In this document: positions 1 to 64,000 of the stretch, piece after piece
Position numbering within the stretch: the stretch's first letter is position 1
Layout: the number at the start of each line of letters is the position of its first letter
Assembly: GCF_000826685.1 (NCBI RefSeq)
Contig: NZ_JROO01000009.1
Span: 124,001-188,000, forward strand
Reading direction: 5' to 3'
Source of the DNA: Streptomonospora alba
GTDB lineage: Bacteria; Actinomycetota; Actinomycetes; Streptosporangiales; Streptosporangiaceae
Length of the DNA: 64,000 bases
Position numbers and translations under genes: made by a program
The notes under the pieces: generated by a model
What the model saw: only the letters and a program-made list of their open reading frames with translations
What the model was told of the DNA's origin: nothing
Database searches by the model: none

Positions 1-667
1 GCTCGCCCTGCACGATCTCGGACAGCAGCGCGGCGCGAGCGGCCCCGAACGGCACCAGCGGCAGGGTGGACAGGAACAGCAGCGCCCAGATCGCCCAGAT
101 CGGCAGACCGGGGATGCCCATCGCGGCGACCAGTACCGCGCGGACGACGTCGCAGACGATGAGTACGCGCCGCCGCGGGAAGAGGTCGGCGAGCCCGGAC
201 AGCAGCGGCCCGCCGACGACCTGGGGGATGAAGGTGAGGGCGAGGGTGATCCCGGCGGCCAGCGCCGACGACGTCTGCTCGTAGACGAGCACCGTGAGCG
301 CGATGTTGAGCAGGAAGTTTCCGGTGATCGCCAGTGCCTGCGCCGACCACAGCGCGCGGTACTCGGGTACCCGCAGGACCTCGCGGTAGCCGCTCCGCCA
401 GTCGGAGGGAGGCTCCGGTCGGTCGGACTCCTCGGGTCCCTGCGCCGCCGCGGTGTCGCCTGGCCCCTCGGGTCCCTCGGGGGAGCCGAAATCGGCCGGG
501 GCGGGGGGATCGCCGTCGGCCTCGGCGACGGCGGCGGTGGTGGTGGGACCTCCCTGTGACGGATCTGCGGCTTCGTCGGGGACTGCTCCGGCTGCGTCGC
601 CTCCAGGGTGCGGTGGGTTCGCCTGTCCGCGGGCCCGAGGGGGGACGCTGGCTTCGCGGCTGTCCAT
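1..667 (-). CDS. MFS transporter, N-terminal part (runs off window)
   Basis: The reverse strand is open from an ATG at 667 to the window edge, about 222 codons. The first ~85 residues are an acidic, Pro/Gly/Glu-rich cytosolic extension without a recognisable fold. Then come hydrophobic helices (ALAITGNFLLNIALTVLVY; a Gly/Pro-rich second helix) and a loop reading LADLFPRRRVLI, which matches major facilitator superfamily motif A between helices 2 and 3. Further helices follow up to the edge. It is therefore an inner-membrane secondary transporter; the substrate cannot be told from this part. The long disordered N-terminus is unusual for the family. The upstream stretch to 949 is AT-richer around 700-830 and probably holds the promoter. 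Confidence is high for the family and low for the role. Confidence 0.75.
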   Translation of the reverse strand, partial: MDSREASVPPRARGQANPPHPGGDAAGAVPDEAADPSQGGPTTTAAVAEADGDPPAPADFGSPEGPEGPGDTAAAQGPEESDRPEPPSDWRSGYREVLRVPEYRALWSAQALAITGNFLLNIALTVLVYEQTSSALAAGITLALTFIPQVVGGPLLSGLADLFPRRRVLIVCDVVRAVLVAAMGIPGLPIWAIWALLFLSTLPLVPFGAARAALLSEIVQGE

Positions 668-949
668 GTGCGGATCGCCCACTCGGCGACTCCCTTACTG
701 GGTCACAAAGGTGTCACTCTAAGTTGTTGGTTGATGACCTACCGTTCCTGATGTGTGCGCTTTTCCGCAAGTCGTTTGGGCCTATTCGTTTCTGTTTCGT
801 TGTAGGCACTTGGCCCGCACCGGGGATTCATGTGGCTGAAGGTCCGTTTTGACCAGGTAATCCGGGGGTAAAGGCTGTGCTGCGCGAAGCGGCTCCGAAC
901 GGGCCGAGTCCCGAAATGAAATCCGAAGCGGCGCCCTGCGCGGCCGGTC

Positions 950-1303
950 TCACCCCCAGCCGAGGTCGTGCAGGCGTTCGTCGTCGATGCCGAAGTGGTG
1001 GGCGATTTCGTGGATCACGGTGATGCGGACCTCCTCGACCACCTCCTCGGGCGTGGAGCACACGGCGCAGATCTCCCTCCAGTAGATCGAGATCTGGTCG
1101 GGCAGGACGCCGAAGTAGCCCTCGCCGCGCTCGGTCAGCGGCACGCCCTCGTAAAGGCCGAGCAGACCTTGCTCGGGCGGGTTCTCCGCGACTGTGATCA
1201 CCACGTTGTCCATGTAGCCGGTCAGGTTCTCGGGAATGGCGTCGAGGGCGTCGGCGACAAGCTCCTCGAACCGTGCGAGCGTCAGTTCCACCACGCTTCG
1301 CAT
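950..1303 (-). CDS. Zincin-like metallopeptidase family protein (PF06262 type)
   Basis: A 117-residue protein with the signature HEIAHHFGIDDERLHDLGW near its C-terminus: HExxH supplies two zinc ligands and a general base, and the following His/Asp residues are conserved in this small 'metallopeptidase family' (formerly DUF1025). The middle segment (YEGVPLTERGEGYFGVLPDQ) is also typical. The ATG at 1303 gives the usual family length of about 115-125 residues; a longer in-frame reading upstream is not supported by codon use or homology. Family members are usually cytosolic with unknown substrate. It is divergent from the phosphoesterase gene that starts near 1458, so the 150-bp gap probably carries both promoters. 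Confidence 0.85.
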   Translation of the reverse strand: MRSVVELTLARFEELVADALDAIPENLTGYMDNVVITVAENPPEQGLLGLYEGVPLTERGEGYFGVLPDQISIYWREICAVCSTPEEVVEEVRITVIHEIAHHFGIDDERLHDLGWG

Positions 1304-1457
1304 TGTGCGGCATGGGGCAATGGGCGGCGAGGCCGATACCGGTGGTCCGGTCGGTGCGGGCGCAGGGCCGGGTCCGCCGCCGCTGCACGGCCGCCGCGGG
1401 CCCATGCGGGCGTCGGCAGCGGGCGCGCAGGGGCATGATGGAGAGGTGTTATCGCGT

Positions 1458-3053
1458 GTGAGACCCCGACTGGTGGAGGCCGTACGAGTCGCCGCCTCCT
1501 GGTTCAGCCGCATCCGCCGGGGCCGCACCTGGCGTTTCGGTGCCGTCGTGGTCGCGGCGCTTCTGGGCGGCTGGCTCGGGCTCGCCCTGGGCGGGCAGAT
1601 CGTCGCGCCCATCGGCCCTGCCGACGTGGAGTTCAGCGTCAGCCCCGACTGGGACGGCAGGACCGTCGTCGACGTCTCGCCGCTCGGCAGGCTGGAGTTC
1701 GACACCCACTCGGCGCCGGTGAGTTTCCGCGCCTCCATCTCCGAGATCCGGCTGTCGGCCGCACAGGAGATGTTCCAGAACCCCGAGGCGATCAACCGCA
1801 TGGCCCAGAGCATCGGCGACGAGCTGCGCCAGGGTGTCATCCGGCTGTTCGCCCAGGCCGTGGTCGCCTCGGTGGCGGGGGCGGGCGTCACGGCGCTGCT
1901 CCTGTTCCGGGACTGGCGGCGGGCCGGGATGAGCGCGTTGACGGCGCTGCTCGTGCTCGCGGGCGCGGGCGGGGCCAGTGCGGCGACGTTCAACCCCGCC
2001 GCGATCGCCGAGCCCCGCTACACGGGTCTGCTGGCCGGCGCGCCGCAGGTCGTGGGCAGCGCCGAGAACGCCGTCAGCCGGTTCTCGCGCTACCGCCAGC
2101 AGCTCGCGAGCCTGGTGGGCAACGTCTCCCAGATCTACGAGGCCACCTCGGCGCTGCCGGAGTATGAGACCGAGGCCGACACCATCCGCGTGCTGCACGT
2201 TTCCGACCTGCACCTGAACCCCGCGGGGTGGAACGTCATCCGCTCGCTGCGCGAGCAGTTCAAGGTCGACCTCGTCGTCGACTCCGGCGACATCACCGAC
2301 AGGGGCAGCGCCGCCGAGGACGTCTTCGCCGACGACATCGAGTCCCTGGAGGTCCCCTACGTCTGGGTGCGCGGCAACCACGATTCGATGGGCACCCAGC
2401 GCGCGGTGGCGGAGCAGGACAACGCGGTCGTGCTGGACGACGAGGCACAGGAGGTCGGCGGCATCGTCTTCTACGGCGCGGGCGATCCCCGGTTCACGCC
2501 GGACCGGACCCTGGACAACCCTTCGCGCAAGGAACTCGCGGGGATCGGCGCCGAGCAGGTCTCCTCGGTCGAAGGCAGCGAGCCGCCGGTCGACGTCGCG
2601 GTCTTCCACGACCCGCTGCAGGGCCAGGCCTTCAGCGGCCGCGTCCCGCTCGTGCTGGCGGGCAACGCCCAGAGCCGGTGGACGGAGCTGAAGGACACCG
2701 GCACGCGCTACATCGTCCAGGGGTCGACCGGCGGTGCGGGCCTGCGCGCCCTGGACAGCGGCTCGGAGGAGCCCACGCCCTACCAGGCCTCGGTGCTGTA
2801 CTTCGACGCCGAGAGCAGACGCCTGCAGGCCTGGGACGACGTCACGCTGGGCGGTCTGGGGCTGTCCTCGGCGCAGATCGAGCGGCATATCTCCGAGGAT
2901 CCCGGCCGCGAGATCACCCCGCCCACGTCCACGCCCCAGCCGCCCACGCCCCCCACACCCTCGACGCCCGCATCGGGTGAGGCCACCGCCGGCCCGACGC
3001 CGACGGCGCGCCCTGAGGGAGCCGCGGAGTCGCCTGCCGGATCGCCGGGGTGA
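1458..3053 (+). CDS. Membrane-anchored metallophosphoesterase
   Basis: About 531 residues. The N-terminus has a transmembrane helix (FGAVVVAALLGGWLGLALGG), an extracytoplasmic stretch, then two more helices around residues 130-185. The calcineurin-like domain follows with its metal-binding blocks in order: VLHVSDLHLN (Asp-x-His), VVDSGDITDRG (GD), VWVRGNHDSMG (GNHD) and AVFHDPL (His). The C-terminal ~60 residues are Pro/Thr-rich and probably disordered. It is predicted to hydrolyse phosphoesters outside the membrane or at its surface, with unknown substrate. The start is ambiguous: GTG at 1458 lies 11 nt after a GGAGAGG box, while an in-frame GTG at 1446 touches that box; I chose 1458. It is followed by the tRNA cluster, with no shared operon evident. 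Confidence 0.85.
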   Translation: MRPRLVEAVRVAASWFSRIRRGRTWRFGAVVVAALLGGWLGLALGGQIVAPIGPADVEFSVSPDWDGRTVVDVSPLGRLEFDTHSAPVSFRASISEIRLSAAQEMFQNPEAINRMAQSIGDELRQGVIRLFAQAVVASVAGAGVTALLLFRDWRRAGMSALTALLVLAGAGGASAATFNPAAIAEPRYTGLLAGAPQVVGSAENAVSRFSRYRQQLASLVGNVSQIYEATSALPEYETEADTIRVLHVSDLHLNPAGWNVIRSLREQFKVDLVVDSGDITDRGSAAEDVFADDIESLEVPYVWVRGNHDSMGTQRAVAEQDNAVVLDDEAQEVGGIVFYGAGDPRFTPDRTLDNPSRKELAGIGAEQVSSVEGSEPPVDVAVFHDPLQGQAFSGRVPLVLAGNAQSRWTELKDTGTRYIVQGSTGGAGLRALDSGSEEPTPYQASVLYFDAESRRLQAWDDVTLGGLGLSSAQIERHISEDPGREITPPTSTPQPPTPPTPSTPASGEATAGPTPTARPEGAAESPAGSPG

Positions 3054-3157
3054 CAGGCGTCCGGCGAACCGCTTTGGCACCGCGGTGGTATCTCCCGTAT
3101 GCTTGGGCCGTCCCGACGACTGGCGAAGTGGGAATGACGGCCGCGTTCGTCGTCGAG

Positions 3158-3230
3158 GCCCCCATCGTCTAGTGGCCTAGGACGCCGCCCTTTCAAGGCG
3201 GTAACGCCGGTTCGAATCCGGTTGGGGGTA
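3158..3230 (+). tRNA. tRNA-Glu (TTC)
   Basis: A full cloverleaf: acceptor GCCCCCA pairs with TGGGGGT, followed by discriminator A. The anticodon stem CCGCC/GGCGG closes a CTTTCAA loop with anticodon TTC, and the T arm contains GGTTCGAATCC. CCA is not encoded. It is the first of three tRNAs in the same direction. Confidence 0.96.
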
Positions 3231-3336
3231 CGGCTCCGGTCAAAGCACTGCCGAAGGTCTGGCAGAATGAGACGCAGAGCGCGGAACGAATGATCCCGAT
3301 CGTTCGGATTTGTCGAGCCGCACGATAACAGAACAA

Positions 3337-3411
3337 GGTCCTGTGGAGCAGTTAGGAGTGCTCGCCACCCTGTCAAGGTGGAGGCCGCGGGTTCAAATCC
3401 CGTCAGGACCG
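3337..3411 (+). tRNA. tRNA-Asp (GTC), copy 1
   Basis: Acceptor GGTCCTG pairs with CAGGACC, followed by discriminator G. The anticodon stem CCACC/GGTGG closes a CTGTCAA loop (anticodon GTC), and the T loop is GTTCAAATC. It is identical over its whole length to the tRNA-Asp at 5647-5721. Confidence 0.96.
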
Positions 3412-3437
3412 CCTCGCACACCCGACGGTGTGTCTGG

Positions 3438-3511
3438 GGCCAGGTAGCTCAGTTGGTACGAGCGTCCGCCTGAAAAGCGGAAGGTCGGCGGTTCGACCCC
3501 GTCCCTGGCCA
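3438..3511 (+). tRNA. tRNA-Phe (GAA)
   Basis: Acceptor GGCCAGG pairs with CCTGGCC plus discriminator A. The anticodon stem TCCGC/GCGGA closes loop CTGAAAA with anticodon GAA, and the T loop is GTTCGACCC. It lies 26 bp after tRNA-Asp and is followed by a rho-independent terminator, so Glu-Asp-Phe may be one transcription unit. Confidence 0.96.
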
Positions 3512-3530
3512 CACAGTCTGAGCAGTGCGA

Positions 3531-3563
3531 AAGCCCGGAGCCGAAGAGGCGCCGGGCTTTTTT
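3531..3563 (+). terminator. Rho-independent terminator of the tRNA cluster
   Basis: AAGCCCGG is followed, after a 13-nt loop, by CCGGGCTTTTTT: a GC-rich stem with a six-T tail starting 20 bp after tRNA-Phe. Confidence 0.9.
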
Positions 3564-3653
3564 GGCGGCGACCGTGACAGCGGCCCGCACGACCGTCGTC
3601 ACGTCACGGGCCGCTTCCTCGCAGTGCATCCGGGTCGTACTAGGCTCTCGTGC

Positions 3654-3998
3654 ATGCGTGCGCACCGGCATCAGATCGTCGTGGACTGCCACGAGCCCAC
3701 GACCCTGGTCCGCTTCTGGGCACAGCCGCTCGGTAGCGACCCGGTCGACCGCGGTCGCGGTCGGTCCCACGTCGGGATGCCCGGGTTCGCGCAGCTCGCC
3801 TTCCAGCCGGTGCCCGAGAGCAAGGCCGCGAAGAGCAGGCTCCACCTCGACCTCGCGGTCGAGGACATCGGCGCCGCCGCCACCGAAGCGGTGGGTCTCG
3901 GGGCAGCAGGGCTCGGCGATACGGTCACCGACGACCAGGGGTCCTTCCAAGCCATGGTCGATCCCGAAGGCGACGAGTTCTGCTTCGTCAGCTCATGA
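3654..3998 (+). CDS. VOC (glyoxalase-like) family protein
   Basis: 114 residues. The opening segment (HQIVVDCHEPTTLVRFWAQPLG) and the FQPVPESKAAKSRLHLDL block are characteristic of the glyoxalase-like VOC proteins common in actinobacteria, where the pattern is D-x-x-P-x-x-L-x-x-FW and VPE-x-K-x-x-K-x-RLHLD. The fold forms a paired beta-alpha-beta-beta-beta metal-binding site, but no substrate can be assigned. Relative to typical members the stretch between the two blocks is short (about 25 residues), so part of the first half-domain loop is missing. The ATG at 3654 is the first after the tRNA terminator with a plausible upstream region. It is close to, but not overlapping, the small membrane protein gene at 4047. 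Confidence 0.75.
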   Translation: MRAHRHQIVVDCHEPTTLVRFWAQPLGSDPVDRGRGRSHVGMPGFAQLAFQPVPESKAAKSRLHLDLAVEDIGAAATEAVGLGAAGLGDTVTDDQGSFQAMVDPEGDEFCFVSS

Positions 3999-4046
3999 CC
4001 ACGACGGTTACCCGGCGCCTGGTGAGTCGGGACGAGGAGGTGCGGC

Positions 4047-4289
4047 GTGATCGGGCGCTGGACGGTGTGGGTGGCGCTGCTGTGCGCGGCGATCGCCGGT
4101 TCTCTCGGCGTGATGTCCTGGAACACCGACGGCTGGAGCTTCGGGACCATCACCTGGGGCGTGGTGTGCTTGGCGATGCTCGACGCCGCGTGGGTCTTCC
4201 GCAGGATGTCGCGCAAGCGCCGGCGCGCCCAGGGGGCGGCCGATCCCTCCGACGCCGCCGAGAGCCCGCGCGACGGCGGTACGGAGTGA
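4047..4289 (+). CDS. Small two-helix membrane protein
   Basis: 80 residues from a GTG at 4047, six nt after a perfect GAGGAGG box. Two hydrophobic helices (VWVALLCAAIAGSLGVM and TITWGVVCLAMLDAAWVF) are followed by a basic cluster RRMSRKRRRA, which places the C-terminus in the cytoplasm by the positive-inside rule. There is no family I recognise. Its TGA overlaps a possible GTG start at 4286 of a broken downstream reading frame. Confidence 0.7.
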   Translation: MIGRWTVWVALLCAAIAGSLGVMSWNTDGWSFGTITWGVVCLAMLDAAWVFRRMSRKRRRAQGAADPSDAAESPRDGGTE

Positions 4290-4590
4290 ATCCGGGTTCG
4301 CTCCTCGGGCGCTCACCGAGCCGGACCTGCACGCGGCGTGGTGGGCGCCGGGCGCCATCGCCGAGGACGTCGGGCACGCGTTCCACCTGGACGAGCAGGG
4401 CTTCGGAGCCGGACCCCGCAGTGCCCTGAAATCCGCGCCTCATGAGCGGTTCGTCTGCTCCTTCGACGGCGGCTGGAGCCTGATGCGACGGCCGGTCGAG
4501 GAGGGCGCCCCGGCGCTGGACCACTCCGGCTTCGACCCCGGCGACGAGCGGGACAGCCGGACGCATGAGCGGATGGGAGACGGGGGCGCG
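4286..4590 (+). pseudogene. Possible frameshifted gene, unrecognised product
   Basis: A GTG at 4286 overlaps the stop of the preceding gene (GTGA), a common coupling arrangement, but its frame soon gives non-protein-like sequence. One base over, a protein-like stretch begins (ALTEPDLHAAWWAPGAI, then FHLDEQGFGAGPRSALKSAP and RFVCSFDGGWSLMRRPVEEG). Removing a single G from the GGGCG at about 4307-4311 would join the GTG start to that frame. There is no stop in that frame until well inside the next gene's antisense, so the 3' end is also unclear. I do not recognise the family. Confidence 0.35.
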
Positions 4591-4746
4591 CGGCACCGTC
4601 GTCCCAGGCTCGCCGAGTCGGCCGCGGGCACGGACCGATCGCCGCACGCGCGTGGATGCCCGAACCCGGGCCGCCCCCTCGGCGCGAAGGGGGAACACGG
4701 CCGGGCGCCCGCCCGCCGAAGCGCGCCCCCGGCCTTCTACGCCCCC

Positions 4747-5193
4747 TCAGAGTCCCTGGCGGCGCAGCTGCTCGATCTGCCGGCGGTCGCGCTTGGTGGG
4801 ACGGCCCGCACCCTTGTCGCGGCGCAGGACCGCGCCTCGCGGCTGGGGAGTGGGCTCGGGGCTGCGGTCGTCGTAGCAGCGGCGGGCGACCTGCGCGCCG
4901 ACGCGCTTGTCGATGACCCTGGTCACGTCGACGACGCGGGTGACCCCGTGGAGCCGCACCTGCACCTCGTCGCCCTCGCGGACGGTCGTGGCCGGTTTGG
5001 CGGGCCGGTCGTTGACGCGCACGTGTCCGCCACGGCACGCCTGGGCGGCGTCGGCGCGGGTCTTGGCCAGGCGCACCGCCCAGACCCAGCGGTCTACGCG
5101 CCCGCTGGTGTGGGCCGGCGGCATCTTGGGGTCGGACTGCGCCGCGGAGTCGTCCTGCTGCGCGGGCTCGGTGCTGCGCTCCGGGTCGTTCAC
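4747..5193 (-). CDS. S4-domain RNA-binding protein, Hsp15-like
   Basis: 148 residues. After a ~30-residue acidic/Gln-rich leader, residues ~32-80 form an S4 domain (RVDRWVWAVRLAKTRADA, then GGHVRVNDRPAKPATTVREGD), the compact RNA-binding fold found in ribosomal protein S4, tRNA synthetases and Hsp15. The C-terminus is basic (GAGRPTKRDRRQIEQLRR), as in Hsp15/HslR proteins that bind stalled 50S subunits carrying nascent chains. The domain is certain; the Hsp15 role is inference. It is monocistronic as far as can be seen, and transcribed toward the broken frame at 4286. Confidence 0.85.
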   Translation of the reverse strand: MNDPERSTEPAQQDDSAAQSDPKMPPAHTSGRVDRWVWAVRLAKTRADAAQACRGGHVRVNDRPAKPATTVREGDEVQVRLHGVTRVVDVTRVIDKRVGAQVARRCYDDRSPEPTPQPRGAVLRRDKGAGRPTKRDRRQIEQLRRQGL

Positions 5194-5646
5194 CTGCGAT
5201 CCCTCCGGCCGCCGCCGAGCCCCGGTCGCCGGCGGCGCTGCCTCCTACGCTGACGGTTCGTCCAAGCGGGCCGCCAGCGGCGGCCCCTTGCCCGCACTGT
5301 AGCCGTCGACGCGGGATGCGCGCCGCCGCCGGATGCGCATGTGCGCGGGTCCGCCGCTTCACCGCTCACACCACCCGTCGACGCACGCGCCGCCCGGCGG
5401 CATCGTCGCCGTTTACGGGCCACATCGACGTCTCCGGAGTCTCCTGACCACCTGTCGGCGGCACCTGCCCGACGGCCGGATCGAGACGTCGGACACACCG
5501 GGGTGGAAGCAGGCCCGCCCCACCGGGGCCGTCGACGGCGGCGGCCGGTGGCGGGGGCTCAGCGGGGATCGCAGGTACGGAGCACTCCTGAATGGGCGCT
5601 AGAGTAGTCCGAGTGCGCCGCCGCATCGGCGGATTCGGCGCGCCGA
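5194..5646. other. Non-coding stretch before second tRNA-Asp
   Basis: About 450 bp without a convincing gene; open frames here have Arg/Pro-rich shadow composition. It should hold the promoter of the leftward S4 gene and of tRNA-Asp copy 2. I see no repeat or strong hairpin. Confidence 0.6.
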
Positions 5647-5721
5647 GGTCCTGTGGAGCAGTTAGGAGTGCTCGCCACCCTGTCAAGGTGGAGGCCGCGG
5701 GTTCAAATCCCGTCAGGACCG
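5647..5721 (+). tRNA. tRNA-Asp (GTC), copy 2
   Basis: Identical base for base to tRNA-Asp at 3337-3411, including the unpaired positions, but with unrelated flanks apart from a few bases. Anticodon GTC lies in loop CTGTCAA. It stands alone, 65 bp before the AviRa-like gene. Confidence 0.96.
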
Positions 5722-5785
5722 CCCATCCCCGCATCCGCGTCATCCGCGTCGGCGGCCCGCCGCGCTGCGGCCGCGAAGGGATCCC

Positions 5786-6517
5786 GTGGTGGCCTACCGC
5801 TACGCGACCGAGCGCCGCGACCACTCCGACCTGGCAAGCGGGAACGTGCTCCGTTCGGCGCCGGGCCACCCCGGCTTCCCCGTCCGCCTTGCGGACGAGC
5901 TGTTCCAGCGGGCCGCGGCCCACCTTCCCGCCGCACCGGTGTCGTTGTGGGATCCCTGCTGCGGCAGCGGGCACCTGGCCACCGCCGTCGGCCTGCTGCA
6001 CCGCGCCCGCCTGTGCCGGCTGCTGGCCACCGACACCGATCCTGCTGCGCTGTCCATCGCCGAGCGCAATCTCGCCCTGCTCACCCTGTCCGGCCTGGCC
6101 GAACGTGAAAGCGGACTGCGCGACGACGCCGCGGCGTTCGGCAAGCCCGCTCTGCTCGAACGCGCCGATACCGCTGCACGGCTGGCCGAGCGGCTGCGCA
6201 AGTCGGGCGGCGACCTCGACCGCACCGTGCGCGCGGGCGACGCCTTCGACCCGGTGGCGCCCGAGCACCGGGTCGACCTCGTCCTCACCGACGTGCCCTA
6301 CGGCGGCCTTACCGCCTTCGCGGGCGCTGTTCCCGCGGGCGAGCCGGTGCCCGCCCTGATGCGCGCACTGGCCGCGGTCGTGCCCGCCCATGCCGTGCTG
6401 GCGGTGACCGCGCGCACTCGCAAGGTCCCGCTGCCCGAGGGTGCGCGGGCGCTGGAGCGGATCCGCGTAGGCAACCGCGCGGCCGCACTCGTACGCGCCT
6501 CGGAGGCAGCGGTCTGA
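5786..6517 (+). CDS. AviRa-like rRNA methyltransferase
   Basis: 243 residues from tandem GTG codons at 5786, just after GAAGGG. The N-terminal block (YRYATERRDHSDLASGNVL, then SAPGHPGFPVRLA) is typical of the AviRa family, the 23S rRNA guanine-N2 methyltransferases first known from avilamycin resistance. The Rossmann methyltransferase core shows the SAM-binding loop DPCCGSGHLATAVGLLH, the acidic strand end ATDTDPAALS and the catalytic-type motif LTDVPYGG (a variant of NPPY). Family membership rests on remembered motif order. Whether it gives orthosomycin resistance or is a housekeeping rRNA modifier cannot be told. It is preceded by a tRNA and followed by a low-GC gap, so it is probably monocistronic. 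Confidence 0.72.
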   Translation: MVAYRYATERRDHSDLASGNVLRSAPGHPGFPVRLADELFQRAAAHLPAAPVSLWDPCCGSGHLATAVGLLHRARLCRLLATDTDPAALSIAERNLALLTLSGLAERESGLRDDAAAFGKPALLERADTAARLAERLRKSGGDLDRTVRAGDAFDPVAPEHRVDLVLTDVPYGGLTAFAGAVPAGEPVPALMRALAAVVPAHAVLAVTARTRKVPLPEGARALERIRVGNRAAALVRASEAAV

Positions 6518-6682
6518 CACCGCGCCTGCCGCTGTGCCGCCGCTGTCGGCACCGAGCGAGCGGCTGGTCCGCCCGCTCGGCCGCGCGCCTACCGGCGAAG
6601 CCGGAAATTCGGAATGCATCTGGTGTGGGGGAAAGCGGTCTTCTTGGGTATGTTTCCGGCTAATGGGTCTGTTCTGTACTCG

Positions 6683-6702
6683 TGAGTGCGGATTCGCACT
6701 CA
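6683..6702 (+). promoter_or_regulatory. Perfect 8-bp hairpin in low-GC leader of narJ-like gene
   Basis: TGAGTGCG, loop GATT, CGCACTCA. It sits in a stretch (about 6600-6890) that is visibly poorer in GC than everything around it, 38 bp before the likely start of the NarJ-like gene. No T-run follows, so it is more a leader structure or operator than a terminator. Confidence 0.4.
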
Positions 6703-6739
6703 GTGTGGCCCACGGCTACGCAAAAGGCGAGTGGTAAAA

Positions 6740-7699
6740 ATGGATGCTCTCGGTAAAAGGCCAGGTCAGAATGCTGATGCTGTCGAGCTTCTGCTTGGTT
6801 TCGACGCATATCTGATTCGATCTTCGCAGGTCGCGAAGCAGGAACCGCATGCGCAGATAAACGGCGTTTTCGATTCCGTTTCCCCGTGCCGTCCGCGCGA
6901 CCGGTGGTCTGCTCCGCCGGCGCCCGCGTCTGCTGCGAAGCGCGCGTCGGCAGGCGCAGCAGGATCGCTTTACGCGGGGGGAACGGCCGACCATGCTCGT
7001 GCCGAGGGCGGGCCGCTGGACGAGTCTGACGCTGAGGCCGTACTCCGCCGGGCCGCCTCGGTGCTGCTGGGCCCGCCCGACACCGGCTTCTACGAGCGGC
7101 TCCCGCTGGTCCGCCGCGCTCTGCTGGAACTCCCGGCGATCGCCGCGCGCCGCGCCCTGACCGACGTATGCGACCACGCCGCCTCCGAACCCGAATCCGA
7201 CCTGCGCGCGCACCACACCCGGATCTTCGGTGCGCGGCGGCGCACGCTGCACCTGCTCGACCACATCGGCGGCGACTCCCGGCGCCGGCGGCGGCTGCGC
7301 GCCCGCATCGCCGAGGTCTACGCGCGCGGCGACTGGCGGACGGTCGGCTCCGAGCGGCCCGACCACCTTGCGGTCCTGTTGGAGTTCGCCGCTCGCGGCG
7401 CCCCCGAGCGCGGCGAGCGGCTGCTGGCACGGCTGCGGCCCGGACTGGAACGGCTGCGTGCCGAACTCGCCGGACGCGGAACGGCCTATGCCGGGGTGCT
7501 GGAAGCGGTGTGCGCGACGCTCCCGCCGCCCGAACGTGCCGGTGCACGCGTCCGCTTCGCCGAAGGGCGGTCGGCCCAAGGGCGGTCGATCAGCGGCGCG
7601 GGCGGGCAGTTCGCCGCCGTGCCTCTGCAGGCCGGCCGGTCGGAGGAAGCGTCGGCGGCGCGTACGGAGGCGGCGGTCTCCGACCGCACGCGCCGCTGA
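6740..7699 (+). CDS. narJ: NarJ-like nitrate reductase assembly chaperone, orphan
   Basis: The region from about 7015 reads as NarJ/TorD-family: VLRRAASVLLGPPDTGFYERLP at its start, a helical middle, RRTLHLLDHIGGDSRRRRR (NarJ pattern RRTLYLTYYTYGDTRRRG), RPDHLAVLLEFAA (NarJ: LPDHLPVVLEF), RPGLERLRAELAGRG and YAGVLEAVCATLP. NarJ binds NarG and inserts the molybdenum cofactor before NarGHI reaches the membrane. No narG, narH or narI lies nearby, so this copy is orphaned within the window. The ATG at 6740 gives 319 residues, ~90 more than usual; the extra N-terminal part comes from low-GC DNA and looks non-native, so the true start is uncertain. The C-terminus also has ~50 low-complexity residues. 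Confidence 0.65.
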   Translation: MDALGKRPGQNADAVELLLGFDAYLIRSSQVAKQEPHAQINGVFDSVSPCRPRDRWSAPPAPASAAKRASAGAAGSLYAGGTADHARAEGGPLDESDAEAVLRRAASVLLGPPDTGFYERLPLVRRALLELPAIAARRALTDVCDHAASEPESDLRAHHTRIFGARRRTLHLLDHIGGDSRRRRRLRARIAEVYARGDWRTVGSERPDHLAVLLEFAARGAPERGERLLARLRPGLERLRAELAGRGTAYAGVLEAVCATLPPPERAGARVRFAEGRSAQGRSISGAGGQFAAVPLQAGRSEEASAARTEAAVSDRTRR

Positions 7700-8044
7700 G
7701 GAAGCCGCAGCCGACCGGCGCGACACGGACTGGGGCCGGGGGACGTGTGCGCCCCGGTCCGCCGGCGGTCGGCGCCGACCGGACGGGAGAAGCGGTCGGC
7801 GCGCCGCGGCGAGGACGGCCGGGGATCCGGGGAAGCTGGAAGGCGGAACCGCGCGCGAACGGATGCGCGGGGGTCGCCGCACCAGCGGCGGCGGGGCCAA
7901 CACGACGGCGCACGCGGCTGCAAGAGAGCACCGTAACGGAACGATTCTCTTCCGGTAACGGGTCGCGCCGATTCGTGAGCAAGTGCCCATATCGGGTACG
8001 CAAGGGCGGGTGCCGTCCCCCGTAGCAAAGGAGCCCCACGGGCC
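7700..8044. other. Intergenic region upstream of symporter gene
   Basis: 345 bp without a gene. An AT-richer patch (7925-7960) is a plausible promoter, and AAGGAG at 8028-8033 is the ribosome-binding site for the downstream GTG start. Nothing else is seen. Confidence 0.5.
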
Positions 8045-9523
8045 GTGGAAGAAGTCAACCAACTAGCAAACGATCTCGTCACCACGTTCACGGACGCGTT
8101 CTGGGCGTGGATCCTCATCCCCCTCCTGGCCGGGCTGAGCCTGTACTTCACCATCAAGCTCGGAGTGGTCCAGCTGCGCCTGCTCCCGGAGATGTTCCGG
8201 ACCCTGCGCAGCAAGCCCGAGATCGCGCCGGACGGGAAGCGGGCGATCTCGTCGTTCCAGGCCTTCTCGATCTCGGCCGCCGCACGCATCGGCACCGGCA
8301 ACGTCGTCGGTGTCGCGGGCGCGATCGCGATCGGCGGGCCCGGTGCGGTGCTGTGGATGTGGATCGCAGGCCTGTTCGTCGGGGCGACCAGCTTCGTGGA
8401 GTCCACCCTGGGCCAGCTGTACAAGGTCCGGGACCCCTCCGGCTACCGCGGCGGCCCCGCCTACTACATGCAGCACGGCCTCAACGCCCGGTGGATGGGC
8501 GTCATCTTCGCGATCGCGATCACGGTGACGTTCGGGTTCGTGTTCAACGCGGTGCAGAGCAACACCATCGCCAGCGCCGTCTCCAACTCCGCCGGAGCCC
8601 TGGGGTACGAGTTCGGCGGCTGGGTGACCGCCGTGGTCGGGCTGCTGCTGGTGGCCGTGACCTCCCTCGTCGTCTTCGGCGGCGTGCGCCGCATCGCCTA
8701 CGTCACGCAGACGCTCGTGCCCTTCATGGCGATCTTCTACATCCTCATGGCGCTGATCGTGGTCGTGCTCAACTTCGACCAGATCCCCGCCGTCTTCGGC
8801 CAGATCGTGGACAGCGCGTTCGGCCTGCGCCAGTTCGCCGGCGCGACCCTGGGCACGGTGATCATCCAGGGTGTGCGGCGCGGCATGTTCTCCAACGAGG
8901 CCGGACTCGGTTCGGCGCCCAACGCCGGCGCCACGGCCGCGGTCACCCACCCCGTCAAGCAGGGCCTCGTGCAGACCCTGGGCGTCTACTTCGACACCCT
9001 GATCGTCTGCTCCATGACCGCGTTCCTGATCCTGAGCACCAGTCCGACCCTCGGGACCGAGCGCGGCCCCGTGCTCACCCAGGAAGCCCTGGACACCGGA
9101 TTGGGCGGCTGGTCGCTGCACGCGCTCACACTGGTGCTGCTGCTCCTGGCCTTCAGCTCGATCCTGGGCAACTTCTACTACGGCCAGGCCAACGTCGCCT
9201 TCCTCACCGAGAACCGCGGCGTGATGACCGGGTTCAAGGTGATCTTCCTGATCGCGACCTTCCTCGGCTCGATCGGCACCGTCCAGATCGTGTGGAGCCT
9301 GGCCGACACCGCCATGGGCTTCATGGCCCTGGTCAACCTGGTGGCCCTGGCGCCGCTGGCCGGCGCCGTGGGGCTGGTGCTCAAGGACTACGTCGCTCAG
9401 CGCAAGCAGGGCCTCGACCCGGTCTTCACCCGCGACCGGCTGCCCCAGCTGCGCGGCGTGCAGTGCTGGGACCCCGAGCAGCAGCCCGGCACGCCCGACA
9501 CGGTCGGCAAGCCGGGCTCGTAA
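8045..9523 (+). CDS. Sodium:alanine/glycine symporter (AGCS family)
   Basis: 492 residues with about ten to eleven hydrophobic helices. AGCS hallmarks are clear: ISSFQAFSISAAARIGTGN near helix 2-3, GGPAYYMQHGLN after helix 4, and RGMFSNEAGLGSAPNAGATA in the second half. It imports alanine or glycine with sodium across the cytoplasmic membrane (AlsT/DagA type). The start is a GTG at 8045, about 11 nt after AAGGAG. Usual AGCS length is 450-500, so it is complete. It is followed by a strong hairpin and has no neighbours in the same direction. Confidence 0.92.
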   Translation: MEEVNQLANDLVTTFTDAFWAWILIPLLAGLSLYFTIKLGVVQLRLLPEMFRTLRSKPEIAPDGKRAISSFQAFSISAAARIGTGNVVGVAGAIAIGGPGAVLWMWIAGLFVGATSFVESTLGQLYKVRDPSGYRGGPAYYMQHGLNARWMGVIFAIAITVTFGFVFNAVQSNTIASAVSNSAGALGYEFGGWVTAVVGLLLVAVTSLVVFGGVRRIAYVTQTLVPFMAIFYILMALIVVVLNFDQIPAVFGQIVDSAFGLRQFAGATLGTVIIQGVRRGMFSNEAGLGSAPNAGATAAVTHPVKQGLVQTLGVYFDTLIVCSMTAFLILSTSPTLGTERGPVLTQEALDTGLGGWSLHALTLVLLLLAFSSILGNFYYGQANVAFLTENRGVMTGFKVIFLIATFLGSIGTVQIVWSLADTAMGFMALVNLVALAPLAGAVGLVLKDYVAQRKQGLDPVFTRDRLPQLRGVQCWDPEQQPGTPDTVGKPGS

Positions 9524-9554
9524 CCCGCCCGCACCCGGCACACGTGCCCTGCTC

Positions 9555-9591
9555 GGCCCCGGCGCCCCGGTCAGACCGGAGCGCCGGGGCC
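9555..9591 (+). terminator. Strong hairpin after symporter gene
   Basis: A 17-bp inverted repeat with one mismatch and a three-base loop (arms GGCCCCGGCGC-CCGGT and ACCGG-GCGCCGGGGCC), 31 bp after the symporter stop. It lacks a T-run, as many actinobacterial terminators do. It overlaps the 3' end of the leftward broken gene, so it may act in both directions. Confidence 0.7.
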
Positions 9592-9870
9592 GGCGTCTGT
9601 TGCAGGGGCCTGCGCTCGGGTTCGGGCGCCGGGAGCGGCTATCGCTCGGCGTCGCCTTCGGAGACCGGACTGCCGCCACGGGACGGGCGGCTCTCCTCCC
9701 GCCCGCAGCCACATGTCCAGCACGCTGAAGGCGGCGTCGGCGTTGTCCTGCGCACGCGCGCGATGGGCGGGCGTGTGGCCGCGCTCCTTCAGCGCGTCGC
9801 TCAAGGTGTCGTAGAGGGCGTCGGCGTGCGCCTCGTCGGGGCGGCGCTAGCAGTCACTGGAATAGGTCAT
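9571..9870 (-). pseudogene. Small gene interrupted by an in-frame amber codon
   Basis: An ATG at 9870, preceded at short spacing by GGGGGTG, opens a frame MTYSSDC that hits TAG at 9849-9847 and then continues without a shift as RRPDEAHADALYDTLSDAL, KERGHTPAHRARAQDNADAA and FSVLDMWLRAGGEPPVPW, ending at 9571. The continuation is protein-like for ~60 residues and then becomes basic and low-complexity. If TAG were a Tyr codon the whole would be a ~99-residue cytosolic helical protein. An internal TTG at 9804 could still give a 77-residue product. I do not recognise the family. Confidence 0.5.
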
Positions 9871-10131
9871 CGCACACCCCCGGCGGCTTCGGCGAAGACA
9901 GCGGAGCCGAGGCAGCGTTGCCCCCATCCGACGGCCCGGTGCCGCTCCCAGCGCACGACATAGGGCGGGACGGGGGAGAGGCCGGCGCAGCTGGTCGAGT
10001 CCTCCTCGGACCGCGTCGCCGTGCAACCCGTTTCGCGAGGATACGGCTGTGCGCTGGGATGACGGCGGGGCGCGGGAACCGGAGCGCAAGTCGGGCGCTG
10101 CGAGGGTGCCTTCTGGGGACGTGAGTCGCTA

Positions 10132-10163
10132 GTGTTCTAGGTCACAACCACCCGTGTTCTAGG
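10132..10163 (+). promoter_or_regulatory. Direct repeat GTGTTCTAGG x2 before GNAT gene
   Basis: GTGTTCTAGG occurs at 10132-10141 and again at 10154-10163, exactly 22 bp apart (two helical turns), ending seven bases before the ATG at 10171. The phasing and position suggest an operator for a dimeric regulator; CTAG-N4-CTAG is also present within the first copy. Confidence 0.5.
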
Positions 10164-10170
10164 GGGCCAG

Positions 10171-10770
10171 ATGACCATCGTCGCGATCGAGCCCGCCACC
10201 CCGGAACGGTGGGCGGACCTGGAACGGCTGTTCGGGCCTACCGGGGCCTACGGCCACTGCTGGTGCGTGTACTTCCGGCGCAGAGCCAAGGACTTCACCG
10301 CGAGCGTGTCGTGCGCTCCTCCCGAGCGCGGCGACAGCAACCGCGAGGCGCTGCGCCGGGTGACGCTCGACGGGGACGTTCCCGGTCTGATCGCCTACGA
10401 GGACTCCGAGCCGTGCGGCTGGGTCTCGGTGGCGCCGCGCAAGGACTTCGTCCGGCTGGCGCGCTCCCGTTCGCTGCGGCCGACCGACCCCGACGAGCCC
10501 GGGGTGTGGTCGCTCGTGTGCTTCTGGCTGCCGCCGCGCCGCCGGCGCAAGGGGATGGGCTCGCAGCTGCTGGACGGGGCGATCGAGCACGCCCGCGCCA
10601 ACGGCGGCCGCATCCTGGAGGCCTACCCCGTCGACACCGCCGGCGGGCGCGCGCCCAGTGCCGAGGTCTACACCGGCACCGTGCGCATGTTCCAGAAGGC
10701 CGGATTCACGTGCGCTCCGCATCCCGGCAGCGGCCGCCCCATCGCCCGGTTGACGCTCAAGGACGACTGA
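10171..10770 (+). CDS. GNAT family N-acetyltransferase
   Basis: 199 residues. The acetyl-CoA binding motif A is visible as VWSLVCFWLPPRRRRKGMGS, with the R-x-x-G-x-G/A core and its beta-4/alpha-3 context. Motif B, AEVYTGTVRMFQKAGFTCAP, lies near the C-terminus. The early GHCWCVYFRRRAKDF stretch is common to a set of actinobacterial GNATs of unknown substrate. It is presumably cytosolic. The ATG at 10171 is preceded by GGGGGCC rather than a clear Shine-Dalgarno, and transcription might start close to the ATG given the promoter-proximal repeats. It stands alone between the broken gene and the copper module. Confidence 0.85.
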   Translation: MTIVAIEPATPERWADLERLFGPTGAYGHCWCVYFRRRAKDFTASVSCAPPERGDSNREALRRVTLDGDVPGLIAYEDSEPCGWVSVAPRKDFVRLARSRSLRPTDPDEPGVWSLVCFWLPPRRRRKGMGSQLLDGAIEHARANGGRILEAYPVDTAGGRAPSAEVYTGTVRMFQKAGFTCAPHPGSGRPIARLTLKDD

Positions 10771-10904
10771 GCCCCCGGTCCCGCCCCCCGGACACGCCTT
10801 CCCCCTCGCGCCTCGCGGCTCCCCGGAGATCCTGACCCCTGGCCTCCCGCCCCTTCGGCGGGGGCGGCGGCGCGGCGATCAGCGGATCGCTCTTGCGCGA
10901 CAGG

Positions 10905-10920
10905 TACCCTAGGGGGGTAT
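10905..10920. promoter_or_regulatory. CsoR-like operator 1 (copper)
   Basis: TACCCTAGGGGGGTAT: G/C-tract inverted repeat of the TACCC-N-GGGTA kind bound by the Cu(I) sensor CsoR in actinobacteria and Bacillus. It lies upstream of the leader ORF, small membrane protein and copA. Confidence 0.7.
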
Positions 10921-10949
10921 GGTATCCGCATCCGAGGTTAGGGGTGGAG

Positions 10950-11015
10950 ATGGAGACCACGGGCAGCGATCCGAAGGTGCGCGGGGCCGGTTGCGCGGCG
11001 GGGATTCGGCGATGA
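10950..11015 (+). CDS. Possible 21-residue leader peptide of the copper module
   Basis: A GGGGTGG-preceded ATG at 10950 encodes METTGSDPKVRGAGCAAGIR plus one Arg. Its TGA overlaps the ATG of the next gene as ATGA. The exact coupling and its place just after the CsoR-like site argue that it is translated, perhaps to couple translation of the membrane protein. It could also be a coincidence, and no family is known to me. Confidence 0.35.
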   Translation: METTGSDPKVRGAGCAAGIRR

Positions 11016-11170
11016 CCGCCCCGGTGCGCATCACCCTGTACGTGCTCGTGCTGGCGGCCGCGTTCGCTGTCGGCCTGGGCGCGGGTGCGCTGGCCGATCC
11101 GCTGGTGTCCGGCGGGCCGGCCGAGCAGCCGGCGGAGCAGGGGCACGGCAGTGCCCCGGAGCGGCAGTGA
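11012..11170 (+). CDS. Small single-helix membrane protein of copper operon
   Basis: 52 residues: [20 protein letters not shown] followed by [16 protein letters not shown], one transmembrane helix with an outside C-terminus. Similar one-helix proteins often precede copA in actinobacterial copper operons, but their role is not established. Its ATG overlaps the stop of a 21-codon upstream frame. There is no metal-binding Met/Cys/His cluster apart from one His near the C-terminus. Confidence 0.6.
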
Positions 11171-11207
11171 CCGCCCCGGCGGCGACTCCGCGCCTGTGGG
11201 CGCGGAT

Positions 11208-11224
11208 ATACCCCAGGCCGGTAT
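11208..11224. promoter_or_regulatory. CsoR-like operator 2, before copA
   Basis: ATACCCCAGGCCGGTAT resembles the first site (TACCC-type arm and GGTAT arm) and sits 89 bp before the copA start, between the small membrane protein gene and copA. It suggests copA also has its own copper-responsive promoter. Confidence 0.6.
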
Positions 11225-11312
11225 CCGACGTAGGCTGGAAAAGGCGGCTCCCGGCAGTCCGACCAGCGTTCTCTCGACGGGCGGCAGCCGCCGCGGAGGA
11301 GGTCCCAACGCG

Positions 11313-13652
11313 ATGAGCAGTGAAAGCGCCGAGCTCAAGCACACACCGGAGGGCTCGACCCACCGGATCGAACTCGCGATCGGCGGCATGACCTGCGCCT
11401 CGTGTGCGAACCGGGTCGAGAGGAAGCTCAACAAGCTCGACGGCGTCACCGCCGAGGTCAACTACGCCACGGAGAAGGCCAGGGTCTCCTACGCCGACGG
11501 CGTCACCACCGACGACCTCATCGCCACCGTCGAGAAGACCGGCTACACCGCCGCGCCGCCCGCGCCCCCCGCCGCCGAGGGCGGGGAGGCCGAGGACGGG
11601 CAGGATCCGCTGCGCGCCCTGCGCACGCGCACGATCGTCAGCCTGCTGCTGTCGGTGCCGGTCGTCGTCCTGGCCATGGTCCCCGCCCTCCAGTTCACCT
11701 ACTGGCAGTGGGCCTCGCTCGCCCTCGCCGCGCCGGTCGTGGTCTGGGGCGCCCTGCCGTTCCACCGGGCCGCCGCCAAGAACCTGCGGCTGGGCCAGGC
11801 GACCATGGACACCCTGGTCTCGATGGGCACCCTGGCCGCCTTCGGCTGGTCGCTGTACGCGCTGTTCCTCGGCACCGCCGGGGAGCCGGGCATGACCCAC
11901 GCCTTCACCTTCACGATCGAGCGCGGCGGCGGCAGCGGTGACATCTACCTGGAGGTCGCCGCCGGCGTCACCTCCTTCCTCCTGCTCGGCCGCTACTTCG
12001 AGGCGCGCTCCAAGCGCCGCGCCGGAGACGCGCTGCGCGCCCTGCTCGAACTCGGAGCCAAGGAAGTCGCCGTCGTGCGCGAGGGCCGCGAGGAGCGGGT
12101 GCCCGTCGACCGGCTTGCGGCGGGCGACGTGTTCGCCGTCCGCCCGGGCGAGAAGATCGCCGCCGACGGCCGCGTCGAGGAGGGCACCTCGGCGGTCGAC
12201 CGCAGCATGCTCACCGGCGAGTCCGTGCCCGAGGAGGTCGGTCCGGGCTCGGAGGTCGCCGGTGCGACGGTCAACGTCGGCGGCCGGCTCCTGGTCCGCG
12301 CCACCCGCGTCGGCTCCGACACCCAGCTCGCGCAGATGGCCAGGCTGGTCGAGGACGCCCAGAGCGGCAAGGCCGAGGTCCAGCGCCTGGCCGACCGCGT
12401 CTCCGGCGTGTTCGTGCCCGTGGTCATCGCGCTGGCCGCGGCCACGCTCGGGTTCTGGCTGAGTGCCGGCGGCGTCGCCGAGGCGTTCACCGCGGCCGTG
12501 GCCGTGCTGATCATCGCCTGCCCGTGCGCGCTGGGCCTGGCCACCCCGACCGCGCTGCTGGTGGGAACCGGCCGCGGGGCGCAGTTGGGCATCCTCATCA
12601 AGGGGCCCGAGGTCCTGGAGCAGACCCGCAGGGTCGACACCGTCGTGCTGGACAAGACCGGAACCGTCACCACCGGGCGCATGGCCCTGGCTGAGGCCAC
12701 CCCCGCGGAGGGCGTGGAGGCGGCCGAGGCGCTGCGGCTGGCCGGTGCGGTCGAGGACGCCTCCGAGCACCCCATCGGCCGCGCGGTCGCCGCAGGCGCC
12801 CGGCAGCGTGTCGGTGAGCTGCCGGGCGTCGAGGGATTCGCCGCCATCGGCGGTCGCGGTGTCGAGGGTGACGTCGAGGGCCGCCGGGTGCTGGTGGGGC
12901 GCCCCGCCCTGCTGGCCGAGCGGGGTATGGAGCTTCCCGAGGAGCTTGAGCGCGCCGCCGACGACGAACGGCGCAACGGGCGGACCGCGGTCGCGGTGGG
13001 CTGGGACGGCGCCGCCCGCGCCGTGCTCGCCGTCTCCGACGCGCTCAAGCCCACCAGCGCCGAAGCCGTCGTCCGCCTCCGCGCGCTCGGCCTGCGCCCG
13101 GTCCTGCTGACCGGCGACACCGCCGGGGTTGCCGAGGCGGTCGCGGCCGAGGTCGGCATCGACGAGGTCATCGCCGAAGTGCTGCCCGAGGACAAGGTCG
13201 CCGTGGTTCGGCGGCTACAGGGGGAGGGCCGCACGGTGGCCATGGTCGGCGACGGGGTGAACGACGCCGCCGCGCTGGCCCAGGCCGACCTGGGCCTGGC
13301 GATGGGCACCGGCACCGACGTCGCGATCGAGGCGGGCGACCTCACCCTGGTGCGCGGCGACCTGCGGGTGGCAGCCGACGCCATTCGGCTCTCCCGCCGC
13401 ACGCTGGCCACCATCCGGGGCAACCTGTTCTGGGCGTTCGGCTACAACGTGCTCGCGCTGCCACTGGCGGCGGCCGGGATGCTCGACCCGATGATCGCGG
13501 GTGCGGCGATGGCGCTGTCCAGCGTGTTCGTCGTGAGCAACAGCCTGCGTCTGCGCGCCTTCCGTCCGCTGGCCTCCGGTGGGGGAGACGGCGGCGCCGA
13601 GGGGGGCGAGCCCGCCGCAGCGAGGGAGCGCAGGGCGGAGCCCGTGCGCTGA
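11313..13652 (+). CDS. copA: Cu(I)-translocating P1B-type ATPase CopA
   Basis: 779 residues from the ATG at 11313, with GAGGAGG eleven bases upstream. The N-terminal heavy-metal domain has [11 protein letters not shown] with metal ligands Cys28 and Cys31. Eight predicted membrane helices carry the transport signature [15 protein letters not shown] (Cys403-Pro-Cys405). The catalytic loop has DKTGT with phosphorylated Asp447, the nucleotide-domain SEHPIGRA (His-Pro), and hinge [23 protein letters not shown] plus one HMA domain indicates Cu(I) efflux (P1B-1) from cytoplasm to outside. Two CsoR-like operators precede the module, but no csoR gene is in the window. It is followed by a clear terminator. 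Confidence 0.95.
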
Positions 13653-13674
13653 GGCGCGAGACAGCGGACCCGCA

Positions 13675-13705
13675 GGGGCGGCGGCAGCGTGCCGCCGCCC
13701 CTTTT
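13675..13705 (+). terminator. Rho-independent terminator of copA
   Basis: GGGGCGGCGGCA, loop GCG, TGCCGCCGCCCC, then TTTT: a perfect 12-bp stem with a short T tail 23 bp after the copA stop. Confidence 0.92.
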
Positions 13706-13916
13706 CGTCGTGCGCGCGGATCCCAGCCTTCGCCGCACACGGGGATCCCCGTGTTCGCGGGCGTTGCGGGCACCGTCGAGGGCCCGGCTCCGTACACCGC
13801 GTCGCCGTGTGGTCGCATAACGTCTTTCCAACGCTGCTCCGATGGCGTTAGGGTGCTTGCGCCCAAAGTCCCTTTCCGGGAAGTTTCGGCTCATAGGGAG
13901 CGCGGGGGGACGACTC

Positions 13917-15299
13917 GTGCGTACCCGTGCCGCCCCCGTCACGCCCTTCGACCCCGAGGACGATCGAGTGCCCGACGGATGCCCCTTCGCAGAGCTTTAC
14001 GCCCCTGAGTTCCACCGTGATCCGCAGCGCGTCTACCAGCGCATTCGCGACGCGTACGGGCCGGCCGCGCCGGTGATGATCGAACCCGGCGTACGCGGTT
14101 GGCTGGTCATCGACTACGCCACCATCATCGCGTGGTGCCGCGACACCGAGACGTTCAGCCGCGACGCCCGGCGCTGGAGCGACTGGCGCGACGGGCTGGT
14201 CTCCGACGACGCCGGTGTGCTGGGCATGATGGAGCACCGTCCCAACGTGCTCTTCGCCGACGGAGACGAGCACCAGCGGCTGCGCCGCGCCGTCACCGAC
14301 AGTCTCGGCAGGATCGACTCCGCTGATATCGGCGCCTACACCGCCCGCGCCGCCGAGGCGCTGATCGACGGGATCTGCCAGTTGGGCGAGGCCGACCTCG
14401 TCGAGGAGTACGCCCGCGTTCTGCCGCTGCTGGTCATGAACCGCGTGTTCGGCTTCGACGAGGACAGCGGCAAGCGGTTCATCACCGCCTTGTCCGCGAT
14501 GATCGACGCCGTCGACTCCGAGCGTGCCAACGCCGAACTGGAGCGCGTCGTCTCCCAGGTCATCGCCCGCAAGCGCAAGGAGCCCGGGGAAGACGCCACC
14601 TCGTGGCTGATGGAGCACCGGGCGGATCTCAGCGACGAGGAGGTGCTGCAGCACCTGGTGCTGATCGTGGGGGCGGGCATCGAACCCACCGCCGACCTCA
14701 TCGGCAACGCCGTGCGGATGATCCTCACCGACCACGATTTCCGGGACGGCATCACCGAGGGGCGCATGGACATCGAGGACGCGCTCGAACATGTGCTCTG
14801 GCACGACCCGCCGATGATCGGCTATCCGGTGATGTATCCGGTCTCCGACGTCGCGCTGCCCAACGGTTCCGTCATGCCCGCGGGATCCCCCGTCCTGCTC
14901 GGTTACGCGGCGGCCAACCAGTCGATGGCGGGCGCGCCGTCGGAGGAGGAGGCGGCGGGCACCGCCAACCGCGCCCATCTCTCGTTCGGGGTCGGCCCGC
15001 ACCGCTGCCCGGCGCAGGACCTCGCCATGATGATCGCGAGCACCGCCCTCAAGGCGCTGCTGCGCAGGCTGCCCGGAATGCGCCTGGCCGCGGACGCCGC
15101 CGACCTGGAGTGGCGCACCTCCCCGTTCTCGCGGTCGCTCACCCGCCTTCCGGTCTCCTTTCCACCCCAGACCCCCACGCAGGAGGAGGCGCCGTGGAAG
15201 GAGTCCTCCCTGCCACCGGATTCCGGGCCCGGCGAGTCCGCGTTCCCGGCCCGGGCGACGCTGTCGGATCTGCTGTCGATGCTCCGCCGCAGGCGGTGA
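13917..15299 (+). CDS. Cytochrome P450, CYP157-like with degenerate ExxR
   Basis: 460 residues from a GTG at 13917 that follows GGGGGGA by six bases. The heme loop LSFGVGPHRCPAQ puts the thiolate at Cys364. The I-helix is LIVGAGIEPTADLIGNA, with Pro where most P450s have the Asp/Glu-Thr pair's first residue. The K-helix reads E291-H-V-L-W295 before HDPP, so Arg of the otherwise near-universal ExxR is Trp. The CYP157 family of Streptomyces is known for the same lesion (EQSLW in CYP157C1). Those genes usually sit in conservons with CYP154; here no conservon genes or redox partner are adjacent. Substrate unknown, cytosolic. The C-terminal ~40 residues after PPQT are an unusual low-complexity tail. 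Confidence 0.85.
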   Translation: MRTRAAPVTPFDPEDDRVPDGCPFAELYAPEFHRDPQRVYQRIRDAYGPAAPVMIEPGVRGWLVIDYATIIAWCRDTETFSRDARRWSDWRDGLVSDDAGVLGMMEHRPNVLFADGDEHQRLRRAVTDSLGRIDSADIGAYTARAAEALIDGICQLGEADLVEEYARVLPLLVMNRVFGFDEDSGKRFITALSAMIDAVDSERANAELERVVSQVIARKRKEPGEDATSWLMEHRADLSDEEVLQHLVLIVGAGIEPTADLIGNAVRMILTDHDFRDGITEGRMDIEDALEHVLWHDPPMIGYPVMYPVSDVALPNGSVMPAGSPVLLGYAAANQSMAGAPSEEEAAGTANRAHLSFGVGPHRCPAQDLAMMIASTALKALLRRLPGMRLAADAADLEWRTSPFSRSLTRLPVSFPPQTPTQEEAPWKESSLPPDSGPGESAFPARATLSDLLSMLRRRR

Positions 15300-15374
15300 C
15301 GCGGTAACCGCTCGCGCGGCCCGCCTCCGGCGGGGGACGGCGCTGTCGGCGAGGGATCGGCCCGGACTCCGCCG

Positions 15375-16076
15375 CTATCCGCTCGCCGGGTCGGCGGCGG
15401 TTTCGGCGGCGCCCGTCCCCTCGGCCGTGCGGGAGCCGCCGCGCGCGGCGGCGCGTTCGACCCAGCGGGCGACCTCCTCGGCGGTGTGCTCCACCGGCAC
15501 GCGGGTGGTGTCGAGCAGGTCCACGGGCGGGTCCATTTCGTGCGCGGTCTCCTCGACCCACCGGGCGTAGTCGAGCATCTCGGCGATGCGGGGCTCGTCC
15601 CACTCTCGCCAGGCCGGACGGTTGCGCAGCCGCGCGGCGAGCACGTCGGGTTCGCACATCAGCCCCAGGTAGCGGATCTCGGAGAACAGCGCGCGTTCGG
15701 GCAGGCCCTCCAGTTCCGGCGGCACGACGGTCCCGCACAGGACGACAGGGCGGCCGTTCTGGTGGATCATCGCGGCGGTGCGCAACCATGTGGTGCGAAA
15801 CTGCGGGTGCTCGGTGCTGGAGTCGCGCAGGCCCCCCGTCCACAGCAGGTCCTGCTCCAGGACGACGAACTCCGCCGACAGCCGCTCCAGCAGCAGTCGC
15901 GCGACGGTGGACTTGCCCGTGCCGCTCGGGCCGGTCACGCAGAGCAGTGGCAGGCGCTGGAACGGTGCGCGGTGGCCGCACCGCGCACAGCACACCACGG
16001 CCCCCGACGGGCCGGCCGCATCGACGTCGGGGCGGTCGGTGAAGTCCCCGCAGTCCGGGCAGATCAGCGGGTTCAC
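15375..16076 (-). CDS. Zinc-ribbon P-loop kinase-like ATPase
   Basis: 233 residues from a GTG at 16076. The N-terminus has two CxxC pairs (CPDCG at 6-10 and CARCG at 30-34), a zinc ribbon. It is followed immediately by a Walker A loop GPSGTGKST (49-57) and a nucleoside-kinase-like P-loop domain with VVLEQDLLW and a conserved arginine/tryptophan-rich lid (ARLRNRPAWREWDEPRI). Such proteins are usually annotated as AAA or nucleoside kinase-like ATPases and have no defined substrate. The C-terminal 30 residues are Ala/Gly-rich. The next gene on the same strand also encodes a zinc-ribbon protein and lies 75 bp upstream. Confidence 0.75.
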   Translation of the reverse strand: MNPLICPDCGDFTDRPDVDAAGPSGAVVCCARCGHRAPFQRLPLLCVTGPSGTGKSTVARLLLERLSAEFVVLEQDLLWTGGLRDSSTEHPQFRTTWLRTAAMIHQNGRPVVLCGTVVPPELEGLPERALFSEIRYLGLMCEPDVLAARLRNRPAWREWDEPRIAEMLDYARWVEETAHEMDPPVDLLDTTRVPVEHTAEEVARWVERAAARGGSRTAEGTGAAETAADPASG

Positions 16077-16151
16077 AGGGCACCTCGAACAGGGGCGTCT
16101 CGAAAAACGGCGCCGCGGCCCACGGCGCCGAAGGCGGGCATCGCGCGCACG

Positions 16152-16514
16152 CTAGTCGAAGAGCTGCTCCAGGAAGCTCTTCTTGCGGCGCTGGCCGTAG
16201 GGGCGGGGGGAATCCTTGTAGCCGCCGCCGTAACCGCCGCCGTGGCCGCCGTAAGGGCGGGGGGAGTCCTTGTAGCCGCCGCCGTGGCCGCCGTAGGGAC
16301 GCGGGGAGTCGCGGTAGGGCTGCACCGGCGGGGGAGTGCCCGCAGGCCCGGACGGGCCGGGAGGGGCGGCACCGTAGTGGCGCTGTTCAGCGGAGATGAT
16401 CTGCTCGAGTTCGCCCCGGTCGAGGAAGATGCCGCGGCAGCTCTCGCACTGCTCGAGGTGGATCCCCATCCGGTCGAACGTCTGCATCCGGCCTTGGCAC
16501 TTAGGGCATATCAC
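16152..16514 (-). CDS. zf-TFIIB domain protein with DSPRPYG repeats
   Basis: 120 residues. The N-terminal 45 residues are a TFIIB-type zinc ribbon: MICPKC at 3-6 and CESCRGIFLDRGELEQII with Cys23 and Cys26, a very common small bacterial domain of unknown function. The rest is low-complexity: a Pro-rich stretch, then three copies of (K/R)DSPRPYG separated by Gly/His/Tyr-rich linkers, ending in a basic/hydrophobic RRKKSFLEQLFD tail. The repeat is also visible in DNA at about 16190-16320. The Gly/Tyr/Arg composition is of the kind that can phase-separate or bind nucleic acid, but that is inference. It is probably co-transcribed with the downstream P-loop gene. Confidence 0.8.
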   Translation of the reverse strand: MICPKCQGRMQTFDRMGIHLEQCESCRGIFLDRGELEQIISAEQRHYGAAPPGPSGPAGTPPPVQPYRDSPRPYGGHGGGYKDSPRPYGGHGGGYGGGYKDSPRPYGQRRKKSFLEQLFD

Positions 16515-16807
16515 GGGTCCACCATAGCCGCAGGACCGGTGTCGCCGACAGGAGCAGCCGGCTCGGGGGACGGCCCGCGCGGCCGGAACCGGCCGCCGCA
16601 GGAGGGAACCCGGTCGCGCGGCAGCTCAGGCGGCGGACCGTCGGCGCTCTGACCGCGCACCGCGCGACCCGGGGGCCGCCCAGCCCGTGCCGGGCCGGTC
16701 CGGCGGCCCCCGGCCTGCTCCCGTTCGCCCGACCGGCTGCTCATAGACTCGCCTTGACGCGGCCTCGCCGTGGGCCCCGCCACCCCCGAGACGAGGAATC
16801 CCCACCC

Positions 16808-18466
16808 ATGACGAATGAGAGCAGCGAGCCGGGACGCCTGCTGTCCGGCCGCTACCGCCTGAGCGAGCTGATCGGCGAGGGCGGCATGGGGCGTGTCTGG
16901 GAGGGCGTCGACGAGCTCCTGGACCGCCCGGTGGCGATCAAGGAACTGATCATTCCGCCGCAGCTGCCCGAGGCCGAGGTCGAGGTGGCCCGGACCCGGA
17001 TGCTGCGGGAGGCCCGCCACGCCGCCCAGCTCAGCCACCCCTCGATCATCACCGTCTTCGACGTGGTGGAGATCGACGAGCGGCCGTGGATCGTCATGGA
17101 ACTGGTGCGCGGGCCGTCGCTGGGCGATCTGGTCAAGCGCGACGGCGCCTTCGAGCCCGAGCGGGCGGCGCGCATCGGCGTGCAGTTGGCCTCGGCGCTG
17201 GCGGTCGCCCACGAGCGCGGCATCGTGCACCGCGACATCAAGCCCGCCAACGTGCTCCTCGCCCGTGGCGACCGCGCGGTGCTGACCGACTTCGGCATCG
17301 CCCACCTGGAGGGATCGAGCCACCTCACCAGCACCGGTCTGCTCGTGGGCTCGCCCAGCTACCTGGCGCCCGAGCAGGCGCACGGCAAGGCGGCGACTCC
17401 GGCCACCGACATGTGGTCGCTGGGTGTGACCCTCTACCAGGCGGTGGAGGGGGTGACGCCCTTCCACCGCGACACCCCGATGGCCACGCTGACCGCCATC
17501 GTCACCGCTGAGGTACCCCGGCCGCAGTCGGCCGGTGCGCTTGCGCCGGTGCTGGACCGGCTCCTGCACAAGGACCCCGACCTGCGGCCCCCGGTAGAGG
17601 AGGCGGCCCGGATGCTGCAGGAGGCCGCCGACAGGGGGTCCGACGCACGCGGCGCCCAAGCCACGACCTCGGCCGAGCCCGTGCAGGACGCGAGCGGCGC
17701 GGGCCGCGCCCCGGAATCGGCGGCGGCCTCCGGTCCCGCGGGCGGCGGCGCTGCCTCCGGTCCCGTGGGCGGCCGAGGCCGCGGCGCCCCGCTGGCGGTG
17801 CTGGGCGGCCTGGCGGCTCTGGCGGCGGTCTTCGCGCTCGTGCTGTGGCTGGGCACGCGCAGCGGCGCGCCCGAGGAGGCCGGCACCGCGGGCGAGAGCC
17901 TCTCGCCCGACGACGAGCAGCCCTCGGCCTCGTCCCCGCAACCGAGTGCCGGGCAGGACCAGGGCGGCGGGCAACAGGACGGCGGACAACAGGACGGCGG
18001 CGACAACGAGGACGAGCCCGATCTCCCCGACATGGACGAGTACGAGGACGACACAGGGTTCTCGGTCGACGTTCCCGAGGGCTGGTCCTACGACCGCCGC
18101 GAAGGCACCAGCGTCTTCTTCGACATCCCCTCCGGCGGCTATCTGCAGATCGATCAGACCGACGACCCGCCCGGCCACGCCGAGAGCGACTGGCGCGATC
18201 AGGCGCCCGCGCTCTCGCAGAACTTCCCCGGATACGAGTTGGTGGGCGTCGAATCGCTCGGAGAGGACTACGCCGACGACTACGTCAGCGCCGCGGACTG
18301 GGAGTTCACCTTCGACGGCTCGGGCGGCCGCATGCACGCCGTCAACCGCGCCTTCCACACCGAGGAGAAGGGCTACGCGCTCTTCCTGGTCTCCACCGAG
18401 GAGGAGTTCCCCCGCAACCGGGCGGTCCTGGACGAGATGACGGCGTCCTTCGATCCCGCGGACTGA
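16808..18466 (+). CDS. Membrane Ser/Thr protein kinase (PknB-type)
   Basis: 552 residues. The kinase domain (about residues 14-275) has the Gly loop [12 protein letters not shown], catalytic Lys in [14 protein letters not shown] near 141-148, TDFGIAHL and the APE segment YLAPEQA. A low-complexity juxtamembrane linker leads to one transmembrane helix ([20 protein letters not shown], near residue 330). The extracytoplasmic part starts with a Ser/Gln/Gly/Asp-rich spacer and ends in a ~130-residue beta-rich domain ([20 protein letters not shown]). There are no PASTA repeats, so it differs from cell-wall-sensing PknB. The chosen ATG at 16808 is the one adjacent to the kinase domain. It is monocistronic with a ~290-bp upstream gap. 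Confidence 0.92.
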
Positions 18467-18538
18467 GGCCCCGCCCCGATCCGGTGCATCAGGGCGGGGC
18501 GGTTCCGAGGGAGGCGCGGCACGTGGCAGGGTCGCGGT

Positions 18539-18994
18539 ATGCGCTGGAACGCCGAACAGTGTCGGGAGGCCTTCGCCCGCGCCCGGGTGGCGCGCCTGGC
18601 CACCGCCGACGCCGAGGGCCGGCCCCACCTCGTGCCCGTGACCTTCGCCCTGCTCGAAGGCGCGGGGCAGGCACCCGACACCGTGGTCGTCGCGATCGAC
18701 AACAAGCCCAAGCGCACCACCGCACTGCGCCGGCTCGCCAACATCGCCGCCAACCCGCAGGTGTGCCTGCTCGCCGACGAGTACTCCGACGACTGGGAGG
18801 AGCTGTGGTGGGTGCGCGCCGACGGTCGCGCCCGCATCGTCGAACCCGGCACCGACACCCAGGAGACGCCCTCAGAGCACCGCACCGCGATCCGCCACCT
18901 CCAGGAGCGCTACGGCCCCTACCGCGACGCTCCGCCCACCGGCCCCGTCATCGTGATCGAGGTGACCCGCTGGTCGGGCTGGTCGTTCGGCTAG
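18539..18994 (+). CDS. PPOX-class F420-dependent oxidoreductase (TIGR03668 type)
   Basis: 151 residues with the split-barrel flavin/deazaflavin fold: RVARLATADAEGRPHLVPVTF at the start, VVVAIDNKPKRTTALRRLAN (the cofactor-phosphate loop with Lys-Pro-Lys), and LLADEYSDDWEELWWVRADG. These match the actinobacterial TIGR03668 group predicted to use coenzyme F420. The TIGR assignment is from remembered motifs. It is cytosolic, probably a small-molecule reductase, with unknown substrate. The ATG at 18539 fits the family's usual length. It lies 70 bp after the kinase gene on the same strand. Confidence 0.85.
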   Translation: MRWNAEQCREAFARARVARLATADAEGRPHLVPVTFALLEGAGQAPDTVVVAIDNKPKRTTALRRLANIAANPQVCLLADEYSDDWEELWWVRADGRARIVEPGTDTQETPSEHRTAIRHLQERYGPYRDAPPTGPVIVIEVTRWSGWSFG

Positions 18995-19215
18995 GGCCCG
19001 CCCCGGGCGCGTTCGCTGCCGCTTGGGAGGCGGGGCCATCGGCGGCGGCGTGGGGCACCCGGCGGCCTCGTCAGGCCTCCCGGCCCCGGCGAGGCCTCTA
19101 GCGAGGACGGCGGCCCGGCGCCTGGGTGTGCGTTCCGGCCTCGGAAGCCGGCGTGATCAGGCTTGGCGGCGCGGGCTCGGGGAGAGAAAGGTCCGCCGTT
19201 GGCTCTGGAGCGCCC

Positions 19216-19614
19216 ATGGTCGCCGTGACACGTCTCGTGACCTTCGTCGACGTCGGTGAGCAGGCCCTCGATACTGTCTGCGTTTCGGTTCTTCAGGAGG
19301 CCGAACTCGCCGACGGGAGCCGTGTGGTGCTGCTGGACGACCGCGGATGGACCTCGTCCGGGGGTTGGGCGAGGACCTCTGCGGAGGACATACGTGCGAC
19401 CGCGCGTGTCGTCGTCGGCCCCGACGAGCCGTTCGGCGGTCGCTCGCAGGCGAATATGGAAGCGGACCATTGGGTGTCCCTGCAGCTCGTGGCCGAGCGC
19501 CGGGGGTTCCTCGTCGATGCGGCCGAACTCAGGCAGGCGCCGCACGACGTCGAGCTCGGCCCGCGCGTACTCGCGCGCCTCGGAGACGCCCCGGACAGCG
19601 GCGCTGGGGACTGA
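19216..19614 (+). CDS. Hypothetical protein
   Basis: 132 residues from ATG 19216, five bases after GGAG. The sequence is well-behaved (TRLVTFVDVGEQALDTVCV, VVLLDDRGWTSSGG, ARVVVGPDEPFGG, HWVSLQLVAERRGF) and reads as a small mixed alpha/beta cytosolic protein. The gene is tail-to-tail with the P450 gene on the other strand. I do not recognise a family. Confidence 0.6.
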   Translation: MVAVTRLVTFVDVGEQALDTVCVSVLQEAELADGSRVVLLDDRGWTSSGGWARTSAEDIRATARVVVGPDEPFGGRSQANMEADHWVSLQLVAERRGFLVDAAELRQAPHDVELGPRVLARLGDAPDSGAGD

Positions 19615-19720
19615 CGCGGATCCGCCGTGGCTCGCCACCGGCATGCACGCCGACACCGGCCCGGCATCTGCTCCCACGCCTCGACGAGGACGGCCGGTGC
19701 GGCGCCGCGCCCGCGGCCGG

Positions 19721-20968
19721 TCACCTCGGGTTCAGCAGGACCGGCAGCCGGGCTAGGCCCTTCGCGCCGGGGCGGCTGCGGTATTCCAGGTCCGCGCGGT
19801 CCTCCGCGGGCGAGAGGTCCGGATACCGGGCGAACAGGCGGCTCAGTGCCACCTCGCCTTCGAGGCGGGCCAGCGCCGCCCCCAGGCAGTAGTGCACCCC
19901 GTGGCTGAAGGAGACGTGGGACTCCCTTCCCGTCGCCGGTTCCCGGGTGATGTCGAGCCGCTCGGGGGCCGCGAACCGGCTCGGATCGTGGTTGGCCGCG
20001 AGAAGGGCGCACATCACGACCTCCCCGCGCTTGACCGGAGCCCCGGCGATCTCCAGGTCTTCGGTCGCCTGCACCAGGCCGCCCAACGGGACGGGAGTGC
20101 CCACGCGCAGCAGTTCGTGCACCGCGCGGGGCCACAGTCCGGGATCGCCGCGCAGCCGGGCCGCCTGATCGGGGTGGTCGCTCAGCAGGACGGTGGCGTT
20201 GGCGATCAGGTGGGCGGTGGTGTGGTGCCCTGCCTGGACCAGCAGCAGCACCATCGCGATCATCTCGGTTTCGCCGAGTCGGCCGCTCTCCTCGTCGTGA
20301 GCGTGGATCAATGCGGTGAGCAGATCGTCGGCGGGCTGTGCGCGGCGCCGCTCGATCAGCTCCCGGGTGTGGGCCACCATGCCGCGGTAGGCGTCGCCCA
20401 GCCTGGCGGGATCGCCGGAGGCGACCTCGTCGATCCAGGCGCACCACCGGGGCCGGTCCTGCTCGTCGACTCCGAGAAGCTCGCAGATGACGGTGCCCGA
20501 GACCGGGAGGGCGAACTCGCCGAGCAGCTCCACCGCGCCGTCGGCGCCGCCGAGTTCGTCGAGGCGGTGCTCCACGATCCGCTCGACGCCGGGGCGCAGC
20601 TCGCTGACACGGCGCACGGTGAAGGCGCGCGAGACGAGCTTGCGCAGCCGGGTGTGCTCGGCGCCGTCCTTGGTCAGCATGGTGTCCAGGTAGGGCCGGT
20701 AGTCCGCAGGCAGCCCGTAGGCCCGGATCAGCTGGTCCGCGGCGTCGGGCGGGGCCGTGCCGGGAACGTTGTTCGCGTCCTTGACGAAACGCGGGTCGCT
20801 CAGTACCGCCTTGACGTCCTCGTATCGGGTGGCGAGCCAGATCGGCGCCTCGACGCCCGGAATGCTCGCCCGGTGCAGCGGAGCCTGTTCACGCAGCCGC
20901 GCATACACGCCGATCGGGTCGTCGAGGAGTCGCTGATCCATCAGGTCGACGGTCGCCTCGTCCATCAT
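19721..20968 (-). CDS. Cytochrome P450 (CYP105/107-like, soluble)
   Basis: 415 residues. All P450 landmarks are normal: the I-helix LLVQAGHHTTAHLI (acid-alcohol pair replaced by HH-TT as in some bacterial P450s), the K-helix ExxR in AVHELLRVG, and the heme loop VSFSHGVHYCLGAALARLE with ligand Cys361. The C-helix WxxxR-type segment EHTRLRKLVSRAFT is also typical. Two adjacent ATGs (20968 and 20965) follow GGGAGGA; the second has the better spacing. It is a soluble monooxygenase needing ferredoxin partners, none nearby. A 26-bp near-perfect palindrome lies 62-87 bp upstream and probably binds a regulator. Substrate unknown. Confidence 0.92.
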   Translation of the reverse strand: MMDEATVDLMDQRLLDDPIGVYARLREQAPLHRASIPGVEAPIWLATRYEDVKAVLSDPRFVKDANNVPGTAPPDAADQLIRAYGLPADYRPYLDTMLTKDGAEHTRLRKLVSRAFTVRRVSELRPGVERIVEHRLDELGGADGAVELLGEFALPVSGTVICELLGVDEQDRPRWCAWIDEVASGDPARLGDAYRGMVAHTRELIERRRAQPADDLLTALIHAHDEESGRLGETEMIAMVLLLVQAGHHTTAHLIANATVLLSDHPDQAARLRGDPGLWPRAVHELLRVGTPVPLGGLVQATEDLEIAGAPVKRGEVVMCALLAANHDPSRFAAPERLDITREPATGRESHVSFSHGVHYCLGAALARLEGEVALSRLFARYPDLSPAEDRADLEYRSRPGAKGLARLPVLLNPR

Positions 20969-21353
20969 CGTCCTCCCGCTGGGGTGGCGCCCCACCGTGT
21001 CAGTGGCGCCCGGTCCATCTGACTCTAGGGAGTTTTCAGAAATTTTTGAAGACTCGATACAGACGGGCGCGCCAGGAGTCCACCGGAGGACCGCTGGGTG
21101 GCACAGGCGGGACTGAACGGCTCCCCGGCCACCGTGCGCTGGATGCGGTATGCAATGTCGTCGGGTGCGGCGCCCCCTCAGGGCCGAGCGGCCCGCCCCG
21201 GAGCCACCCGCGCGCCCTCCAGGGGCGGGGCCACCGAGAACCGGCCCCCGGAAGGACGCGATCGCCCAGCACGGGTCGCCCCGGCCGCGTGGCCGCACGC
21301 AGCGGCGCACGGACGCGGCCGGGGAACCCGCGCGGCCGGTCGGCCGCCCCGGC
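20969..21353. other. Intergenic region between P450 and acyl-CoA dehydrogenase genes
   Basis: 385 bp. It holds the AT-rich palindrome described separately and presumably the P450 promoter; the rest (21100-21350) is GC-rich with no gene I can support. Confidence 0.55.
21030..21055. promoter_or_regulatory. 26-bp near-palindrome upstream of P450
   Basis: The arms are GAGTTTTCAGAAA and TTTTTGAAGACTC; 22 of 26 positions match the reverse complement, in an AT-rich island inside GC-rich DNA. It is centred about 75 bp before the P450 start, a usual place for a TetR, MarR or LacI operator. No dedicated regulator gene is adjacent. Confidence 0.65.
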
Positions 21354-22508
21354 CTACTTCAGCAGTTGGCGGGCCATGACCAGGCGCTGGATCTGGTTGG
21401 TGCCCTCGTAGATCTGGGTGATCTTGGCGTCGCGCATCATGCGCTCCACCGGGAAGTCCTTGACGTAGCCCGCGCCGCCGAGGAGCTGGACCGCGTCGGT
21501 GGTGATCTCCATCGCCGCGTCGGATGCGTAGCACTTGGCGGCGGCGCCGAAGAAGGACAGGTCGGAGTCGCTGCGCTCGGACTTGGCCGCGGCGACGTAG
21601 ACCATCTGGCGGGCGGTCTCCAGCTTCATGGCCATGTCGGCGAGCATGAACTGGATGCCCTGGAAGTCGGCGATGGCCGAGCCGAACTGCCTGCGCTCCT
21701 TGGCGTAGGCCACCGCGTGGTCCAGCGCGCCCTGGGCGATGCCCACGGCTTGGGCGCCGATGGTGATGCGGGTGTGGTCGAGGGTGCGCAGCGCGATCTT
21801 CAGGCCCTCGCCGACGCCGCCGACGAGCCGGTCGCCGGGGATGCGCACGTTGTCGAAGTGCAGTTCGCGGGTCGGCGAACCCTTGATTCCGAGCTTGCGC
21901 TCGGGCTCGCCGAGGGAGAATCCGGGGTCGTCGGCGTGCACCACGAACGCGCTGACGTTGCCGCCCCGCTTGCCGTCGGGGTCGGTGACGGCCATGACGG
22001 TGTAGTAGCGGCTCACACCCGCGTTGGTGATCCAGGACTTCTGCCCGTTGAGAACCCACTCGTCGCCGTCGGCTTCGGCGCGGGTGCGCATGCTCGCGGT
22101 GTCGGAGCCGGCCTCGCGTTCGGACAGGCCGTAGGAGAACATCGCCTCGCCGTCGGCCACCGGCCGCAGGTAGCGCTGCTTGACCTCCTCGGAGCCGCCC
22201 AGGATCAGCGGCATCGTGCCGAGCTTGTTGACCGCCGGGATCAGCGAGGACGACGCGCAGGCGCGGGCCACCTCCTCGATGATGATGCAGGTCGCCACGG
22301 CGTCGGCGCCGACGCCGCCGTAGGCCTCGGGGATGTGCGCGGCGTGGAAGTCGGTGCCCACCAGCGCGTCGTGGGCGGCCTTGGGGAACTCCGAGCGCTC
22401 GTCGACGTCGGCCGCGTGCGGCGCGATCTTGTCGTCGGCGACGGCGCGCACGGCCTCGCGCAGTTCCTGGTGCTCCTCGGTGATGCTGAACAGGTCGAAG
22501 TCGCTCAT
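21354..22508 (-). CDS. Acyl-CoA dehydrogenase
   Basis: 384 residues. It opens with FSITEEHQELREAVRAVADD, contains the FAD/substrate signatures EREAGSDTASM and WVLNGQKSWITNAG, and ends with the catalytic region QLLGGAGYVKDFPVERMMRD and KITQIYEGTNQIQRLVMAR. The Glu in YEGTNQI is the usual catalytic base of short-chain acyl-CoA dehydrogenases. It oxidises acyl-CoA to trans-2-enoyl-CoA in beta-oxidation or branched-chain catabolism, passing electrons to ETF. The ATG at 22508 follows GGGGAG. It is divergent from the TetR gene at 22687, and the shared 178-bp gap, with three GTGTC elements, is the likely site of control. Confidence 0.94.
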   Translation of the reverse strand: MSDFDLFSITEEHQELREAVRAVADDKIAPHAADVDERSEFPKAAHDALVGTDFHAAHIPEAYGGVGADAVATCIIIEEVARACASSSLIPAVNKLGTMPLILGGSEEVKQRYLRPVADGEAMFSYGLSEREAGSDTASMRTRAEADGDEWVLNGQKSWITNAGVSRYYTVMAVTDPDGKRGGNVSAFVVHADDPGFSLGEPERKLGIKGSPTRELHFDNVRIPGDRLVGGVGEGLKIALRTLDHTRITIGAQAVGIAQGALDHAVAYAKERRQFGSAIADFQGIQFMLADMAMKLETARQMVYVAAAKSERSDSDLSFFGAAAKCYASDAAMEITTDAVQLLGGAGYVKDFPVERMMRDAKITQIYEGTNQIQRLVMARQLLK

Positions 22509-22686
22509 CGACGCTCCCCGCCTTCCTGGTGTCTTCGCTCCCGCGTCCGCCACTTCTGGCACTGCGTGTCCAAGTTTGGCATCTAGTGTCATAGTACGTG
22601 TCGTGTGCGCCGCGGGGAAAGACGCCCGATACTCGTAGGGGCGGGCACGGGCGCCCGCGGCGGCAGCGATCGGGAATGGGGCCGAG

Positions 22687-23430
22687 GTGGCGGAGAGCAC
22701 GGACGGCGAGCGGGCCAGGCCGGGCGGATCGGCGCGCAGCGCAGTGGTCGCGGTGGCGGTGCGGCTCTTCACCGAAGCCGGCTACGAGGCCACGACCATG
22801 GACGACATCGCCGTCGCGGCCGGGATGAGCCGGCGCAGCCTCTTCCGCCGGTTCGGCTCCAAGGAGGACATCCTCTTCGCCGAGCACGACGACCTGTTCG
22901 AGACCGTCGAGCGCTTCCTGGAGGCGGCCCCCGACGACGACCCTGTCGCCACCGTGCGCTCCGCGGCGCGCATGGTCTTCCAGGAGTACGTGCGCTCGCC
23001 CGAGGTCACCGTGCCCCGGTTCCGCCTCGTGCGCGCGGTGCCCCGGCTGCGCGACAGGGAGATCGCCATGACCGCCCGCTACCAGGCCGCCTTCAGCCGC
23101 TTCCTGGCCCGCGGAGAGACGGCGGGGCGGCGCGCGCTGACAGGCGAGGCGCTGGCCGCGTCGGTCATCGCGGCGCACAACCACGTGCTGCGGTCGTGGC
23201 TGCACGCACCGCAGGAGCCGGTGCCCTGGCGCCGCTTCGACGAGGCCATGGGGTTCGTGACCGACTCGCTGGGGGCGCTCCTGCGCGAGCCCGCCGAGGC
23301 GCCCCGGTCGGCGGCGTCCGGGGCCGGGGCGGGAGCGGAGTCGGTCCTGGTGGCGGTCTATCCCGCGGGGATCCCCGGCGAGGACGTGCTCGCGCGCGTC
23401 CGGGGCGCGCTGGGCGCCGAAGGCGGCTGA
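22687..23430 (+). CDS. TetR family regulator, likely of acyl-CoA dehydrogenase
   Basis: 247 residues from a GTG at 22687. The N-terminal helix-turn-helix is clear: AVRLFTEAGYEATTMDDIAV, AGMSRRSLFRRFGSKEDI. The ligand domain is helical (RMVFQEYVRSPEVTVPRFRLVRAVPRL). The C-terminal ~50 residues are longer than usual and contain ESVLVAVYPAGIPGEDVLARVR. It is divergently transcribed from the acyl-CoA dehydrogenase gene, the common arrangement for TetR regulators of fatty-acid genes. Control of that neighbour by an acyl-CoA ligand is inference. Confidence 0.9.
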   Translation: MAESTDGERARPGGSARSAVVAVAVRLFTEAGYEATTMDDIAVAAGMSRRSLFRRFGSKEDILFAEHDDLFETVERFLEAAPDDDPVATVRSAARMVFQEYVRSPEVTVPRFRLVRAVPRLRDREIAMTARYQAAFSRFLARGETAGRRALTGEALAASVIAAHNHVLRSWLHAPQEPVPWRRFDEAMGFVTDSLGALLREPAEAPRSAASGAGAGAESVLVAVYPAGIPGEDVLARVRGALGAEGG

Positions 23431-23501
23431 GCGCTTCCGGGCCGCGTGGCACCATGGAACGGCGGTTCCCGGTCAGCCGCCGACCGACGGGAGGTATCTC
23501 C

Positions 23502-23969
23502 ATGCACGCCAAGGCCCAGCGGGTGCAGGACGCGCTCGTCGAGTACGGCGAGCAGGGCCGCGTGCGCGAACTTTCCGACAGCACGCGCAGCGCGGCCGAA
23601 GCCGCCGAGGCGCTGGGCACGACGGTCCCCCGTATCGCCAAGAGCATGGTGTTCCTGGCCGGAGGCGAACCGCTGCTGGTCATCGCCTCGGGCGCCAACC
23701 GCGTCGACACCGGCCTGCTGGCCAAGCACGTGCCGGCCGGCGCCGAGATCACCCGCCCCAGTGCTGCGGAGGTCAAGGCCGCGACCGGGTTCAGCATCGG
23801 CGGCGTCCCGCCCTTGGCCCACGACCGCCCGCTGCGCACGGTCATCGACGCCGACCTGCTCGCCTTCGACACGGTGTGGGCCGCGGCGGGGACCCCGCAC
23901 AGTGTCTTCCCGATCGCGCCGGACCGGCTGGCGGCGATCACCGGGGGAGAGGTCGCCTCCGTCTGCTGA
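23502..23969 (+). CDS. YbaK/ProX-type aminoacyl-tRNA deacylase
   Basis: 155 residues, ATG 23502, nine bases after GGGAGG. The YbaK/EbsC fold is recognised from VRELSDSTRSAAEAAEALG, IAKSMVFLAGGEPLLVIASG (catalytic Lys in the IAKS strand), ATGFSIGGVPPLAHDRPLRT (GGVPP loop) and the C-terminal WAAAGTPHSVFPIAPDRL. Such proteins hydrolyse mischarged Cys-tRNA-Pro or Ala-tRNA-Pro in the cytosol. The exact specificity is not readable from sequence. It follows the TetR gene by 70 bp but probably has its own ribosome-binding site only by operon continuation. Confidence 0.9.
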   Translation: MHAKAQRVQDALVEYGEQGRVRELSDSTRSAAEAAEALGTTVPRIAKSMVFLAGGEPLLVIASGANRVDTGLLAKHVPAGAEITRPSAAEVKAATGFSIGGVPPLAHDRPLRTVIDADLLAFDTVWAAAGTPHSVFPIAPDRLAAITGGEVASVC

Positions 23970-24004
23970 GGGGGCCGCGGAGCCCGCCCGGTTCGACTCC
24001 GGGG

Positions 24005-24151
24005 TCAGGCCCCGCCGCGTGGGCCCGGGGTGTATCCGCCGGGCGCGGCCGCCACGGCGCGCAGGAACCCGTCGGCGAACATCGCGCAGGCGTCGTCGAC
24101 CGAGGGCAGGTCCGGGCCCAGTGCGCGGTCCAGCGCCGGGCGGACCATCAT
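24005..24151 (-). pseudogene. Fragment resembling a TetR C-terminus
   Basis: A short leftward frame reads MMVRPALDRALGPDLPSVDD and ACAMFADGFLRAVAAAPGG, similar in style to the last helices of TetR regulators. Upstream, in a frame offset by one base, LRIVYSA would fit the preceding helix, but that DNA is also the start of the methyltransferase remnant on the other strand. No DNA-binding domain is left. It is either a relic at a deletion junction or chance. Confidence 0.3.
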
Positions 24152-24174
24152 GTGTACCGCGGGCGGAGTAGACG

Positions 24175-24705
24175 ATGCGGAGTCGCACGTCGGCGGCGGT
24201 CGGCAGCACGGTGTTCTTCTTCGTGGCGCCGGGCACGATGATCGGCCTCATTCCCTGGCTGATCAGCGGCTGGGGGGGTCCACCGGCCGCTGCCGTTCTG
24301 GGGCGCTGCGCAGGCCGCCGGAGTCCTGCTGATCTGCGCCGGCCTGTACGTGTGCGTGCACGCCTTCGCCAGGTTCACCGCGGCACGTGGCACGCCGGCG
24401 CCCGTCGCGCCCACCGAGCACCTGGTGGTGGACGGCTTCAACCGCTACGTGCGCAACCCCATGTACGTGGCGCTGACCGCGGTCAACGCCGGCCAGGCGC
24501 TGCTGTCCGGCTCCTGGGGCGTGGCCGCGTGGCCGCGTGGGCGCTGGGCTTCTGGGCGGTCGTCGCGCTGTTCGTCCGGTTCTACGAGGAGCCGGTGATG
24601 GAGCGCTCCTTCAGGGCCGAGTACGCCGAGTACCGGCGCAACGTGCCCGCGTGGCTGCCGCGGCTGCGGCCGTGGCAGGCGCAGCGCGCGCACGCCGGCG
24701 GCTGA
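24175..24705 (+). pseudogene. Isoprenylcysteine methyltransferase-like gene, two frameshifts
   Basis: Three frames together give a normal membrane methyltransferase of the ICMT/PEMT family. Part one: AAVGSTVFFFVAPGTMIGLI, PWLISGW. A run of seven G (24272-24278) then shifts the frame; with one G removed it continues PLPFWGAAQAAGVLLICAGL, AFARFTAARGTPAPVAPTEH and YVRNPMYVALTAVNAGQALL. A tandem 8-bp duplication (GTGGCCGC at 24521 and 24529) shifts it again; with one copy removed it runs AAWALGFWAVVALFVRFYEE and the conserved EYAEYRRNVPAWLPRL end. As written it cannot be made in one piece. Both lesions are of types that arise by slippage or in error-prone reads. Confidence 0.75.
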
Positions 24706-25021
24706 GCCCGTGCGGGCCGCGGGTCCCGCCGCGCGGCGGGACCCGAGTGGCGGGGGCTTCCCGTGTTTCCCGGGGGTGCAACCGTGTTCGCACGGCAAAC
24801 AGGTACACTTCTCGCGGGCGCGAAAATCGTCGTTTCTTTGCCTTATGGGAAACCGGTCACCTGCTTAATGGTGTGTCCCATGTCACCGCTTCGCCAATGC
24901 GCGACAATTGTACTGTTTTGCTTCACTGGAGTTTAATTAGATCTGAACTCAAGACATGGTCGAGCCGGGACGGCGGCTTTCCCTGATCCCCCGCATCCCC
25001 GCCTGGAAAGGTTGCTCAGGC
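24706..25021 (+). promoter_or_regulatory. Promoter region of citrate synthase gene
   Basis: 316 bp without a gene and visibly AT-richer from 24820 to 24955 than its surroundings. It contains ATGGGA and TCCCAT arms about 30 bp apart and an AT-rich block (TTTAATTAGATCTGAA), and ends with GGAAAGG before the ATG at 25022. The start point cannot be fixed by eye. Confidence 0.5.
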
Positions 25022-26311
<1,290 letters not shown>

Positions 26312-26511
26312 GGCCCCTGCGCCGTACCCGGTCGCGCCGGCGGAGCCGCCCTGCCGGCCCGGCCGGGTACTATTCCTGCTCGCGGCACCGCAGCGGATCG
26401 CACCGCCACGTGCCGTCCCGCCCCATCATTCGGTAATAATTCCGCCCCCGCGACCATCAGCGCCCGCGCACACGGGCAGAGCGTCACTGTGGTCGATCGA
26501 TCGGGGGAGAC

Positions 26512-27108
26512 ATGCTCGACTACCTGGCTGAGCACTGGTGGGTCCTGACCGTCCGGGGCGCCGCGGCGATCCTCTTCGGGCTCGTCGCGGTCCTGTGGCC
26601 CGGAATCACGGCGATCGCGCTGGCCACGGTCTTCGGTGTCTACGCCTTGGTCGACGGTGTGTTCGCCGGATGGGCCGCCCTGCGGGCCCAGGAGGGCGAC
26701 CGCACACCGCTGGTGTGGGAGGCCGTCCTGGGCGTGGTGGTCGGGCTGATCATCCTGGCCTGGCCGCTGGCCACCGTGCTGGTGCTGACGGTGCTGCTGG
26801 GCCTGTGGGCGATCATCACCGGCGTCTTCGAGATCCTCACCGCCTACCGGCTGCGCCGGGAGATCCACGGTGAATGGCTCTACATCTTCGGCGGCGCGCT
26901 CTCGGTCGCCTTCGGCCTGGTGATCTGGATCGTGCCCTTCGGCGGGGCGATCGCGATGTCCTTCGCCATCGGCGTCTACGCCATCGTCTTCGGCTCCGCT
27001 CTGATCGCACTGAGCCTGCGCATGCGGGGCTTGGGCCAGAGCGCCGACGGCGGCCCTCTGCGCAGCGGCCCCCCACAGGAGGGACCCGAGCCCGGCGGTA
27101 CCGCCTGA
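26512..27108 (+). CDS. HdeD family membrane protein
   Basis: 198 residues with six hydrophobic helices in three pairs, each pair showing the HdeD-type pattern (VRGAAAILFGLVAVLWPG, VLGVVVGLIILAWPLATVLV, FGGALSVAFGLVIWIVPFGG). The Gly-Trp-Pro repeats at helix ends are typical. In E. coli HdeD contributes to acid resistance at high cell density; in actinobacteria the role is unknown. The ATG at 26512 follows GGGGGAGA. The C-terminal 25 residues are Pro/Gly-rich. Confidence 0.85.
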   Translation: MLDYLAEHWWVLTVRGAAAILFGLVAVLWPGITAIALATVFGVYALVDGVFAGWAALRAQEGDRTPLVWEAVLGVVVGLIILAWPLATVLVLTVLLGLWAIITGVFEILTAYRLRREIHGEWLYIFGGALSVAFGLVIWIVPFGGAIAMSFAIGVYAIVFGSALIALSLRMRGLGQSADGGPLRSGPPQEGPEPGGTA

Positions 27109-27300
27109 AGCCTCGCGGCCGCCTACATCCGGGGTCGCAGCCGCGGCTGCACCCGGCGGGGGATGCGCGGCGCGGCGGCCGCGCCCCATCCTGGAGACGC
27201 GGCCCCCGCCGAGCGGGCGGCCGCAATCCGATGGAGGGGTGATGGGGCGCGACATCGCTGCAGGCGCGGATCAAGAACGGCGCGGGCGCAGGGGGCGGCG

Positions 27301-28581
27301 GTGATCCCGTCGAGGCCGAGCGGGACCGGTGCCCGCGACCGCTCGACCGCGTCCGGCGACGCCGCGGAACGGGCCGAGCACCCCGACACCACACTGCTGA
27401 TCGGCCGCCTGCGGATTCCCGCCTGGGCCGCCGACCTGCTGGTGGCCGCCACCGTCACCGCGGTGCAGCTCCTCTTCGCCTACGGCCAGGGCCTCGAACC
27501 CGGACTGGCGGTGCTGCCGGCGGGCAACGTCGCCCTGGCGGTGATCACCCGGTTCCCGCGCACCGCCGCGGTGGTGGTCGGGCTCAGTGTCATCGGCTAC
27601 TACATGCTCGCCGACGCCGACGTCTGGGTCGCCTGGCTGGGGTTCGTGGCCGCGGTGGTGCGGCTGAGCGCCACAGGCAACCGCGTCGCCGCGCTCGCCT
27701 CCGTCGCCCTCGTATTCGTGATCTCCGGCGTCGCGGAGATCCTCGCCTTCGACGCGGTGCGGGCGCTGTCGGTGGTGGGCTGGGCCCTGGTGCTGCTGCT
27801 GGCGGGCGAGATCGCCCGCAGCCACCGCGCCTACGTCCGCGAGGTCCAGCAGCGCGCCGCCGAGGCCGAACGCACCCGCGAGGAGGAGGCGCGCCGCCGT
27901 GCGACCGAGGAGCGCCTGCGCATCGCGCGGGAGCTGCACGACGTGGTCGCACACAGCATCTCGCTGATCAACGTGCAGGCCGGGGCCGCCGCGCACCGCC
28001 GCGACGACCCCGAAGCCGCCTACGACGCGCTCGACCGCATCAAGGAGGCCAGCCGCGACACCCTGCGGGAGCTGCGCTCCACGCTGGGCGTCCTGCGCCA
28101 GGTCGACGGCGGCGCGCCCACCGCGCCCGCGCCCTCCCTGGCGCGGGTCGGCGAACTGGCCGAGCAGACGACGGCCGCCGGGCTGCCGGTGCGGCTGGAG
28201 GCCGAAGGCGCCGACGCGCCGCTGCCCGCCGCCGTGGACCTGGCCGCCTATCGCATCGTCCAGGAGGCCCTCACCAACGCGCTGCGCCACTCCGGTGCGA
28301 CCGAGGCCGCTGTGTCGGTGGTCTCCGGCGGTACCGAGTTGCGCGTGGCGGTGACCGACGACGGTCGCGGCGCGCCGCCGGAGACCGCGCCCGAAGGCAA
28401 CGGGCTGCGCGGGATGCGCGAACGCGCCGCCGCGGTCGGCGGCACCTGCAGCGCAGGACCGCGTCGGGACGCCCCCGGCTTCGCCGTTCACGCCTCCTTC
28501 CCGCTGGCCGCGCCGTCCGGTGGCGCCTCCACCACCTCCGACGGGCGTGCCTCCGGGCCTCTTGGCTCCGATTCGCCGTGA
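27301..28581 (+). CDS. NarL-type two-component histidine kinase
   Basis: 426 residues from an in-frame GTG at 27301 (weak ribosome-binding site). Four to five N-terminal membrane helices sense the signal. A charged coiled coil (QQRAAEAERTREEEARRRAT) leads to the HisKA_3 dimerisation box RIARELHDVVAHSISLINVQ with phospho-acceptor His213. The HATPase_c domain shows the N box YRIVQEALTNALRHSG, the G1 box VTDDGRGAPP and the G2 box GNGLRGMRERAAAVGG. It is intact and followed after 96 bp by its response regulator. The signal is unknown; such pairs often respond to envelope or antibiotic stress. Confidence 0.92.
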   Translation: MIPSRPSGTGARDRSTASGDAAERAEHPDTTLLIGRLRIPAWAADLLVAATVTAVQLLFAYGQGLEPGLAVLPAGNVALAVITRFPRTAAVVVGLSVIGYYMLADADVWVAWLGFVAAVVRLSATGNRVAALASVALVFVISGVAEILAFDAVRALSVVGWALVLLLAGEIARSHRAYVREVQQRAAEAERTREEEARRRATEERLRIARELHDVVAHSISLINVQAGAAAHRRDDPEAAYDALDRIKEASRDTLRELRSTLGVLRQVDGGAPTAPAPSLARVGELAEQTTAAGLPVRLEAEGADAPLPAAVDLAAYRIVQEALTNALRHSGATEAAVSVVSGGTELRVAVTDDGRGAPPETAPEGNGLRGMRERAAAVGGTCSAGPRRDAPGFAVHASFPLAAPSGGASTTSDGRASGPLGSDSP

Positions 28582-28677
28582 CGCGCCCGCCCTGGCTCCC
28601 CGCAGGGGCCGTGGACTGGTAACAAAGGGGGCAGCGCGCCGAGAACAGGCCGCGGCCGAGACGGAAGCGGGGCACGC

Positions 28678-29343
28678 ATGACCACGGTGGTGCTCGCCGA
28701 CGACCAGACGCTGGTGCGTGCCGGTTTCCGCTCCATGCTGGAGGGCGAGGACGACATCTCCGTCGTCGCTGAGGCCGATGACGGCGAAAAGGCCGTGCGG
28801 GCAGCCCGCGCCGAGCGCCCCGACGTCGTGCTGATGGACATCCGCATGCCGGTCCTCGACGGCCTGGAGGCCACCCGCCGCATCGCCGCCGACGAGCGGC
28901 TGCTCGACGTCAAGGTCCTCATCCTGACCACCTTCGACCTCGACGACTACGTCTACGGCGCACTCAAGGCCGGCGCCAGCGGCTTCCTGGTCAAGGACAC
29001 CGAGCCCGAAGAGCTCATCCACGGTGTGCGCGTCGTCGCCCGCGGCGACGCGCTCCTGGCGCCCTCGGTCACCCGCCGCCTCATCGGCGAGTTCGCGGGC
29101 CGTATCAAGGATCCGCCGCCGGCGCCCCGGCTCAACTCGCTCACCGAGCGCGAGCGCGAGGTCATGGCCGCCGTCGCCGCCGGGTTGTCCAACGAGGAAC
29201 TGGCCCGCCGCCTGACGCTGAGCCCCGCCACCGCGAAGACCCACGTCAGCCGGGTGCTGACCAAGCTGGGCGCGCGCGATCGGGCCCAGCTGGTCGTCAT
29301 CGCCTACGAGACCGGCATGGTGCGCCCGGGCTGGCTCGGCTGA
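28678..29343 (+). CDS. NarL/LuxR-type response regulator
   Basis: 221 residues. The receiver domain has VVLADDQTLVRAGFRSML (acidic pocket), phospho-acceptor Asp54 in VVLMDIRMPVLDG, the Thr switch in ILTTFD and the conserved Lys in FLVKDTEPEE. The C-terminal LuxR helix-turn-helix is LTEREREVMAAVAAGLSNEE and LSPATAKTHVSRVLTKLGAR. It is the partner of the kinase just upstream. A 290-bp non-coding gap separates it from the PknG gene, so that cluster is probably a separate unit. Confidence 0.94.
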   Translation: MTTVVLADDQTLVRAGFRSMLEGEDDISVVAEADDGEKAVRAARAERPDVVLMDIRMPVLDGLEATRRIAADERLLDVKVLILTTFDLDDYVYGALKAGASGFLVKDTEPEELIHGVRVVARGDALLAPSVTRRLIGEFAGRIKDPPPAPRLNSLTEREREVMAAVAAGLSNEELARRLTLSPATAKTHVSRVLTKLGARDRAQLVVIAYETGMVRPGWLG

Positions 29344-29637
29344 TCCGCCTGACCGCCCCGTAAGCCACGCATCACCGGCCGGATACGGCCGCCGTTGCCG
29401 CGTCCGCTTGTGGAGCGCCGGCAACGGGGTAAGACTCGGATCGCGACAAGCGTGCGGTGCTCTGCCCGGAACGACGGCGACGCGGTCGGCGCCGCCGGCG
29501 CGCCCGCAGCGCACGGCGGCTCCGCGGCACCGCCGCCCGCGCGCCGGACACGACGGCGCCGGAGCGGGGTGCGCCGATCCGCCCCACCGCGTCGGCGCGG
29601 GGGAGAGCTGCGCCCACAAGACCACAGGAGCGTGCCG

Positions 29638-32109
29638 ATGACCGAGTGCACCGACCCCGACTGCACCGGTGTGATCGACGACGGCTACTGCGACCAGTGC
29701 GGCATGGCACCGCTCGCCTCCGAGGCGATCGTCCCCGCCCCGCGGGTCTCCGGCACCACCACCACAGCGGCGGCGCCCACCGCCCCCGCGCCCCGCCCGC
29801 CCTCGGCGCCGCCCCTCGCCCACGGCGACAGCCCGGCCGAGCACGGCGGCGGGCCCTCCGCGCCGGCTGCGGACCCGGAGCGCTCCCCCGACGCCCCCGA
29901 CGTCGAGGACCCCTTCGCCTCGGGCCCCGCGTCCAGCCTGCGCGAGTCCCGCCTGTCCGGGGCCTCCGGGGCGTCCGGCTCATCGGGGCCGCGGCCGCGG
30001 GAGGGCGCCGATCCCGCCGTCGGCACCGTGAGCCGCCCCGGGGCACCCTCCTCCCGCGGGCTGCTGGGGCTGGGCATGGTCCAGGTGCCGCCCGTGCCCT
30101 ACCGCGACCCCGCCAGCGCCGTCCTCAGCGACCCGGTGGTCGCCGAGAAGAACCGCGTCTGCGGCTACTGCGGCGAGGCCGTGGGCCGCTCCCGCAACGG
30201 GCGCCCCGGCCGCACCGAGGGCTACTGCCGCGCCTGCCGCACCGAGTTCTCCTTCACCCCCAAGCTTGCCGCCGGCGACCTGGTCGCCGGCCAGTACGAA
30301 GTGCTCGGCTGCCTGGCCCACGGCGGGCTCGGCTGGATCTACCTCGCCCGCGACCACAACGTCAACGACCGGTGGGTCGTGCTCAAGGGCCTGCTCAACG
30401 TCGGCGACGCCGAGGCCCACAAGTCCGCCGCCGCCGAACGCGGCGTGCTGGCCGAGGTCGAGCACCCCAACGTCGTCAAGATCTACAACTTCGTGCAGCA
30501 CCCGGACCCGCGGACGGGCGTGCCCACCGGCCACATCGTCATGGAGTACGTCGGCGGCAAATCCCTGCGCGACCTGCTCCTGGAGCACCGGGCGCGCAAC
30601 CCCGGCGCCGACGGCCTGCCGGTGGACCGGGTGATCGCCTACGGCCTGGAGGCGCTGCGCGCCCTGGGGCACCTGCACAGCAAGGGCCTGCTCTACTGCG
30701 ACTTCAAGCCCGACAACGTCATCCAGAGCGAGGAGCAGATCAAGATCATCGACCTGGGAGCGGTGCGTCCCGTCGACGACCTGGTCACCCCCGTCTACAC
30801 CACCGTGGGTTACCGCGTCCCCGAGCGGGAGCTGCGCGAGACCGGCCCCTCCGTCAGCGCCGACATGTACTCGGTGGCGCGCTGCCTGGCCGTGCTCAGC
30901 TTCCGGTTCGACTTCGCCCGCGCCTACGATCACGACCTGCCCGACGCCGAGTCCGTGCCGGTGCTGCGGCGCTACCCCTCCTACGACCGGCTGCTGCGCC
31001 GGGCGCTTCAGCTCGAACCCTCGCTGCGCTTCTGCGACGCCGCCGAGATGGCCGAGCAGCTCACCGGTGTGCTGCGCGAGGTCCTCTCCGGCATGCACGG
31101 CCGCCCGCACCCCGCCCAGTCGGCCCTGTTCGGCGCCGAGCACCCGCTGTTCACCTCGGGCAACCTGGTGCGGGTCATCGACGAGACCGACCGGCTGCTG
31201 GGTCCGCCCGGCCCCGAGCGCGCCGCGGCCGCCCTGCCGCTTCCGCTCGTCGACTCCGCCGACGAGGCCGCCGCCCAGCTCAAAGGGCTCGCCACACTGC
31301 CCGACGAGGACCTGGCCGCCACTCTGGAAGGCGACGCCGACCCCACCCCCGAGGCGCAGCTGATGCTCGCCCGCGCCCTGATCGGTTTGGGCCGCCGCGA
31401 GGAGGCCGCCCACCGGCTGCAGGAGTTCGGCGCCTGCGCGCCCGGCGACTGGCGGCCGTTCTGGTACTGGGCGGTCATGGCGCTGGGCGCCCGCGACGGT
31501 TGCGACGCCCGCGAGCGGTTCGAGGAGCTGTTCGACCACCTGCCCGGCGAGGCGGCGCCCAAGCTCGGCCTGGCCGCCGCTTGCGAGCTGACCGGGGATC
31601 ACGCCGACGCCGAGCGGCTCTACCGCATCGTGTGGCTGACCGACCGCTCCTACGTCAGTGCCGGGTTCGGCCTGGCCCGCATCCGTCTGGCCCGCGGTGA
31701 CCCCGCCGGGGCCGTCGAGGTGCTGGACATGGTTCCCGAGCTCTCCAGCGTCTACATCGCCGCGCAGATGGCGGCGGTGAGCGTGCTGGTGATCGACAGG
31801 GACCCGCGCGCGGTGTCGGAGGAGGTGTTCCTGGACGCCGTGGGGCGCCTGAGCCGCCTGGGACTGCGCGGCGAGGCCCGCGACCGCCTCAACGCCCGCG
31901 TGCTGCGGGGCGCGCTGGACTGGGTGCTGTCCGGATGCGCCCCCGAGCCCGCGTACACCCGGCTGCTGGGAGCCCCGATGACCGAGGAAGGGCTGCGCGC
32001 CGGCCTGGAGCGCAGCTACCGCGAGCGCGCCCGCATCACCACCGACGCCATCCGTCGCCGCGAACTCGTGGATCGGGCCAACGCCGTACGGCCGAGGACG
32101 CTGCTGTGA
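29638..32109 (+). CDS. pknG: PknG-like Ser/Thr protein kinase with TPR domain
   Basis: 823 residues from ATG 29638, seven bases after CAGGAG. Order: an N-terminal CxxxxC/CxxC zinc ribbon (CTDPDC, CDQCG), a ~130-residue disordered linker, a rubredoxin-like knuckle (CGYCG from Cys175, then CRACRTEFSF), the kinase domain (~220-480) and a C-terminal TPR-like helical region. PknG hallmarks: catalytic Lys250 in VVLKGLLN, LYCDFKPDNVI (Asp355) instead of HRD, and IDLGAVRPV (Asp372) instead of DFG. It is cytosolic. In mycobacteria PknG phosphorylates the FHA protein GarA and so controls 2-oxoglutarate use. The extra zinc ribbon at the very N-terminus is shared in style with the downstream phosphatase and FHA protein. 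Confidence 0.93.
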   Translation: MTECTDPDCTGVIDDGYCDQCGMAPLASEAIVPAPRVSGTTTTAAAPTAPAPRPPSAPPLAHGDSPAEHGGGPSAPAADPERSPDAPDVEDPFASGPASSLRESRLSGASGASGSSGPRPREGADPAVGTVSRPGAPSSRGLLGLGMVQVPPVPYRDPASAVLSDPVVAEKNRVCGYCGEAVGRSRNGRPGRTEGYCRACRTEFSFTPKLAAGDLVAGQYEVLGCLAHGGLGWIYLARDHNVNDRWVVLKGLLNVGDAEAHKSAAAERGVLAEVEHPNVVKIYNFVQHPDPRTGVPTGHIVMEYVGGKSLRDLLLEHRARNPGADGLPVDRVIAYGLEALRALGHLHSKGLLYCDFKPDNVIQSEEQIKIIDLGAVRPVDDLVTPVYTTVGYRVPERELRETGPSVSADMYSVARCLAVLSFRFDFARAYDHDLPDAESVPVLRRYPSYDRLLRRALQLEPSLRFCDAAEMAEQLTGVLREVLSGMHGRPHPAQSALFGAEHPLFTSGNLVRVIDETDRLLGPPGPERAAAALPLPLVDSADEAAAQLKGLATLPDEDLAATLEGDADPTPEAQLMLARALIGLGRREEAAHRLQEFGACAPGDWRPFWYWAVMALGARDGCDARERFEELFDHLPGEAAPKLGLAAACELTGDHADAERLYRIVWLTDRSYVSAGFGLARIRLARGDPAGAVEVLDMVPELSSVYIAAQMAAVSVLVIDRDPRAVSEEVFLDAVGRLSRLGLRGEARDRLNARVLRGALDWVLSGCAPEPAYTRLLGAPMTEEGLRAGLERSYRERARITTDAIRRRELVDRANAVRPRTLL

Positions 32110-32317
32110 CCGGCCGCCCCGCCGCGGATCCGCCGCCGGGCGTTAGCCCCACCGTCCGGCGCGGGTATGGCCGTATCCGGGGGGACACGGCCCGAGGGGC
32201 CGCGGTCCGGGGGAGGACCGCCGCGCGGTCGGCGCGGTCCGATGGCGCCGCCGGCCGCCGGATTCGGCCGCACTGCGCGGGAGACCGCGCGTACGCGGCA
32301 GAGGGGAGGCGCGCAGC

Positions 32318-33364
32318 GTGCTGACCTGTCCGGTGTGCGGTGACGCCGTCGCGGCCGAGGACGCCTTCTGCGAGCACTGCGGCCACGCCCTGCGCGGCGA
32401 GGGCGCACCGGGCGCCGGGGGTGTCGCTGCGGCCCCGACCGTCCCGGACACCGCCGGTTCGCAGCCCCCCTGCGCCCGCTGCGGCGCCCGCGTGAGCGGG
32501 GGCGCCTGCACCGAATGCGGGCTGCGCCGCCGCACCGGCGACCACAGCGAGCTGCGACTGGGGACGGGTGCCGCCGGGGTGAGCGACCGCGGACTGCGCC
32601 ACGAACGCAACGAGGACGCCATGGCCCTGCGCGCCGTGGACCTGCCGGGCGCGGGCGATCGGGCCGCCGGGTCGGCGACCGCCGCAGTCGTCTGCGACGG
32701 GGTTTCCTCCTCGCCGCGCCCCGACTCCGCCGCCGCGGCCGCGGTCGAGGCCGGGGCCACGGCCCTGGCCGCGTCGCTGGAGAGCGGCCAGGGCACGGCC
32801 GAGGCCCTGAGCGCGGCGCTGCGCCGGGCGGCCGTAACCGTCGCGGCGCTCGCCGAGGCCCCCGGCCAGGCGCCCGCCTGCACCTTCGTGGGCGCCGCGG
32901 TGCCGGCGTCGGGCGGGCCGCTGGGCGTGGCCTGGGTCGGCGACAGCCGCGCCTACTGGGTCAGCGAGGGCCGCCCCGCCGCACCCTCGGCCCTGCTCAC
33001 CCGCGACGACTCCTGGAGCGAGGCCATGGTGGCGATGCACGTGCTCAGCCCCGAAGAGGCGGCGGTCTCGCCGCACGCCCACACGCTGACGGCGTGGCTG
33101 GGCGCCGACTACAGCGGAGCCGCCGGACGGGTGGCGGCCTTCGATCCGGGCGGCGCGGGCCGCCTGCTGCTGTGCAGCGACGGACTGTGGAACCACCTGC
33201 CCGAGCCCGCCGAGCTGGCGGGGCTCGTGCGCGGCGCCGGGGCCGACCCGCTCGCCGCGGCACGGGCGTGTGTCCGCTTCGCGCTGGAGCGCGGCGGGCG
33301 CGACAACGTCACGGCCGTGGTGATCGACGTACCCGGCCCCCGAACGGGGGAGGGGGTGCGATGA
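32318..33364 (+). CDS. PP2C-family Ser/Thr phosphatase with two zinc ribbons
   Basis: 348 residues from a GTG at 32318, eight bases after GAGGGGAGG. Two N-terminal zinc ribbons: CPVCGDAVAAEDAFCEHCG and CARCGARVSGGACTECG. The PP2C (PPM) domain then shows the metal-binding steps GVSDRGLRHERNEDAMAL, VVCDGVSSSPRPDSA, AWVGDSRAYWVSEG, LLLCSDGLWNHL and GRDNVTAVVID. The acidic residues that hold the two metals are present. It is cytosolic and probably reverses PknG-type phosphorylation; that partnership is inferred from position. Its stop overlaps the next start as ATGA. Confidence 0.93.
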   Translation: MLTCPVCGDAVAAEDAFCEHCGHALRGEGAPGAGGVAAAPTVPDTAGSQPPCARCGARVSGGACTECGLRRRTGDHSELRLGTGAAGVSDRGLRHERNEDAMALRAVDLPGAGDRAAGSATAAVVCDGVSSSPRPDSAAAAAVEAGATALAASLESGQGTAEALSAALRRAAVTVAALAEAPGQAPACTFVGAAVPASGGPLGVAWVGDSRAYWVSEGRPAAPSALLTRDDSWSEAMVAMHVLSPEEAAVSPHAHTLTAWLGADYSGAAGRVAAFDPGGAGRLLLCSDGLWNHLPEPAELAGLVRGAGADPLAAARACVRFALERGGRDNVTAVVIDVPGPRTGEGVR

Positions 33365-34125
33365 CCGCCGCCACGGGTCTCGTGCCGGGCCGCGGACCGG
33401 AGTTCGCCGTACGGGTGGAGGGCGACCGGCGGTTGCCGCCGGGCGGCGGCGATGTGCACGCGGTCGTGCGCGTCACCCGGATTCCGCCCGCCCCGGCCGC
33501 CGGTCCCGCACCGGCCGCCGAGGTCGCGCTGCGGCTGTGGACGCCCCGCGGCGCCCGGGTCGCCGCCCTGGTCCAGATCGCGCCCGGCGTCTGCGACCTC
33601 ACCGATCGGCGCACGCCCTGCGGACCACGCACCGGCGGCTACCCCGCCGGTTCCTGGGCCGACGAGAGCCGCGCCTACCACCTGCACCTGCGGGTGCCGT
33701 CCGCGCAGCCGGGCCGGCGGATGCGTGCGGCGCGCCTGCGCGTGCTGACCGCAGGCGCCGACCCGCAGGTCGCGGTCTGCGGCGACGTCCTCGCCGAGTG
33801 GATCGACGAGGACCGTCCGGCCGACCTGGGCCCGGCGACCGCCGGCGTCTACGACGGGCCCTCCCGCGCGGTGCAGGAGGGGCTGCACACGCGTCCGGAC
33901 GACGACACCGACACCGCCACCGTGCGGCTGGGGCGGGCGCCGGCGCCCGCCCGCTACGGGACGGCCGCCGCCGGACCGTTCGACACCGCCGCCGGGGCCG
34001 CCGAAACGGCCTCGGGCACGGTACGGCTGCGGGCGCTCGATGGAGCCTCCGAGGCGGCGCCGGAGACCTGCACGACCACAACGGAGCGCACGCGCGCGGG
34101 CGACCGCGAATCGGGGGCCGTGTGA
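33361..34125 (+). CDS. vWA-family protein lacking its vWA domain
   Basis: 254 residues, translationally coupled to the phosphatase (ATGA at 33361-33364). The beginning (PEFAVRVEGDRRLPPGGGDV, HAVVRVT) and the later part (VALRLWTPRGARVAALVQIA, LTDRRTPCGPRTGGYPAGSW, DESRAYHLHLRVPSAQPG, GTVRLRALDGAS) match, from memory, the two ends of a ~420-residue vWA protein found with PP2C and FHA genes in many actinobacteria. The central vWA domain (MIDAS motif DxSxS, ~170 residues) is missing, and the segments join smoothly. The C-terminal TPR-like helix is reduced as well. It has no cysteines for zinc and no membrane helix. It may act as a scaffold; function unknown. Confidence 0.7.
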   Translation: MTAATGLVPGRGPEFAVRVEGDRRLPPGGGDVHAVVRVTRIPPAPAAGPAPAAEVALRLWTPRGARVAALVQIAPGVCDLTDRRTPCGPRTGGYPAGSWADESRAYHLHLRVPSAQPGRRMRAARLRVLTAGADPQVAVCGDVLAEWIDEDRPADLGPATAGVYDGPSRAVQEGLHTRPDDDTDTATVRLGRAPAPARYGTAAAGPFDTAAGAAETASGTVRLRALDGASEAAPETCTTTTERTRAGDRESGAV

Positions 34126-34144
34126 GAGGAAGAAGGGGCCGATC

Positions 34145-34876
34145 ATGCCGACGTGTCCGGCCGGACACCTCTCGTCCGCCCGCGTCCGCTGCGACGTGTG
34201 CGGACTGCCCACCACCCAGCCGCCGACCGGTCCGGGCGCCGACGCGCCCGCCACTGACGAGACCTGCCCCGACTGCGCCGCCGTGCGCGACGGCCGCTTC
34301 TGCGAGGAGTGCGGCCACGACTTCACCGCCGCCGACAGCACCGAGGCCTCGCCGCTGCCCCTGACCCCGAACCGGCCCGCCCACCCCGCCGAGCACGACG
34401 GCACCGCCGTGCTCGGTACCGCCCGAAGCGCACCGCAGCCCGGAGCCGCCGCGGGACCGCAGCGCTCCACCTGGTGGGCGATCGTCTGCGCCGACCCCGC
34501 CTACTACCAGGCCATGGCCGACGGCGGTGTACTGGACCCCGCGGTCATCGCATTCCCCGCCCACGCGCCGCAGCGCCGCATGCCGCTGAACCGCGCCCGC
34601 GTCCGCATCGGGCGGCGCAGCCTCACGTTGGGCATCCACCCCGAGATCGACCTGGCCGGACCTCCCGAGGACCCGGCCGTCTCCCACACCCACGCCATGC
34701 TCATCGCCCGCCCCGGCGGAGGCTGGGTGCTGGTCGACGAGGGTTCCACGAACGGGACCACCCTCAACGGAACCGCCGAAGCGGTCCCGTCCAACACGGA
34801 GGTGCCCCTGCATGAGGCCGACCGCATCTACGTCGGCGCCTGGACCGTCATCGCCCTGCACCACCAGCGGGGGTGA
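34145..34876 (+). CDS. FHA-domain protein with zinc ribbons
   Basis: 243 residues from ATG 34145, after AGGAAGAAGGGG. The N-terminal ~60 residues carry two zinc-ribbon halves (CPAGHLSSARVRCDVCG and CPDCAAVRDGRFCEECG). After a disordered linker, the C-terminal FHA domain shows RVRIGRRSLTLGIHPEIDL, VSHTHAMLIARPGG and DEGSTNGTTLNG: the arginine/serine/asparagine set that reads phosphothreonine. It probably binds phosphorylated PknG or another kinase substrate, as GarA/OdhI does. Unlike GarA it has no obvious N-terminal ETTS phosphorylation motif. Only six bases separate it from the GlnX-like gene. Confidence 0.92.
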   Translation: MPTCPAGHLSSARVRCDVCGLPTTQPPTGPGADAPATDETCPDCAAVRDGRFCEECGHDFTAADSTEASPLPLTPNRPAHPAEHDGTAVLGTARSAPQPGAAAGPQRSTWWAIVCADPAYYQAMADGGVLDPAVIAFPAHAPQRRMPLNRARVRIGRRSLTLGIHPEIDLAGPPEDPAVSHTHAMLIARPGGGWVLVDEGSTNGTTLNGTAEAVPSNTEVPLHEADRIYVGAWTVIALHHQRG

Positions 34877-34882
34877 GGCGGA

Positions 34883-36379
34883 GTGGTGAAAGGCAGCACC
34901 GAGGCCCCCGAGATCGCCGACCGCCTGGCCACGCGGGCGGCCGACCGGGCGCGGCCCCGCACGCGGCTGCCGGCGTGGGTGGGGCGGCCCGGCACCCGCG
35001 GCTGGGTGTGGCTGCTCAGCGTGCTGTGCCTCGGCCTCACCGGCGTGCTGTTCGCCGTCACCGGCTCGGCGATCGCGCAGACCCGGGACGGGCTGGACGT
35101 CATCGGCCGCGACGAGGGGCCCAAGGTGGTGGCCACCGCCGATCTGTACTTCGCGCTGAGCGACATGGACGCCCAGATGGCCAACGTGCTGCTCATGGGT
35201 TCCGACCATTCCCTGGGCGACGGCCGCGACGCCGCCCTGGTCCGCTACGAGCAGCGCCGCTCCGACGCCACCGACGCGCTCCTGCACGCGGCCCAGTTGG
35301 CCGAGGGCGACGCGACCGACGAGGAGAACGTCCGCGCCGTCATCGAGGACATGAGCCGCTACGAGAACCTCGTGGCCCAGGCGCGCCTGCTCAGCGACGA
35401 AGCCGGACTCCCCGCCGGCTCCCAGCCCGAGGAGGTCGTGCGGCTCTATCGGCGGGCGGGCGAGCTGATGCGCCGCGACCTGCTGCCCAAGGCCTACAAC
35501 CTCACCCTCGACAGCGGTGCCACCGTGCGCAGCACCTACCAGGAGAACAGTTCGGCCGCGTCGGTGCGGATGGCCCTCGTCGCGGGGGCCGCCACCGCCC
35601 TGCTCGCGGCGCTTCTCGCCCTCCAGTACTTCCTGCGCACCCGCTTCCGGCGCCGTTACAACATCCCCCTGGCCGCGGCGACCGCCGGTGTCCTCGTGCT
35701 GGGCCTGGGGGCGATCGGCATGCTGGAGCAGCAGGCCGTCCTGCTGCGCACCGCCAAGGCGGACGGGCTCGACTCGGTACTGGCGCTCTCGCGCGCCCGC
35801 GCCATCAGCACCGGGATGAACGCCGACCAGAGCCGGTGGCTGATGGACCCCGGCCGCGCCGACATCTACGAGCAGAACTTCCTGGAGGACGCGCAGATGG
35901 TCCTGTTCCTGGTTCCCGACGACGACGGCGTGCCCGGCGACCTGGAGGAATACACCGCCGAGGTCGCCGAGGCCGTTCCCGACCACACCGCCTACCCCGG
36001 GCGGCTGCTCGGGCTGCTGGGGCAGGAGATCCACGCCGGGGGAGTCGAGGGCCGCGAGCAGGCCCAGCGGCGCGCCCTGCGCGATTACAGCGCCTACCTG
36101 CACGCCGACCAAAGGATGCGCGGCCGGGCCGAAGAGGAGGGCGCCGGCGCGGCCATCGACGCCCGCATGGCGGGCGAGGAGTCGGTGGCGGACCACTTCG
36201 ACCGCTATGAGCGGTCTCTCGTGCAGCTGACGGCGCTGCACACCAACACCTTCGAAACCGCCGTCGCCGACGCCCGCGCCGGACTGCGCGGCTGGGACGC
36301 GATCCTGCCTGGCGCGTGCCTGGGGTTCGCGGCCCTGGTGGTGCTGGGTGTACGGCCCCGGCTGGCCGAGTACCGCTAG
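34883..36379 (+). CDS. glnX: GlnX-like membrane sensor protein
   Basis: 498 residues from GTG 34883. Four membrane helices: GWVWLLSVLCLGLTGVLFAV, ALVAGAATALLAALLALQYF, a third (IPLAAATAGVLVLGLGAIGM) and one at the C-terminus (ILPGACLGFAALVVLGVRP). Two large helical extracytoplasmic segments (each with acidic helices such as DLYFALSDMDAQMANVLLMG) lie between helices 1-2 and 3-4. This layout and its place beside glnH and pknG match mycobacterial GlnX, which relays amino-acid binding from GlnH to PknG. Individual motifs are not well known to me, so the name rests mainly on topology and context. Confidence 0.75.
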   Translation: MVKGSTEAPEIADRLATRAADRARPRTRLPAWVGRPGTRGWVWLLSVLCLGLTGVLFAVTGSAIAQTRDGLDVIGRDEGPKVVATADLYFALSDMDAQMANVLLMGSDHSLGDGRDAALVRYEQRRSDATDALLHAAQLAEGDATDEENVRAVIEDMSRYENLVAQARLLSDEAGLPAGSQPEEVVRLYRRAGELMRRDLLPKAYNLTLDSGATVRSTYQENSSAASVRMALVAGAATALLAALLALQYFLRTRFRRRYNIPLAAATAGVLVLGLGAIGMLEQQAVLLRTAKADGLDSVLALSRARAISTGMNADQSRWLMDPGRADIYEQNFLEDAQMVLFLVPDDDGVPGDLEEYTAEVAEAVPDHTAYPGRLLGLLGQEIHAGGVEGREQAQRRALRDYSAYLHADQRMRGRAEEEGAGAAIDARMAGEESVADHFDRYERSLVQLTALHTNTFETAVADARAGLRGWDAILPGACLGFAALVVLGVRPRLAEYR

Positions 36380-36470
36380 CGGGGGCCTCGGCACGGTCGG
36401 CGGCGTGCCGGCGGAGACCACAGGAGGGCGGAGGGGTGCAGCGGAGGACCGCGAAGAAAGGCGAGGGCCG

Positions 36471-37301
36471 ATGGGACTGCGCCGACTGCTGACCGCGGCC
36501 GCCGCCGCGCTGGTGCTGGCCGCGTCGGGATCGTGCACCGAGGCCGTGGGCCGGCCCGCCTCGATCACCGACGCCGAACGCTTGCGCATCGGCGTCAAGA
36601 CCGACCAGCCGGGGCTGGCCCTGCGCGCCGACGACGGCACGTTCGCCGGCTTCGACGTGGACGTGGCCCATTACATCGCCGACGAGCTGGGTGTGGAGCG
36701 GGCCGAGGTGGACTTCACCGGGGTGAGCCCCCAGGAGCGCGAACAGGTGCTGGTCCGCGGCGAGGTCGACCTGGTGCTGGCCACCTACTCCATCACCCCG
36801 CTGCGCAAGACCGTCGTCGCGTTCGGCGGGCCCTACTACGTCGCCCACCAGGACATCCTGCTCCGCGCCGGCGACACCTCCGTGGCGGGCCCGGCCGACC
36901 TGGAGGGCAAGGTGCTGTGCCAGGGCGCCGACTCCGACTCCGCCGACCGGATCATCGGCGAGCGCGGCATCGCCGCCGAGAGCGTGGAGCGCCCCACCTA
37001 CGGCGACTGCATCGACCTGCTGGCCGCGGGCGAGGTCGACGCCGTCTCGACCGACGACCTGGTCCTTGCGGGCTACCTGGACACGGCACCGTCGTCGTTC
37101 AACCTGGTCAACGCGGCCTTCACGAACGAGAAGTACGGAGTGGGCATCGCCAGGCAGGACGTCGCCGGCTGCGAGGCGGTCAATCGGGCCATCACCCGGA
37201 TGTACCAGGACGGCACCGCGGCGTGGTTGCTGCGCAAGTGGTTCGGCGACAGCGGCCTGGACATCAACACCAGCGTTCCCCAGTTCGAGGGGTGCGTGTA
37301 G
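36471..37301 (+). CDS. glnH: GlnH-like glutamate/aspartate-binding protein
   Basis: 276 residues from ATG 36471. The N-terminus is a secretion signal (RRLLTAAAAALVLAASGSC); the Cys could be a lipid anchor although the lipobox lacks the usual Leu at -3. The rest is a periplasmic-binding-protein type II fold for polar amino acids: LRIGVKTDQPGLALR, FAGFDVDVAHYIADELG, DLVLATYSITPLRK, and VDAVSTDDLVLAGYL. No permease or ATPase gene is adjacent, so a sensory rather than transport role with the GlnX-like protein is likely, as in mycobacteria. It is the last gene of the kinase/phosphatase cluster. Confidence 0.88.
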   Translation: MGLRRLLTAAAAALVLAASGSCTEAVGRPASITDAERLRIGVKTDQPGLALRADDGTFAGFDVDVAHYIADELGVERAEVDFTGVSPQEREQVLVRGEVDLVLATYSITPLRKTVVAFGGPYYVAHQDILLRAGDTSVAGPADLEGKVLCQGADSDSADRIIGERGIAAESVERPTYGDCIDLLAAGEVDAVSTDDLVLAGYLDTAPSSFNLVNAAFTNEKYGVGIARQDVAGCEAVNRAITRMYQDGTAAWLLRKWFGDSGLDINTSVPQFEGCV

Positions 37302-37552
37302 GGCTCGGCGCAGTGGGGCCCGTGTGTGCATGCCGCGCTCTTCTACGGAGCCGTCACCACCGGCCGCAGCGGATATCCGTACAATCTGCGGACCACTGCC
37401 ATACAAGGAGTGAGGTACGGGCATCGGGGGAGAAACCCCGCGGTGGGCCGACGCGGCGCGCGCCGCTGCTCCGAGGTCGGTGGCAGCGGTGGAACGCCCG
37501 GGCGGTCGGGGGCGTCGATGGGAGTGGACTCCGGCGGAAGGAGTGGAGCAGG

Positions 37553-37852
37553 GTGACGATCGTCGAGTTCCTCAACGCGCGCTTGGCGGAGGACGAGCAG
37601 GCCGCGCACGCGGCGTCGCCGGGTACCGGCGGGCCCGAGCGCGTCCGCGCCGACGTCGCCGCCAAACGCGGCATCGTCGAGCAGTACACGGCCACCTACC
37701 GCGAGTGCATGGACACCCTCGACAACGGCGCCCAGTCCGCCGCCGAGGAGGACGGAGTCTGGTCGGCGCTGCACGCATGGCGCCGCGCGCTGGAGCACCT
37801 GGCGGCCGTCTACGCCTCCCACCCCGACTACGACCCGGCCTGGAAAAGCTGA
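37553..37852 (+). CDS. DUF6221 family protein
   Basis: 99 residues from GTG 37553, preceded by GAAGGAGTGGAG. MTIVEFLNARLAEDEQAAHA at the start, VAAKRGIVEQYTATYREC in the middle and LEHLAAVYASHPDYDPAWKS at the end match the DUF6221 family, small cytosolic proteins common in actinobacteria, often near phage or plasmid genes. No function is known. A 250-bp gap separates it from glnH, so it is probably unrelated to that cluster. Confidence 0.8.
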   Translation: MTIVEFLNARLAEDEQAAHAASPGTGGPERVRADVAAKRGIVEQYTATYRECMDTLDNGAQSAAEEDGVWSALHAWRRALEHLAAVYASHPDYDPAWKS

Positions 37853-37865
37853 GCCCCCGACGGCG

Positions 37866-38735
37866 TCAGTCGGCGCGCGCGGGCGCCTGCGCCTCGGGGC
37901 GATCGAGGGCGGAACCGGGAACCGGCCAGCGCCAGCCCCACGCCCACAGCGCCACCCACAGCCCCGGCGCCACCAGCACCGCGCCGAACAGCAGCAGGTA
38001 GAGCGGCTCCACGGACTCCAGGCGCCCCTGCACCACGCCGCCGACCAGCAGCAGCACGCTGAACACCGCGGGCCACCACGAGACCCGCGCACAGGCCGCG
38101 ATCGCCGCCGCCGCTGCCGCCTGCACCGCCCCCGCGGCCAGCAGCGGCCACAGCAGCGGACCGTCCAGGAACCCGGCGCCGAGTCCGGCGGGCTCGGTGG
38201 ACGCGGCGCCGACCGTCGCCGACCGCGCCAGTGCGGCCGCCACCTGCACGAGTACCGCCACCCGCAACCACCACAGGGCAGCGGGACGCCACGCGGAGCC
38301 CAGGGCGCGCAGCCACGATGCCGCCGTGCTCGGTACCCTCTGCGCGCGGCGGCGCCGCGCGGGCTCCTGGAGCGCACCGGCGCCCGGCGGCACCGGGGGG
38401 CGGGGCAGCGGCGTCCGGACCGGGACGGCCGGAAGCGCCGGAACGCGCTGCGTGGGAACGCGGGCCGAGGCCTGTGCCGGCTCGGGTCCGCCGGGAGGCG
38501 GCGGACCGGCGGACGGAGGCACCGATCGGCCCGACGCCCCGGCGCGTGCCCACCGCAGCGGGGCGGCCGCAGCCGACGACAGCGCGGACGCCGCCGACGC
38601 CGAGGAAGCCGAGAGCCCTCGCACCGCCGGCGGGCACAGCCGCGCGCCGTGGATCACAAGCAGGGGCACGGGCCAGGCGGTTCCCGCGCGCCGCGCAGCC
38701 CGGCGGCCCGCGCGCCCGGCTGTCTCGGCTCTCAT
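37866..38735 (-). CDS. Four-helix membrane protein with Pro-rich N-terminus
   Basis: 289 residues from ATG 38735. The first ~145 residues are basic, then Ala/Ser/Pro/Arg-rich and apparently disordered. The C-terminal half has four membrane helices (PAALWWLRVAVLVQVAAALA, LLWPLLAAGAVQAAAAAAIA, WWPAVFSVLLLVGGVVQG, PLYLLLFGAVLVAPGLWVAL). There is no catalytic motif. It converges with the DUF6221 gene, leaving only 13 bp between stops. I cannot name a family. Confidence 0.65.
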   Translation of the reverse strand: MRAETAGRAGRRAARRAGTAWPVPLLVIHGARLCPPAVRGLSASSASAASALSSAAAAPLRWARAGASGRSVPPSAGPPPPGGPEPAQASARVPTQRVPALPAVPVRTPLPRPPVPPGAGALQEPARRRRAQRVPSTAASWLRALGSAWRPAALWWLRVAVLVQVAAALARSATVGAASTEPAGLGAGFLDGPLLWPLLAAGAVQAAAAAAIAACARVSWWPAVFSVLLLVGGVVQGRLESVEPLYLLLFGAVLVAPGLWVALWAWGWRWPVPGSALDRPEAQAPARAD

Positions 38736-39033
38736 CAGGACCGCCCCTCGTGCCGTCGGCTCTTCGCGGGCCGAGTCTGCCCGGCGCCGCGCCGCCCGTC
38801 GTCCTCCCGCAGGCGGCACCGCGCCTACCGCACCGGGCGCAGGTCCCGTGCCCGAGCCCACTCCCGGCGCCGTATCCCCTCGATCCGGGCGGCGCACCAC
38901 GGCACGACCTGGACCGCGATTCGAAAAAACTCCTCTGTCCGACTGTGGCATCGGTTACACGTGCGCGCCAGTCTCCGGACGGGTCGAGCTCGATCGGGCA
39001 CCCCTCTGCCGGCCCGCGAGGGCCGCCCCGCTG

Positions 39034-40389
39034 TCACATGTCCAGCGCCTCGACCGCCAGCATGTAGCCCTCGCTGTAGGTGGGGAACTGGAAGACGCCT
39101 TCGCGCAGCCGGTCGATCCCGATGCCCTCGCGCACCGCCAGAGCGGCCGTGTGGATCCATTCGCCCGCCAGCGGGGCCACGGCCCACGCACCCAGGAGCC
39201 CGCGGCCGGTCCGATCGGCCACGACGCCGGCGTGGCCCCGCGGCGAGGTCTCATACGTCCAGGGCCGGGCCAGCCCTTCGGTGAGGTCGACCTCCGCCGA
39301 CACCGGGTCGTACCCCTCCTTGCGCGCCTGCTCGGCGGTCAGCCCCACCGCGGCGATCTCGGGATCGGCGAAGACCACGCGCGGAACGCCGGTGTACTCG
39401 GCGGTGCGGTCGCCGCCGAGGATGTTGGAGGCGACGATGCGGCCCTGGTACTTCGCGACGTGGGTGAACATCGATACGCCGGTGACGTCGCCGACCGCCC
39501 ACAGGCCCGGCGCCGCCCGGCAGCGCTCGTCGACCGCAAGACCCCGGCGCCCGGTCTCGACGCCTACCCGGTCCAGCTCCAGGCCCTCCAGGCGCGGGCT
39601 GCGCCCGGTGGCCAGCAGCACCACGTCGCCGACCGCCTCGGAGCCGTCGTCCAGCTCCAGCACGCTTTCGCGGCCCCGCCGGTACGCACGGCGCGGCGCG
39701 GTCCCGGTGCGCACGTCGACGCCGTCGCCGCGCAGCGTCTCGGCCGCCAGTTCGCCGACGCGCGGCTCCTCGCGGTCCATCAGCGCGGGGCCGCGCTGCA
39801 CCATCGTCACCGAGCAGCCCATACGGGCGAGGAACTGGCCCAGTTCCACTCCCACGGCGCTGCCGCCGACCACCACCGCGCTGCCGGGGATCTCCTCGAG
39901 CGTGGTGGCCTGCCGGTTGGTCCAGACCTCGACCTCCTCCAGGCCCTCGATCGGGGGCTTGGACGCCGACGACCCGGTAGCCACGATCACATGCTCGGCC
40001 GTCAGCCGGTGCCCGTCCACCGCCACCACCCACGGGTCGCGGTCGACGAGGTGCGCGCTGCCCCTGAAGACGGCGGCGCCCTGGGACCGGTAGCCCTCAG
40101 CCTGCTTGGAGTCGTCCAGGTGGCGGATCATGGTGTCGCGGTAGGACCGCATGCCCGCCCAGTCGGGGTGCGGCCCGTCCAGCCCTGCCACTCCAGCGGC
40201 GCCGGCCGCGGCCTCCAGCGGGCGCAGGAGCGTCTTGGAGGGGATGCAGGCCCAGTACCCGCACTCGCCGCCGATGAGTTCGCGCTCGACCACGGCGACA
40301 CGCTTGCCGGCCTTGATGAGCTGCGATGCGGCGACCTCGCCGCCCGGTCCCATGCCGATGACCACGGCGTCGTATTGATCGTTCACCAT
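39034..40389 (-). CDS. Pyridine nucleotide-disulfide oxidoreductase (MerA/Lpd-like)
   Basis: 451 residues. The FAD fingerprint is AVVIGMGPGGEVAASQLIKA; the redox-active disulfide is GGECGYWACIPSKTLLRP (Cys-x4-Cys), a variant of the GGTCxNxGCxPSK block. The NAD(P) fold is SAVVVGGSAVGVELGQFLAR, the second FAD motif is GLWAVGDVTGVSMFTHVAKY, and the dimerisation domain begins PRVVFADPEIAAVGLT. The C-terminal catalytic region (VFQFPTYSEG) lacks the His-x4-Glu pair of lipoamide dehydrogenase and the vicinal Cys pair of MerA. Its disulfide substrate is therefore unclear. It is cytosolic. The ATG at 40389 follows GAGGGA. Confidence 0.88.
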   Translation of the reverse strand: MVNDQYDAVVIGMGPGGEVAASQLIKAGKRVAVVERELIGGECGYWACIPSKTLLRPLEAAAGAAGVAGLDGPHPDWAGMRSYRDTMIRHLDDSKQAEGYRSQGAAVFRGSAHLVDRDPWVVAVDGHRLTAEHVIVATGSSASKPPIEGLEEVEVWTNRQATTLEEIPGSAVVVGGSAVGVELGQFLARMGCSVTMVQRGPALMDREEPRVGELAAETLRGDGVDVRTGTAPRRAYRRGRESVLELDDGSEAVGDVVLLATGRSPRLEGLELDRVGVETGRRGLAVDERCRAAPGLWAVGDVTGVSMFTHVAKYQGRIVASNILGGDRTAEYTGVPRVVFADPEIAAVGLTAEQARKEGYDPVSAEVDLTEGLARPWTYETSPRGHAGVVADRTGRGLLGAWAVAPLAGEWIHTAALAVREGIGIDRLREGVFQFPTYSEGYMLAVEALDM

Positions 40390-40741
40390 ACGGATGCTCC
40401 CTCTGCTCGCGTGCGGCCCGCCTCGGGCGGGACGCGACGGGTGCCGCCTCGGCCGGGGCGGCCCGTTTCCCGGTATGCCACGGTCGGCCTCCCGGCGGGC
40501 CGTGGCGCGCCGCGCTGCCACCGACTCCCCTACCCGGCCCCGCACCGGAACCGATCCCGCCGCCGGTTCGGGACGCGGGAAACCCCGCGGGAGGAGTCGG
40601 GGCGCGACACGGCGCGCAGCGGGGAGGGCAAGCGTGCATGATTCCGGGTAGTGGTGTGCTCCGGCGGCGTTCGACAGGACGCTCGGCCGACGGCGGCCCG
40701 CAGAGCACGACATCCGAACGGACATGCGAGGAGCGAGACCG
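40390..40741. other. Divergent intergenic region
   Basis: 352 bp between the leftward flavoprotein gene and pgi. It contains no gene I can support. GAGGAG just before 40742 is the pgi ribosome-binding site. Promoters for both genes should be here but no consensus stands out. Confidence 0.5.
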
Positions 40742-42418
40742 ATGCCCGACACGACCGCGAACGAGCGCACGCGCCCGGACCGGCTGCCCGAATGGACGGC
40801 GCTGGCCGAGCACCGCGCGAAGCTCGGGGACGCGCACCTGCGGGACCTGTTCGCCGCCGACCCCCAACGCGGCGGCCGCTACACCGTGCAGGTCGGCGAC
40901 CTGCACCTGGACTACTCCAAGCATCTGGTCAACGACGAGACCCTGCGGTTGCTGCACGCCCTGGCCGACGCCTCCGACGTCGCCGGGCTGCGCGACGCCA
41001 TGTTCCGCGGCGAGCGGATCAACACCACCGAGGACCGCGCGGTGCTGCACACCGCCCTTCGCGCGCCGCGCGACGCGGTCGTCGAGGTCGACGGCGAGAA
41101 CGTGGTGCCCGGGGTGCACCGGGTGCTGGATCGGATGGCGTCCTTCGCCGACCGGGTGCGCTCGGGCGCCTGGCGCGGGCACCGCGGCGACGCCATCACC
41201 GCCGTCGTCAACATCGGCATCGGCGGCTCCGACCTCGGGCCTGCGATGGCCTACGAGGCGCTGCTGCCCTACACCGCCTCCGAGACCGAGGGGGAGGCGG
41301 GGATCGAGGTCCGCTTCGTCTCCAACGTCGACGGCGCCGACCTGCACGAGAAGCTGCGCGGCCTGGACCCGGCGACCACCCTGTTCATCGTGTCCTCCAA
41401 GACCTTCACCACAGTGGAGACCCTCACCAACGCCACCTCGGCACGGGCGTGGCTGCTGTCCGGGCTCAACGGCGAGGTGGAGGCCGTCGCGCGGCACTTC
41501 GTCGCGGTCTCCACCAACGCGGAGAAGGTCGCCGAGTTCGGCATCGACACCGAGAACATGTTCGAGTTCTGGGACTGGGTGGGCGGCCGCTACTCGCTCG
41601 ACTCGGCGATCGGCCTGTCGCTGATGGTGGCCGTCGGCCCCGAGCGCTTCCGGGAGATGCTGGAAGGGTTCCGGATCGTCGACGAGCACTTCCGCACCGC
41701 CCCCGTCGAGGCCAACGCCCCGATGCTGATGGGGCTGCTGGGGGTCTGGTACGGCGCCTTCCACGGCGCCCAGTCGCACGCGGTGCTGCCCTACAGCCAC
41801 TACCTCACCCGGTTCCCCGACTACCTCCAGCAGCTGGAGATGGAGTCCAACGGCAAGTCGGTCGACCGTGCGGGCCGACCGGTGACCTGGCCGACCGGCC
41901 CCGTCGTGTGGGGCACGCCCGGAACCAACGGGCAGCACGCCTACTTCCAGCTGCTGCACCAGGGCACCAAGCTGGTGCCGGCCGACCTCATCGGATTCGC
42001 GCGCCCGGTGCCCGGCATGGCAGCGGAGCTGATCGCCCAGCACGACCTGCTGATGGCCAACATGTTCGCCCAGGGCCAGGCACTGGCCTTCGGCAAGACC
42101 CCCGACGAGGTCGCGGCCGAAGGCGTGGAGCCCGAGCAGGTTCCGCACCGCACCTTCGGCGGCAACCGGCCCACCACGACCGTCCTCGCGGGCGAGCTCA
42201 CACCGTCGGTGCTGGGACAGCTCATCGCGCTCTACGAGCACAAGGTGTTCGTGCAGGGCGCGGTCTGGAACGTCAACTCCTTCGACCAGTGGGGCGTCGA
42301 GCTGGGCAAGGCGCTGGCCAAGCGCATCGAGCCCGCCCTGACGTTGGGCGAGGAAGTGCCGGGGCTGGACTCCTCCACGGCGGCCCTGGTCAGCCGGTAC
42401 CGGTCGCTGAACGGGTGA
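40742..42418 (+). CDS. pgi: Glucose-6-phosphate isomerase
   Basis: 558 residues. It interconverts glucose-6-phosphate and fructose-6-phosphate in glycolysis. Family blocks are all present: [89 protein letters not shown] and the C-terminal [19 protein letters not shown]. Its length is normal for the long bacterial/eukaryotic-type enzyme. An ATG at 40724 is in frame, but ATG 40742 sits right after GCGAGGAGCG and gives the better start. A strong terminator-like hairpin follows. Confidence 0.96.
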
Positions 42419-42428
42419 CGAGCCCCGC

Positions 42429-42465
42429 CGGCCCTGCGCGGCGGTCCGGCCGCCGCGCAGGGCCG
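42429..42465 (+). terminator. Hairpin after pgi
   Basis: A perfect 16-bp stem (GGCCCTGCGCGGCGG in the left arm) with a five-base loop starting 11 bp after the pgi stop. No T-run. Confidence 0.75.
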
Positions 42466-42555
42466 AGCGGCGGGCGGGACCATGGGAGCCCGTGCTCGCC
42501 GGTAGCGAAGCCGGGAAGGCCGGGGAGTCCGCGAACATCTTTGGAAGGGAGCCGC

Positions 42556-43158
42556 GTGGGAGGACTGCTGCTGATCCGCCACGGCGAGACCGAGTGGAGC
42601 GTCGCGCGCCGGCACACCGGGCGCACCGACGTACCGCTGACCGAGGAGGGCGAGAAGCAGGCGCGCGCCCTGCGGCCGCTGCTCTCCTCCTACCGGCTGT
42701 CGCGGGTGCTGACCAGCCCGCTGCAGCGGGCGAGCCGCACCGCCGAGCTGGCGGAGCTGACCGGGGTCGAGACCGACCCCGACCTGATGGAGTGGGACTA
42801 CGGCGGCTACGAGGGCATCACCACCGCGGAGGTCCAGCGGGAGCGACCGGGCTGGAACGTCTGGCGCGACGGCGTGGTGCCGGGCGACGCCGAGCACCCG
42901 GGCGAAAGCGTGCAGGACGTCGGAGCCCGCGCCGACCGGGTGCTGGAGCGGCTGCGCCCGGTCCTGGAGGACCCGGAGGCCGACGACGCCGCGTTGGTCG
43001 CCCACGGCCACCTGCTCCGCGTCCTCACAGCGCGCCGCCTGGGGCTGGCGCCGGAGCACGGCGCCCTGTTCCGCTTGGAGACGGCGGCGACGGCGCGCCT
43101 CGGATGGGAGCACGGCCGCCCGGTGCTCACCGACTGGAACACACTGCCCCAGCCCTAA
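42556..43158 (+). CDS. Histidine phosphatase family protein
   Basis: 200 residues from GTG 42556, six bases after GGAAGGGA. The catalytic RHG motif is LLLIRHGETEWSVARRHTGR; the second arginine and the proton donor are in LTSPLQRASRTAEL and MEWDYGGYEG, and the second His in ALVAHGHLLRVLTARRLG. It belongs to the cofactor-dependent/independent phosphoglycerate mutase-like branch; the substrate is open (phosphoglycerate or another small phosphate ester). Its position behind pgi hints at sugar metabolism. The IS30 element begins only five bases after its stop codon, so its own terminator may have been displaced. Confidence 0.92.
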   Translation: MGGLLLIRHGETEWSVARRHTGRTDVPLTEEGEKQARALRPLLSSYRLSRVLTSPLQRASRTAELAELTGVETDPDLMEWDYGGYEGITTAEVQRERPGWNVWRDGVVPGDAEHPGESVQDVGARADRVLERLRPVLEDPEADDAALVAHGHLLRVLTARRLGLAPEHGALFRLETAATARLGWEHGRPVLTDWNTLPQP

Positions 43159-43163
43159 GTAGC

Positions 43164-43185
43164 GTTGATCTTGTACCTACCGTCA
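43164..43185 (+). repeat. IS30 left terminal inverted repeat
   Basis: Reads GTTGATCTTGTACCTAC, then C, then GTCA. It pairs with the right end at 44382-44403. Confidence 0.88.
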
Positions 43186-43224
43186 TTAGCAGCGCCTTGG
43201 TGTCAACTGGTGAGTGCAAGCGGG

Positions 43225-44353
43225 TCAGGTCGCCTGGAGCACCTCGTTGAGGCGCCGGGCCGGGGTGCTCCATCCCAGGGTCTGGCGCGGCCGGGTGTTG
43301 AGTTCGTGGGCGACCCGGTCCAGCCCCTCCTGGTCGATATCGTCGAAGTCGAAAGCGCCCTTGGGGAAGTACTGGCGCAGCAACCCGTTGGTGTTCTCGT
43401 TGCTGCCCCGCTGCCAGGGCGCATGCGGATCGCAGAAGAACACCGGGCAGTCCGTGGCCACCGTGAAGGCCGCATGGCCGGCCAACTCCACACCCTGGTC
43501 CCATACCAGCGAGCGCCGCAGATGCCGGGGCAGGCGCCGGGCCAGCCCGCTCAGCACCGCGGCCACCGCGGCCGCATCGCGCCCGCGGGGCAGCGACCCC
43601 AGCAGCACATAGCGGGTCGAGCGCTCGACCAGGGTGGCGATGGCCGAAGCGGTTCCCGCGCCGATGACCAGATCGCCCTCCCAGTGGCCGGGCACCGCCC
43701 GATCCTCAGCCTCGGCCGGGCGGGCGGGCGGAGATATGCAGCCCCCGCACCCACGGCTTGCGGTCGGCTCGGGCCGCCCGGGACTGGGGGTGGCGCCCCG
43801 CCCGGCCGCTGCGTAGCGCCTCCCGCCCGCCCGCGGCGGTGACCCGCTTGAGCTCGGCGCGCAGACCACCGCGGGACTGCACGTAGATCGCCTGATAGAT
43901 CGTCTCGTGGCACACCTGCATCTCCGGCCGGTCGACAAACGCCTCCGTCCGCAACCATGCCGCGATCTGCTGGGGAGACCAGCACCGGCGCAGCTTGGCC
44001 AGCACCACCCGCCGCAGCCGCCCCGCGATGGCCAGCGCGGCCGGCTTGGGTCGGCCCAGCCGCTTGTCAGCGCGCCGCTGGGCCCACTCGGCCCGGTAGC
44101 CCACCCGGTAGCGCGTGCGCCGCGCGTCCCCGCGCGCCAGCGTGGCCGGCAGCGGATTCTTCCCCCCGTGCTTGGCCGAGTGGTTGCGATCGAGTTCGCG
44201 GCCCACCGTGGAGACGGCCACTCCCAGCGCCTGGGCGATCTCGCTGATCGTGTGCCCCAGTCCCCACAGATTCTCCAGCACCTGCCGGTGCCCCGGCGTT
44301 AACGCACCCGGCTTCGCCACAACAGCCTCCCCAGCACAAACCATCGTTTGCAC
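43225..44353 (-). pseudogene. IS30 transposase, frameshifted
   Basis: Two overlapping leftward frames make one IS30 transposase. The N-terminal frame (44353 to 43706) has the helix-turn-helix LGHTISEIAQALGVAVSTVG and the IS30 region RCWSPQQIAAWLR plus VCHETIYQAIYVQSRGGL. The C-terminal frame (to 43225) has the DDE integrase core GHWEGDLVIGAG, SLVWDQGVELAGH and QRGSNENTNGLLRQYFPKG. The break lies in a three-fold GGGC repeat (43718-43731): two copies would restore the frame as ISARPAEAEDRAVPG. IS30 transposases are normally a single frame, so this is a 4-bp slippage mutation rather than programmed frameshifting. Confidence 0.88.
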
Positions 44354-44381
44354 TGAACAGTAGAGACCGCCCGATTTCTCG

Positions 44382-44403
44382 TGACCGTAGGTACAAGATC
44401 AAC
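44382..44403 (-). repeat. IS30 right terminal inverted repeat
   Basis: Reverse complement begins GTTGATCTTGTACCTACG then GTCA, matching the left end at 21 of 22 positions. Its bases 44399-44401 form the stop codon of the histidine kinase gene. Confidence 0.88.
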
Positions 44404-45877
44404 GCGGTCCTGGGGCACCCTCCTCCTCGCTCCAGGGCAGCCAGGCGCGCAGGTGGAAGCCGCCCGCGTCGTCGGGGCCGTGGGTGAGCCGTCCGCCGGC
44501 GAGCGTGACGCGTTCGGCGAGCCCCAGCAGGCCTTGGCCGCCCGGTGCGCCGGGCCCGACGGGGGCGTCCGGCACCTCCGGCGCCTCCGGTCCGCCCGGT
44601 CCGCCCGGTCCGGCCGCGAGCGCTTCCCCTGCCTCGGCGGGTGCGTGCGGCGCGCCGGGGTCGTGCCGAGCCGGAGCCGGCCCGGCGGCGTCCGCTGCGA
44701 CGGCCGAGCGGCCCGCGCCATCCGGACCCTCCCCACCGACCGGACCGCCGGTCCCGCGGCCGACCGCCGCCTCCGCGGCCGCGTCGCCACCGCCCGATCC
44801 GTCGGCGCCGCCGCCTCCGGCGCTGGGAGCTGAGTTGCCGACCTCCACCGACAGCCCTTCCCCCGCAGCGCCGCGCAGGGCGACGCGCACGCGCGCGCCC
44901 GGCGCGTGGCGGCGGGCGTTGGTCAGGCCCTCCTGCACGACTCGGTACGCCGTGCGGCCCGCGGTGTCCGGTGGGCGGCCTGCGGCCTCGTCGTCCAGTT
45001 CGACGCGCATCCCGGCCGCCGCCGACTCCGAGACCAGCCCGCGCACGTCGGCCAGGGTCGGCTGCGGCAGCTCGCCCACCGGGGCGCGCAGCACGCCGAT
45101 GACCTCGCGCAGGTCCTGCAGCGCCCGGTGCGAGCTCTCTCGGATGACCGCCGCCGCGCGGGCGACTTCCGCTGCCGGCGCGTCGGGGCGGTACTCCAGG
45201 GCGCCGGCGTGCACGCTCAGCAGCGACAGCCGGTGCCCGAGCACGTCGTGCATTTCGCGGGCGATCTGCTCGCGCGCGTGCATCTGCGCCTGCTCCGAGC
45301 GCAGCCGCGCCTCGGACTCGGCCCGCGCCGCCCGCTCGCGCAGCGACAGCACAAGCTGGCGCCGGTGCCGGATCACCGCGCCCCAGCCCAGCACCGCGAC
45401 GACCATCACGGCGGTGAACGCGACGATCCACTGCATTTCACCGGGATCGGCCTGGCGCTGCGGGGGAGCGAGTCCGCTGAAGAGCAGGAAGTAGGCGGCC
45501 TGTCCGGCCACCGTCGCGGCGCCGCACAGCGCGGCGGTGCGCGCGGAACGGTGCACGGCGACGGTGAACAGGACGGCGAACTGGGCGCCGTCGGCGAGCG
45601 TGGCGTAGGCGGACAGCGGTATCAGCCCCAGCGCCAGACCGACCGGTCGGCGCCTCCGCAGCCACACCGCCGCGCACGCGACCGCACCGACGACCTCCTC
45701 GCGCAGCAGCGCGGTCTCGGAGACGTCGGGGTCCTCCGTCAGCGCGATCGCCCACGCCAGGCCGTAGATCACCGCCGCCAGGAACAGGCCGGTGTCGGCG
45801 GCCCACTCGCGCGGCCCGCGCCTGCGGCGGGGACCGGCGGGCTCCGCACTCGGGCTGGGTGTCCGTGGGCCCTCCAT
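44399..45877 (-). CDS. NarL-type histidine kinase, 3' end altered by IS30
   Basis: 492 residues. Several N-terminal membrane helices, a coiled coil, then the HisKA_3 box AREMHDVLGHRLSLLSVHAG with phospho-acceptor His210. The ATPase domain has TAYRVVQEGLTNARRHAPG (N box) and GQGLLGLAERVTLAGGRLT (G2 box). Between them lies a ~95-residue Gly/Ala/Pro-rich insertion in the ATP-lid position, very long for the family. The normal end is around FHLRAWLPW; the following residues run to a TGA that belongs to the IS30 inverted repeat. No response regulator lies downstream, where one would be expected; it may have been lost with the IS insertion. Confidence 0.85.
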   Translation of the reverse strand: MEGPRTPSPSAEPAGPRRRRGPREWAADTGLFLAAVIYGLAWAIALTEDPDVSETALLREEVVGAVACAAVWLRRRRPVGLALGLIPLSAYATLADGAQFAVLFTVAVHRSARTAALCGAATVAGQAAYFLLFSGLAPPQRQADPGEMQWIVAFTAVMVVAVLGWGAVIRHRRQLVLSLRERAARAESEARLRSEQAQMHAREQIAREMHDVLGHRLSLLSVHAGALEYRPDAPAAEVARAAAVIRESSHRALQDLREVIGVLRAPVGELPQPTLADVRGLVSESAAAGMRVELDDEAAGRPPDTAGRTAYRVVQEGLTNARRHAPGARVRVALRGAAGEGLSVEVGNSAPSAGGGGADGSGGGDAAAEAAVGRGTGGPVGGEGPDGAGRSAVAADAAGPAPARHDPGAPHAPAEAGEALAAGPGGPGGPEAPEVPDAPVGPGAPGGQGLLGLAERVTLAGGRLTHGPDDAGGFHLRAWLPWSEEEGAPGPR

Positions 45878-46054
45878 ACCTCGAACCTAACCCGCCGACC
45901 GGCTCCCGCCGGGCGGCCGCGGGCAAGCGGCCGACCGGCGCCGCGGCGGCGAATACCTTCGGATGACAGCCCCCGGCCGGCGGGCGACCGAAGTCGCCCG
46001 ATCCGATACCGGCGGCCGACGCGCCGCACGGCCCGCGCGCCCTAGCGTCGAGGC

Positions 46055-46285
46055 ATGACACGGACAGCCCGGATCGCGGGCCTGGTCGTCGGAGCGGCGC
46101 TCTGCCTCCAGGGCGCCGTCGGACTCGCCGGCGCTCTGGGAGCAGGGGTGTGGGATGCGGCGGAGCGGCTGTCGATCGTGGGGCGGATGCCCTGGCTCGC
46201 CGACTACGCGGTATTCGCCAACGCGTCGCTGCTGGTCGCGGGGATCGCGATGGTCACCGCAGCGGCGCGGCTCGGGGACCGCTGA
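46055..46285 (+). CDS. Small two-helix membrane protein
   Basis: 76 residues from ATG 46055. Two hydrophobic helices (IAGLVVGAALCLQGAVGLAG and YAVFANASLLVAGIAMVTAA) are separated by an amphipathic stretch WDAAERLSIVGRMPWLADY. No known family to me. It is divergent from the histidine kinase gene, so it could be a small membrane target or accessory of that system; this is speculation. Confidence 0.6.
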   Translation: MTRTARIAGLVVGAALCLQGAVGLAGALGAGVWDAAERLSIVGRMPWLADYAVFANASLLVAGIAMVTAAARLGDR

Positions 46286-46411
46286 TCCGGGAGTGGCCGC
46301 TGCGGAAGAGCAGCGGGGGCAGGGGGGACGGCCGGTGACGCCGGTCGTCGCGGTATCGGAGTCGAGGAGCGGGGGAGTTTCGGACACGCTATGGCTGAGG
46401 AGAGAGCTGGC

Positions 46412-47158
46412 ATGAAACCGGAGGCGTCGGCACCGGGCGGAGCCACGGTCGTCGCGCCCGGCACGGGCGAGCGCGTCCTCATGTGGGGCGGGTTCCCGCT
46501 GCTCGGTGCCGGGCTCGGCGCGCTGGTGCGGAGCCTGGTCGGCTGGCTCGCGACATGGCCGTGGGTGCCGTTGGAGGGGCCGGTCCAGCTGATCGCCGCG
46601 CTTCCCGATCTGCCCACCCGCATCGGCGGCGCCGCGGTAGGGCTGGTCGCGGGGCTTGTGCTGGCGTTTATCGGCGAAGGCGAGTCCGGCACGGTGACCG
46701 TCGGCGACGACGCCGCCACCGTCGAGCGGGGAGACCGGCGCATCACCTTCGCGCGGTCGCGGACCCGTGCCGTGTTCAAGGACGGCAAGCGCTTGGTGGC
46801 ACTGGGACCGGACACCGAGGAGCTCGCCGGGCAGTCCACCGACCTGAGCGAGCGCCGGCTGGCCGCGGCGTTCCGCGCGCACGGCTACCCCTGGCACGAG
46901 GGCGGCGACCCGCACGCGGCCGAGTACCGGCGCTGGGTCGAGGGAATCCCCGATCTTTCGGCCGGGGCGCACGCGCTGTTCGCGGCGCGGGAGCGCGCGC
47001 TGCGCAAGGACGGCTCCGAGGCGGCCGCCGACGCCGAGGAGTTGCGCTCGGAGCTGGCCAAACTGGGCCTGGTCGTCCGCGACGAGCACAAGAAGCAGTA
47101 CTGGCGTCCTGTCCCTCAGCGGGGAGGAGCCGACGAGGCCGGCTCCGGCGGGGAGTGA
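46412..47158 (+). CDS. YqeB-like membrane protein
   Basis: 248 residues from ATG 46412, seven bases after GAGGAGAG (an ATG at 46391 is in frame but lacks a ribosome-binding site). Two helices (VLMWGGFPLLGAGLGALV and GGAAVGLVAGLVLAFIGEG) are followed by a small beta-rich PH-like unit (GTVTVGDDAATVERGDRRIT) and a helical C-terminus (RAHGYPWHEGGDPHAAEYRR, then RKDGSEAAADAEELRSELAK). This order is that of the YqeB family, of unknown function. The family name is from memory and moderately sure. Confidence 0.65.
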   Translation: MKPEASAPGGATVVAPGTGERVLMWGGFPLLGAGLGALVRSLVGWLATWPWVPLEGPVQLIAALPDLPTRIGGAAVGLVAGLVLAFIGEGESGTVTVGDDAATVERGDRRITFARSRTRAVFKDGKRLVALGPDTEELAGQSTDLSERRLAAAFRAHGYPWHEGGDPHAAEYRRWVEGIPDLSAGAHALFAARERALRKDGSEAAADAEELRSELAKLGLVVRDEHKKQYWRPVPQRGGADEAGSGGE

Positions 47159-47175
47159 GCGGAGGGAGGCGGCGG

Positions 47176-47772
47176 CTACCGGCGCCTGCGCCCGTGGACG
47201 GCGCGCGAAATCCGGCGGCCCAGCAGCAGGTAGCCGATCAGGGCCCCCGTGGTGTTCAGGATGACGTCGTCGATGTCGAAGGCCCGGCCGCTGACGAGTG
47301 CCCCCTGCACCGTCTCCACGAGGAGCATCACCAGCGCGGTCAGCACGACGGTGCGGACGATGCGGCGGAAGCCGGGGTAGAGGACGGGCAGCAGGAAGCC
47401 GAACGGCGCGCCGAGCACCAGGTTGCCGCCGACCTGCTGGATCGCTTCGCGAGCGGGGGCGTCCAGGTAGAACTTCAACGACCAGCCGGGTTCCAGGTTC
47501 GTGTGGGTGTGGCCGACGGCGCCGGGAACCGGCGTGAGCGTGATCCGCGCCAGCGCCACGGCGAACGCGACCATCCCCGCGAACGCGGCGAGGACGACCA
47601 CTGCGCGCAGCACGGCCAGGCCGAACCGGCGGAGCCGGCCGGGTCCACCGCCGTGGCCGTCGGAGGAGTCGGCCGGGGCGCGGTCGTCGGCCCCCGCCAT
47701 CTCGGTGGCGGCGACCACCCCCGCATCGTCGGCCGGGGCGTCGTCACCCCGTTCTTCGGATCGCTCAGCCAC
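47176..47772 (-). CDS. VanZ-like family membrane protein
   Basis: 198 residues from GTG 47772. After a ~50-residue acidic disordered N-terminus, four helices carry the VanZ pattern: the conserved GGNLVLGAPFGFLLPVLYPG (N-x-x-x-F-x-P-x-G type) and LLVETVQGALVSGRAFDIDD followed by VILNTTGALIGYLLLG. VanZ gives low-level teicoplanin resistance in enterococci; most VanZ-like proteins in actinobacteria have no proven role. The C-terminus is strongly basic (RRISRAVHGRRRR). It converges with the YqeB-like gene. Confidence 0.88.
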   Translation of the reverse strand: MAERSEERGDDAPADDAGVVAATEMAGADDRAPADSSDGHGGGPGRLRRFGLAVLRAVVVLAAFAGMVAFAVALARITLTPVPGAVGHTHTNLEPGWSLKFYLDAPAREAIQQVGGNLVLGAPFGFLLPVLYPGFRRIVRTVVLTALVMLLVETVQGALVSGRAFDIDDVILNTTGALIGYLLLGRRISRAVHGRRRR

Positions 47773-48228
47773 GTCCCACCCACGGGTCTCGGTCCTCCGG
47801 AGGCCGACGGCGCTCCGCCTAGCCAGTCAGGTCATGCGTACAGCATGTCCCTGTGGAGGGGGAATGCCCTTCACGGCCACGATCGGCTTCCCGTCCGCCG
47901 GAGGGGCGGAGCGGGGCGGCGAGGGCTGGCGGGGGGACGACGGGACGACGGGGCGGCGTCAGGCGGTGCGGGTGCGGATGCGGTGGTGCGGCCCCGGGCC
48001 ACCCGGCGCCGTCGCCGTCCTCGTCGGGCGCCCGGGCTTGCGCCGGTGGGACCGGTGTCAGCGGGACCGGCTTCCGTCGGCCGCCCCTCCGCTGTGCTCG
48101 CTGCCGCCGCGCGCTCGGCCGGGGCGGGGCGGGCGGGACCGGCCGGCGGCCCGCCGCCACCGGCCGCCGCGGCCACCCCCGGTCCCGGACCGGCACGGTC
48201 AGTCCCCTTCGCCCTGTCCCACCCGTCT
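47773..48228. other. Gene-poor stretch
   Basis: 456 bp, extremely GC-rich. All open frames have Arg/Pro/Ala shadow composition and none has a supported start. I see no hairpin with a T tail or clear repeat. Confidence 0.55.
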
Positions 48229-48678
48229 TCAGGCGCCTGCGAGATACGTGGCGCAGCTTTCCAGGAGGTACTCGGTTCCCTGGCGGGAGATCTTGGCGGT
48301 CTTGGGGCTGTCGCAGACCTGGTGGACGGTCAAGCGGGTGCGGCCGTCGCCCAGGTCGGCGAACTCGAAGGTCATGCTCTGGGGTTCCAGGCCGGCCCCG
48401 GGGGCCGCGCCCATGGTCTCCACCAGGCGGCGGTGCTCGACGACCTCGACGTAGCCGCCGCTGATGGAGTGCACCTCACCGGTGGGCGTCTTGATGTCGG
48501 CGCGGTACTCGCCGCCGGGGCGGACGTCCAGGACCACCGACTCGGGGACGGCGTTGAACACCTGGGCGAACGCCGCCGGCTCGGTCCAGGCGGCCCACAC
48601 GGCTTCGACCGGAGCGTCGAATTCGCGGGTGACGGAGTAGCTGCTGTTCTCGGCCTCGGTGGTGGGCGTCTGGGACAT
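48229..48678 (-). CDS. SRPBCC (AHSA1/START-like) family protein
   Basis: 149 residues from ATG 48678, preceded by GAGGAGACCGAC. SYSVTREFDAPVEAVWAAWT, then PAAFAQVFNAVP, VRPGGEYRADIKTPTGEVHS and TFEFADLGDGRTRLTVHQ give the Bet v1/AHSA1 hydrophobic-cavity fold used by many small ligand-binding proteins. The end (DSPKTAKISRQGTEYLLESC) forms the long C-terminal helix. Ligand unknown. A longer start at 48717 lacks support. Confidence 0.88.
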   Translation of the reverse strand: MSQTPTTEAENSSYSVTREFDAPVEAVWAAWTEPAAFAQVFNAVPESVVLDVRPGGEYRADIKTPTGEVHSISGGYVEVVEHRRLVETMGAAPGAGLEPQSMTFEFADLGDGRTRLTVHQVCDSPKTAKISRQGTEYLLESCATYLAGA

Positions 48679-48836
48679 GTCGGTCTCCTCGGCTCTGCGC
48701 GGCTGCACCGCGTTCAACGTGCTGACAGGGGAGACCGTCGGGCACGCGGGAACTCATCGCCGATCGGGGAAGTTCCGCGGACACGTTCCACCGGTGCCCG
48801 TCCCCGGCGCCGTAGCCTGCACCGGCAGGTCGGCGC

Positions 48837-49454
48837 CTACCGCGCGCCACCGGACCCCGCCGCCTCGACCAGGGCGGCGAATCGGTCGGCGTCGGCGATG
48901 GCGGAGCCGACCGCCACGACGTCGGCGCCCGCTGCCAGGTATTCCGCGGCGTTGCCGGCGTCGACGCCTCCTGTGGCCACGATCCGCAGATCCGGGAACG
49001 GTCCGCGCATCGCCGTCATCCACTCCGTGCCCAGCGGCGCCGCCGGGAACGCCTTCACCCACCGGTGCCCGTTCCGGAGGGCCTGCTGGATGTCGGTGGC
49101 CGTCGCCACCCCCGGAAGGTGCGCCATGCCCGCCGCTCGGGAGGCGGCGGAGACCTCGGCGTCGAAGCCGGGCGCCACGGTGAATACCGCTCCCGCCTCG
49201 CGGGCCGCATCGACGTGCTCGGGGGTGATCACCGTCCCGGCGCCGACGTGCTGTCCCCGGGCGGCGCCGGCCTCGGCGACAGCGCGCAGCGCCTCCACCG
49301 CCTCGGGAGTCTGCACGGGCACCTCGACCGCGTCGACGCCCAGGTCCCAAGCCCGCTCGGCGAAGCGGAGGGTGCGCTCACGGGACATGCCCCGCAGGAT
49401 GGCCATGATGCGGGACCGTGAGAAGAGCTCGTCGAACAGCGTGTCCTCGCCCAT
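48837..49454 (-). CDS. KDPG/KHG-type aldolase
   Basis: 205 residues from ATG 49454. The TIM-barrel class I aldolase motifs are visible: IMAILRGMSRERTLR (phosphate/Arg loop), the catalytic Glu44 in VDAVEVPVQTPEA, GAGTVITPEHVDAAREAGA, and the Schiff-base Lys134 in HRWVKAFPAAPLG; the phosphate site GGVDAGNAAEYLAAGADVVA follows. It cleaves 2-keto-3-deoxy-6-phosphogluconate (Entner-Doudoroff) or 4-hydroxy-2-oxoglutarate. The usual Arg after the catalytic Glu strand (EVTLRT) is Gln here, so specificity may differ. No kdgK or edd gene is next to it. Confidence 0.9.
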   Translation of the reverse strand: MGEDTLFDELFSRSRIMAILRGMSRERTLRFAERAWDLGVDAVEVPVQTPEAVEALRAVAEAGAARGQHVGAGTVITPEHVDAAREAGAVFTVAPGFDAEVSAASRAAGMAHLPGVATATDIQQALRNGHRWVKAFPAAPLGTEWMTAMRGPFPDLRIVATGGVDAGNAAEYLAAGADVVAVGSAIADADRFAALVEAAGSGGAR

Positions 49455-49569
49455 GGCGCTCCTTGCCTCTCGCTGACTGCCCGGGGCGGCCCCATGCTTG
49501 CACACGGCCCCGCCCGCCCCGGCGCCCCCGTCGAGGCCGGGCGGGCGGGACGCGCGGCGGTGCCGTGCT

Positions 49570-50866
49570 CTACCGGATGCGCGGCAGGTAGGGGCCGGGG
49601 TGTCGGACGGCGGTGACCACGCCGCGGGTGATCGCCTCCTTGAGCGCGGCGGAGGGACGGCCGGTGAGCGCGGCGCGCACCGGGGTGTCGTCGAAGCGCA
49701 GGAACTGGGTCACACCGTCACGCCGTCCCAGGCTGATGTTGACGGCGGCGTACCCCAGCCAGACCCGGCGCGGCGTGCGCCCGCGAGCGACGTCGGCGAC
49801 CACGTCGCCGGCCCGCATGCCCATCGGAAGCCCCGTCTGGCAGGTCATCCGCGACACGCCGCCCCGCGTCGCCGCCGCTGCCGCGTCTCCCGCGCCGACG
49901 ACCTCGGGGTGGGAAACGGACCGCAGGGACTCGTCGACGAGCAGGCGTCCGTCGCCGTCCACGGCGAGGCCCGCATCGGCGGCCAGGGAGTGGACCCGGA
50001 AGCCCGCGGTCCACACGAGGGTGTCGAAGCCGATCGGGTCGGATCCCTCGACCAGCAGCCGCCCGTCCTCCACGGCGCTGACCTCGGTGTGCTCGCGCAC
50101 GGCTACACCCAGCCGCTGCAGCGAGCGGCGCAGGTAGCGCAGGGAGCGCGGCGGCAGCCAGTCGCCGACCGCCTCCGCGGAGACGAGTTCGACCCGGGCC
50201 CGCGGATAGGACTCGGCCAACTCGCTCGCCGCCTCAAGACCGGTCAGTCCGCCGCCGGCCACGACGATTCGGTGGAGCTCCGCTCCGCTCCGGGCCGCCT
50301 CCGGGGACGGCGGCCGGGCGGGCGCGATCGCCCCGGCGGCTCTCGCGCCTGCACCGGCTGTGTCCTCTGCGGTCGCGGCCGCGGGGAGGGATTCGACGCG
50401 GGGCGGCGCGGTTTCGGCGCCGCCGAGACGGGCGGCGAGGTGGTCGCGCAGCCGAGCGGCCTGGTCGGCGTCGGCCACACCGAACGCGTACTCCTGCACG
50501 CCGGGCACGCCGCGGGTGTCCCAGGAACTGCCCAGCGCGTAGACGAGCGTGTCGTAGTGCAGTCGCCGGTGCGCTCGCCGGCCGTGCCGCTGTTCGGCCA
50601 GATGCACGGTGCGCGAGTCGGGGTCGATCCCCGTCACGCGTGTGATGACCGTTTCGACGCCGCTTCCCCGAAGCAGGTCGGCGATGCGGATGTCCGCGAG
50701 CCGCTGGCCGGCGGCGACCTGGTGGAGGCGGGTGCGCTCCACGAAGTGTTCGGAGGCGTTGACGAGGGATGTCCGCCGGGGCGGTACGCAGTCGCCGGGC
50801 GGCGCGCCCGGCGGCGGCCATGCCTGCGAATCCCGCGCCCAGGACGACGATGCGGTGGCGTGTCAT
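49570..50866 (-). pseudogene. FAD-dependent oxidoreductase (Ndh-like), frameshifted
   Basis: An ATG at 50866 opens with the FAD fold HRIVVLGAGFAGMAAAGRAA and RRLRTAPADI, then loses frame at about 50767. Shifting one base restores SLVNASEHFVERTRLHQVAA and the rest: LHYDTLVYALGSSWDTRGVP, RIVVAGGGLTGLEAASELAE (NADH fold) and GAGDAAAAATRGGVSRMTCQ, ending at 49570. Together this is a ~430-residue type II NADH dehydrogenase-like flavoprotein. The C-terminal frame alone lacks the FAD-binding Rossmann start. It lies just downstream of an ECF41-like sigma gene, and ECF41 genes are typically paired with oxidoreductases. One net base change would repair it. Confidence 0.8.
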
Positions 50867-50980
50867 GGTCTCTTCCTTCCGCGTTCCTGCTGTGGTCCGC
50901 GAAAGTTGAACCGGCGCCGCGCGCCCACCGTGACAGCCGGAGCGGTGGCCTGCGTCACACGATCCGGGCCGGATGTCCGC

Positions 50981-52084
50981 TCAGCCCGCCGGCTCCGTCT
51001 CGCCCTCCCCGCCTTCCGGGTCCGCCTGCCCCGCGAGGAACGCCAGCTTGCCGGGAGGCAGCACGACGCGTACCGCCGTGATCCTCCCGTCGGGAGCGGT
51101 TTCCAGCCACATGACGCCGGAGAGTTCGCCGCCGACCCGGAGTATCGCCGCGGTCTCGCCGTTGACCGCCCTGACCTCGGCCTCAAGCCCGGCCGCTTCG
51201 GGGCGTATGCCCACGACGGACGCGAAACGCGCCACCTTCGCGCGCCCGGTGATCGGGCGGGGCGCCGCACGGACCGTGCCGCCGCCGTCGGTCCAGGCGA
51301 CGACGTCCTCGGCGAGCATCCGCTCCAGCGAACCCACGTCGCCCTCCACGGCCGCGGCGACGAACCGCTCGACGATCCGGCGCTGCTGTGCGGTGTCGGC
51401 GGCGAAGCGGCGCTGGGGCGCGCCGACGTGCTCGCGCGCACGCCGCAGCAGCTGCCGCGAATGGTCTTCCTCGACGTCGAGCAGTTCGGCGATCTCGCGG
51501 TGCGTGTGGCCGAAGGCCTCCCGCAGCACGAAGACGGCGCGCTCGGGCGGCGTGAGGCGTTCGAGCATGACCAGCACGCCCACCGACACCGAGTCGCGCT
51601 GCTCCGCGGTCTCCATGGGGCCGAGCGCGCCGTCGTCGATCAGCACGGGCTCGGGGAGCCAGGGGCCGATGTAGCTTTCCCGGGTCGCCCGCGCCGATGT
51701 GAGCCGGTTCAGGCAGAGGTTGGTGACGACCTTGGTCAGCCAGGCCGCGGGTACCCGAACGGCGGAGGCGTCGGCCGCGTTCCAGCGCAGGAACGCGTCC
51801 TGTACGGCGTCCTCGGCCTCGGCCGCGGACCCGAGCATCCGATAGGCCAGCCCCAGCATCCGGGGACGCTGTTCGTGGAACAGCGCCGCCTTGGCCGAGT
51901 CCGACAGCGGGGCGGAGGGCTCGGGCGCGGCTTCGCCGCCGTCGCCGCGGGCCGCGTGCGCGGCGGCTGTGTCCATGGTGCCGGCGTCGGCCCGGCCGCC
52001 GTCGCCCGCCGGCGCCGGTGAAAGGGGCCGCGGTTCGGGATCGGGATCGGGATCGGGATCGGGATCGGGGCGCGATGGGGCCAC
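50981..52084 (-). CDS. ECF41-type RNA polymerase sigma factor with SnoaL-like tail
   Basis: 367 residues as called; the first ~65 are low-complexity, including Asp-Pro repeats, so a later start (for example the Met-Asp-Thr near 51976) is possible. Region 2: FHEQRPRMLGLAYRMLGSAA, EDAVQDAFLRW. The linker has GPWLPEPVLID, whose WLPEP is a mark of ECF41. Region 4: LERLTPPERAVFVLREAFGH, THREIAELLDVEEDHSRQLL. The C-terminal SnoaL-like domain (FVAAAVEGDVGSLERMLAED, VVAWTDGGG) ends with LPPGKLAFL in the place of the NPDKL motif that tunes activity. There is no anti-sigma gene, as expected for ECF41. The downstream target-type oxidoreductase is broken. Confidence 0.87.
   Translation of the reverse strand: MAPSRPDPDPDPDPDPEPRPLSPAPAGDGGRADAGTMDTAAAHAARGDGGEAAPEPSAPLSDSAKAALFHEQRPRMLGLAYRMLGSAAEAEDAVQDAFLRWNAADASAVRVPAAWLTKVVTNLCLNRLTSARATRESYIGPWLPEPVLIDDGALGPMETAEQRDSVSVGVLVMLERLTPPERAVFVLREAFGHTHREIAELLDVEEDHSRQLLRRAREHVGAPQRRFAADTAQQRRIVERFVAAAVEGDVGSLERMLAEDVVAWTDGGGTVRAAPRPITGRAKVARFASVVGIRPEAAGLEAEVRAVNGETAAILRVGGELSGVMWLETAPDGRITAVRVVLPPGKLAFLAGQADPEGGEGETEPAG
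52035..52070. repeat. Hexanucleotide microsatellite (TCGGGA)n
   Basis: Five perfect tandem TCGGGA units plus a sixth with one change, inside the start of the sigma gene, where on the reverse strand it encodes repeated Asp-Pro. Copy-number change keeps the frame. Confidence 0.85.
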
Positions 52085-52196
52085 ACGACGATGCTAATCC
52101 TGCCGGTTCCGCCTGCGCGGCCGCCCCGCATGAACGGGTCGGCGGATCGCGTGACCTGCGGGTCGGTCCGGCGCGCAAGGCCGGAGCAGCGGGCGT

Positions 52197-52793
52197 TCAC
52201 GAACGCAGGCGTCCCACGAGCGGCACGAAGCGGCCGGTCCGGGCGGCGTAGTCGCGGTAGGCGTCGCCGTGGACGCGCAGCAGGTGCGGTTCCTCGACCA
52301 GGCGGACTTGGATCTGCACGGCTGCGACCGCGAGAACGAGCCCGATCGCCGAGACCGCATTGGGGACCAGCAGCAGCATGCCGGCGAAGACCGCCGCGAC
52401 GATGCTGAAGATCGGGTTGCGCACAAGGCGGAACGGGCCGGCGGTCACGAGGTCGGTGTGTTCGCCGCTGTCGACGCCCACGCGCCACGACGAGCGCATC
52501 GAGCCCTGGGCCACGGGGACCGCGACCAGGGCGAGGGTGAGGACCGCGATCCCGGCGCCGGTCGCGAGGCCGGAGTCGAACAGGGCGGGCACGCCCAGCA
52601 GGGCGGCGACCGGCGCGGTGAACCCTGCCAGGAGCGCGGCGGCGAAGGCGAGTTTCCCCCACCACTGGACGCTGCCCGGCGGAGCACCCATGCGCAGTCC
52701 GGCGTCGCCCGTCCGGCGGCGGTGCCGCCACGACTGCACCCCGAAGGCGACGACGAACAGAGCGGTGAAGTACGCCAGTGCGATCCAGGCCAT
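52197..52793 (-). CDS. Isoprenylcysteine/phospholipid methyltransferase-like membrane protein
   Basis: 198 residues from ATG 52793. About five helices; the C-terminal half contains GEHTDLVTAGPFRLVRNPIF, VRLVEEPHLLRVHGDAYRDY and ARTGRFVPLVG. These are the RNP...EE...YxxY...R-P blocks of the ICMT/PEMT family of membrane methyltransferases, where they form the SAM site. The acceptor is unknown. It belongs to the same superfamily as the broken gene at 24175 but the two are not close in sequence. A TTG at 52808 could extend it by five residues. Confidence 0.85.
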   Translation of the reverse strand: MAWIALAYFTALFVVAFGVQSWRHRRRTGDAGLRMGAPPGSVQWWGKLAFAAALLAGFTAPVAALLGVPALFDSGLATGAGIAVLTLALVAVPVAQGSMRSSWRVGVDSGEHTDLVTAGPFRLVRNPIFSIVAAVFAGMLLLVPNAVSAIGLVLAVAAVQIQVRLVEEPHLLRVHGDAYRDYAARTGRFVPLVGRLRS

Positions 52794-53082
52794 GGGGGCC
52801 GCCCTCAATGGATACAGGGGATTATGTATTCACGGATGAGTGAACCATATTCGGGGCGGACCGGCAACGGCTCCGGTGGCGGCATCGATGCGCCGCCGGG
52901 CGTTCGGGGAGGGTGCGGCCGGGGTGCAGGGCGGCCGCTTCCGGACATAGGGCGGTCGCGGGCCGTCGACCGGCCCCACGGCGGCGGGCAGGCCGGCGCC
53001 GGATGCGACGGCAGCGAGCGTCGGAGCGCTCCGCACGCTGCCGTCCCCACCCTTGCCCACCCGGAGCGCCGGGCGCGCGGCC

Positions 53083-53643
53083 TCAGCTGTAGGGGCTGGG
53101 CGTCACCGGCGAGACGCCGGTGTCCTCGATTCCGGTGTTGGCGCAGACGTCGATGCCCGGGCCCATTCCCGCCCGAGCCCCCTTTTCGTCCGCGCCGACG
53201 AAGAAGTCCAGGCCGTAGATCTCGGTGGGCTCGCACTCCTCGGGGGCGTGGTTCCCGGCACGGGCGTGGCCGAGGGTGAACTCGGCGACGTCGCCCTCGT
53301 CGAGGACGAACGGCTCGCCCGGCTCGCCGCGCTGGACCGCCCAGGAGCCGATCTGCTCGCCGTCGATGTCGACCCAGCGCACGTCTACTGTGCTCGGCAT
53401 CAGGCACGCGCCGTCGCCGTCGTGGATGCGGTCCAGCGCCATCTCGAAGTAGACGGTGCCCGCAGCGCCGTGGCGGCCGTTCTCGATGAGTTTGAAGTGG
53501 TGGGATCCGCAGGTCGGCACCGCCTCGGCGGTGTCCGCGGCGGCGAGCGGCGCGCCGGCCGCGAGCGCGGGCAGCGCGGCGCCCGCCACGACGGCGGCGC
53601 GCAGTCGGCGGGCGGTACGGGACGCAGGTGTGGACACGGACAT
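53083..53643 (-). CDS. Secreted DUF4232-like protein
   Basis: 186 residues from ATG 53643. The N-terminal signal peptide (basic RTARRLRAAV, hydrophobic core AGAALPALAAGAPLAAADT, cleavage likely after AAA or ADT) leads to a secreted beta-sandwich domain. TCGSHHFKLIENGRHGAAGT, VYFEMALDRIHDGDGACLM, VRWVDIDGEQIGSWAVQRG and VLDEGDVAEFTL follow the pattern of DUF4232 proteins, which are common actinobacterial exported proteins without known function. Four to five Cys could form disulfides. The family call is by pattern, not search. Confidence 0.7.
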   Translation of the reverse strand: MSVSTPASRTARRLRAAVVAGAALPALAAGAPLAAADTAEAVPTCGSHHFKLIENGRHGAAGTVYFEMALDRIHDGDGACLMPSTVDVRWVDIDGEQIGSWAVQRGEPGEPFVLDEGDVAEFTLGHARAGNHAPEECEPTEIYGLDFFVGADEKGARAGMGPGIDVCANTGIEDTGVSPVTPSPYS

Positions 53644-53862
53644 GGTTCCCCCTTCGCGAATCCCCCGTTCGGGCGGCTCTCATATCACTCGGTGTGACGG
53701 CCGATCGGGGAGAGGGGTTCGCCGAATCACGCGTACGGCGATGGCCTGAATCGGACATCGTCGCAGGTAAACCTGGGTCCTGTTCCGAATGCAGGGTGCC
53801 GAGGGAACGTGGAGTGTGCACAAGGTGTGCACCGGATCGGTGCGCCCCTGCGGCCGCCCCTG

Positions 53863-56004
53863 TCACATGTCGATGAGCGGCAGTTGCTCGCCGCCCTGGG
53901 CGCTCCCTCCCGCCGCCGGAGCCTCGGCGGGGTCGGGGCGGTGGCGCGGCCTGTCGCCGCCGCCCGGGTGCACGAGGCCGTGGCGGCGGGCGGCGTCGCG
54001 GACCCGCGCTCCGATCAGATCGCGGTAATCCCTGGGCGCGTAGGCCCCGCGGCCGTAGAGCTCGCGGTACTTCGGCACCAGGTGCGGATACTCGCGGGCC
54101 AGCCACTGCAGATACCACTCCCGCGCGCCGGGGCGCAGGTGCAGCACGATCGGGGTGAGGCTCGCGGCACCGGACTCGGCGATCGCGGCGACCGTCGCCT
54201 CGATCTGCTCGGCGGAGTCGGTCAGGCCCGGCAGGATCGGCGCCATAAGCACCGAACAGCTCAACCCGCGGTCGGCGCTGCGCCGGACGATGTCCAGGCG
54301 GGCGTCCGGGCGCGGAGTACCGGGCTCGGCCGAGCGCCACACCGTCTCGTCGAGGGAGCCGACCGAGACCGCCAGCCCGACGTCGGTGACTCGGGCCGCC
54401 TGTTCGAGGAGGTCGAGGTCGCGCAGGATCAGCCGGCCCTTGGTGAGGACGGAGAACGGGTTGGCGAAGTCGCGCAGGGCAGCGATGATCTGCGGCATCA
54501 GCCGGTAGCGGCCCTCGGGCCGCTGGTAGGGATCGGTGTTGGTGCCCATGGCGATCGGCTCGCCCGACCACCGCGGATTGGCCAGCTCGCGGCGCAGCAG
54601 CTCGCCGGCGTTGACCTTGACCATGATCTTGGAATCGAAGTCGTGGCCGGAGTCGAGATCGAGGTACTCGTGCGTACGCCGGGCGAAGCAGTTGTGGCTC
54701 ACCACCCCGTTCGCGAGGAAATCGCCGGTACCGGTCGTGATGTCGTACAGGGTGCGCTCCTCGCCGGTGTCCTCGATCGACACGACGTCGAGCTGGGCGT
54801 CCGACGTGAGCGCGGCATCGTCCACCCGGCGCTTCCGACTGACGGCGGGGTCCGTGGTGTGGAAGAAGCGCAGCCGCTCCCGCAGCCCTCCGGTCAGCCG
54901 TACCACGCGCATGTCCGGCGCCGCGGCAGGGACATCGAGCGTGTGGTCGAAGTCGAAGCGCTTCAGGCACAGGCGGACCGCGGTCGCGATCTCACTGTCG
55001 GAGCCGGAGATGCGAAGGACGCCCGGGGAACACTCCCCTTCCGCATCGAATACCCCGGCGAGGAACCCCTTGCGCCATTCGTCGCACGGCGCTGTCGGCC
55101 ACTCCACGATCTCGGAGATGCGCTCGGACGAGGCGCGCTGGGAGCTCCGTATCGCCGGCATCGGTCGCCGGTCGGCCGCCGCGGCGGCGAAGTCGAATCC
55201 GTCCGTGCTCACGCCGAGGTCGGCGAGGAAGTCCGCGGCGCGAGCCAGGGCCTCGTCGTCGGCCGGTGCCAGGCGGAACCGGAACGCGCGGGCGCCGTCG
55301 GCCGAGTGACCCGCTCGGGGAGGGCCGGATTCGCCGAGATGCGCGTCACCGCGAATGATCCCGCGGAGATAACCCTGCTTGTAGGAGGCGGTGACCTCCG
55401 GGGGACTCGCGTAGTGGCCGGTCCCCAGCAGGCCCATGCCTTCGGTGAGGTGCGGGCGGCGCCTGTGACCGGACATGCCGCCGGTGACGTGTTTCCAGCC
55501 GCGGCGTGTGAGGAACCGGTGGTCGCCGCTGGCGACGAGCGTCGTGCCGTCCGCCAACGTGATGCGGTAGGCACGCTTCACCGTCTGCCAATGCGCCTGC
55601 ACCGTCGTCGGCGTGCAACGCCGGTAGGAGCCCGCGCGCCGCGTTCCGTAGATCCGGTCGCCGACCCGGAGCTCCGCCAGTGGTGTGGTCCGACCGTCCG
55701 CCATGAGGATCGGGGTCTCGCCCGACAGGCAGTACACGCATGCATGACTGCATCCCCGGTAGGGATTGACGGTCCAGCGGAACGGGACCGAGGCCTCGCC
55801 GGGGACGCGGTTGATGATCGAGCGCGCGCGGATCTCGACGGCCACGGCGTCGCCTCCGTCACCTCCGAGGACCGGGCCCGGGCCGGGATCGCCCAGCCCG
55901 GCCCGCCCCGTGCCGCGCTCCTGGCCGGAGGGCTCGGGTGCGACGGCCGCGCGATCGAACAACGCGAGATCGTCGTGCTGGTCACGCAGGGATTCCCAAC
56001 GCAT
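53863..56004 (-). CDS. Intein-containing Rv2578c-type radical SAM protein
   Basis: 713 residues as translated, 366 after removal of a 347-residue intein. The extein has the radical SAM cluster motif CSHACVYC (CX3CX2C), where the last Cys comes from the C-extein after splicing (CSHACVY joined to CFARRTHEYLDLD). Then come VNAGELLRRELANPRW, GTNTDPYQRPEGRYRL (SAM-binding), VLTKGRLILRDLDLLEQAA and SVGSLDETVWRSAEPG. This is the Rv2578c family, related to spore photoproduct lyase-like radical SAM enzymes; the substrate is unknown and a DNA-repair role is inference. The start ATG 56004 lies 11 bp from a LexA-type SOS box. It is monocistronic. Confidence 0.93.
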   Translation of the reverse strand: MRWESLRDQHDDLALFDRAAVAPEPSGQERGTGRAGLGDPGPGPVLGGDGGDAVAVEIRARSIINRVPGEASVPFRWTVNPYRGCSHACVYCLSGETPILMADGRTTPLAELRVGDRIYGTRRAGSYRRCTPTTVQAHWQTVKRAYRITLADGTTLVASGDHRFLTRRGWKHVTGGMSGHRRRPHLTEGMGLLGTGHYASPPEVTASYKQGYLRGIIRGDAHLGESGPPRAGHSADGARAFRFRLAPADDEALARAADFLADLGVSTDGFDFAAAAADRRPMPAIRSSQRASSERISEIVEWPTAPCDEWRKGFLAGVFDAEGECSPGVLRISGSDSEIATAVRLCLKRFDFDHTLDVPAAAPDMRVVRLTGGLRERLRFFHTTDPAVSRKRRVDDAALTSDAQLDVVSIEDTGEERTLYDITTGTGDFLANGVVSHNCFARRTHEYLDLDSGHDFDSKIMVKVNAGELLRRELANPRWSGEPIAMGTNTDPYQRPEGRYRLMPQIIAALRDFANPFSVLTKGRLILRDLDLLEQAARVTDVGLAVSVGSLDETVWRSAEPGTPRPDARLDIVRRSADRGLSCSVLMAPILPGLTDSAEQIEATVAAIAESGAASLTPIVLHLRPGAREWYLQWLAREYPHLVPKYRELYGRGAYAPRDYRDLIGARVRDAARRHGLVHPGGGDRPRHRPDPAEAPAAGGSAQGGEQLPLIDM
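54691..55731 (-). other. Intein with LAGLIDADG homing endonuclease
   Basis: 347 residues. It begins with Cys1 in CLSGETPILMADGRTTPLAE (splicing block A) and contains LVASGDHRFLTRRGWKHV, whose ASGDH is block B (TxxH-type). Two LAGLIDADG-like helices follow (YLRGIIRGDAHLG and FLAGVFDAEGEC), and block F/G at the end is LYDITTGTGDFLANGVVSHN followed by extein Cys. The His-Asn/Cys end is canonical for class 1 splicing. Both endonuclease helices keep an acidic residue (GD, DAEG), so the homing nuclease may be active. It sits precisely before the third iron-sulfur Cys of the host, so the host cannot bind its cluster until splicing. Confidence 0.93.
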
Positions 56005-56014
56005 ACCCGCTATA

Positions 56015-56028
56015 CGAACACACGTTCG
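56015..56028. promoter_or_regulatory. LexA-type SOS box
   Basis: CGAACACACGTTCG is a perfect match to the actinobacterial SOS box pattern CGAAC-N4-GTTCG. It lies 11-24 bp before the start codon of the radical SAM gene, overlapping where the promoter or transcript start should be. Confidence 0.85.
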
Positions 56029-56096
56029 AACACCTGTCCAGTCGCCCTCCACAGCCCGGTGTCCAGGAGCGCGGCCGACCGGCGCCCCGGCGGTCC

Positions 56097-56981
56097 TCAG
56101 GCCTGGGTCGGCGCGGGCAGCACCTGGTAGAGGCGGTTGTCGGGGACGGGGCGGCTCCGCCACTCCCGCGGGTAGCCCACCGAGACCTCTTGGAACCGGA
56201 CCCCGTCGTGGTGGGTGACCCGCGGAATGTGCAGGTGGCCGTAGACCACCGCGGCGGCGTCGTACTTCGTGTGCCAGTCCGCTGTGTGCACGCTGCCGCA
56301 CCACTGGGCGAACTCGGGGTAGTAGAGGACGTCGGTGGGCTCGCGCACCAGGGGATAGTGGTTGACCAGCACGGTCGGGCCGCTGATTTCCGAGAGGCGG
56401 CGCCGGCTGTACTCCAGGCGCGCCCGGCACCACTCGTCGCAACTGGGGTAGGGGTCGGGGTGCAGCATGAACTCGTCGGTGCACACGACGCCGGTGCCGC
56501 GGGCATAGGCGAGCCCTTCCTCCTTGGTGGAGGTGCCGGGCGGATGGAAGGTGTAGTCGTAGAGGGTGAACAGGGGCACCACGGTGACCGGGCCGCCGGC
56601 TCCCCGCCACACGGGGTAGGGGTCCTCGGGGGTGTGTACGCCCAGGTTCCGGCAGATGTCGACGAGTTGCTCGTAGCGCTGGACGCCGCGCAGTTGGCGG
56701 GGGTCGCGCGGGGTGGTCCACAGCTCATGGTTGCCGGGCACCCACACCACCTCGGCGAAGCGCTCCCGCAGCATGCCCAGCGCCCATTCGACGTCGGAAG
56801 GCAGTTCGCCGACGTCGCCGGCCACGATCAGCCAGTCATCGGCGGTGTAGGGGCGCAGCCCTTCCAGCACCTCGCGGTTGCCGCTGTGGGACACGTGCAG
56901 GTCGCTGATGGCCAGCAGGTGCGGCTCGGCGCCAGGGGCGTCGGCGCGCGCGGTTCGGTCGGTGGAGTCGTGTTCGGGCAT
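56097..56981 (-). CDS. Calcineurin-like metallophosphoesterase
   Basis: 294 residues from ATG 56981. Metal motifs in order: LLAISDLHVSHSGN (DxH), DDWLIVAGDVGEL (GD), VVWVPGNHELW (GNHE), VLVNHYPLVREP (NHYP) and VVYGHLHIPRV (GHLH). No signal or membrane segment, so it is cytosolic. The middle part (YPVWRGAGGPVTVVPLFTLY) is typical of actinobacterial phosphoesterases of unknown substrate. Its stop is 93 bp upstream of the radical SAM start on the same strand, with the SOS box between them. Confidence 0.92.
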   Translation of the reverse strand: MPEHDSTDRTARADAPGAEPHLLAISDLHVSHSGNREVLEGLRPYTADDWLIVAGDVGELPSDVEWALGMLRERFAEVVWVPGNHELWTTPRDPRQLRGVQRYEQLVDICRNLGVHTPEDPYPVWRGAGGPVTVVPLFTLYDYTFHPPGTSTKEEGLAYARGTGVVCTDEFMLHPDPYPSCDEWCRARLEYSRRRLSEISGPTVLVNHYPLVREPTDVLYYPEFAQWCGSVHTADWHTKYDAAAVVYGHLHIPRVTHHDGVRFQEVSVGYPREWRSRPVPDNRLYQVLPAPTQA

Positions 56982-57381
56982 CGGCGCTCGGCTCTCCCTG
57001 GTTCGGCTCGGCTGCCGTCACCGGAACAGTCTCGGACACCCGCCCGCGGCGCGCGCATCCGGCCCGGGCGATCCGGGCTGCGCGCACGCATCGGCCGCTG
57101 CGAAGAGCAGGCGCGCGCCCGCCCTCAAGACGCCGCCCGCCCTGTGGACGGGGCCAGCGCCGACGGGTCCGCGCAGCCTAGAGTGGTTGTCAGGGGGCGC
57201 CCCCGGGGTCACGCTCGCGGGCGGACCCGCCCGAACACCGGCTCCACACACGTCGGTCGGCCCCGCAACGCGTCGACGGACCTCCCGCACCGGGGACCCG
57301 GCGGGCGGCGCCCGGCCGTGCGCCGCGGCCCCGCCCGGGCGCCTCGGGCGCTTCCGCGGACCAGGCAAGGGAACGGATGCC
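56982..57381. other. Divergent intergenic region
   Basis: 400 bp between the phosphoesterase (leftward) and AraC-type (rightward) genes. It holds both promoters by position; open frames are shadow-like. No clear operator is seen. Confidence 0.5.
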
Positions 57382-58281
57382 ATGACCCGGTACACACCCG
57401 CCACCGTCGGCGGCGACCTGGCCGGCGACCTGCTGCTGCACTGGTCCGCGCGCATCGGCGGCCGCCACCGGTTGGTGCCCGACGGCTGCGTCGACCTGCT
57501 GTGGATCGACGGCGGCCGGCTCGTGGTGTGCGGCCCCGAGACCACCGGCTGGACGTTCACCCTGCCTCCCGGCACCGCGGCCGCGGGTATCCGGTTCCGG
57601 CCGGGGCGCGTCGGCCCGGTCCTGGGGATGGACACCGCCGACGCCCGCGAGCGGCGGATACCCGTCGAGGACGTGCTGGGCTCGGCCGAGCAGCGCAGGC
57701 TACTCGAACGCCTCGACGAGGCCCGCGGCGACGCCGAGCGCGTGGCCGTCCTGGAGGACCTGGTGCGGCGCAGGCAGCACGGCGCCCCGCCCGCCGACCC
57801 GGTGATCACGGCGGTCCTCGGCATGCTCACCGCCGATCCCGCGGCGCCCGTCGCCCTCCTCGCCGCCGAGACCGGGTTGAGCGAGCGTCAGCTGCACCGC
57901 CGCTGCACGTCCGCGTTCGGCTACGGGCCCTCGGTGCTGCGCCGCATTCTGCGCCTTCAGAGGTTCCTGCGCCTGGCCCGCCACCCGGCCGCGCCGACCG
58001 GCCTCGCGGGCCTCGCATACACCGCCGGGTTCACCGACCAGTCGCACCTGTACCGCGAGTGCCGCGACCTCGGCGGCGCCGGACCGCACGAGCTCATCGG
58101 CCGCCCTGGGCGGCGCGGCGGCGCCCGGCCGCCCGGGGCGCTGGGCGCCGGCGTCGACCCGGCGGGCGCGTCCGATTCGTACACGACCGCGCGCAGCGTC
58201 GTCCGAAAGACTCGGCGGCATGGAGACACGGAATCCGGACACCGCGAAGGTCGCCGAGCGCTATCGCAAATTGGCCGCTGA
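57382..58281 (+). CDS. AraC family transcriptional regulator
   Basis: 299 residues. The N-terminal part (RHRLVPDGCVDLLWIDGGRL, then TGWTFTLPPGTAAAGIRFRP) is the DUF6597-type domain common in AraC regulators. The C-terminal double helix-turn-helix is LLAAETGLSERQLHRRCTSA and GLAGLAYTAGFTDQSHLYRE. The normal family end is near GGAGPHELIGRP; ~45 extra low-complexity residues follow, and the last 62 bp overlap the next gene, so the true 3' part of this gene may have drifted by loss of an earlier stop. ATG 57382 is chosen for the family start. Confidence 0.88.
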   Translation: MTRYTPATVGGDLAGDLLLHWSARIGGRHRLVPDGCVDLLWIDGGRLVVCGPETTGWTFTLPPGTAAAGIRFRPGRVGPVLGMDTADARERRIPVEDVLGSAEQRRLLERLDEARGDAERVAVLEDLVRRRQHGAPPADPVITAVLGMLTADPAAPVALLAAETGLSERQLHRRCTSAFGYGPSVLRRILRLQRFLRLARHPAAPTGLAGLAYTAGFTDQSHLYRECRDLGGAGPHELIGRPGRRGGARPPGALGAGVDPAGASDSYTTARSVVRKTRRHGDTESGHREGRRALSQIGR

Positions 58282-58789
58282 ATTCACGCGGCGGGTCGAA
58301 GGCGTTCCCGCAGGGGAGTGGGAGGCGCCCACCCCGTGTGCGGAGTGGAGCGCTCGCGACCTGCTGAGCCACATGATCCGCAATCACACGCACATGCCGG
58401 CCCAGGTCGGCATCGACATCGAGCCTTCGCAGTCGGTCGACGAGGACCCGGTGGCGGCCTGGCACGAGGCGCGCGCGGCGATGGAGGAGGTACTGGACGA
58501 TCCCGAGCAGGCGGCCAAGGAGTACGACGGCTACTTCGGGCGCCTCAGCGTCGCCGGCACCGTCGACGACTTCCTCGGCTTCGACCTGGTCGTGCACTCG
58601 TGGGACCTCGCCCGGGCGACCGGGCAGGACGAGACGCTGCCCGCCGACGAGCTGCCCCGCCTGTGGGAGATGGCGCGCACGTTGGGCGACAGTCTGCGTA
58701 TGGACGGAGTCTGCGGGCCCGAGGTCGGCGTCCCCGAATCCGCGTCGGAGCAGGACCGCCTGCTGGCCTTCCTCGGCCGCCGCCCCTGA
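58220..58789 (+). CDS. TIGR03086/DinB-like metal-binding protein
   Basis: 189 residues from ATG 58220. VAERYRKLAAEFTRRVEGVP, WEAPTPCAEWSARDLLSHMI and the conserved histidines in RNHTHMP and LVVHSWDLARATGQD match the four-helix TIGR03086 family, related to mycothiol-dependent maleylpyruvate isomerase and DinB. The three His give a metal site. Such proteins are common in mycothiol-making actinobacteria and may use a thiol cofactor. The start overlaps the AraC-type gene by 62 bp. Confidence 0.88.
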   Translation: METRNPDTAKVAERYRKLAAEFTRRVEGVPAGEWEAPTPCAEWSARDLLSHMIRNHTHMPAQVGIDIEPSQSVDEDPVAAWHEARAAMEEVLDDPEQAAKEYDGYFGRLSVAGTVDDFLGFDLVVHSWDLARATGQDETLPADELPRLWEMARTLGDSLRMDGVCGPEVGVPESASEQDRLLAFLGRRP

Positions 58790-58828
58790 ACCGGCGGCAC
58801 CGGCGCGCCCGGCCGTCCTGCGTGTCCT

Positions 58829-58872
58829 CCGTGCCTCCGCCGGGGCGCAGGCACGGCCTGGCGGAGGCACGG
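58829..58872. terminator. Bidirectional hairpin between convergent genes
   Basis: Perfect 13-bp arms CCGTGCCTCCGCC and GGCGGAGGCACGG around an 18-base loop, between the stops of the rightward TIGR03086 gene (58789) and the leftward MarR gene (58957). Confidence 0.75.
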
Positions 58873-58956
58873 ATGGGGCACGGTCGGCGCCGCCCCGCGC
58901 GGGGCGGCGTGCGGCCGACTGCGGGGCCGGGTCGGGCGCCCGGGACGGGCCCCGCC

Positions 58957-59451
58957 TCAGTGTCCGGCCGGGCCCGCCGGGGCCTCGTCGGGTTCGAGTG
59001 TGCGCATGATCCCGGCCAGTTGACGCACCTGTTCGCGGGTGAGCCGGTCGAACACGCGCTCGCGCACACGGGCGACATGGCCCTTGGCCGCCTCACGCAG
59101 CACCACGAGTCCATCGTCGGTGAGGATCGCCCAGAAGCCGCGGCGGTCCTCCTCGCAGGGCTCCCGCCGCACGTAGCCGGAACGCTCCAGCCGCGTGATC
59201 TGGTGCGACAGGCGGCTCTTGGAGACGATGACGCTGTCGGCCAGCATCCGCATGCGCATCCGCATGCCGGGCGCCTCGGACAGCGCCACGAGGATGCCGA
59301 ACTCGACGAGGCCGATCCCGTTGCGGGTCTGCAGGTCGCGGTCCAGCTCCTCCTCGATGCGGGATTCGGCGGTAAGCAGGTGGCGCCACATCGCCTGCTC
59401 CTCGGCGTCGAGCCAGCGAACGTCCTCGTCTCCAGCGGCCATGGGCGCCAT
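58957..59451 (-). CDS. MarR family regulator (MhqR-like context)
   Basis: 164 residues from ATG 59451 (59442 also possible). The winged helix is LVEFGILVALSEAPGMRMRM then LADSVIVSKSRLSHQITRLE and SGYVRREPCEEDRRGFWAIL. The run Met-Arg-Met-Arg-Met-Arg-Met is unusual where relatives read R-x-L-R-M. One Cys (in REPCEEDRRG) could be a redox sensor, as in MarR regulators of quinone stress, but its position in the wing is not that of MhqR Cys. It is 17 bp behind the hydrolase gene and the third gene of that operon, fitting autoregulation. Confidence 0.88.
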   Translation of the reverse strand: MAPMAAGDEDVRWLDAEEQAMWRHLLTAESRIEEELDRDLQTRNGIGLVEFGILVALSEAPGMRMRMRMLADSVIVSKSRLSHQITRLERSGYVRREPCEEDRRGFWAILTDDGLVVLREAAKGHVARVRERVFDRLTREQVRQLAGIMRTLEPDEAPAGPAGH

Positions 59452-59468
59452 CGTACTCACACCTGCCC

Positions 59469-60164
59469 TCACACGGACCCGCCTTCGGCCCTGGCCGAGG
59501 AGGCGTCCTGTCCCCGCTGAGCGGGCGAAGCGGCCAGTCCGCTGCCGACCAGCCAGCCGTGCGCGGCGGCCAGCACCGCCGGCGGCAGTTCGTGGCCTCC
59601 GGAGTGCTCGTGCAGCGTGACCTCGGCACCGCGTTCACGCAGCTGGCGGCTGAGCAGCCGCGCGTCGTCGGCGGTGGTGATGGGGTCGGTGCGCCCGGTG
59701 CCCAGGAACACCGGCTTGCCCGACAGATCGACCTTCTCGGGCTCGCGGTCCTGCAGGGGCGCGGCCACGGCGAACAGCGCGGCGCCCGCCAGCGTCCCGG
59801 GGTGCAGCAGCAGGGTGGCCGCACCGATGTTGGCGCCGTTGGAGAATCCCACGGCGATCAGGCTGCGCGGGTCGATTCCGTACTCGTCGACGGCGGCGGC
59901 GATGAACCCCGCCAGCTCTCCGGAGCGTGCGACGACGTCGTCGACGTCGAAGACGCCCTCGCGCAGGCGGCGGAACCACCGGTTGGCGCCGCGTTCGCTG
60001 ACCTTGCCGCGGGGCGACAGCAGCGCCGCCTCCGGCGCCAGCGCCCGTCCCAGGGCGAGGAGGTCGTGCTCGTCGGCCCCGGTGCCGTGCAGCAGGAGCA
60101 GCGTCGGGCGCCCCGGCTTCTCGGCGGGCACGTAGACGTGGTGGAAGTCCTCGGTGGTGGTCAC
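59469..60164 (-). CDS. MhqD-like phospholipase/carboxylesterase (alpha/beta hydrolase)
   Basis: 231 residues from GTG 60164, which overlaps the stop of the dioxygenase gene (GTGA). Alpha/beta-hydrolase features: TLLLLHGTGADEHDLLALGR (oxyanion region), nucleophile Ser in LIAVGFSNGANIGAATLLLH (GxSxG), Asp in FLGTGRTDPITTADDARLL, and His in HEHSGGHELPPAVL. This is the phospholipase/carboxylesterase branch that includes Bacillus MhqD. In Bacillus the mhq genes answer to catechol and quinone stress under MhqR. Substrate unproven. Confidence 0.92.
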   Translation of the reverse strand: MTTTEDFHHVYVPAEKPGRPTLLLLHGTGADEHDLLALGRALAPEAALLSPRGKVSERGANRWFRRLREGVFDVDDVVARSGELAGFIAAAVDEYGIDPRSLIAVGFSNGANIGAATLLLHPGTLAGAALFAVAAPLQDREPEKVDLSGKPVFLGTGRTDPITTADDARLLSRQLRERGAEVTLHEHSGGHELPPAVLAAAHGWLVGSGLAASPAQRGQDASSARAEGGSV

Positions 60165-61165
60165 TGGTCGGCCTCCTCGGTGGTCGCGGTGGCGGCGGAC
60201 CGCGGGGCGGTGCCGTGCTCGTCGACGACCAGCTCCGGCAGGTGCCGCTCGATCTCCGCGCGCTGGGGCTCCAGCCACGGCGGCAGCCTGAGCTTGCGGC
60301 CCAGCTGCAGCAGCGGCTCGTCGTAGTCGAATCCGGGGCCGTCGGTGGCGATCTCCAGCAGAACTCCGCCGGGCTCGCGGAAGTAGATCGAGGTGAAGTA
60401 GGACCGGTCGCGGATCTCGGTGACGCCGACGCCGTCGCCGGCCAGGCTCTGCTGCCACTCGACCTGGGTGGGCTGGTCGGGGGCGCGGTAGGCGACGTGG
60501 TGCACGGTGCCCGCCGCCACCAGGCCGGTGCGGGCCCTGCGATCGGCGATCACGTCGACGACGGTGCCCACGCCCGCGCCCGCGTCGTCGGTGTGGAAGC
60601 GGTAGCGGTCGCCCAGTTCGGCGGCGAGCCCGAAGCCGAGTTTGCCGCTGAGCATGCTCGCCGTGCTGTCCAGTTCGTGCTCGGTGAGGGTGATGCCGCG
60701 GATGCCGCGGATGGCGTGCTGGGGCGGGATCCCGCCGCCGTCCCAGGGCTCGGTCTCGTGGTAGTCGGCGGTTGCCACCAGCTCGATGACCAGTCCGTCG
60801 GGGTCGTGCAGGCTCAGCACGTCCTCGCCGAGCCGCTCGACGGGCCGGCTGGTCTCCAGGCCGAGTGAGGCGAGGTGCTCCTGCCACCAGCCCAGCGAGC
60901 CCTCGGGCACCGCGAAGGACGTGGTGGTGGCCTGGCCTGCGCCCAGGCGGCCCTTGGGCGCGTTGGGCCAGGGGAAGAACGTCATGATCGTGCCGGGGTT
61001 GCCTGCGCGATCGCCGTAGTACAGGTGGTACGTATCGGGCGCGTCGAAGTTCACCGTCTTCTTGACCAGCCGCATGCCCAGCGCCTTCAGGTAGAAGTCG
61101 GCGTTGGCCTGGGGGTCGCTGGCGATCGCTGTGACGTGGTGGATCCCCGCCGGGCGCACATCCAT
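60161..61165 (-). CDS. MhqO-like ring-cleaving dioxygenase (VOC family)
   Basis: 334 residues with two VOC modules. GIHHVTAIASDPQANADFYL opens the first with a His ligand. VHHVAYRAPDQPTQVEWQQS opens the second with another His, and SIYFREPGGVLLEIATDGPG gives the Glu ligand near the end, so the 2-His-1-carboxylate metal triad is present. It matches the MhqA/MhqO group proposed to open hydroquinone or catechol rings. It is the first gene of the leftward operon; a palindrome lies 52-65 bp upstream. Cytosolic. Confidence 0.93.
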   Translation of the reverse strand: MDVRPAGIHHVTAIASDPQANADFYLKALGMRLVKKTVNFDAPDTYHLYYGDRAGNPGTIMTFFPWPNAPKGRLGAGQATTTSFAVPEGSLGWWQEHLASLGLETSRPVERLGEDVLSLHDPDGLVIELVATADYHETEPWDGGGIPPQHAIRGIRGITLTEHELDSTASMLSGKLGFGLAAELGDRYRFHTDDAGAGVGTVVDVIADRRARTGLVAAGTVHHVAYRAPDQPTQVEWQQSLAGDGVGVTEIRDRSYFTSIYFREPGGVLLEIATDGPGFDYDEPLLQLGRKLRLPPWLEPQRAEIERHLPELVVDEHGTAPRSAATATTEEADQ

Positions 61166-61216
61166 GACCGTCCCTCCCTCGTGATTGTTTTGGTTTTGAC
61201 TATGTCTCTGGAAACA

Positions 61217-61230
61217 GTTGAAGCTTAAAC
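61217..61230. promoter_or_regulatory. Candidate MarR operator before mhqO-like gene
   Basis: GTTGAAGCTTAAAC reads as a palindrome at 12 of 14 positions around AAGCTT, in an AT-rich patch (61180-61240) where TGGTTTT and AAACCA also form outer arms. Its place 52 bp before the first operon gene and the operon's own MarR gene make it a likely operator. Confidence 0.6.
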
Positions 61231-61331
61231 CATATTTCGGGGAGAGGTTCAGTCGGCGGAGCGGATGCGTGTGCCGAGCCCCCGGGCGGCGCCGCTCAGC
61301 GAACCGTGCGGGACCCGCCTAAGCTGGCGGC

Positions 61332-62027
61332 ATGACGGCTCCCGCTGCCCCGGCTATCCGCGTGCTGATCGTCGACGACGACCCGCTGCTGCGCGCCGGG
61401 CTGGCGATGATGCTCGGCGGCGCACCGGATCTGGAGGTCGTCGGCGAGGCCGGGGACGGGGCCGAGGTGCCGGAGCTGGTGGCGACCCGGAGCCCCGACG
61501 TGGTCCTCATGGACATCCGGATGCCCTCGACGGACGGGCTCACCGCCACCGAGCGGCTGCGTACCCGGCCGGACGCGCCCGAGGTGGTCGTGCTGACCAC
61601 CTTCGACGCCGACGAGCACGTGCTGCGGGCCCTGGGAGGGGGTGCGGCGGGCTTCGTCCTCAAGGACACCCCGCCCGCCGAGATCGTCGAGGCCGTGCGG
61701 CGGGTGGCGCAGGGGACGCCGGTGCTGTCGCCCTCGGTGATCCGCCGCCTGATCACCCGGGCCACCGGCGGCGACGGCCGCCGCCGGCGGCGGGAGCGGG
61801 CGCACGAGCGGTTGAGCGCGCTCAACGAGCGCGAACGCGACGTCGCAGTCGCGGTCGGCGAAGGCCGCTCCAACGCCGAGATCGCAGCCGTGCTCCACCT
61901 GAGTGTCCCCACGGTGAAAACCCACGTCTCGCGGGTCCTGGCCAAGCTCGATTTGAACAACCGCGTCCAGATCGCCCTCCTGGCCCACGACGCGGGCCTC
62001 GTCGAGGACACCGGCGCCGATGATTGA
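61332..62027 (+). CDS. NarL/LuxR-type response regulator, orphan
   Basis: 231 residues from ATG 61332. Receiver: IRVLIVDDDPLLRAGLAMML, phospho-acceptor Asp61 in VVLMDIRMPSTDG, LTTFDADEHV and Lys in GFVLKDTPPAEIVEA. LuxR-type DNA-binding domain: LNERERDVAVAVGEGRSNAE and LSVPTVKTHVSRVLAKLDLN. An Arg-rich linker (GGDGRRRRRERAHERL) lies between. No histidine kinase is adjacent. It could pair with the IS-disrupted kinase at 44399 or one elsewhere; that cannot be decided here. Confidence 0.93.
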   Translation: MTAPAAPAIRVLIVDDDPLLRAGLAMMLGGAPDLEVVGEAGDGAEVPELVATRSPDVVLMDIRMPSTDGLTATERLRTRPDAPEVVVLTTFDADEHVLRALGGGAAGFVLKDTPPAEIVEAVRRVAQGTPVLSPSVIRRLITRATGGDGRRRRRERAHERLSALNERERDVAVAVGEGRSNAEIAAVLHLSVPTVKTHVSRVLAKLDLNNRVQIALLAHDAGLVEDTGADD

Positions 62028-62302
62028 CCGCCGCGCGCCCTCCCGCCCGGCGGCCGACCGGCGCCCGCCGCCGCCCCTGCCGCTCCGCGGGGCGCGGGTG
62101 TGCGGATAGCCGGGGTGTGCAGGGGCGCGCGAAGGACACGGTGACCGACCGGACGCTGGACGTCTTCGAGAACCGCTTCGTCGGCTCCCGCCCGGCCGGG
62201 GAACGCGTCGCGCCCGCTTCACGGGCGACGTCGGTCCGCACGAAGCGGTCAAGCTGTGCTACGTCGGCGCCATCCAGACCACTGGGGCGAGCCTCGCGCC
62301 GC

Positions 62303-62375
62303 CGTGACCGGAGAAACCGTCGTCATCGACGGCGGCTAGCACGTGCTGTATCAGCCCGGCCAAGGCACGCGATGC
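62303..62375 (+). pseudogene. Remnant of a short-chain dehydrogenase 3' end
   Basis: VTGETVVIDGG, then TAG (62337-62339), then HVLYQPGQGTR. The first part is the nearly universal SDR C-terminal strand ((V/I)TG(Q/E)xxxVDGG), and many SDRs continue with Gln where TAG stands. No catalytic YxxxK or nucleotide fold is left upstream; 62030-62300 has only scattered, unrecognised coding-like pieces. Most of the gene is gone. Confidence 0.4.
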
Positions 62376-62395
62376 CGCGTGAAGCCCCGGGTGGG

Positions 62396-63151
62396 ATGAT
62401 GGAGCGCCCCCGCCCCGCCCCCCACGAGGAGCCGCTCGTGCCCCCCTCATCCCACCCTCCGGCGCTGTCTCGCCCCGTCCGCTCGCTCCTGGCCGTCCTG
62501 GGATGCGCAGGGTTCGCGCTCGGCGCCACTGCGGTGTTCACCACGGAGAACGGCACAGGCGCGACCGCGCTGATCGTGTTCGGCGGCGTGCTCCTGGTTG
62601 CGGCCTTCTTCGGCGACCGCATCGACAGCCTGGAGTTCGGCGGTGCCAACCTCCGGATGCGCGCGGCGGCGGCCGAGAAGTACCGCCAGGCCGAGGAGTC
62701 CGAACTGCGCGGCGACACGGATGCCGGCGAGCGGCTGCGCGGCGAGGCGCGTGCGCTGATGGAGGCCGCGGGCGTGATCGCCGAGGATTACCGCTCGACC
62801 CGGCGAATGATGCCGTCGGGCCCGGACCGCACGGCCGCCATGGAGCGGATCGTTGCGCGCGCCCGCGACTTGGGGCGCTCGGGTGCGTCCGACCCGGAGC
62901 AGGTGCGCGAGTGGCTGCGCTCCTCCGACGAAGAGCGGCGCGTGACGGCCCTGGGCATGATGCAGGCTGATCCGCGCCTACACGACTTCGACGCCCTGCT
63001 GCCACTTGTGGAGGAAGCCGGCAGCGCCTTCGAGCAGTATCACGCGTTGGTGCTCGCTGAGGAGATGGCCGACGGCCTCGGCCCCGAGCGGCGCCGACGG
63101 CCTCGGCCCCGAGCGGCGCCGGCGGCTCGCCACAGCGGTCCGCGCCGGTAA
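62396..63151 (+). CDS. Membrane-anchored hypothetical protein, C-terminus frameshifted by 25-bp duplication
   Basis: 251 residues from ATG 62396 (62399 equally possible, after GGGTGGG). Two helices (SLLAVLGCAGFALGATAVF and ATALIVFGGVLLVAAFFGD) precede a cytosolic helical region (RMRAAAAEKYRQAEESELRG, GERLRGEARALMEAAGVIAE). After EEMADGLGPERRRR the frame leaves the original path because a 25-bp unit is duplicated at 63071-63120. Without the second copy it would end LATAVRAGKGRYDFGHNRRR and AAEALLERLEGRADSR at 63236. No known family to me. Confidence 0.7.
   Translation: MMERPRPAPHEEPLVPPSSHPPALSRPVRSLLAVLGCAGFALGATAVFTTENGTGATALIVFGGVLLVAAFFGDRIDSLEFGGANLRMRAAAAEKYRQAEESELRGDTDAGERLRGEARALMEAAGVIAEDYRSTRRMMPSGPDRTAAMERIVARARDLGRSGASDPEQVREWLRSSDEERRVTALGMMQADPRLHDFDALLPLVEEAGSAFEQYHALVLAEEMADGLGPERRRRPRPRAAPAARHSGPRR
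63071..63120. repeat. Perfect 25-bp tandem duplication
   Basis: Two identical adjacent 25-bp units, 63071-63095 and 63096-63120 (each starts GACGGCCTCGG and ends GAGCGGCGCC). 25 is not a multiple of three, so the host frame shifts. Confidence 0.97.
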
Positions 63152-63284
63152 GGGGAGGTACGACTTCGGTCACAACCGGCGCCGGGCCGCCGAGGCGCTG
63201 TTGGAGCGGCTGGAGGGCCGGGCCGACAGCCGCTGACGGCGGGGAGGAGGTTTTCGCAGGGTGCCCGCGGAGGGCTCGCACGTA

Positions 63285-63303
63285 CTATACACACGATGTA
63301 TAG
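63285..63303. promoter_or_regulatory. Candidate PadR operator
   Basis: CTATACA-N5-TGTATAG, a perfect 7-bp inverted repeat 21 bp before the PadR start. ATAC/GTAT half-sites are typical of PadR autoregulation; a third GTGTACAG-like half lies right after it. Confidence 0.75.
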
Positions 63304-63324
63304 ACGTCGTGTACAGTCTCCGTC

Positions 63325-63849
63325 ATGTCCTTCGCGCACACGGTCCTCGGGCTGCTGGAGAACGGCCCGGCACACGGCTACGACCTCAAGAAGGTCTACG
63401 ACGAACACTTCGCACACGACCGGCCGCTGCACTACGGGCAGGTCTACGCCGCGCTGGCGCGGCTGCTCAAGAAGGGCCTGATCGAGGTCGCCGGCACCGA
63501 GACCGGCGGCGGGCCCGAGCGCAAGCGCTATGCCATCACCGACTCCGGTGTCACCGACCTGAACACCTGGCTGGGCACCCCCGAAGCGCCGCAGCAGTAC
63601 CTGCAGAGCACGCTCTACACCAAGGTCGTCCTGGCGCTGCTGGCCGGACGCCCTGCGGCGGACGTGCTGGAGGTGCAGCGCAGCGCCCACCTGAAATCGA
63701 TGCGTGAGCTGACCCGGCGCAAGACCGAAGGCGACCTCGCCGAACAGCTCATCTGCGACCACGCCCTCTTCCACCTGGAGGCCGACCTGCGATGGCTGGA
63801 GCTGACCGCCGCCCGGGTGGACGAGCTCGCCGAAGAGGTGAACCGGTGA
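63325..63849 (+). CDS. PadR family transcriptional regulator
   Basis: 174 residues. The PadR winged helix is HTVLGLLENGPAHGYDLKKV, YGQVYAALARLLKKGLIEVA and GPERKRYAITDSGVTDLNTW. The C-terminal helical domain (RELTRRKTEGDLAEQLICDH, then WLELTAARVDELAEEV) is the Vir_act_alpha_C type. It represses its own promoter and the coupled ABC transporter in many actinobacteria. Its TGA overlaps the next GTG start (GTGA), so the two are co-translated; the palindrome at 63285 is the likely operator. Confidence 0.92.
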   Translation: MSFAHTVLGLLENGPAHGYDLKKVYDEHFAHDRPLHYGQVYAALARLLKKGLIEVAGTETGGGPERKRYAITDSGVTDLNTWLGTPEAPQQYLQSTLYTKVVLALLAGRPAADVLEVQRSAHLKSMRELTRRKTEGDLAEQLICDHALFHLEADLRWLELTAARVDELAEEVNR

Positions 63850-64000
63850 ACACCCACGACACCGCCGCCGGCGCGGCTCCGGAAGGGGAGCTGCTGGCCG
63901 CCCGCGGACTGGCAAAGTCCTTCGGGCCCACTACGGCGCTGCACAACGCCTCATTCGACATCGACCCCGGCGAGATGGTGGCGGTCATGGGCGCCTCCGG
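63846..64000 (+). CDS. ABC transporter ATP-binding protein, N-terminal part
   Basis: A GTG at 63846 opens a frame to the window end: LLAARGLAKSFGPTTALHNA, SFDIDPGEMVAVMGASG. This is the A-loop region and the beginning of Walker A (GASG-x-GKS/T) of a LolD/MacB-type ABC ATPase. Coupling to PadR suggests a regulated exporter. The rest lies outside the window. Confidence 0.9.
   Translation, partial: MNTHDTAAGAAPEGELLAARGLAKSFGPTTALHNASFDIDPGEMVAVMGAS

Follow-up and report, generated by a model that had tools for sequence, protein, structure and literature searches.

A conserved actinobacterial PknG cluster with a possible ArnA-ArnB-like vWA/FHA step, and its reduced form in Streptomonospora alba

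Introduction

The three-gene PknG sensor is already known. The glnX-glnH-pknG operon of Mycobacterium and Corynebacterium (PMC6069109, PMC9769921, PMC8546545) places a sensor, a membrane relay and a kinase next to one another, and signalling from GlnH through GlnX to PknG has been proposed by others from mycobacterial and corynebacterial experiments; the parts of this literature on which we draw treat GarA/OdhI as the output. The other system of interest here is ArnA-ArnB, the archaellum regulatory switch of Sulfolobus, which is nutrient-dependent and involves the kinase ArnC and the phosphatase PP2A (PMC6509490, PMC12852372). ArnB carries its vWA domain inside a beta-sandwich, and the sections of PMC12852372 that deal with this layout place proteins having it mostly outside such multi-phosphorylation processes. 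We describe here a six-gene cluster in a window of 64,000 nucleotides from Streptomonospora alba (the window is the whole stretch of DNA that was analysed) and its counterparts in related genomes. The reading that we put forward, and that we hold to be about evenly balanced, is that this locus is an amino-acid sensing phosphorylation module with an ArnAB-like vWA/FHA step in most relatives, the vWA half being eroded in the window's lineage.

Organisation of the locus

A preliminary description had placed six genes in one line, with no transporter genes among them and with citrate synthase 3.3 kb away, and each of these points holds. All six genes were found in the order described, on the forward strand, between 29638 and 37301:

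29638..32109, + strand: PknG, a Ser/Thr kinase with rubredoxin, kinase and TPR domains and, by eye, an N-terminal zinc ribbon (PknG_TPR 2.6e-84, PknG_rubred 3.3e-23, Pkinase 9.5e-25)
32318..33364, + strand: Ser/Thr phosphatase of the PP2C type, zinc ribbons at its N-terminus (PP2C_2 1.6e-10, Zn_Ribbon_1 7.4e-6; Stp1_PP2C_phos model 2.8e-25, 89.2 bits, under the cut-off of 230)
33361..34125, + strand: remnant of an ArnB-like vWA protein (homologous to the complete vWA protein that sister genomes encode at this position)
34145..34876, + strand: double zinc-ribbon FHA protein (FHA 7e-11)
34883..36379, + strand: GlnX, membrane relay (NF058618 GlnX family, 261.4 bits, cut-off 250)
36471..37301, + strand: GlnH, extracytoplasmic amino-acid binding protein (SBP_bac_3 1.1e-26)
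24956-26311: citrate synthase, 3.3 kb upstream of the cluster

Neither a permease nor an ATPase was found among the six genes with Pfam and NCBIfam. From the coordinates, the intergenic gaps from PknG to GlnH are 208, -4, 19, 6 and 91 bases; the response regulator upstream of PknG lies 294 bases away. Since a scan of the region for sigma-70 promoters and terminators, using patterns ill suited to so GC-rich a genome, found none, it is spacing and conservation that suggest co-transcription.

PknG reaches 283.4 bits with PknG_TPR (cut-off 27), and its best segment is 82% identical to the orthologue of Streptomonospora sp. PA3. GlnH aligns with M. tuberculosis GlnH (PDB 6h1u, 2.4e-26), for which the pocket residue roles are described in the part of PMC6069109 used here. 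R147, T162, S164, R169 and D250 are kept in the window, with Tyr in place of W232 and Ala in place of K161. Across 87 aligned GlnH proteins, window included, R147 and T162 (T or S) are kept in 87/87, D250 in 86/87 and R169 in 85/87, and the position of Trp232 is Tyr in 68/87. Judged by its sequence, GlnH thus has an Asp/Glu-type pocket that is mostly kept. Together with the TPR domain of PknG and the GlnX family match, these pocket residues support the amino-acid sensing line from GlnH through GlnX to PknG that had been suggested for the locus, and the cluster probably senses external aspartate or glutamate and signals inward via protein phosphorylation. GlnH is possibly a lipoprotein, to judge from a signal seen by eye.

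The locus thus resembles the mycobacterial and corynebacterial operon in the adjacency of sensor, relay and kinase, in the pocket, and in that the window's genome encodes a GarA carrying the ETTS site. It differs in four respects. First, it adds PP2C, vWA-family and zinc-ribbon FHA genes. Second, the block order is exchanged, with PknG first. Third, GarA lies outside the cluster. Finally, GlnX scores 52.5 bits with the narrower equivalog NF041460 and does not reach its cut-off of 780.

Conservation of the cluster among relatives

Conservation was counted in 94 PknG loci whose flanks were long enough, the window's own among them. All six parts are present in 60/94, counting five in which the vWA gene is represented by its C-terminal part alone; the window is among these five, and one of them is a likely pseudogene. 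The window's order is found in 54/94 loci (49 with the vWA domain, 5 with its C-terminal part only), and the six parts are complete with the GlnX-GlnH block ahead of the other genes in 6/94, an order also found in 20/20 loci from a further, distant genus. Gene order is therefore conserved far beyond chance, and the six-gene arrangement is widespread in actinobacteria, neither special nor new to the window's genome. PP2C, the vWA C-terminal part and FHA occur all three together in 65 of the 94 loci, none of them in 15 and a mixture in 14; FHA and PP2C without vWA account for 4 loci with enough flank, and the vWA C-terminal part without FHA for another 4. The three genes behave as a cassette, and the earlier proposal that the phosphatase and FHA genes belong to the same unit is borne out across PknG loci.

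The vWA-family remnant

The third gene had been called a vWA relic, correctly: it is homologous to a full vWA protein, which spans 442 residues as aligned in the sister locus L036, and 33361..34125 yields no vWA domain and no Pfam family match. The vWA insert and the C-terminal helices are gone and the Thr-rich tail is kept. In the predicted structure, residues 11-150 form a block with pLDDT 80-98 and the remainder is mostly below 50; the beta-sandwich closes without the vWA insert, and the tail is predicted to be disordered.

Estimated roughly by the Nei-Gojobori method, in sequence of about 74% GC, dN/dS of the remnant is 0.71 for window-L040, 0.67 for window-L039 and 0.88 for L040-L039, in each comparison the highest of the six genes (0.21-0.52 for the other five); single values are noisy, as GlnX reached 0.74 in the pair L037-L038. 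All indels are multiples of three, 6/6 against L040 and 4/4 against L039. On these codon comparisons the remnant is in frame but under relaxed constraint. The comparison of L039 with the full-length L036 gives 0.47, not far from the 0.45 of PP2C, and constraint thus did not vanish at once with loss of the vWA insert. L039, L036 and the pair of window and L040 form an open fork in a quick PknG tree of 76 chosen rows, which leaves room for either a single vWA loss in Streptomonospora or two.

It may be that the remnant makes no useful protein and that its frame is kept only by translational coupling of FHA and GlnX, a reading compatible with our preferred explanation and one to which we give slightly less than even weight. 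The 4-base overlap upstream and the 19-base gap downstream speak for it, as do the top dN/dS values, the tail predicted to be disordered and the absence of the whole gene in 6 loci. Against it stand the indels in multiples of three, the L039-L036 ratio so near to that of PP2C, and the better conservation of the beta-sandwich part than of the tail (79% vs 59% identity).

Comparison with the ArnA-ArnB switch

The case for an ArnAB-like step comes from the full-length relatives. The L036 protein is modelled at pLDDT 91.4, with a vWA domain inserted in a beta-sandwich and a helical C-terminus. Its best PDB match is 4fx5 (TM 0.90, 46% identity), followed by the ArnAB complex 8s05 (TM 0.67-0.68) and the ArnB paralogue 5a8j (TM 0.58). 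D59, S61, S63, T132 and D161, which we take to be the MIDAS, are invariant in 49 vWA proteins. Closest among solved structures, 4fx5 is a vWA protein of Catenulispora acidiphila that, according to the relevant part of PMC6509490, resembles an ArnB paralogue; the window relic lacks its vWA domain, and the Catenulispora gene was not found in the sampled genomes (best identity 58%). At the profile level, the vWA family has a 1e-7 match to 8s05_A, which we take to be ArnB, and this match lies inside the vWA domain. The loop joining strands one and two, where the archaeal structure places the docking of the ArnA zinc finger, carries a QN motif that is missing in 5/81 family members (window, L040, L073, L091 and L148), L091 and L148 being full-length proteins.

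On the FHA side, G156 R157, S180, H183 and N203 and the ribbon cysteines C16, C19, C41, C44 and C53 are invariant among 39 aligned proteins, and R157, S180 and N203 are presumably the phosphothreonine-binding residues. The FHA profile matches GarA/OdhI structures at 6e-5 to 1e-3, GarA being best (6e-5), and ArnA less well (5a8i 0.014; 8s05_C, taken as ArnA, 0.003); an ArnA-like role thus rests on architecture and context.

The cassette resembles ArnA-ArnB because the full-length vWA protein is predicted to have the ArnB domain layout and adjoins an ArnA-like zinc-ribbon FHA gene. Kinase and Ser/Thr phosphatase genes are linked to it here, and both kinds act on the archaeal pair. It differs in being bacterial, in the families of its kinase and phosphatase, and in its coupling to a periplasmic amino-acid sensor; furthermore, the window's vWA copy, without insert and helical end, lacks the three-part architecture. 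No paper linking the PP2C-vWA-FHA cassette to ArnA-ArnB was found in the literature searched.

We propose the following sequence of events. First of all, GlnH would bind external aspartate or glutamate, and GlnX would relay this to the PknG TPR domain, as homology and pocket residues suggest for the window. Second, the phosphorylation state of a vWA protein with an ArnB-like fold would, in most relatives, be set on its helical and Thr-rich C-terminus by PknG and the adjacent PP2C; the FHA protein would read it with its zinc ribbon on the beta-sandwich and its FHA domain on phosphothreonine, as in ArnA-ArnB. Architecture and gene linkage point to this step, as does one gene fusion: in L049 the vWA domain is lost, and a single reading frame encodes both the vWA C-terminal part and the zinc-ribbon FHA protein. 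Third, PknG may have a further target in GarA, whose gene lies outside the cluster and which would act on 2-oxoglutarate dehydrogenase. The window's lineage would have lost the vWA insert first and the helical end after, which reduces the vWA protein to its Thr-rich tail and what is predicted to be a beta-sandwich; the sensor, the kinase, the phosphatase and the FHA protein are all still present. The wider claim, which we offer tentatively and hold somewhat short of evenly balanced, is that actinobacteria run a bacterial counterpart of ArnA-ArnB, in which GlnH-GlnX-PknG report Asp/Glu, PknG and PP2C set the phosphorylation of the ArnB-like vWA protein and the zinc-ribbon FHA protein reads it, in parallel to the GarA branch, and that in Streptomonospora the vWA half was dismantled stepwise to a bare beta-sandwich, the archaeal zinc-finger docking site.

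If the cassette is such a second output, it would be an unstudied arm of amino-acid sensing in many actinobacteria, probably antibiotic producers included, and this kind of nutrient switch, known from archaea, would then occur in two domains of life. The vWA and FHA proteins are small and adjacent, and the natural series of full vWA, vWA-less, sandwich-only, pseudogene and lost forms separates the parts ready-made.

GarA and the proposed link to the TCA cycle

The cluster had been described as a self-contained Asp/Glu-to-TCA switch, which our data do not support: its FHA protein is not GarA/OdhI, and the genome's GarA, with an ETTSTIS site and 190 bits in the OdhI model (just under the cut-off of 200), lies on contig C22. 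Among 100 genomes, own included, GarA gives a strong match (E below 1e-30) in 95 and a match at E<=0.001 in all 100, and PknG a strong match (E below 1e-40) in 38 and one at E<=0.001 in 41. Being outside the cluster and far commoner than PknG, the TCA effector is thus neither in the cluster nor tied to it.

An unlikely alternative, although one to be weighed, is that GlnH, GlnX and PknG control GarA as in mycobacteria, PP2C reverses GarA phosphorylation, and the genes for vWA and FHA are bystanders or serve another function. It is favoured by 10 loci with enough flank that have GlnX-GlnH-PknG only, and by a dispensable vWA gene, truncated or lost repeatedly. The GarA site was counted by eye in 91 of the 100 genomes, own included (G025, G039, G054, G063, G073, G077, G086, G088 and G092, with GarA weak, cut or not retrieved, were left out): the first position of the ETTS-type site is T/S in 34/36 genomes with PknG, also in its favour, and in 35/55 without (15 with another residue, 5 ambiguous). 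Inside family f1 this difference vanishes (30/31 with PknG vs 26/27 without); the overall gap is therefore confounded with ancestry, the idea that the first phospho-residue tracks PknG was rejected, and nothing about the site suggests that it depends on PknG. Furthermore, PP2C, vWA and FHA genes are adjacent in two block orders and in 20/20 loci of the distant genus, so that they are unlikely to be passengers of the sensor.

Very improbable is a reading of the cluster FHA protein as a further inhibitor of 2-oxoglutarate dehydrogenase in the manner of GarA, which would make the locus a self-contained TCA switch: the protein's place beside pknG and its weak profile match to GarA/OdhI structures fit this, but it scores 20.4 bits with the OdhI equivalog (cut-off 200), has no ETTS motif in its sequence and carries a long double zinc-ribbon N-terminus, and the true GarA is in the same genome. 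On the score, the absent ETTS site and the true GarA, the view that it is GarA itself was rejected. Equally far-fetched is the view that the kinase-PP2C-vWA triad has its place not in metabolism but among the regulators of these three kinds described next to GTPase-centred conflict systems, since the neighbours are GlnX and GlnH, the kinase is a TPR-type PknG, and no GTPase was found among the neighbour genes scanned in the window.

A citrate synthase gene lies within the examined flank in 28/115 loci. Where these are named, the titles give Nocardiopsis or Streptomonospora, with one exception, titled Glycomyces, which groups with Nocardiopsis in the PknG tree; Actinomadura and other loci have the cluster without a nearby citrate synthase. 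A link with citrate synthase, confined to one lineage among the loci examined, was thus rejected, and its proximity looks like a shared chromosomal position, not function.

A conserved extension of the PknG sensor

The locus in the window belongs to a widespread extension of the known GlnH-GlnX-PknG sensor and has partly decayed; as far as we could find, the literature does not describe this extension. Six genes lie in line:

29638-32109, + strand: PknG, first in line
32318-33364, + strand: PP2C, second
33361-34125, + strand: remnant of a vWA-family gene, third
34145-34876, + strand: zinc-ribbon FHA protein, fourth
34883-36379, + strand: GlnX, fifth
36471-37301, + strand: GlnH, last

The linkage of these parts is conserved in two block orders. 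We collected 115 PknG loci (the window, 40 stretches from relatives and the 80 best loci from a single scan, with 6 duplicates removed), perhaps with near-duplicates still among them; 94 have enough flank for gene-order counts and 21 are cut by contig or fetch ends. The order PknG-PP2C-vWA-FHA-GlnX-GlnH is present in 49 of the 94, with the vWA gene reduced to its C-terminal part in another five, and GlnX-GlnH-PknG-PP2C-vWA-FHA in six; ten have GlnX-GlnH-PknG alone and 24 other subsets of the six parts. A GlnX-family neighbour stands beside PknG in 91/94 (threshold 30 bits). With a full-length vWA protein as query, matches were obtained in 94 of 394 genomes of the class. The 30 best vWA loci of that search, all from one genus, have PP2C before and FHA after the vWA gene in every case, and GlnX-GlnH-PknG-PP2C-vWA-FHA is complete in all 20 of these for which wider flanks were taken. 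Since loci were picked by PknG or vWA similarity, the counts describe loci with those genes and not all genomes.

Several records depart from the common pattern. One genome (G041) carries two PknG clusters, L060 and L061, one five-part without detected GlnH and the other only PknG-vWA-GlnX-GlnH, and Actinomadura barringtoniae has three PknG loci (L100, L110, L121), one just PknG-GlnX. At L072 (G081:C1:529500-548500), a divergent PknG-like kinase adjoins a vWA protein, and neither GlnX nor GlnH is there; the same genome also has a standard PknG cluster, and six genomes of its genus give weak vWA matches (32-35% identity). In the PknG tree, L084 (titled Streptomonospora nanhaiensis) and L087 (titled Glycomyces fuscus) sit within Nocardiopsis, perhaps through a wrong label or a wrong classification.

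Likeness to the archaeal Arn switch

In the sister loci L036, L037 and L038, the product of the gene at the remnant's place is full-length and includes a vWA domain. The AlphaFold2 model of the L036 protein, built with an alignment of 49 sequences, has a mean pLDDT of 91.4. Among solved structures it is closest to Catenulispora 4fx5 (TM 0.90); the ArnAB complex 8s05 from archaea and the ArnB paralogue 5a8j come next. The accessible text of PMC6509490 likens 4fx5 to an ArnB paralogue. In ArnB, according to the accessible text of PMC12852372, a vWA domain splits an eight-stranded beta-sandwich and is accompanied by a C-terminal helical bundle; the zinc finger of ArnA touches the sandwich and its linker, the ArnA FHA domain binds the bundle once ArnC has phosphorylated it, PP2A reverses this phosphorylation, and the switch is nutrient-controlled. 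In the actinobacterial cluster the vWA gene stands beside one for an FHA protein with a double zinc ribbon; kinase and phosphatase genes adjoin the pair. Among 39 aligned FHA proteins, five ribbon cysteines and the core residues of the FHA domain do not vary. Proteins of the vWA family finish with a Thr/Ser-rich tail, with S426 and T429 invariant in the 49 aligned and pLDDT under 50 from residue 435 in the L036 model. The tail pattern occurs in 70 of 81 family members; the other 11 are the window, L039, L040, L049, L073, two contig-end cuts and four slight variants. These features suggest a possible ArnAB-like readout. Full-text search of the open-licence literature, as far as it reaches, returned no paper linking the PknG cluster with the Arn system; the sole paper with ArnA, ArnB and PknG concerned lipopolysaccharide modification.

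Decay of the vWA gene

The vWA insert is absent from the proteins of the window and of two relatives, L040 and L039. In L039 the C-terminal helical domain (Pfam VWA_3_C) is still there, as is the QN loop motif; neither is left in the window or in L040 (the L040 helices judged by eye). In the remnant's model the beta-sandwich closes without the insert, with residues 11-150 mostly above 90 and the rest mostly of low confidence. In each of the three comparisons within window, L040 and L039, dN/dS is higher for the vWA remnant than for the other five genes, and the vWA gene of L039 against full-length L036 gives 0.47, near that of PP2C. The indels of the window's remnant (6 against L040, 4 against L039) are all multiples of three. 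Either the sandwich still serves, for which docking would be a plausible role, or translational coupling keeps the frame. Elsewhere, L049 lacks the vWA domain and has the C-terminal part fused in a single frame to the zinc-ribbon FHA protein, L073 is missing the domain, L093 (one of the five loci with the C-terminal part only) is likely a pseudogene remnant, and the gene is labelled absent in L068, L077, L087, L089, L095 and L098. By the PknG tree, at least three changes are required to account for the vWA-less loci, the L073 branch being long and unsure.

Ligand and output

M. tuberculosis GlnH (PDB 6h1u) aligns with that of the window, and the pocket residues described for it are kept except Trp232, which is Tyr in 68 of 87 aligned sequences, the window's included. 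The ligand is likely of Asp/Glu type, and the locus would sense these amino acids. The preliminary description saw here a self-contained Asp/Glu-to-TCA switch. This does not hold, since the cluster FHA protein is not GarA, the known TCA effector: against the OdhI model it reaches 20.4 bits, where the cut-off is 200, and its sequence lacks an ETTS site. GarA is encoded away from the cluster, on contig C22 of the same genome (190 bits, with ETTSTIS), and PknG may still act on it. Strong GarA matches (E below 1e-30) occur in 95 of 100 genomes and strong PknG matches (E below 1e-40) in 38; at E<=0.001 the GarA search matches all 100, other FHA proteins included.

Surroundings of the cluster

The window's PknG and its counterpart in Streptomonospora sp. 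PA3 share 82% identity (best segment); the sample includes five genomes of the window's genus. Citrate synthase, a DUF308 protein and a two-component pair lie 5' of the cluster, and a DUF6221 gene, an opposite-strand pyridine-nucleotide oxidoreductase and glucose-6-phosphate isomerase 3'. Citrate synthase (24956-26311 in the window) is upstream in 28 of the 115 loci and the DUF308 gene in 29, where named under Nocardiopsis or Streptomonospora titles plus one Glycomyces; a histidine kinase and a response regulator adjoining PknG are common to fewer (11 and 15 of 115). A second Ser/Thr protein kinase gene (16754-18466) lies about 11 kb upstream of PknG. Genes for tRNA-Glu, tRNA-Asp and tRNA-Phe are consecutive at 3158-3512, and another tRNA-Asp follows about 2 kb past them, at 5647-5723.
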